Origin: an uncultured Eubacteriales bacterium
GTDB taxonomy: Bacteria > Bacillota > Clostridia > Peptostreptococcales > Anaerovoracaceae
Direction: 5' to 3'
Assembly (NCBI GenBank): GCA_902778565.1
Contig: CACYYH010000011.1
Span: 1-39,931 of the forward strand
Length of the DNA: 39,931 nt
The position numbers and the translations under genes were made by a program. The notes under the pieces were generated by a model, which saw only the letters and a list, made by a program, of their open reading frames with translations, made no database searches and had not been told where the DNA came from. Shown one piece after another: positions 1 through 39,931 of the stretch. Positions within the stretch are counted from its first letter, which is position 1. Each line of letters begins with the position of its first letter.

Positions 1-6
1 CTCCTT
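1..6 (-). promoter_or_regulatory. Shine-Dalgarno of a gene starting just left of the window
   Basis: Read on the minus strand the first six bases are AAGGAG, a strong ribosome-binding site. It lies downstream of the SAM riboswitch and its terminator, so the start codon of the controlled gene should lie a few bases beyond the left edge. The gene itself is not visible. Confidence 0.6.
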
Positions 7-57
7 ATATAAAAGTCCTTTTGCCTTAATATCTTTTCCTGTATATTCCATTAAAAC

Positions 58-77
58 AGCCTCTCAAAAGAGAGGCT
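58..77 (-). terminator. Expression-platform terminator of the SAM riboswitch
   Basis: A perfect 8-bp stem AGCCTCTC / GAGAGGCT with a TTTT loop, followed on the minus strand by GTTTTAATGG. It lies between the SAM aptamer and the ribosome-binding site at the left edge, where a SAM-dependent intrinsic terminator belongs. The uridine tract is short. Confidence 0.75.
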
Positions 78-96
78 TGGAATTCTTCTGATTCGT

Positions 97-215
97 CCTC
101 ATCTTTCGGATCACAGGATCACGTAGGATTTAGCACCTTCGGAAAGACCCCTCACAAGGTCTTCGCGGGTTGCCGGGCTTCACAGGGCCTAGTCCCTCAG
201 CCGCTCTTGATAAGG
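97..215 (-). ncRNA. SAM-I (S-box) riboswitch aptamer
   Basis: The minus strand shows the S-box signatures in order: the P1 strand CCTTATC followed by AAGAG, the block GAGGGACTAGGCCCTGTGAA, then GCCCGGCAACC, a P3 hairpin, the conserved GGTGCTAAATCC, a P4 hairpin, and the P1 closing strand GATGAGG. S-box RNAs bind S-adenosylmethionine and turn off methionine or cysteine synthesis and uptake genes by termination. The matching terminator lies downstream at 58-77. The controlled gene is off the left edge, so its identity is unknown, but a methionine or SAM metabolism role is expected. Confidence 0.93.
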
Positions 216-235
216 CATATTGTATTGTCATATGT

Positions 236-264
236 ATGATAAATCATTTAATATACTTTGTCAA
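236..264 (-). promoter_or_regulatory. Sigma-A promoter of the SAM-riboswitch transcript
   Basis: On the minus strand a perfect -35 TTGACA (259-264) is followed after 17 bp by -10 TATCAT (236-241). Transcription would start near 229, about 14 bases before the aptamer. Confidence 0.8.
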
Positions 265-285
265 TAAACTTTGGTAGTAATCAGG

Positions 286-314
286 TTGAAAACCATCGCT
301 AAAATCGGTATACT
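286..314 (+). promoter_or_regulatory. Sigma-A promoter of the 321-2972 operon, predicting a leaderless mRNA
   Basis: TTGAAA (286-291), a 17-bp spacer and TATACT (309-314). Seven bases after the -10 box is position 321, which is the A of the first ATG. No Shine-Dalgarno lies upstream of that ATG. Confidence 0.75.
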
Positions 315-320
315 AAATGT

Positions 321-1145
321 ATGTTTAAAGTACTTGACGGAGGGCTGCTGGAAACCAGCGCCAAATCACGCAAAAAATTCATAAAGGCATTCATCACCAA
401 CACCCGTCTCATGGGCGTCGTGGGCATAACCATCCACTGGAAGCTGATAGATAATTCGGTGAACACCGAGTTCTGGCAGTGCTTCTATCTGGACGCCGAA
501 GAATACGGTTTTGACTCATATGAGAGCGTTGTTGGACCGGAAGACGAGGATACCGAAAAACTGGCTCTGAGCCTCTCTGACAGGCTCATGGGAGGTCTGG
601 GAGGCGTACCTGTGGAGATCAGCGAAAGAGAAGCCAGATCTCTGGTCCAGGACTACGTCTACATGAACGTAAAGAAGGAGATAGGCATTCCCGACGAAGC
701 TGAGGTGGACTTCATCATGAAGCCTGAGATCACCTTGTCTGTGCAGGAAAGAAAAGACCTGATGGACAAGCAGTGCGAAGAGATCACCGGAGATTATCAG
801 CTGGTGAACTATTTTGTCATGCGCTGCGTAGGGCAGGACTTCGAGGCGGCCAGATATCTCTCTGCGGGTCATATGAATTTTGCAGCCTTAAGCGGCTACA
901 TGCCGTCCACGCTTCTGAGAAATTCCGTGGAGCTCACGGGTTCTGACTTCAACGCCGGAAAAAAGGATAACTTCAGGACCGCATGGACCTACAGATGCCA
1001 GTCCCTTATAGAGGACCGGGGAAGCTATTTCGTCATGACTTCCAGGGTCACTGTAGAGGATCTCAAGGTCATAGATTTCAAGGTGGTGGACCGTGAGAGG
1101 ATATCACCGAGAGAAGCCGACATGATGACTAAGAGGGACGAATAG
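321..1145 (+). CDS. Unknown protein, first gene of the ABC-transporter operon
   Basis: This 274-residue protein is not recognised. It has no signal peptide, no obvious membrane segment and no nucleotide-binding motif, and looks like a soluble, acidic cytoplasmic protein. The only upstream in-frame ATG is at 321, directly at the predicted transcription start. A GGAGGG at 339-344 inside the frame could alternatively serve a CTG start a few codons later, but that would be unusual. The stop codon abuts the GTG of the next gene, and a fused ABC transporter follows, so the three are probably cotranscribed. No function is proposed beyond a possible link to the transporter. Confidence 0.75.
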   Translation: MFKVLDGGLLETSAKSRKKFIKAFITNTRLMGVVGITIHWKLIDNSVNTEFWQCFYLDAEEYGFDSYESVVGPEDEDTEKLALSLSDRLMGGLGGVPVEISEREARSLVQDYVYMNVKKEIGIPDEAEVDFIMKPEITLSVQERKDLMDKQCEEITGDYQLVNYFVMRCVGQDFEAARYLSAGHMNFAALSGYMPSTLLRNSVELTGSDFNAGKKDNFRTAWTYRCQSLIEDRGSYFVMTSRVTVEDLKVIDFKVVDRERISPREADMMTKRDE

Positions 1146-1544
1146 GTGATCCTGAACGAACTGGACATCGATCCGGCGGATTTCACCAAGGCATCATGTT
1201 CATATACGGTGAGATCACAGGAAACAGTATATGATACAGGCAGGCTTTTTGTCATATTCAACTCGGACAACAGCCACGTTTCCAACAAGATATACAAGCT
1301 TCACGACGACGTATTCGGCTCCGTATTCGTTAACGACCTTGGCCAGCTCATAGTGTCATCTTTCTCCAGGGAAAATGCAGATGCCATAGAGAAGGCCATC
1401 CTGACAGAGATGAGGGACGATGAGGTATTCCTGGCTGCAAGGTACAGCTTCGATATGCCGGTGCTCTATGAATACGTCAGATCGGGTTTCGAAGATTTTG
1501 AGGATTTCGTCGACGCCATAAGTTTTGATTCTTCTGACGACTGA
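1146..1544 (+). CDS. Unknown small acidic protein, second gene of the operon
   Basis: This 132-residue protein starts with GTG immediately after the stop of the preceding gene, with AGAGGGA about 8 bases upstream inside that gene. It is acidic, ends in a run of Asp and Ser, and has no visible signal peptide, membrane span or catalytic motif. The ABC transporter gene begins three bases after its stop, so translation is probably coupled along all three genes. I do not recognise the family. Its position argues for a role connected with the neighbour of 274 residues and the transporter. Confidence 0.75.
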   Translation: MILNELDIDPADFTKASCSYTVRSQETVYDTGRLFVIFNSDNSHVSNKIYKLHDDVFGSVFVNDLGQLIVSSFSRENADAIEKAILTEMRDDEVFLAARYSFDMPVLYEYVRSGFEDFEDFVDAISFDSSDD

Positions 1545-1547
1545 CAG

Positions 1548-2972
1548 ATGAAAAACAGCATATTCAGAAACAAAAAATATATAAAGTGGTTCGTGTTCGT
1601 GATCTGGATGATCATCTGGTATCTGGCGGCACATATTGTGGGAAGCGAACTGATCCTGCCGGGGCCACACGCAGCCTTCAAAGCGCTGGTGAAACTGCTG
1701 GGAACAGGGGACTTCTATCTTAACGTGCTCTGGACCGTGCTGAGGACGGTGCTGGGCATAGTGATCTCCTTTGGGCTGGGAGTTGTTTTTGCAGTTCTGG
1801 CTGACAGGAGCGCGCCCTTAAGGGAATTCCTGAGACTTCCGGTGAACTTTTTCAAAAGCATCCCGGTAATGGCCATAATCATCTACGTCATACTGGTAGT
1901 AAAGTCTGACTGGGTGGCAGTAGTAGTCTGCTTCCTCATGTGTTTCCCCATAGCCTATACCAACATACTGAACGGACTTGAGGCACTGGATGTCAAAAAG
2001 ATCGAACTGGGAAGGATGCTGAAACTCAGCGGCAGGCAAATGGAGAGATTCATCATCAGACCTTCGCTGGACACACAGATCAAGACCGCTTTGAGTCTGA
2101 TAACTGCTATGGCCTGGAAGGTAGTCGTAGCGTCCGAAGTCCTGGCTATACCCAGGCATTCCATAGGATATCAGATGCTGAATTCCAAGTACTATCTGGA
2201 GACGGCGGATCTATTTGCATACATGATCGTACTGATCGTTCTCAGCCTGTTGATGGAAAAGCTGGTAGCCCGGATCTCCGCAGCAGATCCTTTAAGGCTG
2301 GCAAAGGCAGTGGAAAAAGAGGCTTTGAAGGCGCAGCCTGCTAAGAAAGAGCAGGGCGTTTGCGAAGTGAGCTTCAGCCACGTTTCAAAATCCTTTGTTA
2401 ATGAGGATGGCACTGAAAGCGAAGCGCTCAATGATTTCTCATATGAATTTGGCAGCGGAGTGACCGCCGTGCTGGGACCCTCCGGCAAAGGCAAGACCAC
2501 CCTGGCCAGACTTATATCCGGCTTCATAGCTCCGGATGAGGGCACCGTAGATGCAGGCTCAGCCGAAAGGACAGGCTATCTTTTCCAGGAGGACAGATTG
2601 CTTCCCTGGCTGAACGTCAGAGCCAACATGCTTCTGGCATGCCTTGCGGGGAATGTCTCTGGAACTGACCCTGAAAGCGCAGTCAAAGAGATGGCTTCGA
2701 AGCTTGAAATAGAGGATGCCCTTGAAATGATGCCCCATGAACTGTCAGGCGGCATGGCACACAGGGTCGCGCTGGGAAGGACGCTGTTATACGGGGGAGG
2801 CATACTGATCCTGGACGAGCCTTTCAGGGGCCTGGACGATGAGCTCACAGACCGCATAATTGAAAGGATCGGGAATGAACTGAAGCCTTCAGATCACGGC
2901 AGGACCGTGATACTGATAACCCATGATGAAGAGCTGGCAGAAAGGCTGGCGGACAGAGTGATAAGGCTGTAA
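1548..2972 (+). CDS. Fused ABC transporter: permease plus ATP-binding protein (nitrate/sulfonate/taurine class)
   Basis: The 474-residue protein joins two subunits normally made separately. Residues about 11-240 are a binding-protein-dependent permease with roughly six membrane segments and an EAA-type loop around 145-172. After a charged linker, residues about 270-474 are an ABC ATPase: Walker A GPSGKGKT (310-317), Q-loop FQED (346-349), signature LSGGM (399-403), Walker B ILILDEP (419-425) and an H-loop histidine near 458. The sequence resembles the SsuC/TauC and SsuB/TauB pair. The frame is open throughout with no stop or frameshift, so the fusion is real. The likely binding protein is the minus-strand lipoprotein at 4522-5529. 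The substrate cannot be told from sequence. The first hairpin of the downstream repeat array looks like its terminator. Confidence 0.9.
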   Translation: MKNSIFRNKKYIKWFVFVIWMIIWYLAAHIVGSELILPGPHAAFKALVKLLGTGDFYLNVLWTVLRTVLGIVISFGLGVVFAVLADRSAPLREFLRLPVNFFKSIPVMAIIIYVILVVKSDWVAVVVCFLMCFPIAYTNILNGLEALDVKKIELGRMLKLSGRQMERFIIRPSLDTQIKTALSLITAMAWKVVVASEVLAIPRHSIGYQMLNSKYYLETADLFAYMIVLIVLSLLMEKLVARISAADPLRLAKAVEKEALKAQPAKKEQGVCEVSFSHVSKSFVNEDGTESEALNDFSYEFGSGVTAVLGPSGKGKTTLARLISGFIAPDEGTVDAGSAERTGYLFQEDRLLPWLNVRANMLLACLAGNVSGTDPESAVKEMASKLEIEDALEMMPHELSGGMAHRVALGRTLLYGGGILILDEPFRGLDDELTDRIIERIGNELKPSDHGRTVILITHDEELAERLADRVIRL

Positions 2973-2990
2973 TAGTGATATAAATGGTTT

Positions 2991-3035
2991 TATGGCTTGG
3001 ATTGGGCAGCCCCCACATTTGAGCCATATTTTTTA
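2991..3035 (+). terminator. Terminator-like first hairpin of repeat array 1
   Basis: TATGGCT (2991-2997) pairs with AGCCATA (3022-3028). The loop contains a small GGG-CAG-CCC hairpin, and ATTTTTTATTG follows. This has the form of an intrinsic terminator for the fused ABC gene ending at 2972 and is also unit 1 of the array. Confidence 0.5.
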
Positions 3036-3202
3036 TTGCTTTTTATGGCTCAAAATAAAAGGGTACACCTATTTAGGTCATAATTGTCAGTTGCCTACAG
3101 ACAAGATTATGGCTTAAAACCAGGGAGGGTGTTGCATCCGGCCATAATTTTGCAAAATAATTGTGGCTCATATAATGGGGGTGCCGAAAGTCAGCCACAA
3201 TG
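2991..3202. repeat. Inverted-repeat array 1: four alternating copies of ATGGCT(C/T)A and its complement
   Basis: The forward motif (about TTATGGCTCAAA) has cores at 2992-2998, 3045-3051, 3109-3115 and 3163-3169. The reverse complement has cores at 3021-3027, 3075-3081 (degenerate, AGGTCAT), 3139-3145 and 3192-3198. Copies alternate strictly. Forward-to-reverse centres are about 29-33 bp apart, and the forward copies recur every 53-64 bp. Loop sequences between copies are unrelated. In the last pair GTGGCT faces AGCCAC, where earlier pairs have ATGGCT/AGCCAT, a compensated change that keeps a 9-bp stem ATTGTGGCT/AGCCACAAT. The array fills the gap between two convergent genes. No protein-coding signal is seen in it. 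Confidence 0.8.
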
Positions 3203-3220
3203 CGGACGGAACAAAATAAA

Positions 3221-3243
3221 AAAGCAGACGCGAAGTCTGCTTT
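3221..3243 (-). terminator. Terminator of the aminotransferase gene
   Basis: Stem AAAGCAGAC / GTCTGCTTT with loop GCGAA (plus strand), followed on the minus strand by TTTTTTATTTT. It overlaps the gene's stop codon at 3242-3244. Confidence 0.8.
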
Positions 3244-4411
3244 ATTTCATCTTTTCTCTTATGGATGAGAGTCTGTCGAGAGCCTTTAAGAGGGTCTCGT
3301 CTTTTTTTGCAAAGTGGAAGCGGACGTAATCGTTCACCGGTTCTTTGAAGAAGCTGGAGCCGGGAACTGTTCCCACGCCCACCTTCTCGCAGAGGCGTTC
3401 GGCAAATTCCAGGTCTGTTTCACCGGGCTTCATGAACTCTCTGCAGTCCATCATGACGTAGTAGGCGCCTTGTGGCACGTTGTGAACAAGGCCTATATCG
3501 TCGAGACCTTTGAGGAAAAGATCGCGCTTATGAGTGTAGTGAGCCAGAAGCTCGTCGTAGTATGAGTCAGGGAACTGAAGTCCTGTTACAATGGCTTCCT
3601 GAAGAGGGTGGGCAGCGCCTACCGTAAGGAAGTCGTGGACTTTTTTGATCCTGTCGGTGATCTCGTAAGGCGCGATGGTGTATCCGATACGCCAGCCTGT
3701 GATGGAGTATGTCTTGGAAAGGGAACTGGTGCATATGGTCCTTTCCTTCATTCCCGGAAGGGAAGCCATGTATACGTGCTTGCTGGGCTTATATACGATA
3801 TGCTCGTATACCTCATCGGTCACACAGTAAGCGTCATATTTCTTTATGATATCAGCTATGACAGTCAGTTCTTCTCTGGTGAAGACCTTGCCGCAGGGGT
3901 TGGATGGATTGCAGAGGATGAGAGCCTTGGCTCCCTGTCTGAAAGCATCCTCCAGAACTTCGGGATCGAAGTTGTATTCAGGCGGTACCAGAGGGATATA
4001 TATTGGTTCAGCTCCGGACAGGATGGTGTCCGCGCCGTAGTTCTCATAGAAAGGTGAGAATATAGCCACCTTGTCTCCGGGGTTGGCGATGGTCATCATG
4101 GCGGCCATCATGGCTTCGGTTCCTCCGCAGGTCATGACGATCTCACCTTCGGGATCTATGTCGATGCCCATGAAGTGAGACTGCTTGGCAGCAAGAGCGT
4201 GTCTGGTGCTTTCTGCTCCCCAGGTAAGGGAATACTGATGGAAGCGTTCGTCTTCGACGACTTCCTTGACACGGTCTATGAGTTCTCTCGGAGGATCGAA
4301 ATCGGGGAATCCCTGTGAAAGATTCACTGCGTCGTATTTCAGGCTTATGCGAGTCATACGGCGGATTACAGAATCAGTAAATGTGTCGGTACGATATGAA
4401 AGCGGTTTCAT
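3242..4411 (-). CDS. Pyridoxal-phosphate aminotransferase, class I/II fold
   Basis: A 389-residue fold-type I aminotransferase. The sequence shows NPSNP (168-172), DEVYEH with the cofactor-binding Asp199 and Tyr202, the Schiff-base lysine Lys233 in SSLSKTYSITGWRIGY, and a C-terminal YVRFHFAK segment with the arginine expected to bind the substrate carboxylate. It transfers an amino group between an amino acid and a 2-oxo acid in the cytoplasm. It resembles the aspartate, aromatic and methionine/kynurenine aminotransferase group, and the exact substrate is not determinable. The ATG at 4411 is chosen over one 45 bases upstream because AAAGGATG lies about 10 bases before it. It has its own promoter, downstream of the terminator of the binding-protein gene. 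Confidence 0.9.
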   Translation of the reverse strand: MKPLSYRTDTFTDSVIRRMTRISLKYDAVNLSQGFPDFDPPRELIDRVKEVVEDERFHQYSLTWGAESTRHALAAKQSHFMGIDIDPEGEIVMTCGGTEAMMAAMMTIANPGDKVAIFSPFYENYGADTILSGAEPIYIPLVPPEYNFDPEVLEDAFRQGAKALILCNPSNPCGKVFTREELTVIADIIKKYDAYCVTDEVYEHIVYKPSKHVYMASLPGMKERTICTSSLSKTYSITGWRIGYTIAPYEITDRIKKVHDFLTVGAAHPLQEAIVTGLQFPDSYYDELLAHYTHKRDLFLKGLDDIGLVHNVPQGAYYVMMDCREFMKPGETDLEFAERLCEKVGVGTVPGSSFFKEPVNDYVRFHFAKKDETLLKALDRLSSIREKMK

Positions 4412-4446
4412 GGTTCTGCCATCCTTTCTTGAAAAATATGTAAAAA

Positions 4447-4476
4447 AGTATATCACAAAAATAAATTGTTTGTAAA
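4447..4476 (-). promoter_or_regulatory. Promoter of the aminotransferase gene
   Basis: Minus strand TTTACA (4471-4476), 18-bp spacer, TATACT (4447-4452), about 36 bases before the chosen ATG. Confidence 0.65.
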
Positions 4477-4494
4477 TATATACAAAAGAAAAAA

Positions 4495-4510
4495 GCCTCC
4501 CGAAGGAGGC
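4495..4510 (-). terminator. Terminator of the lipoprotein binding-protein gene
   Basis: Minus strand GCCTCC-TTCG-GGAGGC followed by TTTTTTCTTTTG, a textbook intrinsic terminator with a stable TTCG loop, 12 bases after the stop codon. Confidence 0.92.
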
Positions 4511-4521
4511 CGTTTTTTGAT

Positions 4522-5529
4522 TTATTCGCCTGTGTAGTAAAGATCTTCATTAGGAAGTGCGCCGCCTACTGCCTGAGGAGTAAGGGCAAACATGGTCTCG
4601 TTGAAGGTCTTCATGATCTCAGTTCCCTTTGCGAAGCTCATGTCTCCGTCAGCGTCTGTGTATAAGCAGAGGCTGCAGTTGGGGATGGCTTTCTTTGCGA
4701 TCTCGGGATTTCCCAGGAAACCTGCATCCACGATCTTCTGAGCAACTTCATCGGAAGCTGTGTTCACGTCATCGATGGAAGCTTTGAGCTCTGCCAGCAT
4801 GCCCTGAAGGTCGGAAGCACGGTTTTCAACGAAGTCACGTCTTGCTATGAGAACTCCCATGGGGAAGTCCTGACCGGTAGCGTCGGACCAGAGCGTGTTC
4901 ATGTCGAAGAGATCCTTTACGGCATCTCCGCCCTGGGTAAGGGCAGTGGATACGAAGGGCTCGGGTACCATGGCGATGGTTCCTTCAGTCGAGAGGAGAG
5001 TCTGGTTAACGTCTGCGTGGGATGCGAGCCACTCTACGTTGAGGTCTTCTCCGATCTTAAGGCCTGCAGCCTGAAGCACTTCCTGAAGCGCATATTCAGG
5101 CGTTCCTCCCTGACCTGCGGAAACGATGGTCTTACCCTTGAGGTCTTCCGGGGAAGTTATTTCCACGTTATTCCCAAGGATGTGGAGCACGCCCATGACC
5201 ATGGGAGTGACGCATACGATCTGACCTTCGGTCTTGTTGTAAAGCACAGCTGCAAGATTGGAAGGTACGCAGGCTACGTCGATCTCGCCGCTTACGATCT
5301 TGGGCACGGCATCTGTAGGCGCCTGGAATACTTCTATGTTATAGTTTTCATTTCCCATGAGATCCACCATGCCCATGCCGGTAGGACCGTTCATGCATGC
5401 TACGTTGATGGGCTCTGAGATGACTACGGGTTCTTCAGGTTCTGAGGGCTGTGATCCGCAGCCTGAAAGAGCCAGCATGGATACGATGAGGATCATGGAA
5501 ATGATCAGTGTGATTTTCTTTGATTTCAT
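4522..5529 (-). CDS. ABC transporter substrate-binding lipoprotein (NMT1/SsuA-like)
   Basis: A 335-residue protein with a type II signal peptide: a basic MKSKK start, a hydrophobic core and the lipobox LSGC (lipidated Cys24), then a Ser/Glu/Pro-rich tether. The mature part resembles periplasmic binding proteins of the nitrate/sulfonate/thiamine-precursor group, including the segment IVSGEIDVACVPSNLAAVLY. It should sit on the outer face of the membrane and deliver a small ligand to an ABC permease. No permease gene is adjacent, but the orphan permease-ATPase fusion of the matching class lies 1.5 kb away on the other strand, the natural partner by inference. The ATG at 5529 is preferred over one ten codons upstream because GAAAGGGTG lies just before it. 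Confidence 0.88.
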   Translation of the reverse strand: MKSKKITLIISMILIVSMLALSGCGSQPSEPEEPVVISEPINVACMNGPTGMGMVDLMGNENYNIEVFQAPTDAVPKIVSGEIDVACVPSNLAAVLYNKTEGQIVCVTPMVMGVLHILGNNVEITSPEDLKGKTIVSAGQGGTPEYALQEVLQAAGLKIGEDLNVEWLASHADVNQTLLSTEGTIAMVPEPFVSTALTQGGDAVKDLFDMNTLWSDATGQDFPMGVLIARRDFVENRASDLQGMLAELKASIDDVNTASDEVAQKIVDAGFLGNPEIAKKAIPNCSLCLYTDADGDMSFAKGTEIMKTFNETMFALTPQAVGGALPNEDLYYTGE

Positions 5530-5560
5530 TTTTTTACACCCTTTCAAAATACATTTCATA

Positions 5561-5577
5561 TGCCTGTTTTTCAGGCA
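5561..5577 (-). promoter_or_regulatory. Small hairpin in the 5' leader of the binding-protein gene
   Basis: TGCCTG-TTTTT-CAGGCA is a 6-bp inverted repeat between the promoter and the ribosome-binding site. It could be an operator or an mRNA hairpin. It matches no riboswitch that I recognise. Confidence 0.35.
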
Positions 5578-5597
5578 ACGCAGTTATTATATACCTT

Positions 5598-5627
5598 ATT
5601 TTAAAAAAAATAAACGAAGTTTGTAAA
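5598..5627 (-). promoter_or_regulatory. Promoter of the binding-protein gene
   Basis: Minus strand TTTACA (5622-5627), 18-bp spacer, TAAAAT (5598-5603), the same layout as the aminotransferase promoter. An alternative -10 TATAAT at 5586-5591 has only a weak -35 box. Confidence 0.5.
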
Positions 5628-5635
5628 TGTATAAA

Positions 5636-5651
5636 ATTTTGTACACAAAAT
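5636..5651. promoter_or_regulatory. 16-bp palindrome between divergent genes, candidate operator
   Basis: ATTTTGT-AC-ACAAAAT has perfect 7-bp arms and lies between the binding-protein gene (minus) and the hydrogenase operon (plus), just upstream of the minus-strand -35 box. Its AT-rich arms ending in TTGT/ACAA loosely recall Rex-type operators, and a rex gene is present in the window, but the arm sequence does not match the Rex consensus closely. Confidence 0.4.
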
Positions 5652-5742
5652 ACGCCATTTTTGGGTTGTATTATGCGGATAAAATATGTTTTAATTAGTA
5701 GGTAAAAGTGTGTATTTTTTCGTTATGAAAGGAGATAAATCA

Positions 5743-7596
5743 TTGAACAGGCTTAGTATAAGATCCCAGGATGAAGCACAGAAGACCATAGCAGGTCTCT
5801 ATAAGGATCTTGAAAGACGTATAATCGCAAGCCCTCCCGGACAGTGCCCGGTAGATCTTGCAGTATCTTTTCTCAGACTTTGCCATTCTCAGTCCTGCGG
5901 TAAATGCGTACCCTGCAGAGTAGGTATCAGACAGCTCCAGGACATGATGGAGAACATACTCAATCTGGATACCCAGTGCGATATGTATGACCTCGAGATC
6001 CTCGAGAGAACGGCTAAAGCCATCGCTATCTCAGCAGACTGCGCCATCGGTTCAGAAGCAGCCAATATGGTCTTAAGAGGACTCCAGGGATACAGAGAAG
6101 ATTACGAATATCATATCAAATACAACACCTGCAGCCCGAAGATCAGAGAATCCGCTCAGCCGGTACCTTGCGTAAGGACCTGCCCGGCAAACGTGGATAT
6201 CCCCGGATACATCGCTCTGGTAAAACATCAGAGATATGCGGATGCAGTTTCCCTTATCAGAAAGGACAATCCTTTCCCTACAGTATGCGCTCTTATCTGC
6301 GAGCATCCCTGCGAGATGAGATGCAGAAGAAGCCTTGTTGACGCGCCTATCAACATCAGAGGTATGAAGAGATACGCAGTTGATAACTGCGGCGAAAACG
6401 TACCCGTACCTCCTAAGATGGACGATACAGGCAAGCGCATAGCCATCATCGGCGGAGGTCCTTCAGGACTTACTGCTGCATACTATCTGGCCATCATGGG
6501 ACACAAGCCCACCATCTTCGAGAAGCGCGCACAGCTTGGCGGCATGCTCAGATACGGTATCCCCAGCTACAGACTTCCCAGAGAAAGACTGCAGTGGGAT
6601 ATCGACGCGATCCTTTCCACAGGAGTGGAAGTCAAACTGAACTATGACATCTCCACCAAGGAAGCAATGCAGGATCTCAGAGATAATTATGATGCTACTT
6701 ACATTTCCATCGGTTCCCACAACGCCAAGAATCTGGGCATCCCCGGAGAATTTGCAAAGGGAGTTATTCCTGCAGTTGAGATGCTGAGAGGCATCGGCGA
6801 CGATGCAATGCCTGACTTCAAGAACAAGTCAGTTGCAGTTATCGGCGGTGGAAACGTAGCCATGGACGTAGCACGTACCGCTAAGCGTCTCGGCGCATCC
6901 GAAGTAACCATCGTTTACAGAAGAAGACGTGTGGACATGACTGCACTTCCCGACGAAGTTGCAGGCGCTGTAGCTGAAGGCTGCGAGCTGGTACAGCTCA
7001 AGGCTCCCGCAAGGATCGATACCGATACTCACGGAAACGTTACCGCTCTCTGGGCTAAGCCTCAGATCGTAGGTATGGCAGACGAATCCGGAAGACCCAG
7101 ACCGCTGGATGCCAACGGTCCTGAGGAAAAGATCCCTTGCCAGATCATCATTTCCGCCATCGGACAGGCTACCGATATCAGATTCTTTGAAGAATTCGGA
7201 ATCCCTGTATTCAGAGGAAACATCAAGGCCGGCAACTCGTCCGTAGTCGATGAGGTTCCCGGAACCTATGCAGGAGGAGACTGCGTAACCGGTCCTTCCA
7301 CCGTTATCAACGCTGTAGCTGCAGGAAAGGTAGCTGCTGCAAACATCGATACATATCTCGGTTATCATCACGAGATGTCCGTGGATATCGATATACCTCT
7401 TCCGGATCATCAGGATGATATCCCTTACGGAAGAGTTGAACTGAAAGAAAGATTTGCCCGTGTAAGAGGCAACGACTTCGACGCTGTAGAAGAACCCATG
7501 AGCTTTGAAGAAGCTATGCAGGAGTGCTCAAGATGTCTCCGCTGCGACTATCACGGCTACGGCGCCTTCAGAGGAGGGAGGGAAGAAAGATGGTAA
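5743..7596 (+). CDS. Iron-sulfur flavoprotein, GltD-like NAD(P) oxidoreductase partner of the hydrogenase
   Basis: A 617-residue protein when started at TTG 5743, which has AAAGGAG 8 bases upstream. An ATG at 5710 has no such site. Near the N-terminus SCGKCVPCR with Cys52, 55, 58 and later Cys100 matches the [4Fe-4S] region of NADH dehydrogenase NuoF. Residues about 140-215 carry the cysteine-rich helical domain of glutamate synthase small subunit and dihydropyrimidine dehydrogenase. The rest has two dinucleotide-binding motifs, GGGPSG (about 237-242) and VIGGGNVAMD, typical of GltD-type FAD/NAD(P) proteins. A last cysteine pair is in CSRCLRC. It should pass electrons between NAD(P)H and the hydrogenase made by the next gene, whose ATG overlaps its stop codon. 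This matches the glutamate-synthase-linked group A2 hydrogenase context. Confidence 0.88.
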   Translation: MNRLSIRSQDEAQKTIAGLYKDLERRIIASPPGQCPVDLAVSFLRLCHSQSCGKCVPCRVGIRQLQDMMENILNLDTQCDMYDLEILERTAKAIAISADCAIGSEAANMVLRGLQGYREDYEYHIKYNTCSPKIRESAQPVPCVRTCPANVDIPGYIALVKHQRYADAVSLIRKDNPFPTVCALICEHPCEMRCRRSLVDAPINIRGMKRYAVDNCGENVPVPPKMDDTGKRIAIIGGGPSGLTAAYYLAIMGHKPTIFEKRAQLGGMLRYGIPSYRLPRERLQWDIDAILSTGVEVKLNYDISTKEAMQDLRDNYDATYISIGSHNAKNLGIPGEFAKGVIPAVEMLRGIGDDAMPDFKNKSVAVIGGGNVAMDVARTAKRLGASEVTIVYRRRRVDMTALPDEVAGAVAEGCELVQLKAPARIDTDTHGNVTALWAKPQIVGMADESGRPRPLDANGPEEKIPCQIIISAIGQATDIRFFEEFGIPVFRGNIKAGNSSVVDEVPGTYAGGDCVTGPSTVINAVAAGKVAAANIDTYLGYHHEMSVDIDIPLPDHQDDIPYGRVELKERFARVRGNDFDAVEEPMSFEEAMQECSRCLRCDYHGYGAFRGGREERW

Positions 7597-9359
7597 ACGT
7601 AACAATAAACGGTCAGCAGATCTCCGTCAAAGAAGGCACAACCATTATGGAAGCGGCAGACCTGGTCGGCATCAAAGTCCCTCATCTCTGCTATCTTAAA
7701 GGCGTAAACGATATCGGCGCATGCAGAGTATGCGTAGTCGAGATCGAAGGCACCGACAAACTGGCAACCGCCTGCAACACAGAGTGTGTTGAAGGTATGG
7801 TCATAACCACCAACGGACCCAGAGCAAGGGCTGCAAGACGTATCAACGTGGAGCTCATCATGAGCGACCACAACGCCAACTGCCCTTACTGCCTGAAGTC
7901 AGGAAACTGCACACTTCAGAGCCTTGCAAACGACCTGGGACTTCTCATCCCCGACTACCATAACGTGGCTGAGAAGATGAACTGGTCCAGAGAACTTCCC
8001 GTCGTAAGAGACGCTTCCAAGTGCATCAAGTGCATGAGATGCGTTCAGACCTGCGATAAGATCCAGGGCATGGGTATCTGGAACATCCTGGGAACAGGCT
8101 ACAGAACCACGATAGGTGTTAAGGAAAACCAGAGAATCGACCTTTCTGAGTGTACTCTTTGCGGTCAGTGCATCACACACTGTCCTGTAGGCGCTCTTCG
8201 TGAGTGCGATGACAGAAAGAGATTCCAGGAAGCTCTGGCAGATCCTGAAAAGATCGTTCTTCTCCAGATCGCTCCTGCAGTAAGGACCGCATGGGGCGAG
8301 CAGATCGGACTGAGCGTAAAGGACGCCACCCTGGGCAAACTGGTATGCGCCTTCAAGAAGATCGGCGTTGACTACGTATTCGATACCAATCTCACCGCTG
8401 ACCTCACCATCATGGAAGAAGGTTCCGAGTTCCTCGACAGACTCACCCACAGAGAAGATCATCAGTGGCCCATGTTCACTTCCTGCTGTCCCGGTTGGAT
8501 CAGATTTGCGAAGACACAGGCTCCAGATCTTCTGGAGAACCTTTCCACTGCAAAATCACCTCAGCAGATGTTTGGAACCATGGCCAAGACATATATGGCT
8601 CAGCGCCTTGGAATCGATCCGGATAAGATATACTCCGTATCAGTAATGCCTTGTACCGCCAAGAAGTATGAGCGTACCGTAAACGAAGTACAGGATTCCG
8701 GTCATGGCAAGGACGTTGACCTGGTGCTCACCACAAGAGAGATAGACAGGATCATCCGTTCAGACGGCATAGAGCCCGATGAACTCTACGATATGCCATT
8801 TGACGACGTATTCGGAGAAGGCTCCGGCGCAGGCGTTATCTTCGGATCCACCGGCGGAGTTATGGAAGCTGCTCTGAGAAGCGCATACTTCCTTGCCACA
8901 GGTGAAAACCCCGATCCTGACGCTTTCAGCCAGGTAAGAGGTTCCGGAGGCTGGAGAGAAGCCACCTTCAATCTGGCAGGACAGGAACTGAAGATCGCCA
9001 TCGTTTCCGGTCTCGGAAACGTGAGAAGACTCATCGAAGCCGTTAGATCCGGCCAGGAAGAGTACGATTTCGTTGAAGTAATGGCATGTCCCGGCGGCTG
9101 CGTAGGCGGCGGCGGACAGCCTTACAGAGACGGTGAAGAAAAGGCTGAGGAAAGAGCCGGCATCCTTTATTCACTGGATAACGTCAACGACATCAGATTC
9201 TCCCACGAGAATCCCACGGTCATCGAACTCTATGAGAAGTTCCTGGACGCACCGCTTTCAGAGAAGTCCCACAAATATCTCCATACGGAGGTAAAGGACT
9301 GGGATCTGGAGATGAACTTCGACCCGGATGCTTTGCTTGACCCCAGAAAGACATATTGA
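7590..9359 (+). CDS. hydA: [FeFe]-hydrogenase, group A multidomain type
   Basis: A 589-residue cytoplasmic hydrogenase that interconverts protons and H2. The N-terminus has a [2Fe-2S] domain (Cys34, 45, 48, 62), then the His/Cys-ligated [4Fe-4S] site (His94, Cys98, 101, 107) and two [4Fe-4S] ferredoxin motifs (Cys145/148/151/155 and 188/191/194/198). The catalytic H-cluster motifs are all present: TSCCPGW (297-303), MPCTAKKYE (353-361) and ACPGGCVGGGGQP near the C-terminus. The start is the ATG after GGAGGGAGGG, and it overlaps the end of the flavoprotein gene by 7 bases, so the two are translationally coupled. Maturases HydE, HydF and HydG are not in the window. Confidence 0.96.
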   Translation: MVNVTINGQQISVKEGTTIMEAADLVGIKVPHLCYLKGVNDIGACRVCVVEIEGTDKLATACNTECVEGMVITTNGPRARAARRINVELIMSDHNANCPYCLKSGNCTLQSLANDLGLLIPDYHNVAEKMNWSRELPVVRDASKCIKCMRCVQTCDKIQGMGIWNILGTGYRTTIGVKENQRIDLSECTLCGQCITHCPVGALRECDDRKRFQEALADPEKIVLLQIAPAVRTAWGEQIGLSVKDATLGKLVCAFKKIGVDYVFDTNLTADLTIMEEGSEFLDRLTHREDHQWPMFTSCCPGWIRFAKTQAPDLLENLSTAKSPQQMFGTMAKTYMAQRLGIDPDKIYSVSVMPCTAKKYERTVNEVQDSGHGKDVDLVLTTREIDRIIRSDGIEPDELYDMPFDDVFGEGSGAGVIFGSTGGVMEAALRSAYFLATGENPDPDAFSQVRGSGGWREATFNLAGQELKIAIVSGLGNVRRLIEAVRSGQEEYDFVEVMACPGGCVGGGGQPYRDGEEKAEERAGILYSLDNVNDIRFSHENPTVIELYEKFLDAPLSEKSHKYLHTEVKDWDLEMNFDPDALLDPRKTY

Positions 9360-9380
9360 TATATGTTTCAAAAGCAAACT

Positions 9381-9409
9381 AAAACGCTGCGGCATGACCG
9401 CAGCGTTTT
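9381..9409. terminator. Bidirectional terminator between hydA and the deoC pair
   Basis: A 12-bp stem, AAAACGCTGCGG / CCGCAGCGTTTT, loop CATGA, with a T run on the plus strand (TTTTTTC) and a shorter one on the minus strand. It ends the hydrogenase operon and probably the 58-residue ORF on the other strand. Confidence 0.92.
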
Positions 9410-9425
9410 TTCTTGTTGATATGTT

Positions 9426-9602
9426 CTATTTTTTGATCCCGTTCTTCAGGAAGATGATCCCGATGAATCCTGCAAAGGCGGTACCGAAAAGTGAGAAGTG
9501 CTTAAGCCTTCCTGCAGCGCCGGTGAAATACAGATAGAGGCAGAAGGCTGCAAGCAGAACGAAAAACAATCCCTGTAAAATATATCTTGTTCTAGTGCTC
9601 AC
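9426..9602 (-). CDS. Small two-span membrane protein downstream of deoC
   Basis: A 58-residue ORF starting with GTG and ending at TAG. A strong GGAGGT lies 8 bases upstream of the GTG, inside the deoC coding region, and the start overlaps the deoC stop. The protein is basic at both ends and has two hydrophobic segments, about residues 7-27 (ILQGLFFVLLAAFCLYLYF) and 36-54 (FSLFGTAFAGFIGIIFLK), so a hairpin membrane protein is likely. The arrangement argues for translational coupling with deoC. I do not recognise a family and propose no function. Confidence 0.65.
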   Translation of the reverse strand: MSTRTRYILQGLFFVLLAAFCLYLYFTGAAGRLKHFSLFGTAFAGFIGIIFLKNGIKK

Positions 9603-10266
9603 TGTTATATACCTCCATGATCTTGACTGATGCTGAAGCGCCGATCCTGTCGGCTCCTGCTTCGATCATCTTCATGCACTGATCGTAATCGCGGATGCCG
9701 CCGGACGCCTTGACCTGGAGATGATCTCCCACGGTCTTCTTCATGAGGGCAACGTCTACGGTGGAAGCTCCTGCTGAGCCAAAACCTGTGGAGGTCTTGA
9801 CGAAGTCTGCTCCTGCTTCCATGGAAAGTTTGCAGGCCTCTACGATCTCCTCACTTGTAAGGAGACATGTCTCCAGGATGACCTTAACTATTCCGCCGAA
9901 GCTGTGGGCTGCATCTGCAACTGCACGGATGTCATCTCTTACATAGTCATTGTCACCGGACTTGAACTTGCCTACGTTGAGGACCATGTCGACCTCGCCG
10001 GCACCGTCCATGAAAGCTTCCTGAGTCTCGAAGACCTTGGTCTGAGTGGTGCAGGCGCCGAGAGGGAAGCCTACTACGGCTGCAACCTTCACGTCGGTGT
10101 CCTTCAGCGCGTCATAGCATCTGGAAACGTAGCAGGTGTTGACGCAAACTGAGTAAAAATCGTATTCTTTAGCTTCCTTCACGAGCTCGTCGATCTGTTC
10201 GTTGGTAGCTTCCGGTTTAAGAAGCGTATGATCAAAATATTTGTTCAAAGGTTTAGGTAATTTCAT
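9592..10266 (-). CDS. deoC: 2-deoxyribose-5-phosphate aldolase
   Basis: A 224-residue class I aldolase that cleaves 2-deoxyribose 5-phosphate to glyceraldehyde 3-phosphate and acetaldehyde during deoxynucleoside breakdown. The N-terminus YFDHTLLKPEAT is the family signature. The Schiff-base lysine is Lys157 in DFVKTSTGFG, and EVDMVLNVG carries the catalytic aspartate. The ATG at 10266 gives the usual family length. An in-frame ATG at 10305 would add 13 residues and has no ribosome-binding site. AAAGGA lies between the two starts, separated from the preferred ATG by a 6-bp hairpin. It is followed by a small membrane protein gene. Confidence 0.93.
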   Translation of the reverse strand: MKLPKPLNKYFDHTLLKPEATNEQIDELVKEAKEYDFYSVCVNTCYVSRCYDALKDTDVKVAAVVGFPLGACTTQTKVFETQEAFMDGAGEVDMVLNVGKFKSGDNDYVRDDIRAVADAAHSFGGIVKVILETCLLTSEEIVEACKLSMEAGADFVKTSTGFGSAGASTVDVALMKKTVGDHLQVKASGGIRDYDQCMKMIEAGADRIGASASVKIMEVYNSEH

Positions 10267-10329
10267 CTGTCTGCCTGCGCTTCTTAAGAAAGCGCTTCCT
10301 TTCATTAGTTTTAATGCACATACACCATT

Positions 10330-10338
10330 ATTATATCA
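10330..10338 (-). promoter_or_regulatory. Extended -10 promoter of deoC
   Basis: Minus strand TGATATAAT is a perfect extended -10 element. The -35 region is weak (CTTCAC at 17 bp). Transcription should start near 10323. Confidence 0.55.
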
Positions 10339-10379
10339 CAAAAATTCATAAAGTGAAGAGGCATTTAGGTACTTTGTGC

Positions 10380-10409
10380 TTGACTTGGTTTTGTGATTTG
10401 GGATAAAAT
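10380..10409 (+). promoter_or_regulatory. Promoter of the aspartokinase operon
   Basis: TTGACT (10380-10385), an 18-bp spacer and TAAAAT (10404-10409). Transcription would start near 10416, giving a leader of about 120 bases. Confidence 0.65.
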
Positions 10410-10415
10410 AGTAAC

Positions 10416-10535
10416 TTGAAGAAGTATTTGATTTTGGGCGATCCCATAAATACTGCGTTCGAGTTAAATCTCGCCGTTCAGGATCCGCCATACTGCCTCT
10501 TCAGACATTCGAATCAGACCTTTAAGGAGGAAATC
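10416..10535 (+). promoter_or_regulatory. Structured 5' leader of the aspartokinase gene
   Basis: The leader can form a stem from GGCGATCC (10437-10444) and GGATCCGCC (10481-10489, one bulge), enclosing a small GAG/CTC hairpin. CCTCTT near 10496 is complementary to the ribosome-binding site AAGGAGG (10524-10530) apart from one bulge. It lacks the conserved sequences of the lysine riboswitch and of a T-box. Control of translation start is possible but unproven. Confidence 0.4.
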
Positions 10536-11864
10536 ATGGCAGTTAAAGTAGCAAAGTTCGGCGGCTCATCCGTCGCTGACGTCATCCAGCTGAGAAAGAT
10601 AAAAGACATCATCAAGTCCGACCCTGAAAGAAGATACATCGTCGTATCAGCTCCGGGCAAAAGATTTGAAGGAGATAACAAGATCACAGACCTGCTGTAC
10701 CTTGTAAAAACCACCATGGAGAACATGCTTCCCTTTGAGCAGCTCTTCCAGGTAGTATGTGACAGATATACGGCAGTACACGCCAATCTCGGACTGGAAG
10801 TGGATATGCAGTCCGCTTACGATGAGATAAAGGAAAAGCTCAGGGACAATCCCTCAGCCGACTATATCGCATCCCGCGGTGAATATCTGAATGCGCTTCT
10901 CATTGCCGATTTCCTTGGCTTCGACTTTGTGGATGCAGAAGGAATGGTCAAGTTTGACGAGAAGGGCAGATTCCTGATGGAAGATACCTTTGAGGCCATC
11001 AGAGAGGAGCTTGCCAAGCATGAATATGCCGTCATCCCCGGATTCTACGGCAGCCTTCCCAACGGAGACATCAAGACCTTCTCAAGAGGAGGTTCCGACA
11101 TAACAGGCGCTCTTGTTGCAGGTGCCATCGGCGCTGAATGCTATGAGAACTGGACTGACGTTTCCGGCTTCCTCATGGCCGACCCCAGGATCGTAAAGGA
11201 TCCCAAGCAGATCAGAGTCGTATCCTACAAAGAACTCAGAGAGCTGAGCTACATGGGAGCATCAGTACTTCACGAGGACGCCATTTATCCCGCAAGGATA
11301 GCTGACGTTCCCATCAATATCAGAAACACCAACGTTCCTGAAGATCCCGGCACGATGATCGTTTCCGAAGAGAGAGCCATGGAACTCAAGGCCGGAGACG
11401 ATATCATCACAGGTATCGCCGGATCAAAGGACTTCACGGTAGTCGCTCTTTACAAGAACATGATGAGCCAGGAGAAGGGCTTCGTAAGACGTATCCTGGG
11501 CATCCTGGACGACTACGACATCGGCTTCGAGCATCTGCCTTCAGGCATCGATACGGTTTCCGTAGTAATGAGCAACAAGCAGATCAACGGAAGACTGGAT
11601 GAGATAATCAATGAATTCGAGTCACGTCTCAGACCGGATTCAATAGATATAATTGAGAACATCGCTCAGATAGCCACCGTAGGACACATGATGTCCGCAA
11701 GGATGGGTACTGCAGCCAAGCTTTTCACAGCCCTTGCTGAGGCCGGGGTAAACATCAGGATGATAGACCAGGGCTCATCAGAGCTGAATATCATCGTAGG
11801 CGTGGAAAACAAGGACTTCAACAAAGCCATCCAGGCCATCTACAATGCATTTGTTGAGAAATAA
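10536..11864 (+). CDS. lysC: Aspartate kinase
   Basis: A 442-residue aspartokinase, first step of lysine, threonine and methionine synthesis: ATP phosphorylates L-aspartate. VAKFGGSS at residues 5-12 is the kinase signature, FSRGGSDITGALVA binds nucleotide and substrate, and two ACT domains follow from about residue 300, the usual site of amino-acid feedback control. The length fits a monofunctional enzyme. The ATG at 10536 follows AAGGAGG by 5 bases. The frame remains open upstream to a TTG at 10416, but that part does not match the family. It heads a run of genes that ends with tilS. Confidence 0.94.
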   Translation: MAVKVAKFGGSSVADVIQLRKIKDIIKSDPERRYIVVSAPGKRFEGDNKITDLLYLVKTTMENMLPFEQLFQVVCDRYTAVHANLGLEVDMQSAYDEIKEKLRDNPSADYIASRGEYLNALLIADFLGFDFVDAEGMVKFDEKGRFLMEDTFEAIREELAKHEYAVIPGFYGSLPNGDIKTFSRGGSDITGALVAGAIGAECYENWTDVSGFLMADPRIVKDPKQIRVVSYKELRELSYMGASVLHEDAIYPARIADVPINIRNTNVPEDPGTMIVSEERAMELKAGDDIITGIAGSKDFTVVALYKNMMSQEKGFVRRILGILDDYDIGFEHLPSGIDTVSVVMSNKQINGRLDEIINEFESRLRPDSIDIIENIAQIATVGHMMSARMGTAAKLFTALAEAGVNIRMIDQGSSELNIIVGVENKDFNKAIQAIYNAFVEK

Positions 11865-11885
11865 GGTACAGAAGGAGGGAGAGAA

Positions 11886-12506
11886 ATGAAAAAACTCATA
11901 ACCATATCCCGTCAGTACGGATCGGGCGGCAGGATCATCGGAAAGATGCTTGCCGAGAAACTGGGAGTACCTTTTTATGATAAGGAGATCATAGATATGG
12001 CCGTTGAGGCCAGCGGATATTCCAGAGAAGTCATCGAGGGAGCTGAAATGAAGGCTAAATCAGGCTTTGCTTACAGCCTGGCTTCTGCCCTCAGCTTCAA
12101 CGAGGGATCCATAGGTACGCTTTCTGTGAATGACAGATTGTTTCTGGCACAGTTCCAGGTCATCAAGGAGATCGGAGAGAACCAGCAGGGAGTCATCATC
12201 GGAAGATGCGCTGACTACGTGCTCAAGGACATTCCGGGAGTCACCAACGTGTTCATCTACGGAGAGATGGAGGACAGGATCAGACGCGCAACAGAGCTTT
12301 ACGGAGAAGATGCCGCAGATGTTAAGAACACCATCAATTCAATAGATAAAGCCCGCGCCAACTACTATAACTATCACACAGGATATAAATGGGGAGATTA
12401 CAAGAACTACAATCTGATGATCAACTCCAGCTATATCACTGAAGACGAAGCGGCCGAATTAATAAAAGACTACGTTGAAAAGAGAACATACATCGAGGAG
12501 GAGTAA
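11886..12506 (+). CDS. Cytidylate kinase-like P-loop protein
   Basis: A 206-residue protein of the cytidylate-kinase-like family. It begins ITISRQYGSGGRIIGKMLAEKL, where GSGGR replaces the classical P-loop GSGKS/T at the same place, followed by VPFYDKEIIDMAVE. VIIGRCADYVL and a C-terminal NYYNYHTGYKWGDYKNYNLMIN segment are typical of this clostridial family. It is not the canonical Cmk, and its true substrate is unknown. GGAGGGAG precedes the ATG. It lies 21 bases after aspartokinase and two bases before a small membrane protein. Confidence 0.85.
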   Translation: MKKLITISRQYGSGGRIIGKMLAEKLGVPFYDKEIIDMAVEASGYSREVIEGAEMKAKSGFAYSLASALSFNEGSIGTLSVNDRLFLAQFQVIKEIGENQQGVIIGRCADYVLKDIPGVTNVFIYGEMEDRIRRATELYGEDAADVKNTINSIDKARANYYNYHTGYKWGDYKNYNLMINSSYITEDEAAELIKDYVEKRTYIEEE

Positions 12507-12508
12507 AG

Positions 12509-12688
12509 ATGAAACAGGGTAGAACCATGGCCTCGGGAGAAATGCCCAGTGCATCAACAGTCGGCAAAGCTCTCATGAGCCTTGTAGGACTTGGTATCGC
12601 ATCCGGCGTTGCACTTATCGCAGGAACCAACATGATCATGAGCAAGTTGTTTCCTGAGCAAAAAGAATCCGAGGAGGAAGAAGAATAA
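12509..12688 (+). CDS. Small single-span protein between the kinase-like gene and metG
   Basis: A 59-residue ORF that starts two bases after the previous stop and ends two bases before metG. GAGGAGGAG lies about 6 bases upstream of its ATG. One hydrophobic, glycine-rich segment (about residues 20-44, containing LVGLGIASGVALIAG) is followed by a highly acidic tail ending in five glutamates. The tight packing and good ribosome-binding site support a real gene. I do not recognise a family. Confidence 0.65.
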   Translation: MKQGRTMASGEMPSASTVGKALMSLVGLGIASGVALIAGTNMIMSKLFPEQKESEEEEE

Positions 12689-12690
12689 AA

Positions 12691-14664
12691 ATGTCAAATA
12701 AAGGAACTTATTATATTACCACACCTATTTATTATCCCAGCTCGAACCTTCACATCGGGCATACTTACTGTACTGTCATGGCTGACGCCATGGCCAGATT
12801 CAAGCGTCTTCAGGGCTATGACGTTCACTTCCTGACAGGAACTGACGAGCACGGCCAGAAGATCCAGACCAAGGCTCAGGAAGCAGGCGTGACACCTCAG
12901 GAATACGTTGATGAGGTAGTTGCAGGTATCAAGGATCTCTGGAAGACCATGGAGATCTCCTATGATGATTTCATCAGGACCACGGAGCCCAGACATATGG
13001 AGAGAGTCCAGAAGATCTGGAAGAGAATGTACGACAAGGGAGACATCTATAAGGGTGCATACGAAGGACTTTACTGCAAGGAATGCGAATCTTTCTGGAC
13101 AGAATCACAGCTGGTGAATGGCTGCTGCCCTGACTGCGGACGCCCTGTGGAGCATGCATCAGAGGAAGCATATTTCTTCAAGCTTTCCAACTATGCTGAC
13201 AGGATCCTTCAGTTATACGACGAGCATCCTGAATTCCTGGAGCCCGAGACCAGAAGAAACGAGATGAGGAACTTCATCAATCAGGGCCTTGAGGATCTTT
13301 GCGTGTCCAGATGCACTTTTGACTGGGGCATCCCCGTACCTAATGACCCTAAGCACGTAATGTACGTATGGGTAGACGCGCTCTCCAACTACGTCACCGC
13401 TCTCGGCGGACCCGACGATGCTGAGGAATACAATAAATACTGGCCTGCAGATGTTCATCTCGTAGGTAAGGAGATCGTGAGATTCCACTCCATCATCTGG
13501 CCTGCAATGCTGATGAGCGCAGACCTTCCTCTTCCCAAGAAGGTACTTGGCCACGGCTGGCTGCTCCTGGGAGGAGAAAAGGTTTCCAAGTCCAAGGCAG
13601 CTAAGGGCATGGACGTTGTGGATCCCGTCATCCTCATCGAAAGATACGGAATCGACGCTCTTAAGTATTTCCTCTTAAGAGAATACACCTTCGGACAGGA
13701 CGGCAACTTCACCAATGAAGTAATGCTGAAGAGAATAAACTTCGACCTGGCAAACGACCTTGGAAACCTGCTTTCCAGAACCGTTTCCATGATCGAGAAA
13801 TACTGCGGAGGAGTTGTTCCCGCAGCCACCACTCACGACGAGATAGACGAGGATCTTAAGAACATCGCTGTTTCCGCAGCCGCCAAGGTTTCTGAGGAAA
13901 TGGACAAGTTTGCCTTCAACATGGCGCTTGAGAGGATCTGGACAGTAGTAAGACGCGCCAACAAGTACATCGACGAGAAGGCGCCCTGGATCCTTGCAAA
14001 GGACAAGTCAAAGAAGGCTGAACTGGATACTGTAATGAACCATCTGGCCGAGACTCTTAGGATCGTTTCAATCCTCATCTATCCCTTCATGCACACCACG
14101 TCCGACAAGATCAGAAAGCAGCTGGGACTCTGGTATGCTGACGTGGTCTGGGAGGACGCTGAGACCTTCGAGATGATGTATCAGGAGCAGGTGAAGAAGG
14201 GCGAGCAGATCTTCCCGAGACTTGACGTTGAAAAGGAGCTTGAAGAGCTCACGAAGATCGCTCAGGAAGAAGCTAAAAAGAAGGCTGCTGCAGCCACACA
14301 GGATCCTGTGGAAAAGGCCATCCTGAATTCTGTTCCCCTTGAACTCAAGGACGAGATCGTTTACGAAGACTTCGACAAGATGGACTTCAGAGTAGGCACC
14401 ATCTTAAAGTGCGAGAAGCACCCTAAGGCTGACAAGCTTCTGGTATCCCAGGTCAAGATGGGAACTGAAGTAAGACAGATCATCAGCGGCGTAGCTGAAA
14501 ACTTCACTCCTGAAGAGATGGTAGGCAAGAAGGTCGTAGTCCTGGCAAATCTCAAGCCCAGAATGCTGAGAGGCATGGAGTCATACGGCATGCTGCTTTT
14601 CGCAGGAGATCACGGAAATTATGTTATCACTACTGACGCTCCCGACGGAGAAGTGGTGAACTGA
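12691..14664 (+). CDS. metG: Methionyl-tRNA synthetase
   Basis: A 657-residue class I synthetase that charges tRNA-Met. The HIGH motif is at residues 21-24. The zinc knuckle is at Cys129, 132, 146 and 149 (CKEC...CCPDC), and the KMSKS loop appears as KVSKS (297-301). The C-terminal 105 or so residues, starting near YEDFDKMDFRVGTI, form the EMAP-type tRNA-binding domain used for dimerisation. The ATG is two bases after the small upstream ORF, whose glutamate codons supply the GAGGAGG ribosome-binding site. Confidence 0.97.
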   Translation: MSNKGTYYITTPIYYPSSNLHIGHTYCTVMADAMARFKRLQGYDVHFLTGTDEHGQKIQTKAQEAGVTPQEYVDEVVAGIKDLWKTMEISYDDFIRTTEPRHMERVQKIWKRMYDKGDIYKGAYEGLYCKECESFWTESQLVNGCCPDCGRPVEHASEEAYFFKLSNYADRILQLYDEHPEFLEPETRRNEMRNFINQGLEDLCVSRCTFDWGIPVPNDPKHVMYVWVDALSNYVTALGGPDDAEEYNKYWPADVHLVGKEIVRFHSIIWPAMLMSADLPLPKKVLGHGWLLLGGEKVSKSKAAKGMDVVDPVILIERYGIDALKYFLLREYTFGQDGNFTNEVMLKRINFDLANDLGNLLSRTVSMIEKYCGGVVPAATTHDEIDEDLKNIAVSAAAKVSEEMDKFAFNMALERIWTVVRRANKYIDEKAPWILAKDKSKKAELDTVMNHLAETLRIVSILIYPFMHTTSDKIRKQLGLWYADVVWEDAETFEMMYQEQVKKGEQIFPRLDVEKELEELTKIAQEEAKKKAAAATQDPVEKAILNSVPLELKDEIVYEDFDKMDFRVGTILKCEKHPKADKLLVSQVKMGTEVRQIISGVAENFTPEEMVGKKVVVLANLKPRMLRGMESYGMLLFAGDHGNYVITTDAPDGEVVN

Positions 14665-14693
14665 TCTCATCTTAAAAGAATATGTTTTTAGAG

Positions 14694-14712
14694 GCGGGGC
14701 CTTGTGCCCCGC
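14694..14712 (+). terminator. GC-rich hairpin between metG and tatD
   Basis: GCGGGGC-CTTGT-GCCCCGC is a perfect 7-bp stem, but only TGTTTG follows. It may be a leaky terminator or an attenuator. It ends 11 bases before the tatD ATG. Confidence 0.5.
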
Positions 14713-14723
14713 TGTTTGAACCT

Positions 14724-15536
14724 ATGGAAAAAATACTTTTTGATTCACATACACATCTTAATAACGATACGCTGACCGAGGAGGAAAGAGCAGTGCAGGC
14801 ACAGGAGATCGAAGATTCACAGGTGAAGTACATCTGCGACATCGGTTTCGATATGCCGAGCTCCCGTCTTGCGGTGGAGCATGCCAATAAGTACCCCTGG
14901 TGCTATGCTGTAGTAGGCATGCATCCCCATGACTCAAAGGACATGACCGAAGAGGGAATGGAAGAGCTAAGGCGCATGTCTGAGGATCCGAAGGTTGTGG
15001 CCATCGGCGAGATCGGACTGGACTTTCACTACGATCTTTCACCGAGAGACGATCAGAGATACTGGTTCAGGAGGCAGATAAGGCTTGCCAACGAACTGGC
15101 CATGCCCATCGTGGTCCACTCCAGGGAAGCTGACAGAGAGTGTATGGATATACTGATCGAGGAAGGCGCTTTCAGCGATGAGCGCAAAAAACTCTTCGCC
15201 GACGGAACCCCTCACGTGGACATCCACTGCTACTCAGGCTCTGCAGAATTCTCCAAAGAGTATCACAAACTGGGAGCAGTGCTTGGAGTCGACGGGCCTC
15301 TTACCTACAAGAACAACAGAAAGACCGTTGAAGTAGTTGAGACGGTACCCATTGAAAGTCTTCTGATTGAGACCGACGCTCCTTATCTAACGCCGGTGCC
15401 CTTCAGAGGAAAGCAGAATAAGAGCCAGTACGTGGAGTACGTGGCGAGAAAGATAGCGGAGATCAAAGGGCTGACCTATGAAGAGGTGGCTGAGATCACA
15501 CTTAACAACGCAAAGAAGTTTTACGGAATAGACTGA
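14724..15536 (+). CDS. tatD: TatD-family metal-dependent hydrolase (DNase)
   Basis: A 270-residue TatD-type protein of the amidohydrolase fold, thought to act as a metal-dependent 3'-5' nuclease. The metal-binding FDSHTHL gives His9 and His11. EIGLDFHYD, PIVVHSREA, the DIHCYSG histidine and LIETDAPYLTP follow in family order. The ATG at 14724 matches the family start, while an in-frame ATG at 14682 adds 14 unrelated residues that overlap the hairpin. No Shine-Dalgarno is visible before either. The stop overlaps the tilS start, as in many clostridial genomes. Confidence 0.93.
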   Translation: MEKILFDSHTHLNNDTLTEEERAVQAQEIEDSQVKYICDIGFDMPSSRLAVEHANKYPWCYAVVGMHPHDSKDMTEEGMEELRRMSEDPKVVAIGEIGLDFHYDLSPRDDQRYWFRRQIRLANELAMPIVVHSREADRECMDILIEEGAFSDERKKLFADGTPHVDIHCYSGSAEFSKEYHKLGAVLGVDGPLTYKNNRKTVEVVETVPIESLLIETDAPYLTPVPFRGKQNKSQYVEYVARKIAEIKGLTYEEVAEITLNNAKKFYGID

Positions 15537-16603
15537 TGGAATTCAAGACCAGGATCCTGAATACAGTTAAAGAAAGAGAACTCTTCACAGACGGAGATCA
15601 TCTGGTGCTGGGACTTTCCGGCGGACCGGATTCCCTGTCCCTTTATAATGCTCTGAAGGAACTTAGGGAGGACAATCTCAGGACCGGAGGAAAGTTCGGT
15701 TTTAGCTTCAGCGTGCACCCCGTACATGTGAACCATAAGTTCAGACCCGGAGCTGCTGAGGAGGATCAGGCCTTTTGTGAGGAACTCTGCAAGGTCGTCT
15801 CTGAAAGGGTGGAGGGTTTCCATCCCTTAAGGTCATTCACAGTGGACTGCAATGCTTTGGCCGCTGAACTGGGAATGACAAGCGAGGAGGCAGGCAGAAA
15901 AGCCAGGTACGACGCTTTCAGGACCGTGGGACGGGACGTCATGGATTTTTACGGATGCGGGGCAGACCGGATAAAGATCCTGGTGGCTCAGAACGCCGAC
16001 GATCAGGCGGAGACCATTCTTTTCAGGATACTGAGAGGCACCGGACCTGACGGACTGGGGGGCATCGCCTACAAGAGGGAAGACGAAAGCGGCTTTCAGG
16101 TGGTAAGGCCCATCCTCGATATCGCCAGAGATGATATTGAGAAGTACTGTGAAGAAAAAGGCCTCGAACCCAGAAGGGACCACACCAACGAAGAGGCTCT
16201 CTATGCCAGAAACAAGATCAGGCTGGAGCTTCTGCCTCTTCTCAGGAAAGAATACAATCCCAACATCACTGAGACGCTGAACCGCCTGGGGCGTTTAGCG
16301 GCTGAAGATAAGGGGTATATATACGAAAAGGCTGCCGAAGCATATGAGGAAGTCCGCAGCGGAGAACATTCTCTGGATATAAGGAAGCTTAAGGACCTCC
16401 CGCCTTCGGTGAAAAAGCGCGTATACATGCTGGCGCTTTCCGGAATAGGAATGAGAGAGAACGTGACGGAGAAGCATCTGAAGGCTGTTGAAGCCGTGGC
16501 CAATTCACAGAATCACAAGGCTGCGGTGGCAGAGCTTACCGGAGGTTTCCGCGTTACAAGGATCAGACACGATCTGATATTTTACAGAGAAGATGAAAAA
16601 TAG
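15536..16603 (+). CDS. tilS: tRNA(Ile)-lysidine synthase
   Basis: A 355-residue N-type ATP pyrophosphatase with the PP-loop SGGPDS at 28-33. It attaches lysine to C34 of the AUA-reading tRNA-Ile. The middle part has NADDQAETILFRILRGTG and RPILDIARDDIEKYCEEKGL, family hallmarks, followed by NKIRLELLPLL. It ends soon after the substrate-binding domain and lacks the separate C-terminal domain of longer TilS proteins, so it is a short form rather than a truncation. The ATG overlaps the tatD stop. Confidence 0.94.
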   Translation: MEFKTRILNTVKERELFTDGDHLVLGLSGGPDSLSLYNALKELREDNLRTGGKFGFSFSVHPVHVNHKFRPGAAEEDQAFCEELCKVVSERVEGFHPLRSFTVDCNALAAELGMTSEEAGRKARYDAFRTVGRDVMDFYGCGADRIKILVAQNADDQAETILFRILRGTGPDGLGGIAYKREDESGFQVVRPILDIARDDIEKYCEEKGLEPRRDHTNEEALYARNKIRLELLPLLRKEYNPNITETLNRLGRLAAEDKGYIYEKAAEAYEEVRSGEHSLDIRKLKDLPPSVKKRVYMLALSGIGMRENVTEKHLKAVEAVANSQNHKAAVAELTGGFRVTRIRHDLIFYREDEK

Positions 16604-16623
16604 GTGAATGTTAAATCACACTG

Positions 16624-16652
16624 TTGAAATCATAAATTTTTTGTGTTAAAAT
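16624..16652 (+). promoter_or_regulatory. Promoter of ftsH
   Basis: TTGAAA (16624-16629), a 17-bp spacer and TAAAAT (16647-16652), 30 bases before the start codon. Confidence 0.75.
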
Positions 16653-16682
16653 ACAAAAACACAGTAAAAAAGGAGAAAAAAA

Positions 16683-18695
16683 TTGAAACGTTTTTCAAAA
16701 AACCTTACAATTTATATTTTGCTGTTTGCTATCGTTTTCGGAGTGGCATACTTCTTCAACGGCAATCAGACAGCAGAGGTAAAACTTACAGAGGTGGAAC
16801 TGAGCAGGTTCATCAATTATCTGGACAGGGAAATGATCTCTGAAGTAGAGGTAGAAGGCGTCATGGTCAAGGGAAAGACCGGCGAGAACGAGTACGTATA
16901 CTGCTATGTTCCTTCTGCCTACGAGATAGCCATGCTGGATGAACAGTATCTGTTCCCCATGGCCAAGGACGGCAAGATAGTGTATAAGAGCCCGAAGCCT
17001 TCCACAGGCTCATTCTGGCTCAACGTCATACCTAACGTGCTGATGATAGGAGCTATGATCTTTCTCTTCTATATAATGATGAACGGAGGAGGGAACGGCA
17101 AGGCCTTCCAGTTCGCCAAGTCCCGCGCCCGTCAGGTAAAGGGAGAAAAGACTACCTTCGAAGACGTTGCAGGACTTGAAGAAGAGAAGGCTGAACTTGA
17201 GGAGATCGTAGACTTCCTCAAGAACCCCGGCAAGTACAATGAACTGGGAGCCAGGATCCCCAAGGGCGTGCTTCTGGTAGGCCCTCCGGGAACAGGTAAG
17301 ACCTATATCTCCAGAGCCGCTGCAGGTGAGGCAGGAGTGCCTTTCTTCACCATTTCCGGTTCTGATTTCGTAGAGATGTTCGTAGGCGTCGGCGCATCCC
17401 GTGTGCGTGATCTTTTCAACGACGCCAAGAAGAACGCTCCCTGCATCGTATTTATCGACGAGATCGACGCAGTAGGACGTAAGCGTGGTTCCGGTATCGG
17501 CGGAGGCCACGATGAAAGAGAACAGACCCTGAACCAGCTGCTGGTTGAGATGGACGGTTTCGCTCCTAACGCCGGCATCATCGTAATGGCTGCCACCAAC
17601 AGACCTGACGTACTGGATCCGGCTCTCCTTAGACCCGGCAGATTTGACCGTCAGATCGTCATCGGACTTCCCGACGTGAAGGGCAGAGAAGCCATTATCA
17701 AGGTACACTCCAGGAACAAGCCTCTGGCTGACGACGTAACTCCCGAGATCCTCGCAAGAAGGACCATGGGATTCACGCCTGCAGATATTGAGAACGTGCT
17801 GAACGAGGCTGCTCTTATCACCGCAAGAAGAAACGGCAGATTCATCAGAATGGAAGAGATCGAGGAAGCCATCCGCAAGGTACAGATGGGTCCTGCGAAG
17901 AAATCCAGAGTTGTATCAGACGAAGAGAAGAAACTCACTGCATACCACGAGGCAGGTCATGCTGTGGTTTCCAGAAGCCTTCCCAAGCACATGGACGTTC
18001 ACGAAGTCACCATCGTGCCCAGAGGACGCGCAGGCGGATATACCATGTATCTTCCTGAAGATGACAACATGTTCCAGACCAGGCAGGAAATGTACAACCA
18101 CATCGTCACCTCCATGGGCGGCCGTGTGGCTGAGAAACTTAAACTGGACGATATCTCCATCGGAGCTTCCGGAGACATCCAGCAGGCCACCAACATCGCC
18201 CGCGAGATGGTCACCAAGTACGGTTTCAGTGAAGAACTGGGCAACGTAAACTACGGCGGAGACGGAGAAGTATTCCTGGGAGCAGACTTTACTGCTCACA
18301 AGACATACTCCGAAGAGACGGCCAAGCTCATCGATGAAGAGATCAGAAGGATCATCGGCGAAGCCTTTGCACTGGCTGAAAAGATCCTTACCGAAAACGA
18401 CGAAAAGCTTGAAAGAGTGGCACAGGCTTTGCTTCTGGTTGAAACCATCGACGGAGACCAGTTCGAGGCTCTGTACTCAGGCGAGATGAAACCTGAGGAC
18501 CTGAAGAAGTCCGTGGACGAAGCCAACATGCTTCAGAAACAGCAGGATGAGATCGAAGCTAAGGAGACCGAAAGGATCCTCCAGGAAAAGGCTGAGATCG
18601 AAGCAAGAGAAGCTGCCATGAGAGAAGAGGGATTCGTTCCCTATGACGAAGTATATAATGATGAAAACGATCCCGGTATGAAAGACGGTGAGTAA
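16683..18695 (+). CDS. ftsH: ATP-dependent zinc metalloprotease FtsH
   Basis: A 670-residue membrane AAA+ protease that degrades unstable and misassembled membrane proteins. Two membrane segments (about 8-25 and 112-133) flank a small extracytoplasmic domain. The AAA module has Walker A GPPGTGKT (200-207), Walker [12 protein letters not shown] and the pore motif FVGVGA. The zinc site is HEAGH (422-426). A charged coiled-coil tail of about 50 residues follows. The start is TTG, with AAAGGAG 7 bases upstream. A PucR-type regulator gene starts two bases after its stop. Confidence 0.96.
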
Positions 18696-18697
18696 TT

Positions 18698-19864
18698 ATG
18701 AGAACAAAGGTCATTAACAACACTATCACAAGACTTCTGAACTTTGAAAAGTACTCCAACTTCAAGCAGGCTCTCGAGGATACGGCAATAGTTAATGATT
18801 TTCAGGTCGTTTTGCTTTCAGAAGACTTTAATCCTCTGATCATCGTTGAGACCAGACACCAGATAACCATTGAAGAGGCTATCAGAGTCGGAAGAGATCT
18901 GGCCAGCGGCGTGGGGGATTCCTACAGATTCGTTGAGATCGGCGGAACCAAGACCTATTGGGGCGCCATCAACATCAACTCTGAAAAGTATTACCTGCTT
19001 CTGGTTGACAACGAGGACAAGTATTCGAACGAAGAGATAAACATGCTGGCTGAGATCATCGAGCTCAGCATGGGCATGTGGAAGTACACTCCGGAAAGAG
19101 ACGCCAGAGCTGAATTCATCCGTGCCCTCATCAGGGGCAACAAGTCCCTGGCATATTCCCTCAGGGAAGAGGCCGGAGTTACGAGGGAGAATATCGTCAG
19201 CGCCTTCTATATCAGGGGTTACGATCAGCAGAAACTGGAAGAAGCCTACAAGGAAACTGAGGCAAAAGGCATCATCCGCATGATCAAAGTCGCTGAGGAC
19301 GGCGAAACCTACGGACTGATCCTTAAGCAGAAGGTCACAGAAGAAAAGGCTGACGTGAACTATCTGGAAGAAGCCCTGGATCTGTTCGATCACATCAAGG
19401 AAGACAAGAAAGTCCGCGTTTTCCACGTGACCGGAATGGATGGCATCGAAGGAGCGGGGGACGGCCTGAGACTGATAAACGAGACCTGCGCTTTTGTGGA
19501 AAACATCTTCCCTTACAAGAGAGTTTTCTCAAAGTATGAAATGGTGCTGGTTTCCAACTGCATCTATATCCAGATAGCAGGAGGACAGCTTAAGAAGAAC
19601 TACATGGATCTTCTGGAACCCTTCAGAAAAGAAGGCTCCAACAAGGCTAAGCAGCTTCTGGAGACCCTTGAGACCTTCGTTCTGGACGCAGGCATGAATT
19701 CCGCCAAGACTTCTGAGTTCCTGGAGGTGCATACCAACACCGTTCAGTACAGGCTCAAAAAGATCAACGAGATCCTGGGAGCTGAGATCACCGGAAACCG
19801 CGTAATACCCGGACTTACGGTGGCTCTGGCACTGAGAAGGATGGAAAATGGTAACAATAGGTAA
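18698..19864 (+). CDS. PucR/CdaR-type transcriptional regulator
   Basis: A 388-residue protein with the C-terminal PucR helix-turn-helix: FLEVHTNTVQYRLKKINEILG, followed by an ALALRRM end. The N-terminal 300 residues have no obvious enzyme motif and presumably sense a ligand, as in CdaR and PucR proteins. It sits between ftsH and the dihydrouridine synthase gene, which starts inside its last codons (17-base overlap), so it is cotranscribed with housekeeping genes rather than beside a catabolic operon. Its targets are unknown. Confidence 0.85.
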   Translation: MRTKVINNTITRLLNFEKYSNFKQALEDTAIVNDFQVVLLSEDFNPLIIVETRHQITIEEAIRVGRDLASGVGDSYRFVEIGGTKTYWGAININSEKYYLLLVDNEDKYSNEEINMLAEIIELSMGMWKYTPERDARAEFIRALIRGNKSLAYSLREEAGVTRENIVSAFYIRGYDQQKLEEAYKETEAKGIIRMIKVAEDGETYGLILKQKVTEEKADVNYLEEALDLFDHIKEDKKVRVFHVTGMDGIEGAGDGLRLINETCAFVENIFPYKRVFSKYEMVLVSNCIYIQIAGGQLKKNYMDLLEPFRKEGSNKAKQLLETLETFVLDAGMNSAKTSEFLEVHTNTVQYRLKKINEILGAEITGNRVIPGLTVALALRRMENGNNR

Positions 19865-20783
19865 GGTTGAATTAAAAGACAGATTCGTATTAGCGCCGCT
19901 TGCTGGAATAACAGACGGCGCTTTTCGTCGTATATGCTTTCAAATGGGAGCCGCCATGGCCTGCTCCGAGATGGTGTCAGCCAAGGGCCTGTTCTACGGT
20001 GACAAAAAGACCGGAAAGCTCCTTGAGATCCTTCCCGGAGAAGGTCCGGTAGGCTATCAGATATTCGGACATGAACCGGACATCATGGCCTTCGCAGCCA
20101 GAGAACTGGAAAAGTACGACAACGCTTTTCTGGATATAAATATGGGCTGCCCGGTGCCCAAGATCGTGAAAAATCACGAGGGCTCTTACCTGATGAAAGA
20201 TCCGGATCTCTGCTTCGATCTGGTGCAGGCATGCGTGAAGAACACCGCGAAGCCTGTGACGGTGAAGATCAGAGCCGGCTGGGACACAGACCATATAAAT
20301 GCCGCAGAGGTGGCCGGAGCCTGCGAGTCAGCGGGCGCCGCGGCCGTGGCCGTCCACGGCCGCACCCGGGAGCAGTACTATTCCGGAAAGGCCGACTGGT
20401 CGGTTATCGCGGCTGTGAAGCGCGCCGTTTCGCGGATCCCGGTCATAGGAAACGGGGACGTGATGAACCGCGGGGACGGGATCCGCATGATGGAGGAGAC
20501 CGGGTGCGATCTTGTAATGATCGGCCGCGGCGCCCTTGGGAATCCCTGGATCTTTGACAAGGACCACGAGGGAAGACCGTCACCTGAGGAACTGAAAGCC
20601 GTGATGCTGAGGCACCTGACGGATACCGCTGAACTGAAAGGCGACCACATAGCTGTTCTGGAAATGAGAAAGCACGTGGGCTGGTACCTTAAGGGCCGCC
20701 CCGGAGCCGCAGCTTTCAGAGATCAGGTCAACAGGATCGACGACCTTGAAGAACTGAAAAATGCCATCGACGGAATACTTTGA
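19848..20783 (+). CDS. dus: tRNA-dihydrouridine synthase
   Basis: A 311-residue FMN-dependent TIM-barrel enzyme that reduces uridine in the tRNA D-loop. The sequence shows LAPLAGITDGAFR at the N-terminus, the catalytic cysteine in DINMGCPVPKI, VKIRAGWD, VHGRTREQYYSG and IGNGDV. It overlaps the regulator gene upstream. Codon use changes abruptly inside the gene: between about 20320 and 20550 (residues 158-234) all seven arginines are CGC or CGG and the DNA is far richer in GC, while the flanks use mainly AGA and AGG. The reading frame and family motifs are intact across the patch. Confidence 0.94.
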   Translation: MVTIGKVELKDRFVLAPLAGITDGAFRRICFQMGAAMACSEMVSAKGLFYGDKKTGKLLEILPGEGPVGYQIFGHEPDIMAFAARELEKYDNAFLDINMGCPVPKIVKNHEGSYLMKDPDLCFDLVQACVKNTAKPVTVKIRAGWDTDHINAAEVAGACESAGAAAVAVHGRTREQYYSGKADWSVIAAVKRAVSRIPVIGNGDVMNRGDGIRMMEETGCDLVMIGRGALGNPWIFDKDHEGRPSPEELKAVMLRHLTDTAELKGDHIAVLEMRKHVGWYLKGRPGAAAFRDQVNRIDDLEELKNAIDGIL

Positions 20784-20786
20784 TTA

Positions 20787-20815
20787 TTGAATTATTTTTA
20801 CTGCAGATATATAAT
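20787..20815 (+). promoter_or_regulatory. Promoter of the zinc-ribbon membrane protein gene
   Basis: TTGAAT (20787-20792), a 17-bp spacer and TATAAT (20810-20815). Confidence 0.7.
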
Positions 20816-20868
20816 TATATATCGAAATAAACCATGTTGATCGCATGGGGGTATATTGGAGGTACAGA

Positions 20869-21387
20869 ATGTATTGCAGAAATTGCGGACAGGAATTAAA
20901 TGAAAACGACAGGGTATGTCCCGCATGCGGAACTCCGGTGAACAACGTAAAAGAAGAGCAGAAAACTTATTCTTACAACGAAACCGCTCAGGGAGCGCCT
21001 CATAACGGCCCTCAGACATATGAGTACAATTCCGGAAAAACATCGGATCACCAGACTTACAACTATTCAGGACCGGATTATCAGCCTTCCGAAGACAGCG
21101 GCTCAGCAGGCTGGGGGTTCCTTGGATGCTGCTTCCCGCTGGTGGGACTGATCCTTTTCCTGGTATGGAAGGACAATAAGCCCAAATCTGCCAAGTCGGC
21201 AGGTATCGGCGCCATCATCGGCGTGGTGATCACCATAGTTCTCACATTGATTTTCTTTGCACTGGGAATGGGCATTGGCATGCTGGGTATCGTAGAGGGC
21301 GTATCCAACGGCGAGATAGATCTCAGCGAACTGGGAGACTACCTTGGACAGAACATCACCACAACCGTTAACACTTTAAACTTATGA
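20869..21387 (+). CDS. Zinc-ribbon membrane protein of unknown role
   Basis: A 172-residue protein starting MYCRNCGQEL, with a zinc ribbon made by Cys3, Cys6, Cys17 and Cys20. A Gln/Tyr/Ser-rich linker follows, then two hydrophobic segments near residues 80-100 (FLGCCFPLVGLILFLVW) and 108-145. The layout is that of the common zinc-ribbon membrane proteins of Firmicutes with no fixed function. The ATG at 20869 is chosen because GGAGG lies 7 bases upstream. The in-frame ATG at 20845 has none. Confidence 0.75.
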   Translation: MYCRNCGQELNENDRVCPACGTPVNNVKEEQKTYSYNETAQGAPHNGPQTYEYNSGKTSDHQTYNYSGPDYQPSEDSGSAGWGFLGCCFPLVGLILFLVWKDNKPKSAKSAGIGAIIGVVITIVLTLIFFALGMGIGMLGIVEGVSNGEIDLSELGDYLGQNITTTVNTLNL

Positions 21388-21393
21388 TAAAAA

Positions 21394-21411
21394 GGCGGCC
21401 CTGATGCCGCC
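21394..21411 (+). terminator. Hairpin between the zinc-ribbon and DUF2085-like genes
   Basis: GGCGGC-CCTGAT-GCCGCC begins 6 bases after the stop codon. It lacks a T run, so it is either a processing or stabilising hairpin or a weak terminator. Confidence 0.4.
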
Positions 21412-21422
21412 GGATCTATATC

Positions 21423-21821
21423 ATGAACTATCCGACGAGCGCAAGATTTGATAAACAGATCAGGTTTATTTACAAGTGGCTGCCGATATTTTGCGGCTGC
21501 CATAGAAGACCGGAGCGCTCGTTTTTTGTAAAAGGATATCAGATGCCGGTCTGCGCCAGATGCGAGGGCGAGCTCATCGGCATCCTGGCAGGGCTCATCG
21601 CCGTCTGGTTCATCAGGCCTCCTTACTGGCTTATGGCAGTGATCATGCTGCCCATGATCGCAGATGGCCTTATACAGGGATTCACAAAATATGAAAGCAC
21701 CAACTGGAGAAGACTGATCACCGGACTTTTGTTCGGCTTCGGGATAACGATGATCATTTTGATGATCTTTATCGCGGCTTTCAATTACGGTCTGACAGTC
21801 GGCGCAGGACTCAGAAACTAG
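21423..21821 (+). CDS. DUF2085-type membrane protein
   Basis: A 132-residue protein with the segment CGCHRRPERSFFVKGYQMPVC followed by ARCEG, the conserved Cys/His-containing signature of the DUF2085 family, and three hydrophobic segments (about 51-66, 69-85 and 102-122). The Cys and His residues next to the membrane could bind a metal or a cofactor. The function is unknown in the family. No good Shine-Dalgarno is visible. It lies 8 bases upstream of the NAD(P)H-hydrate epimerase gene. Confidence 0.75.
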   Translation: MNYPTSARFDKQIRFIYKWLPIFCGCHRRPERSFFVKGYQMPVCARCEGELIGILAGLIAVWFIRPPYWLMAVIMLPMIADGLIQGFTKYESTNWRRLITGLLFGFGITMIILMIFIAAFNYGLTVGAGLRN

Positions 21822-21829
21822 GAGGAAAC

Positions 21830-22603
21830 ATGGCAAGAGTCGTATCAGTGGAAACAATGCGTCAGTCAGACGCCTATACCATAGCGAACCTGGTCCCCTC
21901 AAAGGAACTTATGTACAGGGCGGGCCGCGGCATCTTCGAGACCGTGGATAAATACAAGCAGGAAAAATGCGAAAAGGCCCTGGATGGCAGAGACGTATGC
22001 GAAGACATGATCGCAGCATCCGGCATGGGCTCATGCAGGAGATGGTATTTAAGCTGTCCCTACGGCTGCGCTCAGAACAACACCGGCTGGCGCGAACCCG
22101 TTGCCATAGCGGCAGGAAAGGGAAATAACGCCGGCGACGGCTACGTGGTGGCCAGGCTCTTAAGCGACAGAGGAATAGATGTGGAGCTGCTGCTCCTGGA
22201 AGAAAAGTTCTCAGAAGACGGAAAATATTACTATGACGAGTGCATGGAAGCAGGAATCCCTGTGAAAATGTACGAACCCGGCATGGATCTGTCAGGCTAC
22301 GGCACGATCCTCGATTGCCTGCTTGGCACAGGATTCTCGGGAGACGTGCGCGAACCCATGGCTTCATTTATCCGCGGGATCAATGCCGCGGGTGAAGCAG
22401 GCACCTTCATAGTAGCGGCTGATATCAATAGCGGCCTCAACGGAGACACCGGAGAAGGCAGTCTGTTCGTGAAGTCTGACCTTACGGTGTCCATCGGAGA
22501 TTTCAAGTTCGGCCACTTCATCGGCCTTGCAGACGAGGCCATGAAGGACAAGGTGAACGTGGACATCGGAATAGAGATCATCGGGGAAGTGAAAGAGATA
22601 TAA
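21830..22603 (+). CDS. nnrE: NAD(P)H-hydrate epimerase, single domain with a cysteine-rich insert
   Basis: A 257-residue YjeF N-terminal-type protein that epimerises damaged (hydrated) NAD(P)H so that a dehydratase can repair it. Family motifs are ELMYRAGRG, AAGKGNNAGDGYVVARLL and DCLLGTGFSG. The ADP-dependent dehydratase domain found in bifunctional homologues is absent. Between the first helix and the GKGNN motif there are about 40 extra residues (about 45-88) with five cysteines (47, 57, 69, 76, 80), which I do not recall from typical members. AGGAGG lies just upstream of the ATG. Confidence 0.85.
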   Translation: MARVVSVETMRQSDAYTIANLVPSKELMYRAGRGIFETVDKYKQEKCEKALDGRDVCEDMIAASGMGSCRRWYLSCPYGCAQNNTGWREPVAIAAGKGNNAGDGYVVARLLSDRGIDVELLLLEEKFSEDGKYYYDECMEAGIPVKMYEPGMDLSGYGTILDCLLGTGFSGDVREPMASFIRGINAAGEAGTFIVAADINSGLNGDTGEGSLFVKSDLTVSIGDFKFGHFIGLADEAMKDKVNVDIGIEIIGEVKEI

Positions 22604-22621
22604 ATTCATTTTAGAAAACAG

Positions 22622-22665
22622 TTGTGTCAGTGCCCCTCAAAATGAGGAGTGCTGACACAATTTTT
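22622..22665 (+). terminator. Terminator of the epimerase gene, first unit of repeat array 2
   Basis: TTGTGTCAG (22622-22630) pairs with CTGACACAA (22652-22660), and the stem continues inward through CCCCTC/GAGGAG with few mismatches, about 17 bp in all. TTTTTCTGTTTTTT follows. It is a clear intrinsic terminator and also unit 1 of array 2. Confidence 0.85.
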
Positions 22666-22917
22666 CTGTTTTTTGTGTCAATCTTGGGAAAAAGGGCACC
22701 TTTGACACAACTTTTTTTGTTTAAACTGTGTCAAAATATGAAAATCAACTCGAAATGACACAAAAAGAGAATGTTTTAGTGTCAAAATTATAATTCAAAC
22801 GAGATTTGACACAAAATCAATAAAAAAGTTGTGTCAAAAAAGACATTTTAATGATATTTGACACAATCATTTGTTTTTTTGTGCCAAAAAAGAAAAAATG
22901 AGCAGCTTTGACACAAA
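22622..22917. repeat. Inverted-repeat array 2: six alternating copies of TTGTGTCAAA and TTTGACACAA
   Basis: Forward copies are centred near 22626, 22677, 22731, 22783, 22833 and 22882. Reverse complements are centred near 22656, 22706, 22760, 22809, 22860 and 22910. They alternate strictly, with a period of 49-54 bp, forward-to-reverse distance of 26-30 bp and reverse-to-forward of 21-25 bp. Sequences between copies are unrelated. In unit 1 the forward copy ends CAG and its partner begins CTG, where unit 2 has CAA and TTG, a compensated pair change. The forward copies of units 4 and 6 have one altered base each. The array occupies the gap between the convergent epimerase and rubrerythrin genes. 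No ORF with coding character lies in it. Confidence 0.88.
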
Positions 22918-22930
22918 AGGACAAAACAAT

Positions 22931-22964
22931 AAAAGAAAAGAGACCCGGAGGTCTCTTTTCTTTT
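22931..22964. terminator. Bidirectional terminator downstream of the rubrerythrin gene
   Basis: A 15-bp perfect stem, AAAAGAAAAGAGACC / GGTCTCTTTTCTTTT, loop CGGA. It has T-rich tails on both strands and lies between array 2 and the minus-strand rubrerythrin gene. Confidence 0.88.
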
Positions 22965-23017
22965 GCTTGATATTGATCTTCGGCGTTGGGTACAAGACCT
23001 AACGCGTTGAATACTGA

Positions 23018-23557
23018 TTAACCGAAGTATCTCTTAAGTAATCCCTCAAGAGCCTTGCCGTGTCTTGCCTCGTCTCTTGCCATTTCATGAACGGTGTCAT
23101 GGATAGCGTCGAGTCCGAGTTCCTTAGCTCTCTTGGCGAGGTCGGTCTTGCCCTTGGTTGCGCCGTATTCAGCGTCAACTCTCATTTCAAGGTTCTTCTT
23201 GGTGGAATCGGTAACTACTTCGCCGAGAAGCTCTGCAAACTTAGCAGCGTGCTCTGCTTCTTCATAAGCAGCCTTTTCCCAGTAAAGACCGATCTCGGGA
23301 TATCCTTCTCTATGTGCAACTCTTGCCATTGCAAGGTACATACCTACTTCGGAGCATTCTCCCTCAAAGTTTGATCTTAATCCTGCAAGGATCTCAGGAT
23401 CAACGCCCTGTGCTACGCCTACAACGTGCTCAGCAGCCCAAGCTCTCTCTTCGTCCATCTTGTTGAACTTATCAGCGGGAACGTGGCAAATAGGGCATTC
23501 TGCCGGGGGAGTATCTCCTTCATGTACGTATCCGCATACTGTGCAAACCCATTTCAT
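23018..23557 (-). CDS. Rubrerythrin with N-terminal rubredoxin domain (reverse rubrerythrin, NADH peroxidase type)
   Basis: A 179-residue non-haem iron protein. An N-terminal rubredoxin domain has Cys5, Cys8, Cys21 and Cys24. The remainder is a ferritin-like four-helix bundle with Glu/His iron ligands in [25 protein letters not shown] and a final [12 protein letters not shown]. The rubredoxin-first order is the reverse-rubrerythrin type of clostridia, which reduces hydrogen peroxide in the cytoplasm for oxygen tolerance. A GGAGG ribosome-binding site precedes the ATG. No convincing promoter or PerR box was identified upstream. Confidence 0.92.
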
Positions 23558-23774
23558 AATTCTGTACCTCCGTAATTTTCATTTTTATCATTTGCCGGCG
23601 TTTTTAATCCCACGGATAAAACGCGGGCATTACGTCTACGCTAACAAAAATATTTTACCACAAAACAGATAAAATAAACATATATTTTTTTTATGTTTTC
23701 AAATATATTGCCGATGGCTGTGTGAAGAACAGGAGCGAAGAAAATGAACATTGAATGAAAAATCCAAGGCTTTG

Positions 23775-23803
23775 TTGAATCGCTGAAAAAACTATGATAT
23801 AAT
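23775..23803 (+). promoter_or_regulatory. Extended -10 promoter of the 23813 gene, predicting a leaderless mRNA
   Basis: TTGAAT (23775-23780), a 17-bp spacer ending in TGA, and TATAAT (23798-23803). The start codon begins only 10 bases after the -10 box, so the predicted leader is 0-3 bases. Confidence 0.8.
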
Positions 23804-23812
23804 TCATACGTT

Positions 23813-25201
23813 ATGAAGAAAGATAAAGTTAAAAAGAGAACTAAACTCAGCACGACGGCCATAGCGGTTATGGTCGTAGTTTGCGTGCTTATAATAGCTT
23901 CAAGTTTCCTTTTCGGCGCTAAGACTTTCACCAACTTCAGGAACGCCTTTTTCGGCGGAGACGCTGTAGTTAGCGATCCTACTATCAAAGTAGGTGTTTA
24001 CGAATGTCTTTCCGGGGAATATAAACAGTATGGCAAGGATGAGGCTGCGGGCATAGAGCTTGCCCATGACCTCTATCCTGAAGTTCTGGGCAAGAAGATA
24101 GATCTGATCTATGCAGATAACAGATCCAACATTTATGACGCCAAGTCTGCTCTCCAGGAACTCATGAGCCAGAATCCGTCTTTCGTATTCGGAAGCTACA
24201 GCGACACTCTGACGCTGGTGGCATCCGACTACGTGGTAGCCGCCAATACCCCGGCCATGACCATTACCAGCATCAATCCGCTGATAACTGCAAATAATGA
24301 CTTCTATTTCACCGCGTCCTTCTCCATGGCGAAGCAGGGCGTAGCGCTGGCTGATTATGCGGTCAACGGTCTGAACAGAACGACTTTTGCAACGGTCAAG
24401 TCCATGAGAGACGACTCCTCCAGAGCCTTCGTAAGAAGATTCAGGAACAAAGTAACGGAACTCATGGGAAGCGAGGACGTGTTCAAGGCAAACCTGTCCG
24501 TGGATACCGATACTGAAGACTATAAGACATATATAGATCAGCTGAAGAGCGGTAACGTTGAAGCTGTACTTCTGGCCATACCGCCGGCAGCGGCTCAGGT
24601 ATTCATGTCCCAGGCCAAGGAAATGGAATACTTCCCTCAGTTCATAGGAAGCAGAGAGTGGGATACTGAAGAATTTGAAAAGTTCATCATGAGCAATCCC
24701 GAACTCAGCATTTCCTATCCGTCCGTACAGGCTGCGGATACCACCGGCACATATCAGCTCTTCATCGACGCCTACTATAACAAGTACGGTGAGAATGCGT
24801 CTGAACCTTCAGGTGCCATGGCGGCGGCTTTCGATGCTTATCTGATCATGATCGAGGGTATGGAGAACGCATACGAAGATCTGCAGAATACGGACATGGA
24901 TGAGCTCAGAGAGACTGCAGGCTCCGACGCTAAAGGAAGAGCTCTGGTGCAGACCTATGAAAATGCTTTGAAGACGGGTATACCCGCAGGCACCCAGATC
25001 AGAGATGCCATCAAGAACATAAACGATTTCGAAGGTGCCACCGGCGTGCTCAGCTATGACGGAACTACCGAAGTCAATAAAGACGTAACCATCCTTCACT
25101 TCTTCAAGGGAACCAAAATGGATCCTTACGTTGTAGAGGATGATAAGACTGTAACCGGAGAAGATGATATACCCGGTATTGACGTCAAAAAGAATGATTA
25201 A
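23813..25201 (+). CDS. Membrane-anchored periplasmic-binding-type protein (branched-chain amino acid class)
   Basis: A 462-residue protein with a basic N-terminus, one hydrophobic segment (about 14-36) and a long extracellular domain of the type I binding-protein fold used by LivK-like receptors: IKVGVYECLSGEYKQYGKDEAAGIELA, LIYADNRSN and FVFGSYSDT. The hydrophobic segment is followed by SSFLFGAKTF with no lipobox cysteine and no clear signal peptidase site, so it may stay anchored by its N-terminus. No permease or ATPase genes accompany it. It could be a receptor for a distant transporter or a sensor. No Shine-Dalgarno precedes the ATG, which sits at the predicted transcription start. Confidence 0.82.
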   Translation: MKKDKVKKRTKLSTTAIAVMVVVCVLIIASSFLFGAKTFTNFRNAFFGGDAVVSDPTIKVGVYECLSGEYKQYGKDEAAGIELAHDLYPEVLGKKIDLIYADNRSNIYDAKSALQELMSQNPSFVFGSYSDTLTLVASDYVVAANTPAMTITSINPLITANNDFYFTASFSMAKQGVALADYAVNGLNRTTFATVKSMRDDSSRAFVRRFRNKVTELMGSEDVFKANLSVDTDTEDYKTYIDQLKSGNVEAVLLAIPPAAAQVFMSQAKEMEYFPQFIGSREWDTEEFEKFIMSNPELSISYPSVQAADTTGTYQLFIDAYYNKYGENASEPSGAMAAAFDAYLIMIEGMENAYEDLQNTDMDELRETAGSDAKGRALVQTYENALKTGIPAGTQIRDAIKNINDFEGATGVLSYDGTTEVNKDVTILHFFKGTKMDPYVVEDDKTVTGEDDIPGIDVKKND

Positions 25202-25238
25202 TAAATGACTGATTAAGAAAGGACTAACAGGTAAAACA

Positions 25239-25460
25239 ATGGAAGAAAACATCAAGAATGCAATAGCACAGATCAGACCTTATTTACAGAGAGACGGCGG
25301 AGATATCCAGTTCATCGAATATACGGATGACCATATCGTAAAAGTACAGCTTCAGGGACACTGCGCAGGCTGCCCCGGCGCTACAATGACCATTAAAGGC
25401 GTTATTGAAAGGCTTCTCAGAGAAACTTATCCTGAGATCCAGGGAGTTGAAGCAGTTTAA
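25239..25460 (+). CDS. NifU-like iron-sulfur scaffold protein
   Basis: A 73-residue protein corresponding to the C-terminal NifU domain, with the cluster-binding pair Cys42 and Cys45 in GHCAGCPGA. Such proteins carry or transfer Fe-S clusters. AAAGGA lies upstream of the ATG. It starts 37 bases after the binding-protein gene, and the next ORF overlaps its stop codon by one base. Confidence 0.92.
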   Translation: MEENIKNAIAQIRPYLQRDGGDIQFIEYTDDHIVKVQLQGHCAGCPGATMTIKGVIERLLRETYPEIQGVEAV

Positions 25461-25915
25461 TGAAACTCGATTTCACGCTGGCAAAAAAATTCTCCAGAAA
25501 CAACATCAAAGGCCTTGAACTCAGAACGGCCTCTCTCGAGCGGACCGTTGTTTTCAATACTTCCGGCAAGGGCTATGAGAAGGTCAGGGCGGCTCTGGAT
25601 GCTTTTATGAAAGAAGAAGAGAAGGAAGGCCGCACTCCTGAGGTGAAACTCAAGGGGATAGGCAAGTCCTACGAGGTTTCGGGGAAGGATACTTTAAGGT
25701 TCCTGCTGAAGGTGAATTTTATCAATGAGAGCCACAACGATTTCATCGATTTCTATAACCGTGAGATACACTCTATTGGAGAACCGGTGGAAATGGATCT
25801 GGATGAGAAGGCTGCTCTTGTTAAAATGACCGCGGAGGCTGAGTCTGAAGAAGAATTTTTTGCCGGACTATTGCCAATCATAGAAAAGTATGATATAGGT
25901 ATATTTAAGAAGTAA
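25460..25915 (+). CDS. Unknown protein downstream of the NifU-like gene
   Basis: A 151-residue charged protein with no signal peptide, no membrane segment and no motif that I recognise. Its ATG overlaps the stop of the NifU-like gene (TAATG), so translation is coupled. The FMN riboswitch begins two bases after its stop codon, and the promoter for that riboswitch appears to lie inside its last codons. No function is proposed. Confidence 0.8.
   Translation: MKLDFTLAKKFSRNNIKGLELRTASLERTVVFNTSGKGYEKVRAALDAFMKEEEKEGRTPEVKLKGIGKSYEVSGKDTLRFLLKVNFINESHNDFIDFYNREIHSIGEPVEMDLDEKAALVKMTAEAESEEEFFAGLLPIIEKYDIGIFKK
25871..25899 (+). promoter_or_regulatory. Candidate promoter of the FMN-riboswitch transcript
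   Basis: TTGCCA (25871-25876), a 17-bp spacer ending in TGA, and TATAGG (25894-25899), within the end of the upstream coding region. Confidence 0.5.
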
Positions 25916-25917
25916 TC

Positions 25918-26038
25918 TGTTTCAGGGCGGGGTGGAAGTCCCCACCGGCAGTATAGTCTGCGAGCTTGAGAGCATCGTCTCGATGGTTGATCCGGTGAGA
26001 TCCCGGAACCGACAGTCACAGTCTGGATGGGAGAAACA
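25918..26038 (+). ncRNA. FMN riboswitch (RFN element) aptamer
   Basis: All conserved blocks are present: TTCAGGGCGGGGTGGAAGTC, CCCACCGGC, then GTCTGCGAGC, TGATCCGGTGAGATCC and GACAGTCACAGTCTGGATGG, closed by GAGAAACA pairing with TGTTTC at the 5' end. RFN elements bind FMN and shut off riboflavin synthesis or uptake genes. It lies upstream of ribU with a terminator between them. Confidence 0.97.
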
Positions 26039-26065
26039 CGAGTATTTAACTTGTATTTTTTGTGA

Positions 26066-26092
26066 GCCTTGAAATTCTTCAAGGCCTATTTT
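26066..26092 (+). terminator. Expression-platform terminator of the FMN riboswitch
   Basis: An 8-bp perfect stem GCCTTGAA / TTCAAGGC with loop ATTC, followed by CTATTTTTA. It is suitably placed to stop transcription when FMN is bound. The remaining 130 bases to ribU hold a GC-rich segment, GGCAGCGGC...GCCGC, just before the ribosome-binding site. Confidence 0.82.
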
Positions 26093-26226
26093 TATGGCCG
26101 ATGAGGAAAGCAGGGCGGAAGAAAACTGAACAGATTCCTCTCAAAATATTTTGTCGGGCTTAGCTTATAAACGAAACTAAATTCAAAGGCCCGGCAGCGG
26201 CTCAGATGCCGCAGAAAGGAATCAAA

Positions 26227-26766
26227 ATGAACACACAGTCAAACACCTCTAAACTTGCCAAGATGGCCATGCTGGTTGCGGTATCCATCGTGCTGGTGGC
26301 TCTGATCCACCTTCCGATACTTCCCATGGTACCTTTCCTGGAGTACGACCCGGCAGACATTCCGATCCTTCTCGGAACCTTTGCCTTCGGACCGGTGGCA
26401 GGCCTCTGCCTGACTTTCGTAACCGCCATACTTCAGGGCGTAACGGTCTCCGCACAGTCCGGAGCCTACGGCATACTCATGCACATCATCGCAACTTCAG
26501 CGCTGGTACTGGTAGCAGGTCTGATCTATTCCAGAAACAAGACAAAGAAGAACGCCATTCTGGGACTGGTATTCGGTACTCTGGCAATGGTTCTCATCAT
26601 GATCCCTGCCAATATGCTGATCACCACGAAATTCATGGGATTGACCCTTGAGGCGCTCATGCCTTTCATGCCCTGGATCATTCTCTTCAACTTCATCAAG
26701 GCCGGCGTAAACAGCATCGTCACCTTCCTGGTATACAAGAGGATCAGTCCTTTCCTTCACAGATAA
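26227..26766 (+). CDS. ribU: Riboflavin ECF transporter S component
   Basis: A 179-residue integral membrane protein with about five to six hydrophobic segments and the RibU-type feature YDPADIPILLGTFAFGPVAG. It is the substrate-binding subunit of an energy-coupling-factor transporter, taking up riboflavin with a shared energy module encoded elsewhere. The FMN riboswitch directly upstream supports the substrate. The ATG at 26227 is chosen because AAAGGA lies 7 bases before it. An upstream in-frame ATG at 26206 has no such site. The tsaE gene begins 9 bases downstream. Confidence 0.95.
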   Translation: MNTQSNTSKLAKMAMLVAVSIVLVALIHLPILPMVPFLEYDPADIPILLGTFAFGPVAGLCLTFVTAILQGVTVSAQSGAYGILMHIIATSALVLVAGLIYSRNKTKKNAILGLVFGTLAMVLIMIPANMLITTKFMGLTLEALMPFMPWIILFNFIKAGVNSIVTFLVYKRISPFLHR

Positions 26767-26775
26767 TAAGACAAT

Positions 26776-27270
26776 ATGGAATTCAAAAGAATCGTTACAA
26801 TTGAAAACGAGGAAGAGACCAGAGCTTTCGGCATGGAACTGGCGAAGAACGCTGTCCCCGGACAGGTGATAGCCCTGATGGGCGACCTGGGTACCGGCAA
26901 GACCGCCCTTACCAGATATATCGCTGAAGGCCTTGGTATCACCGGAAGGATCAGCAGTCCCACCTTCACCATCGTTAAGGAATATCACAGCGGAAGGATA
27001 CCTTTGTATCACTTCGACGTGTACAGACTGGCGGGGGATAACGATATCCTGTCAGGACAGGATATTTCCGGTGAAGAAGGCAGACCCATCAGGGAAAGAG
27101 CCATGGACGAGCTCTTTAACATCGGAGCTGACGAGTACTTCGACGGCGACGGTCTGACGGTGATTGAGTGGGCGGACCTCATAGAGGAAGCCCTGCCGGA
27201 GGACGCTCTGAAGATATATATGGAGTACGGTGAAAAAGAAGATCAAAGGATATATAAATGTACATTTTAG
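26776..27270 (+). CDS. tsaE: tRNA t6A biosynthesis ATPase TsaE
   Basis: A 164-residue P-loop ATPase with Walker A GDLGTGKT at 36-43 and the family segment ISSPTFTIVKEY, then HFDVYRL and VIEWADLI. It supports TsaB and TsaD in placing threonylcarbamoyl on A37 of ANN-reading tRNAs. There is no clear Shine-Dalgarno before the ATG. It lies 9 bases after ribU and overlaps the tsaB start by 13 bases. Confidence 0.94.
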   Translation: MEFKRIVTIENEEETRAFGMELAKNAVPGQVIALMGDLGTGKTALTRYIAEGLGITGRISSPTFTIVKEYHSGRIPLYHFDVYRLAGDNDILSGQDISGEEGRPIRERAMDELFNIGADEYFDGDGLTVIEWADLIEEALPEDALKIYMEYGEKEDQRIYKCTF

Positions 27271-27998
27271 CAATTGAAACTACGGGGCCTTATGGCTCCG
27301 TAGCGCTGATAAGCGATACTGCCAGGATCGCTGCGCACAGGGTATCAAAGGAGTCCATGAGCCATCTCAAGGACCTCATGCCCATGATAAGTGATATGCT
27401 CAGCGAAGTCGGCGCGGATGAAAAAGATATATTTGCGATAGCCTGTGACGTGGGTCCCGGATCATTCACAGGGATAAGGATAGGCGTATCAACTGCCAGA
27501 GCCCTTGCCCAGATCTGGAAGGTACCCTGCGTCAAGGTCTCATCCCTTACTTCTGCCATCCTGAAGGAAAGGCCGGAAGGGATGGACTTTAAGGACACCA
27601 TCGTCTGCGTGATCCTTAATGCCAGAAGACGCCAGGTCTACGGCTTTATCGACGGATATCTGGAACCGGGTCCCTGGATGATCGATGACGTCATCAGGAT
27701 CGCAAAGGAAGAGATAGCAGGTTCCGGCGAGATCCTCTTCTACGGCGACGGCGTGGATTCATACGGAGATATCCTTAAGGATGCTTTTGAAGGCACCGAT
27801 GTAAGATATCGCTTTGCTCCGGTTGAGATCAGGTACAAGGACGCAAAAGAGATAGCTCAGGTGGGACTGCTCAAATATTCCGAAGGTCAGACAGTGGATC
27901 ACAGGGAGCTCCTTCCTGAATACATGAGGGAGGCGGAGGCTGAGACCAAACTCAAAGCCGGAGAGCTTCCCATATCCAGACTTCCGAAACAGGAGTAG
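27258..27998 (+). CDS. tsaB: tRNA t6A biosynthesis protein TsaB
   Basis: A 246-residue member of the ASKHA fold: LAIETTGPYGSVALI at the N-terminus, and CDVGPGSFTGIRIGVSTARALA, the family signature. It lacks the metal-binding histidines of TsaD, as expected for TsaB, which dimerises with TsaD in the t6A machinery. Its gene overlaps tsaE and is followed after 4 bases by rimI. Confidence 0.95.
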   Translation: MYILAIETTGPYGSVALISDTARIAAHRVSKESMSHLKDLMPMISDMLSEVGADEKDIFAIACDVGPGSFTGIRIGVSTARALAQIWKVPCVKVSSLTSAILKERPEGMDFKDTIVCVILNARRRQVYGFIDGYLEPGPWMIDDVIRIAKEEIAGSGEILFYGDGVDSYGDILKDAFEGTDVRYRFAPVEIRYKDAKEIAQVGLLKYSEGQTVDHRELLPEYMREAEAETKLKAGELPISRLPKQE

Positions 27999-28002
27999 CG
28001 CG

Positions 28003-28461
28003 ATGGATATCATTATCAGGAGAGCTGAAGAGGAAGATGTCCGGGAGATAGCCGGACTGGAAGCCATATGCTTTGAAGGAGAAGATCCCTGGTCAGAGGG
28101 AGCTTTTCATAATGAAATAGTGGATAACCATGACAGGACTCTTTACCTGGTGGCTTTAGCTGATGGTAAGATCGCTGGCTACATGGGAGTGTGGAGGATC
28201 CTGGACGAGGGGCACATAACCAACGTGGCTGTGAGCCCTGCTTACAGGAGAAACCACATAGCCGACTCTCTTATATCTGAGATGATAAGGCTGACTTCAG
28301 AAGGCGGCACCACCAGCTGGACTCTGGAAGTAAGGGTGGATAATGAGCCTGCCATAAGGCTTTACGAAAAGATGGGGTTCCGCTCCGAAGGAGTGCGCCC
28401 CGGATATTATGAATATGACGGAACTGACGCCCTCATCATGTGGAAGGGCCATGAAGAATGA
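28003..28461 (+). CDS. rimI: Ribosomal-protein-alanine N-acetyltransferase, GNAT family
   Basis: A 152-residue GNAT acetyltransferase with ITNVAVSPAYRRNHIADSLI as the acetyl-CoA binding region, EVRVDNEPAIRLYEKMGF as motif B, and GYYEYDGTDALIMWK near the end, all typical of RimI. It acetylates protein N-termini, classically that of ribosomal protein S18. GGAG precedes the ATG. Its place between tsaB and tsaD is a common bacterial arrangement. It overlaps tsaD by four bases. Confidence 0.93.
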   Translation: MDIIIRRAEEEDVREIAGLEAICFEGEDPWSEGAFHNEIVDNHDRTLYLVALADGKIAGYMGVWRILDEGHITNVAVSPAYRRNHIADSLISEMIRLTSEGGTTSWTLEVRVDNEPAIRLYEKMGFRSEGVRPGYYEYDGTDALIMWKGHEE

Positions 28462-29474
28462 AAGATAACAAATTTTTGACATTGGGAATAGAAACCTCAT
28501 GCGACGAGACCGCGATCTCTGTTGTTGCCGACGGAAGGGAAGTACTCTCCAATATCATTTCCTCACAGATAGATATATTCAAAAACTACGGTGGAGTGGT
28601 ACCGGAGATCGCATCCCGACATCATCTGGAAAACATCAACGGAGTGCTTGACGCTGCTCTTAAGGAAGCAGACGTTACCATGGATGACATAGATCTCATC
28701 GGAGTCACCATGGGACCGGGACTTGTGGGCGCTCTTCTCATGGGAGTATCCACGGCGAAGGCAGTGGCATATGCTTCCGGCAAGCCTATAGTCGGAGTGC
28801 ATCACCTCAACGGACATATCAGCGCCAACTATATACAGCATCCGGAACTGGAGCCTCCTTTCATGGCTCTCATCACTTCCGGAGGCCACACTGAGATAGT
28901 GCAGGTGGATGATTATGACAAGCTGACGGTCCTGGGAGGCACCAGGGATGACGCTGTGGGCGAATGCTACGACAAGGTGGCCAGAGTGCTGGGGCTGGGA
29001 TATCCCGGAGGGCCTAAGATCGACAGGATCGCCAAGGAAGGCAACCCCGAAGCGGTGCACTTCAAGAGGGTGTTCCTGGAAAAGGACAGCCTTGATTTCA
29101 GCTTTTCAGGACTCAAGACTGCCGTTCTCAATTATCTGAATTCCGAAAAGCAGGCAGGACGTGAGATCAACAGAGCAGACGTTGCAGCGTCCTTCCAGCA
29201 GGCTGTCATGGACGTAATAGTCAAAAAAGCCATGGACGCCTGTGAGATAAGAAATGAAAAGAAACTGGTACTGGCGGGAGGAGTTGCAGCCAATTCCAAA
29301 CTCAGAGCCATGCTGGATGAAGAATGCGCCAAAAGAAAGATCGCGCTGTACTATCCGGCGCCCGTACTTTGCACGGACAACGGCGCTATGATAGCCTGCG
29401 CCGCATACTATAAATATATGAAACAGGGACCGGACGGCCTGGATATGGACGCCTATCCCTTCCTTGAACTGTAA
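28458..29474 (+). CDS. tsaD: tRNA N6-threonylcarbamoyladenosine transferase TsaD
   Basis: A 338-residue enzyme of the Kae1/TsaD family that transfers the threonylcarbamoyl group to tRNA A37. LGIETSCDETA opens the protein. The metal site HHLNGH is at residues 115-120, with later motifs TSGGHTEI, GECYDKVARVLGLGYPGG and LAGGVAANSKLR. It overlaps rimI and is followed after 9 bases by an ABC-F gene. Confidence 0.97.
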   Translation: MKDNKFLTLGIETSCDETAISVVADGREVLSNIISSQIDIFKNYGGVVPEIASRHHLENINGVLDAALKEADVTMDDIDLIGVTMGPGLVGALLMGVSTAKAVAYASGKPIVGVHHLNGHISANYIQHPELEPPFMALITSGGHTEIVQVDDYDKLTVLGGTRDDAVGECYDKVARVLGLGYPGGPKIDRIAKEGNPEAVHFKRVFLEKDSLDFSFSGLKTAVLNYLNSEKQAGREINRADVAASFQQAVMDVIVKKAMDACEIRNEKKLVLAGGVAANSKLRAMLDEECAKRKIALYYPAPVLCTDNGAMIACAAYYKYMKQGPDGLDMDAYPFLEL

Positions 29475-29483
29475 TCAGAAAAT

Positions 29484-31421
29484 ATGATCGTATTGTCAGC
29501 CAACAAGTTAACAAAGGCCTACGGTACAGACGTGGTGCTGGAGGACGCTTCTTTTGCTGTTAATGCCGGAGACAGAGTAGGCATCATCGGCAGGAACGGA
29601 GCGGGAAAGACTACCCTTCTGAACATTCTCTCCGGAGAATGGGAATCTACGGAAGGGGAGTTTTTTGTGTCTCAGGACTCTACGATCGGCTATCTCAAGC
29701 AGAGGGACAACTTCTTCAGATCGGATACTGTGATCAAGGCCATAGATGCCATCTACAAAGACATTCACCGGGTAGAGGATGAACTGGACAAGGTCACTCA
29801 GGCGATCGAAGAGTGCAGGGAAAAAGGCAGTGAGCCGGAGGCTGAACTCATATTCAGACTGGACAGCCTGCACAACGAATACGAGAGGCTGGGAGGCTAT
29901 ACCTACAAGTCGGAGATGACAGGGGTGCTTACCTCCATGGCTTTCGGACCTGAGGACTACGAAAAGAAGATAGCGGAGCTTTCCGGAGGAGAGAGGACAA
30001 GGCTGGCTCTTGCGGCGCTTCTCCTGGAAAAACCGGACATCCTGCTTCTGGACGAGCCCACCAACCATCTGGATATCGATACCCTGAAATGGCTTGAACA
30101 GTATCTGGCAGCCTACAAAGGCACCGTGCTCATAGTGTCCCATGACAGGTATTTCCTGGATAAAGTGGTCAACAGGATATTTGAAGTCGAGCATAAGCAT
30201 CTGTACTCATATAAAGGAAGCTATTCCGCTTATGCAGAGCAGAAGCGCATCAGGCGGGAGTCTGAACTGAAAGCGTATAACAACCAGCAGAGGGAGATAC
30301 GCCGCCAGGAGGACATGATCCGCATAATGATGGAGCACAACACCGAACATCTGGTGAAGAGAGCCCAGTCAAGAGTAAAAAGGCTGGCCATGATAGACAG
30401 GCTGGAAAAGCCTGAAGAGGACAACGCCAGAATGAAGTTCCGTTTCAAACAGGACTTCAAGTCCGGAAACGACGTGGTGATGGCGGAAGATTTGGGAAAG
30501 ACACTCTATGACAGACTTCCCTACAGACATCTTTTCTCTCACGTGAACTTCGATATCAAGCGTGGTGAAAAGATCTGCATCCTCGGCCCCAACGGCGTGG
30601 GAAAGACCACGCTGCTCAGAATGCTTCTGGGTGAACTCAAACCCACGGAAGGAAGGATCAAGCTGGGAACGAACGTGGCCTTCGGCTACTACGATCAGGG
30701 ACAGCAGATGCTTCACGATGATCTGAACGTGCTGGAGGAACTGAGGGATTCATATCACTTATATAACGATACGGAGCTCAGGTCGCTACTGGGAAGGTTC
30801 CTCTTCAGAGGAGAGGACGTTTTCCTGAACGTCGGATCTCTTTCCGGAGGTGAAAAGGCAAGGCTTACCCTGGTGAAGCTCATGATGAGCGGTGCGAATA
30901 CTCTGATCCTGGACGAGCCCACGAACCACATGGACATCGAATCCAAGGAAGTGTTTGAAGAGGCCCTTCAGGAATTTGAAGGAACTGCCATCATAGTATC
31001 CCATGACAGATATTTCCTTCAGAAGATCCCCACCAGGATACTTGAACTGACTCCGGACGGGATGGTGGAGTATCTTGGAAAGTACGATTACTACCTTGAA
31101 AGAAAGGCCATGGAAGAAAACGCCGCTGCCAGAGAGAAGACGCCCTCTGTGAGCGCTTCAGAAGGCCTTACGATCAAGGAAGAACGTGCACTGAAGAAAG
31201 CCGCCGAAGCCGAGGAAAGACGCCGTAAACGCGAAATAGAGGGCCTGGAAGCGGAGATAGAAAATCTTGAAGAGAAGATCGCGGAAATCGAAGCAGAAAT
31301 GCAGAAGCCTGAGAACCTTTCGGATTTCAGCAAGCTGGCTGAACTCAGCAAAGAGATGACAAAACTCAGGGAAGAACTTGATTCAGCCTATGCTAAATGG
31401 GAAGGCCTTCAGGAGCTTTGA
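29484..31421 (+). CDS. ABC-F family ATPase, ribosome-associated type
   Basis: A 645-residue cytoplasmic protein with two ABC domains and no membrane segments. Walker A motifs are GRNGAGKT (36-43) and GPNGVGKT. The signatures are LSGGERTRLALA and LSGGEKARLTLV, each followed by DEPTNH. The linker between the two domains is the P-site tRNA-interaction region of ABC-F proteins, and a charged coiled coil covers about residues 560-645. Members release stalled ribosomes or protect against ribosome-binding drugs. Its place behind t6A genes suggests a housekeeping translation factor (Uup/YfmR/YdiF-like) rather than a resistance gene, but the subfamily cannot be assigned safely. Confidence 0.93.
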   Translation: MIVLSANKLTKAYGTDVVLEDASFAVNAGDRVGIIGRNGAGKTTLLNILSGEWESTEGEFFVSQDSTIGYLKQRDNFFRSDTVIKAIDAIYKDIHRVEDELDKVTQAIEECREKGSEPEAELIFRLDSLHNEYERLGGYTYKSEMTGVLTSMAFGPEDYEKKIAELSGGERTRLALAALLLEKPDILLLDEPTNHLDIDTLKWLEQYLAAYKGTVLIVSHDRYFLDKVVNRIFEVEHKHLYSYKGSYSAYAEQKRIRRESELKAYNNQQREIRRQEDMIRIMMEHNTEHLVKRAQSRVKRLAMIDRLEKPEEDNARMKFRFKQDFKSGNDVVMAEDLGKTLYDRLPYRHLFSHVNFDIKRGEKICILGPNGVGKTTLLRMLLGELKPTEGRIKLGTNVAFGYYDQGQQMLHDDLNVLEELRDSYHLYNDTELRSLLGRFLFRGEDVFLNVGSLSGGEKARLTLVKLMMSGANTLILDEPTNHMDIESKEVFEEALQEFEGTAIIVSHDRYFLQKIPTRILELTPDGMVEYLGKYDYYLERKAMEENAAAREKTPSVSASEGLTIKEERALKKAAEAEERRRKREIEGLEAEIENLEEKIAEIEAEMQKPENLSDFSKLAELSKEMTKLREELDSAYAKWEGLQEL

Positions 31422-31471
31422 TATAACCAAAACATATAGCAAGAAAAACATATAATTAATTTTATTTTTGC

Positions 31472-31500
31472 TTGCATATTGATTATAAGATTAGTATAAT
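31472..31500 (+). promoter_or_regulatory. Promoter of acpP
   Basis: TTGCAT (31472-31477), a 17-bp spacer and TATAAT (31495-31500). Confidence 0.8.
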
Positions 31501-31551
31501 AACCATTGTTAAACAAGCAATGTATATACATTGGCTTTTCAGGAGGTAAAA

Positions 31552-31779
31552 ATGGTTTTTGATAAGATCAAAGAAATTATCATTGAACAGCTTCAGGTTG
31601 AAGAATCTGAAATCACTATGGATACGAATCTTATGAAGGATCTAAGCGCTGACTCTCTTGACGCCGTTGAGATCATAATGGCCATCGAGGACGAGTACGG
31701 CATCGAGATTCCTGATGAGGAGGCAGAAACTATCCAGACTGTAGCAGATCTGGTTAGATTTGTAGAAGAAAATAAATAA
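31552..31779 (+). CDS. acpP: Acyl carrier protein
   Basis: A 75-residue acidic helical protein with the phosphopantetheine serine Ser35 in ADSLDAVEIIMAIED. It carries acyl chains in fatty acid synthesis. The ATG at 31552 is chosen because AGGAGG lies five bases upstream. A TTG 21 bases earlier is in frame but would place that site inside the gene. It has its own promoter and is followed after 39 bases by rex. No fatty acid synthesis genes are adjacent. Confidence 0.96.
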   Translation: MVFDKIKEIIIEQLQVEESEITMDTNLMKDLSADSLDAVEIIMAIEDEYGIEIPDEEAETIQTVADLVRFVEENK

Positions 31780-31818
31780 CCCAAACAAAAAAAGGACGAC
31801 TAGCAACAGGTAAAGGCA

Positions 31819-32448
31819 ATGAAACAGACAAAAGTGATCTCCAAGGCAGTAATCAAGAGGCTTCCCAGGTATAGACGTTATCTTGGAGAACTGAAGAAGA
31901 GGGGAGTTGAAAAGATCTCTTCTAAGGATTTATCGGAACTAATCGGCTATACTGCATCTCAGATCAGACAGGATCTCAACAACTTCGGAGGATTCGGACA
32001 GCAGGGTTACGGTTACAGTGTAGAGAATCTTTATAAAGAGATCAGTAACATCCTTGGTCTGAACAAGGAGTATAAAACAGTAATTGTGGGCTATGGAAGA
32101 CTCGGCCAGGCTATGGCCAGCTACATAGATAAAAACGAGAAGCAGTTCCGCATTGCCGGCATATTCGATGTCAGTGACAAGGTAGTAAACGAGGTCTTCA
32201 AGAATGCTCAGGTTTATGCATTCAATGACCTGAAAGAATTTGTTGTTGAAAACGACATCGAGATCGCCGTGATCACCGTGCCGAGAGAGAAGGGACAGGT
32301 AGTCGCAGATACTCTGGTAGAAGCCGGAATCAAGGGAATCTGGAACTTCTCTTCTGTAGATCTTGAGCTTCCTGACAACGTGTGCGTTGAAAACGTTCAC
32401 ATGTCAGACAGCCTCCACGCGCTGGCTTATTACATGAAAGACAAATAA
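31819..32448 (+). CDS. rex: Redox-sensing transcriptional repressor Rex
   Basis: A 209-residue repressor. The N-terminal winged helix contains VIKRLPRYRRYLGELKKRGV and SQIRQDLNNFGGFGQQGYGY, both Rex hallmarks. A Rossmann domain follows with VIVGYGRLGQA (GYGRLG at 91-96). Rex senses the NADH/NAD+ ratio and in clostridia represses fermentation and hydrogen-metabolism genes, so the hydrogenase operon and ferredoxin in this window are plausible targets. The ribosome-binding site is weak (AGGTAAAGGC). Confidence 0.97.
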   Translation: MKQTKVISKAVIKRLPRYRRYLGELKKRGVEKISSKDLSELIGYTASQIRQDLNNFGGFGQQGYGYSVENLYKEISNILGLNKEYKTVIVGYGRLGQAMASYIDKNEKQFRIAGIFDVSDKVVNEVFKNAQVYAFNDLKEFVVENDIEIAVITVPREKGQVVADTLVEAGIKGIWNFSSVDLELPDNVCVENVHMSDSLHALAYYMKDK

Positions 32449-32451
32449 AAA

Positions 32452-32472
32452 ACAACCGGCTTCAGCCGGTTG
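32452..32472. terminator. Bidirectional terminator between rex and ferredoxin genes
   Basis: ACAACCGGC / GCCGGTTGT, 9-bp stem with a TTCA loop, followed by TTTTTT on the plus strand and preceded by an A run that serves the minus-strand gene. Confidence 0.93.
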
Positions 32473-32494
32473 TTTTTTTCTTAATTGTAAATGA

Positions 32495-32665
32495 TTAAGC
32501 TTCTACGGGTGCTTCTACAGGGCAAGCTCCTGCGCAAGCTCCGCAATCGATGCAGGTATCTGCGTCGATAACATAGATGCCTTCGCCCTCAGAGATAGCC
32601 TCTACAGGGCATTCAGCTGCACAAGCTCCACATGCGATGCAAGCATCAGTAATTTTATAAGCCAT
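32495..32665 (-). CDS. 2[4Fe-4S] ferredoxin, clostridial type
   Basis: A 56-residue electron carrier with two CxxCxxCxxxCP motifs, Cys9/12/15/19 and Cys38/41/44/48. It should carry low-potential electrons between pyruvate:ferredoxin oxidoreductase, hydrogenase and similar enzymes. The ATG at 32665 has GGAGG seven bases upstream. An ATG 21 bases further back is in frame but lacks a site. It is divergent from the P-loop/Asp23-like gene. Confidence 0.96.
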   Translation of the reverse strand: MAYKITDACIACGACAAECPVEAISEGEGIYVIDADTCIDCGACAGACPVEAPVEA

Positions 32666-32707
32666 AGTTTTTCCTCCTACATACACATAAGATATCTTAC
32701 AGACTGT

Positions 32708-32735
32708 ATTATATCAAATCTTTTCAAAAAGTAAA
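32708..32735 (-). promoter_or_regulatory. Promoter of the ferredoxin gene
   Basis: Minus strand TTTACT (32730-32735), a 16-bp spacer ending in TGA and TATAAT (32708-32713), an extended -10 promoter. Confidence 0.7.
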
Positions 32736-32749
32736 GAGCATTTTTTATT

Positions 32750-33601
32750 ATGGAAATATATACACTCACAGGACCTTCCGGCACCGGTAAAAGCTACCGC
32801 GCCATGGACATCTGCAAACAATATAATATCGACGGAGTTATCGATGACGGTCTTTTCATCTACAAAGGCATGGTGACGGCAGGAGAGTCTGCCAAGCGTT
32901 GTGAGACCAAGATCGGAGCAGTGAAGGCTGCCATCTTCAAGGATGAAAAAAAGGCAAAGAAGGTCGCCCAGGCTATCCGCGCCAAAAGGCCGAAGTCCAT
33001 ACTGGTTCTGGGAACTTCCGATGCCATGGCCGATCTCATAATCGAGAGGCTGGATATAGACAGGCATAGGAAGAACAGGCTGAAAAAACCGGCTGAGATC
33101 CACAGGATATATATCGAAGACATCACCACCGAAGAAGAAAGAAAAGAAGCGGAGAAGCAGCGCAAGGCACACGGAAAACACGTTATCCCTGCGCCTGCTC
33201 TGGAACTTAAGAGATCCTTTGCCGGATACTTCCTGGATACTCTCGGACTCTTCAAAGGAAGGGCCCATGCCACGAACGAGCGAACTGTGGTCAGACCCAC
33301 CTACAGCTACTTCGGAGATTATATCCTGGCTGAAGGCGTGATCGGTGATATCTGCCGCATCGCAGCAGAGGATGATCCCGCCATCAACAGCGTGGTGCTG
33401 GTCACCCAGAATCCCTCACCGGAAGATTACATCATCAACGTAGCTGTGAAGATCAATTCGGGCTGCAGCCTTTGGGACGACGTGATGAAGTACCAGCAGA
33501 AGGTGAACGACGCAGTCGAATACATGACTGCTTTCAACGTGGCGGAAGTAAATATCGAAGTCAGAGGAATAGAGAATGACAAATACTCACATATTCTATA
33601 A
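32750..33601 (+). CDS. P-loop ATPase fused to an Asp23-like domain
   Basis: A 283-residue protein. The N-terminus has a Walker A motif GPSGTGKS (8-15) in a nucleotide-binding domain of about 110 residues (to ILVLGTSDAMADLIIERL). A lysine- and glutamate-rich stretch follows. From about residue 185 the sequence YGD-YILAEGVIGDICRIAAEDD, INVAVKINSGC and DAVEYMTAFNVAEVNIEVRGI resembles the Asp23 (alkaline shock) family. I do not know a function for the combination. It overlaps the 8-oxoguanine glycosylase gene by 26 bases, so the two are translationally coupled. The ribosome-binding site is weak and no promoter was identified with confidence. Confidence 0.78.
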   Translation: MEIYTLTGPSGTGKSYRAMDICKQYNIDGVIDDGLFIYKGMVTAGESAKRCETKIGAVKAAIFKDEKKAKKVAQAIRAKRPKSILVLGTSDAMADLIIERLDIDRHRKNRLKKPAEIHRIYIEDITTEEERKEAEKQRKAHGKHVIPAPALELKRSFAGYFLDTLGLFKGRAHATNERTVVRPTYSYFGDYILAEGVIGDICRIAAEDDPAINSVVLVTQNPSPEDYIINVAVKINSGCSLWDDVMKYQQKVNDAVEYMTAFNVAEVNIEVRGIENDKYSHIL

Positions 33602-34406
33602 CGTAAAAGATCTGGATCTCATGCAGACCTTCGAATGCGGCCAGTGCTTCAGATGGAACATGGAGGATGACGGCAGTTATACAGGTATCGCTCTGGAATA
33701 TCCTGCCAATATGAAACTGGTGGAGGGCATGCTGGTCATAGAAGGATACGGCAACCGGGAATTCTGGGAAGAATACATGGATCTGGACAGCGATTATGAG
33801 GAGATGCAGAAGGCCATTTGCAAAGGAGAATGTTGTGTCCTTCCGGAAGCTGTAAAGGCAGGCTCAGGTATAAGGATCCTGCGCCAGGATCTCTGGGAGA
33901 CCGTGGTGGACTTCATCATTTCCCAGAACAACAACATCCCCAGGATCAAGGGCTGTATCGAAAAGCTTTCCGAACTCCACGGTGAATATGCCGGAGAGTT
34001 CCGGGGAAGGAAATGGTATGCTGTACCGACACCTGAAAAGCTGGCGTCTCTTACTGTGGAGGATCTGGCTCCCGTAAGGCTGGGCTACCGTGACAAGTAT
34101 CTCATAGAAACTGCACGCCGGTGGCTTGAGATGAGTCCTGAAGAGAGGCTGAACGTCGGATGCTTTACTGGCGTGGGTCCTAAAGTGGAATCCTGCATTA
34201 AGCTCTTTGGCATGCACGATCTGGAATCATTCCCCATAGACGTTTGGGTGAAGAGACTCATGAACCGTTTTTATGGCTTTGATGAGAAGGACAAGGCTGG
34301 CATGGATGATTTTGCGAAGGAGCATTTCGGCGAATACGCCGGGCTGGCTCAGCAGTATCTTTTCTACTATATACGCTGCCTTGATATGAATAAGGAAAAG
34401 AAGTGA
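33576..34406 (+). CDS. ogg: 8-oxoguanine DNA glycosylase/AP lyase (OGG type)
   Basis: A 276-residue helix-hairpin-helix glycosylase. The N-terminus has FECGQCFRW, the OGG-specific start. The catalytic lysine is Lys203 in GVGPKVESC and the catalytic aspartate is Asp222 in FPIDVWVKRL. FIISQNNNIPRIKGCIEKL is the family segment. It removes oxidised guanine from DNA and nicks the strand. The gene starts inside the preceding P-loop/Asp23-like gene. Confidence 0.95.
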   Translation: MTNTHIFYNVKDLDLMQTFECGQCFRWNMEDDGSYTGIALEYPANMKLVEGMLVIEGYGNREFWEEYMDLDSDYEEMQKAICKGECCVLPEAVKAGSGIRILRQDLWETVVDFIISQNNNIPRIKGCIEKLSELHGEYAGEFRGRKWYAVPTPEKLASLTVEDLAPVRLGYRDKYLIETARRWLEMSPEERLNVGCFTGVGPKVESCIKLFGMHDLESFPIDVWVKRLMNRFYGFDEKDKAGMDDFAKEHFGEYAGLAQQYLFYYIRCLDMNKEKK

Positions 34407-34435
34407 TTTTTCACAAAAAATCATAGTAAACCGTA

Positions 34436-34463
34436 TTGACATTAGGCGGTGTTTGGGTATAAT
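34436..34463 (+). promoter_or_regulatory. Promoter of groESL
   Basis: Perfect consensus TTGACA (34436-34441) and TATAAT (34458-34463) with a 16-bp spacer. Confidence 0.92.
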
Positions 34464-34471
34464 AGAATATG

Positions 34472-34498
34472 TTAGCACTCGAGATAAAAGAGTGCTAA
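34472..34498 (+). promoter_or_regulatory. CIRCE operator (HrcA site)
   Basis: TTAGCACTC-N9-GAGTGCTAA, an exact match to CIRCE, at the predicted start of the groESL transcript. HrcA binding represses groESL except in heat shock. The hrcA gene is not in this window. Confidence 0.97.
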
Positions 34499-34571
34499 AC
34501 AATCCCGGACAGGGAATCATGAAGTAAAAAATGAAAGCGCGGCTTTCAATGATCTATAAGGAGGAATTAAA

Positions 34572-34841
34572 ATGATCAGACCATTAGGTGCAAGAGTAGT
34601 CATCAAGAAGATCGAAGCAGAAGAAAAGACTCAGGGAGGTCTCATCCTTACTTCTCAGTCCAAGGAAGCTCCTCAGTATGCTGAAGTAATTGCAGTTGGA
34701 CCCGGAACCGAAGAGGAACCCATGGAAGTAAAGGTTGGCGACAAGGTCGTATTCTCAAAGTACGGCGGCACCGACATCAAGCACGAAGGCGAAGAGCTTA
34801 CAATCATGAGACAGAGCGACATCCTCGCTGTTATAGAATAA
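34572..34841 (+). CDS. groS: Co-chaperonin GroES
   Basis: An 89-residue co-chaperonin. IRPLGARVVIKKIEAEEKTQGG contains the mobile loop that contacts GroEL, and VGDKVVFSKYGGTDIKHEGEE is typical of the beta-barrel. It is slightly shorter than most GroES proteins but complete. AGGAGG precedes the ATG. It caps the GroEL ring in the cytoplasm and is controlled by CIRCE. Confidence 0.97.
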   Translation: MIRPLGARVVIKKIEAEEKTQGGLILTSQSKEAPQYAEVIAVGPGTEEEPMEVKVGDKVVFSKYGGTDIKHEGEELTIMRQSDILAVIE

Positions 34842-34857
34842 GTTATTGGAGGAATAA

Positions 34858-36501
<1,644 letters not shown>

Positions 36502-36511
36502 TTCCCGACGC

Positions 36512-36540
36512 TTGAAATATTCTGAATATAGTGATATAAT
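36512..36540 (+). promoter_or_regulatory. Promoter of the 36610 membrane protein gene, overlapping the groESL terminator
   Basis: TTGAAA (36512-36517), a 17-bp spacer ending in TGA and TATAAT (36535-36540). The -10 box lies in the left arm of the groESL terminator. Confidence 0.75.
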
Positions 36541-36569
36541 ACGGTCTGTATGGGCCGTATTATTTTTTT
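36536..36569 (+). terminator. Terminator of groESL
   Basis: ATAATACGG (36536-36544) pairs with CCGTATTAT (36555-36563), with a T run through 36569. Confidence 0.8.
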
Positions 36570-36609
36570 ATTTAAACGGTATTATAAAAAGGAAAGGGGA
36601 ATAATATTT

Positions 36610-37263
36610 ATGTATCCTAACGCACATGACGGTATCAAAAAAATTTATTTAGGAGAGGTCCTGAGTCTTATAGCAGTTGTAGTCGGCAGCATCGCAGGAA
36701 TTGCTGCAATTATCGGCTACAAGGTATCTGAAGCAGGAACAGATGAAATAGGCGCCAGCGCAGCCTTTGTCGGAGGAGGCATCGTAGTTGTCATTGCAGG
36801 TATTCTGGCCCTTGTAGCATTCATTCTCAATATTCTCGGAATCAGCAATGCTTCCAAGGATGAGCCTTTCTTCAGAAAAGCGATGTTATGGCTTATCATC
36901 GGCCTTATCGGTTCCATTGCCACAGGCATGACTAAGGAAGGCAGCGCTCTTAACCTTGCAGCAGATCTCGTTTATCAGATCGGACAGATCTTCGTAACTT
37001 TCTATGTTATTGACGGTGTTGTATCACTTGCACACAAGGTAGGAAGCTCAGAAGTTGCTGCTAAGGGAGCCAAACTTAAGAATATCATCATTGGAATTTA
37101 TGTCATCAGCCTGGTGCTCACCGTGATCTCTAAGTTCGTATCAGGAAGCGATACGATGACAGTTATCGCAGGTGTTCTCGCAGTTATAGCGCTTATTGCT
37201 ATGGTGATAGCATATTTCATGTATCTGAATCTCCTCTCAAGAGCAAAACAGATGCTTGCATAA
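36610..37263 (+). CDS. Multi-span membrane protein of unknown function
   Basis: A 217-residue protein with about five to six hydrophobic segments (near residues 14-35, 50-75, 89-105, 120-140, 155-175 and 182-207) and no catalytic motif that I recognise. The ATG at 36610 is chosen because GGAAAGGGG lies upstream. An in-frame ATG at 36550 would start inside the groESL terminator. It has its own promoter and terminator and so is a single-gene unit. Confidence 0.75.
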   Translation: MYPNAHDGIKKIYLGEVLSLIAVVVGSIAGIAAIIGYKVSEAGTDEIGASAAFVGGGIVVVIAGILALVAFILNILGISNASKDEPFFRKAMLWLIIGLIGSIATGMTKEGSALNLAADLVYQIGQIFVTFYVIDGVVSLAHKVGSSEVAAKGAKLKNIIIGIYVISLVLTVISKFVSGSDTMTVIAGVLAVIALIAMVIAYFMYLNLLSRAKQMLA

Positions 37264-37279
37264 AGATTTAGAATCAACG

Positions 37280-37301
37280 ACCCGCCTTAGGGCGGGTTTT
37301 T
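37280..37301 (+). terminator. Terminator of the membrane protein gene
   Basis: ACCCGCC-TTAG-GGCGGGT followed by TTTTGTTTTTT, a strong intrinsic terminator. Confidence 0.93.
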
Positions 37302-37312
37302 GTTTTTTGCCG

Positions 37313-37341
37313 TTGACATACTGATATCAAAATGATATCAT
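37313..37341 (+). promoter_or_regulatory. Promoter of the SPFH/ribbon-helix-helix operon
   Basis: Perfect TTGACA (37313-37318), a 17-bp spacer ending in TGA and TATCAT (37336-37341). Confidence 0.85.
37322..37340. promoter_or_regulatory. Tandem TGATATCA palindromes, candidate operator
   Basis: Two perfect copies of the 8-bp palindrome TGATATCA (37322-37329 and 37333-37340), 11 bp centre to centre, cover the promoter spacer and -10 box. Bound protein would block the promoter. Tandem short palindromes one helical turn apart are the kind of site bound by ribbon-helix-helix repressors, and one is encoded in this operon. Confidence 0.5.
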
Positions 37342-37388
37342 ATTGATGTAAGAAAACAAACCTTGTTTTAACTAAGGAGGAAATAAAA

Positions 37389-38399
37389 ATGGAAGAAAGA
37401 ATCATAAGCGGTAAGAAAAACGGCATGTTGATGCTCATACTTACCATTTTGCTGCTTATTGCAGGCTTTATACTTATCTTTTTAGGTATAGCGATAAACC
37501 CGTTTCTGATAGTTCTCGGGATACTCATCTTTTGCTTCGGCTGGATCCCTTTTCTGGGACTTAAGGTGATCAAACCTCAGGAAGCTCTGGTGCTCACGCT
37601 CTTTGGCAAATATTACGGAACTCTCAAGGGCGAAGGATTCTATTTCGTAAATCCTTTCTGCACATCCGTGAACCCTGCGGCATCTACCAAGCTCAGCCAG
37701 TCCGGAGACGTTGACGGCGGGAAGAAGAGCCCCTTCACTTTAAGCCTCAGCACTCCTGAAGGAACCCAGAACGTGAAACTTAAATCCAAGAAGATCTCCA
37801 TGAAGATAATGACTTTATCAAACAGCAGACAGAAGATAAACGACTGTCTCGGTAATCCTGTTGAGATCGGGATCGCCGTAACATGGAGAGTGATCGATAC
37901 GTATAAGGCGGTATTCGACGTTGACAACTATAAGGAATACCTCAGCCTTCAGTGTGATGCGGCTCTGAGAAACATCGTAAGGCTTTATCCCTATGACGTG
38001 GCTCAGAACGTGGACACCACAGGAGACGGCAAGGCGGATGAAGGAAGCCTGAGAGGATCATCCGAGGTCGTTGCCCAAAGGATCAAGGAAGAGATCCAGT
38101 CCAAGGTAAACGAAGCAGGTCTTGAAATAATTGAAGCCAGAATAACATACCTCGCTTATGCACCTGAGATCGCAGCCGTTATGCTTCAGAGACAGCAGGC
38201 ATCCGCTATCGTCGATGCCAGGGCAATGATCGTGGACGGAGCAGTAGGCATGGTTAAAATGGCTCTTGAAAAACTCAACGAAGATGATATAGTTGAACTG
38301 GACGAAGAAAGAAAGGCAGCTATGGTATCCAACCTTCTGGTAGTGCTCTGTGGCAATCACGATGCACAGCCTGTGGTAAATTCCGGCTCGCTTTATTGA
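37389..38399 (+). CDS. SPFH/Band 7 (prohibitin-like) membrane protein
   Basis: A 336-residue protein with two N-terminal hydrophobic segments (about 13-35 and 38-58) followed by an SPFH domain: LKVIKPQEALVLTLFGKYYGTL, GFYFVNPF, VTWRVIDTYKAVFDVDNYKEYL and an alanine/glutamate-rich helical part with QRQQASAIVDAR. Such proteins form membrane-associated oligomers, often with proteases or in membrane microdomains. AAGGAGG lies just upstream of the ATG. It is followed after 18 bases by a ribbon-helix-helix gene. Confidence 0.93.
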   Translation: MEERIISGKKNGMLMLILTILLLIAGFILIFLGIAINPFLIVLGILIFCFGWIPFLGLKVIKPQEALVLTLFGKYYGTLKGEGFYFVNPFCTSVNPAASTKLSQSGDVDGGKKSPFTLSLSTPEGTQNVKLKSKKISMKIMTLSNSRQKINDCLGNPVEIGIAVTWRVIDTYKAVFDVDNYKEYLSLQCDAALRNIVRLYPYDVAQNVDTTGDGKADEGSLRGSSEVVAQRIKEEIQSKVNEAGLEIIEARITYLAYAPEIAAVMLQRQQASAIVDARAMIVDGAVGMVKMALEKLNEDDIVELDEERKAAMVSNLLVVLCGNHDAQPVVNSGSLY

Positions 38400-38417
38400 T
38401 AATAGAGGAACAGACTA

Positions 38418-38624
38418 ATGGCTGAAAAGAAGCAAGTGCCTCTGAGAATATCGGAGCAGCTCTTCAAGGACATATCAAGGTGGGCGGAGGATGACTTCAG
38501 GTCTATCAACGGTCAGATAGAGTATCTTCTTACGGAATGCGTCAAGCAGCATAAGAAGACGGGGGCATACGTCGGAAAAGACATAGATCCGGATCCGGAT
38601 TTCGACGTTAAGGACTTCGATTGA
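38418..38624 (+). CDS. Arc-like ribbon-helix-helix DNA-binding protein
   Basis: A 68-residue protein. The strand KKQVPLRIS, helix A (EQLFKDISRWAEDDF) and helix B (SINGQIEYLLTECVKQHKK) match the Arc/CopG-type fold, in which dimers insert a two-stranded ribbon into the major groove. An acidic tail rich in Asp and Pro follows. GAGGAA precedes the ATG. It is cotranscribed with the SPFH gene. The tandem palindromes over the operon promoter suggest that it may regulate its own operon, which is inference. Confidence 0.85.
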   Translation: MAEKKQVPLRISEQLFKDISRWAEDDFRSINGQIEYLLTECVKQHKKTGAYVGKDIDPDPDFDVKDFD

Positions 38625-38640
38625 AAAGAGGTTTGAATAA

Positions 38641-39816
38641 TTGAAAGAATTCATCTGGAAAAAATTCATAAAAGATCATGAGAACATTAAGGATCCAATC
38701 GTCAGGAGCCGCTATACAAGGCTCACCGGCTTCATGGGAATAGCTGTGAATACGGTGCTTTGCATAATCAAGATAATCATTGGTCTTACCATACATTCCA
38801 TCGCTGTCATGGCTGACGGTATCCACGATATGGCAGACTCGCTGGCGGCATCGGTCACATTGATCGGAGCAAATTTGGCAAAGAAGCCTGCAGACGAGGA
38901 TCATCCTTATGGCCACGCCAGATCGGAGTACATCGCAAGCCTTGTGGTCTCCGGAATAATCATGTTCGTTGGATATGAACTTCTGAAAAACTCGGTTGAG
39001 AAATGCATGCATCCCGTGGAATCCGAGTTTTCATGGGCGATCGTCGGTTTCATGGTATTCGCCATACTGCTCAAGGGTTCAAGCTCACTATTCATCATAG
39101 CGACAGGAAAGCGCATTAGTTCGCTTCCTGTTATAGCCGCCGGAACGGACAACAGGAATGACGTCATAACGAGTATACTCATTCTTATAGGAATGCTGGT
39201 ACATCATTTCACCGGATTTGACCCGGACGGTTATCTGGGAATAGTTATGTCGATATTTATCCTTTACTCAGGATTTACCCTTATCAGGCAGACTGTGGAT
39301 CAGCTTCTGGGTGCCAGACCTGATCCTGAGATGGTAAAGGAGATGGAGGAGATAATAGAATCTCACCCCGTGGTGCTTGACGCACATGATCTGGTGATAC
39401 ACAGCTATGGTCCCGGAAGGACTTATGCCACCTTCCATGCGGAAGTGGATGCGGACAGCGACATAATGGAAGTTCACGACGCGTTGGATCACATCGAAAG
39501 GGAAATAAGCGAGAAACTGGGTATCAACGTGACCTGTCATATGGATCCGGTATTCGCAGATGACCCCATCAGAAAAGAGCTTGGAAGAACCATCGGAAGA
39601 GTTTTAGAAGGATATACTCAGGTCAAAGGATTCCACGATCTCAGGATCGTTCATGACGAGGATACCACTAAGGTAAGCTTCGACGTGGAGGTGGCTCCCG
39701 GAAAAGATTTTGACGGAGCAGAAATATACGGCAAACTGGCGGATGCCATCAAGTCCATGAACGGTGAACTGGAGATAGACATAAACTTCGATCAGGCATA
39801 TACGGTAACGAAATAA
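38641..39816 (+). CDS. Cation diffusion facilitator family transporter, possibly manganese-type
   Basis: A 391-residue divalent-metal/proton antiporter with about six membrane segments and a long cytoplasmic C-terminal part containing the CDF dimerisation domain (SHPVVLDAHDLVIHSYGPGRTYATFHAEVD). In the transport site the helix-2 residues are Asp59 and Asp63 (ADGIHDMADS), and the helix-5 residues are Asp171 and Asp175 (GTDNRNDVIT). Zinc-type CDFs such as YiiP have histidine at the position of Asp171, so the all-aspartate set points to manganese or iron rather than zinc, by inference. The start is TTG with GAGG about 9 bases upstream, 17 bases after the ribbon-helix-helix gene. Confidence 0.9.
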   Translation: MKEFIWKKFIKDHENIKDPIVRSRYTRLTGFMGIAVNTVLCIIKIIIGLTIHSIAVMADGIHDMADSLAASVTLIGANLAKKPADEDHPYGHARSEYIASLVVSGIIMFVGYELLKNSVEKCMHPVESEFSWAIVGFMVFAILLKGSSSLFIIATGKRISSLPVIAAGTDNRNDVITSILILIGMLVHHFTGFDPDGYLGIVMSIFILYSGFTLIRQTVDQLLGARPDPEMVKEMEEIIESHPVVLDAHDLVIHSYGPGRTYATFHAEVDADSDIMEVHDALDHIEREISEKLGINVTCHMDPVFADDPIRKELGRTIGRVLEGYTQVKGFHDLRIVHDEDTTKVSFDVEVAPGKDFDGAEIYGKLADAIKSMNGELEIDINFDQAYTVTK

Positions 39817-39836
39817 AAAAGACGAGGATCATTCCT

Positions 39837-39861
39837 TGAACTAGTCAACAAAAAGTAGACA
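39837..39861. mobile_element. Terminal inverted repeat of an IS3-type element running off the right edge
   Basis: A 25-bp TG...CA sequence containing CAACAAAAAGTAGACA, similar in form to IS3/IS150-type ends, sits 11 bases outside the stop codon of a transposase C-terminus that reads inward from the right edge. Only one end is in the window. A target duplication would start just left of 39837. Confidence 0.6.
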
Positions 39862-39871
39862 AACTAAAAAA

Positions 39872-39931
39872 CTATACAAAGCCCATTTCGGTTCTAAACT
39901 GGACTGGGCTTTTGTATTTGAGAGCATATGC
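39872..39931 (-). CDS. C-terminal fragment of an IS3-family transposase (OrfB), cut by the window edge
   Basis: The last 60 bases of the minus strand encode 19 residues and a TAG stop, AYALKYKSPVQFRTEMGFV. The SPVQFR block, coming close before the stop, is characteristic of the end of IS150-group OrfB transposases (usual form SPVxYR). The rest lies beyond the right edge. The codons also form a long hairpin (TACAAAGCCCA with TGGGCTTTTGTA) that could stop transcription from the CDF gene. Confidence 0.7.
   Translation of the reverse strand, partial: AYALKYKSPVQFRTEMGFV

Follow-up and report, generated by a model that had tools for sequence, protein, structure and literature searches.

A solo intergenic array of palindromic units and its probable link to a family of putative PD-(D/E)XK-like nucleases

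Results

Six palindromic units lie between two convergent genes

The window, that is, the whole stretch of 39,931 nucleotides that was analysed, is contig 11 of the genome designated G000; G001 to G006 are its congeners, and C and L denote contigs and loci, respectively. Between a gene for a YjeF_N domain protein and a convergent rubrerythrin gene, the window contains an array of six palindromic units of the form TTGTGTCAAA-N18-TTTGACACAA with small deviations (22622-22916; Table 1). The sequence-only reading had described twelve copies of one motif in strict alternation of forward (F) and reverse (R) orientation. Inspection of the sequence and a half-site script bear out the alternation and the number of half-sites; only five of the twelve are exact copies of TTTGACACAA, four having one mismatch and three having two. 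The same reading gave a regular spacing and an end at 22917. The regularity holds, several of the values were off by 1-2 bp (we measured 51, 53, 51, 52 and 50 for the forward and 50, 53, 51, 52 and 50 for the reverse half-sites), and the last unit ends at 22916. The DNA between the copies is indeed unrelated from unit to unit. F and R are offset by 28 in units 2 to 6 and by 29 in unit 1; the linkers between units vary more.

Table 1 Features of the window and sister arrays in the same genome. F and R half-site starts were obtained with the half-site script.
Feature	Position	Strand	Remarks
SAM riboswitch	96-216	-	elsewhere in the window
YjeF_N domain protein gene	21830-22603	+	flanking; Pfam
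Stop codon to terminator-like hairpin	22604-22930 (approximate)	none	stretch that holds the array; short and without an array in G003, G005 and G006 (by-eye comparison)
Unit 1	22622-22660	none	F TTGTGTCAGT (22622-22631), R GCTGACACAA (22651-22660); offset 29
Unit 2	22673-22710	none	F TTGTGTCAAT from 22673, R TTTGACACAA from 22701; offset 28
Unit 3	22726-22763	none	F CTGTGTCAAA from 22726, R AATGACACAA from 22754; offset 28
Unit 4	22777-22814	none	F TAGTGTCAAA from 22777, R TTTGACACAA from 22805; offset 28
Unit 5	22829-22866	none	F TTGTGTCAAA from 22829, R TTTGACACAA from 22857; offset 28
Unit 6	22879-22916	none	F TTGTGCCAAA from 22879, R TTTGACACAA from 22907; offset 28
Perfect 15-bp inverted repeat, terminator-like	22931-22964	none	AAAAGAAAAGAGACC / GGTCTCTTTTCTTTT; outside the array
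Rubrerythrin gene	23018-23557	-	flanking, convergent with the YjeF_N gene; Pfam
FMN riboswitch	25914-26042	+	elsewhere in the window
C3 array			between mnmE and mnmG (co-directional), near a parA-like gene; Pfam
C12 array			between a phosphoribosyltransferase gene and a YitT-family gene (co-directional); Pfam
C23 array			3' of the DNA polymerase III alpha gene and upstream of G000:C23:9524-10330; Pfam
C25 array			before the CitMHS transporter gene

At one mismatch or fewer, TTTGACACAA occurs ten times in the window, nine of them inside the array; the mean in 100 shuffled sequences was 2.4 and the largest value was 8. Paired units numbered five in the window, compared with a mean of 0.14 and a maximum of one in 50 shuffles.

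The array is probably an insertion in the G000 lineage

In G003, G005 and G006, comparison by eye placed a terminator-like hairpin directly 3' of the same YjeF_N gene, with no array. For G003 and G006 the next gene is rubrerythrin; the contig of G005 stops within the same downstream sequence. In G001, G002 and G004, a different gene lies to the right of the YjeF_N gene, and the stretch examined has no TGTGTCA site. Because the array is absent at this gene in all six congeners, it is probably a lineage-specific insertion. Most simply, about 0.3 kb was gained in the G000 lineage between the stop codon and the terminator, a gain whose target-site marks lie beyond the resolution of congeners this distant. 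The sequence-only reading had staked its proposal on similar arrays existing in close relatives, at this locus or elsewhere: relatives of the array do occur elsewhere, and none occurs at this locus in the six congeners.

Sister arrays show constraint on half-sites and spacing

When the gap was left free, exact searching recovered 23 units from five contigs of G000, and the internal gap was the same in all of them; besides the window array, the genome has four further arrays (Table 1). The names YjeF_N, rubrerythrin, parA-like, mnmE, mnmG, YitT, DNA polymerase III alpha and RidA-type (Ribonuc_L-PSP), as well as the integrase in L063 and the helicase of L225 mentioned below, were checked with Pfam. 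For the gene beside the C12 array, which we take to be pyrR, Pfam gives phosphoribosyltransferase alone; the names pfkA, IS3-like and Suf are likewise presumed.

The five G000 arrays and one array of G005 comprise 38 units, of which 37 have an internal offset of 28. The C3 array and its counterpart at that locus in G005 share the linkers 22, 25, 32, 15 and 22 when both are read in one direction. The window array has 22, 25, 23, 24 and 22, and the five-unit C12 array has the mirror order 22, 24, 23 and 25. Both the C23 and C25 arrays contain the run 22, 25, 13, 25 and 22, and these two align at 74.5%.

The orthologous mnmE-mnmG arrays of G000 and G005 align over 294 bp with no indel. Identity is 111/120 in half-sites, 35/84 in loops, 11/24 in loop centres and 40/66 in linkers; in the flanks, 40 bp per side is identical at 12/40 and 9/40 positions. 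The earlier suggestion that something keeps the motif and the spacing while the loops change is therefore well founded. This comparison indicates that the half-sites of the older mnmE-mnmG array are under strong constraint, with selection on half-sites and spacing. In G003 and G004, mnmE and mnmG almost abut in the sequence examined, with no array. The longest linker at this locus (L018 7961-8002 and the matching stretch of L022) is near-identical in G000 and G005; it contains TATAAT on the mnmG strand and may hold a promoter.

Dispersal is not common to every family of arrays, since no second copy of the TTTACGCG array was found in G000 with one mismatch or none. G000 also has a further dispersed family of units, TTACGTGACAA...TTGTCACGTAA, in pairs 61 bp apart (C7:45402, C18:22626-27527 and C49:1439-1538), with no cognate gene identified.

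Spacings follow the DNA helix and unit centres are A/T-rich

From 61 arrays, both gene-linked and solo, we collected 128 distinct spacings, each measured from one half-site to the next of like orientation. These spacings range from 39 to 129 bp and cluster near 43, 53, 62, 73, 84, 95 and 106 bp. When periods of 8 to 14 bp were scanned, the best fit lay at 10.5-10.6 bp (R 0.70), with phase 0 at 10.5. R was 0.63 for the 61 spacings outside 48-57 bp and 0.66 (n=19) for a separate bacterial family, introduced below. Words from control open reading frames (ORFs), some of which may come from real arrays, gave R 0.22 (p 0.11, n=44). Nominal p values are too small, because arrays of the same family in one genome are treated as separate. 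The clusters at several multiples of 10.5 bp do not depend on that non-independence.

The four central bases of the spacer are 91-95% A/T, with A and T used alike, as compared with 46-53% at positions 12-16 (37 units, window unit 1 being left out). More generally, A/T content at the centre of a 26-36 bp dyad exceeds that of its spacer in 38 of the 44 scorable arrays and in 26 of 30 gene-linked ones. Of the six arrays in which it does not, three are TGGGTCA arrays of G004. Seventeen of the 61 arrays had been dropped from this count (15 with too few pairs and two without a 26-36 bp dyad).

The equal use of A and T at the spacer centre points to a property of double-stranded DNA. The sequence-only reading had listed RNA hairpins, a multi-site protein-binding array and a barrier between convergent transcripts as roles, and had stressed a paired change in unit 1 that keeps its stem. 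That change is real, but it does not bear the weight placed on it: among 22 deviating arm positions in 38 units, it is the only one with the same change in both arms, and random re-pairing reached at least one compensated deviation in 967 of 2000 trials. At the array, no Rfam family reached its gathering score; elsewhere in the window, only the FMN and SAM riboswitches did. Thus, the arms do not co-vary and, given also the interchange of A and T at the centre and the helical phase, the RNA hairpin role was dropped. As a general role, the barrier is not supported either, because sister arrays separate co-directional genes (mnmE/mnmG and phosphoribosyltransferase/YitT-family). A promoter reading of TTGACA inside the half-site was set aside by eye, the distance to a -10 element being unsuited. 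Of the proposed roles, the protein-binding array agrees with the fixed offset, the A/T-only centre, the whole-turn spacings and the link to a gene family described below. The array therefore reads best as a double-stranded DNA binding array.

A family of PD-(D/E)XK-like proteins is encoded beside arrays

At five founder loci (L020, L064, L106, L126 and L150), the array stands upstream of a gene whose product, about 262-305 amino acids long, has a PD-(D/E)XK-like C-terminal part. One of them, L020, is the C23 array with the half-site of the window array; the window array itself is solo. Neither Pfam (searched with 5 and 16 proteins) nor NCBIfam gave a model at a meaningful level for the linked proteins, PHROG matches were weak, and PDB gave no convincing relative. 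The C-termini of PADLOC PDC-S68 models match all five founders, and HEAT_CxxC_PDDEXK matches two of the five. In 57 proteins, the acidic residues E, E, D and E are kept in 98-100%, and PD belongs to the near-invariant core; the last core motif is EH-x-G, not the canonical EXK. On these motifs and profile matches, we regard the linked protein as a putative, PD-(D/E)XK-like nuclease.

A profile built from the five founders matched 181 of 296 genomes of the bacterial family at E 1e-6 or better, with up to nine matches per genome among the matches listed, some of which may share only the C-terminal domain; these counts come from a genome sample in which many assemblies are incomplete. In a search of the phylum, 13 of 398 genomes had matches. 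Full-length homologues outside the family, among the matches listed, occur in G468, G548, G572 and G722 (one other family of the same class), and in the other eight phylum genomes with such listed matches the match was confined to the C-terminal part, usually within a longer frame.

Among 30 listed loci, an array lies within 600 bp upstream of the gene in 14 and downstream in three, while none of the 30 shuffled upstream regions had one; without the five founders, the numbers are 9/25 and 3/25. The wider set comprised 64 homologous frames, including contig-end fragments and one stop-interrupted gene counted as two frames (63 loci). An array was present on either side in 44 of them, upstream in 35 and downstream in 12 (39/59 on either side without founders). 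The array is downstream and not upstream at L189, L174, L210, L203 and L219. The rate for control ORFs was 37/492 (Fisher 2e-27 against 44/64), made up of 18/248 in pieces of congeners, 7/157 in other family members and 12/87 in the order; this rate is raised, because the control pieces include some arrays of their own, as well as at least two of the array-linked genes (L106 and L126). By a stricter score, 32/64 frames and 9/492 control ORFs had an array. The one array found in 155 kb of the order, in control piece L136, has repeats of about 120 bp and looks unrelated. In the separate bacterial family of G468, G548, G572 and G722, whose loci were picked solely by protein similarity, arrays were present at six of nine loci, six of the nine being from G468.

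Against the link between gene and array stand the 20 of 64 homologous frames in which the detector used found no array. No such gene lies beside five of eight further array loci or beside nine of the ten loci of G004 described below; this is expected of solo arrays, which lend no support by themselves. G005 has one TTGTGTCAA (TGTGTCA) array; its incomplete assembly gave seven matches, including a fragment, and none is a gene of the TGTGTCA type. This weighs against a strict requirement for the gene. Many arrays are solo.

Two further observations concern these loci. Before many array-linked genes of the genus, a conserved element of about TCGTATACAATTNCGGCATATTG is found, apparently just upstream of the promoter (by eye; L189-L193, L195, L206 and L207). 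At L106 (G003:C4, 12189-15536), a stretch with a RidA-type gene and an array-linked gene is present as an inverted duplicate, which may be an assembly artefact.

Half-sites differ among genomes and genes

Arrays with other half-sites are present in other genomes. G004 has TGGGTCA/TGACCCA arrays at ten loci, mostly with a period of 53, and G256, which belongs to another genus, has arrays of AGGTCAC-type sites. In G001, a TGGGCCA array adjoins a Y1-transposase match (a chance find). At L063 (G004:C23, 1901-4360), a TGGGTCA array is split by an insertion bearing an integrase-core gene and adjoins arrays of two other half-sites, GTAGCCTGA and TCAGACGCAA.

Detectors that use no motif were also run, and wide versions replaced a limit of 40-75 bp on the period, avoiding a built-in period. 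The arrays that these found in random pieces were ACAGTA and AGGATA (G001, 120 kb), CAACTA (G003, 107 kb), GACCTA (G005, 80 kb) and ACCACG (other family members, 253 kb). The wide detector found none in the examined pieces of G002, G006 and G256; the narrower version (40-75 bp) found an AAATGT array in G006. Shuffle controls gave 0/20 with the 40-75 bp detector and one array in three passes with the wider one.

Half-sites mostly differ between congeners and between linked genes of one genome. Among the 34 proteins whose array is clear, similarity of half-sites was moderately correlated with protein identity (Mantel r 0.29; 0/5000 permutations). By part, r was 0.26 for the N-terminal and 0.30 for the C-terminal part, so the N-terminal part is no stronger. 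The half-site closest to that of L020 (TTGTGTCAA, C23 protein) is that of L196 in G006 (CGTGTCAA), and the two proteins are 66% identical in the C-terminal and 27% in the N-terminal part. L064 (TTGGGTCAA) is nearly as close in half-site to L020, with protein identity of only 35% in the C-terminal and 14% in the other part. Thus, similar half-sites also occur with distant proteins. At the RidA locus of G000 and G006, identity is 97% between the RidA-type proteins and 54% between the array-linked ones; by eye, the half-sites are not the same.

TGTGTCA arrays in other phyla and on mobile elements

A scan of the genome collection for TGTGTCA arrays returned 23 loci. In Chitinophagaceae, the half-sites are interleaved 14 bp apart in unrelated intergenic places (L031, L040, L043, L047, L028, L032, L034 and L042). 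The founder profile gave one match in seven such genomes searched, limited to positions 115-208 and lying in a 751-aa open frame, and no full-length linked protein was found in the two Chitinophagaceae genomes searched for it. With the half-sites interleaved and a partial match in one of seven genomes, a shared origin with TGTGTCA arrays in other phyla was set aside. Seven other loci of the scan, Firmicute and Bacteroidales, are by eye of REP type with TGTGTCA ends (L030, L035, L041, L037, L038, L045 and L048); their offsets are 22/29, the 29 being imposed by the search pattern.

A scan of viral contigs for arrays gave three loci, none with a regular array like that of the window. Three protein scans of viral contigs were run; two gave no relative, and the third gave the domain, which ends a helicase (L225). 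Plasmids gave four partial matches. Phages gave three records, one of which, unannotated, covers 95% of the query at 27% identity. On these results, a viral, phage or plasmid origin was rejected.

Discussion

We consider it quite probable that the window array is a solo (trans) copy of the binding-site array of a nuclease-array system. By its half-site it is a solo member of the TTGTGTCAA family, and its cognate gene is likely the one at C23. The protein would act as a dimer that holds two half-sites, perhaps by its N-terminal part. This arrangement would place the nuclease-like domains over the A/T-rich centre, and neighbouring dimers would be aligned on one face of the DNA along the array. 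We would guess that the array beside the gene gives the protein control of its own gene, and that a nick or cut at arrays, followed by repair from another array, could produce copies at new places, in a manner comparable to that proposed for RAYT proteins and REP sequences.

Tentatively, we go further and propose a new class of self-propagating repeats, a possibility that we would not yet call probable. Here, a single PD-(D/E)XK-like protein would be a natural two-module site-directed nuclease that recognizes half-site, spacer of about 20 bp with an A/T cut or bend point, and half-site. It would co-evolve with its own helix-phased arrays and copy them to new intergenic places, with many paralogues of separate specificity per genome.

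The arrays may instead be operators only. The linked protein would then be an autoregulating DNA-binding protein, a nuclease or former nuclease, and solo arrays would be regulatory or titration sites moved through general recombination and not by the protein. The excess of upstream arrays (35/64 frames, with 12 downstream), the position of several of them behind a promoter-like element (by eye) and the strong constraint on half-sites at the older mnmE-mnmG array all agree with this explanation. It does not readily account for the five loci where the array is downstream and not upstream, for solo arrays between convergent genes (the window, L065 and L067) or for nuclease-type acidic residues that are 98-100% conserved, and we regard it as somewhat unlikely.

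It is improbable that the arrays organize the chromosome by binding a host protein that has nothing to do with the linked gene. The regular helical spacing, the intergenic positions and the mnmE-mnmG copy near a parA-like gene would suit such a role; however, half-sites differ among congeners and genes and correlate with the adjacent protein, and the window copy is missing in congeners.

Among the closest known counterparts of the proposed nuclease-array system is REP/RAYT, which it resembles in life cycle. REP sequences are described as dispersed, species-specific, intergenic palindromic repeats in alternating orientation with the cognate gene adjoining (PMC2817692, PMC3116915 and PMC8266576), and RAYT genes are reported to change more quickly than adjacent genes and in step with their repeats (PMC2817692). 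REP/BIME elements and REPINs with RAYT share with the present arrays the alternating orientation, the dispersed intergenic places and a linked gene, which is here of another kind. On this likeness to what is described for RAYTs (PMC2817692), the arrays could themselves be REP/BIME elements mobilised by a RAYT (HUH, Y1) transposase acting on single-stranded hairpins. We judge this very improbable. The linked proteins are PD-(D/E)XK-like and have no Y1 family among their Pfam matches, and PF01797 was matched in G001, G004 and G006 but not in G000, G002, G003 or G005 (incomplete assemblies). Furthermore, the present arrays have bipartite half-sites, a long A/T-centred spacer, whole-turn spacings that track the DNA helix and no compensation between arms. 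The nuclease-array system would thus differ from REP/RAYT by its protein and its double-stranded sites.

A guide-RNA array of the TIGR type with the variable stretches as spacers is scarcely credible: short conserved repeats around variable stretches of constant length beside a gene for a single protein with nuclease motifs do recall TIGR-Tas, but the repeats here are symmetric, mutually reverse-complementary half-sites, spacings advance in steps of 10.5 bp, the centre takes A or T alike, no Nop family was matched when 5 and 16 linked-family proteins were scanned with Pfam, and the unit sizes differ from the alternating 8-12-nt repeats, 9-nt spacers (up to 12) and 36-nt RNAs of TIGR arrays with their Nop-domain protein (PMC12045711).

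Two other systems share single features with the present one. TnsB-type arrays at the ends of Tn7-like transposons have multiple inverted protein-binding sites in intergenic DNA (PMC8649781). Here, in contrast, alternation is strict over up to 24 half-sites, the linked gene is single and small, and no tnsB was recognised among the ORFs listed beside arrays. PDC-S68 of PADLOC has a related C-terminal part of about 120 amino acids, the same domain that ends the helicase of the viral contig. Its models, however, have 1202-1273 positions as against about 265 amino acids in array-linked proteins, and only the C-terminal end aligns. In full-text searches of an open-access library, we found no description of a protein-plus-array system of this kind; the nuclease-array system is apparently undescribed.

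The linked family is present in 181 of the 296 sampled genomes, often in several copies, and lacks any meaningful match to a Pfam or NCBIfam model; its link to arrays gives it a testable biochemistry. Many natural pairs of a protein and a half-site of about 8-10 bp are on offer. If our proposal is true, a REP-like life cycle would be shown to operate on double-stranded sites through an unrelated protein, and for a class of anonymous intergenic repeats it would become possible to predict which protein binds them.
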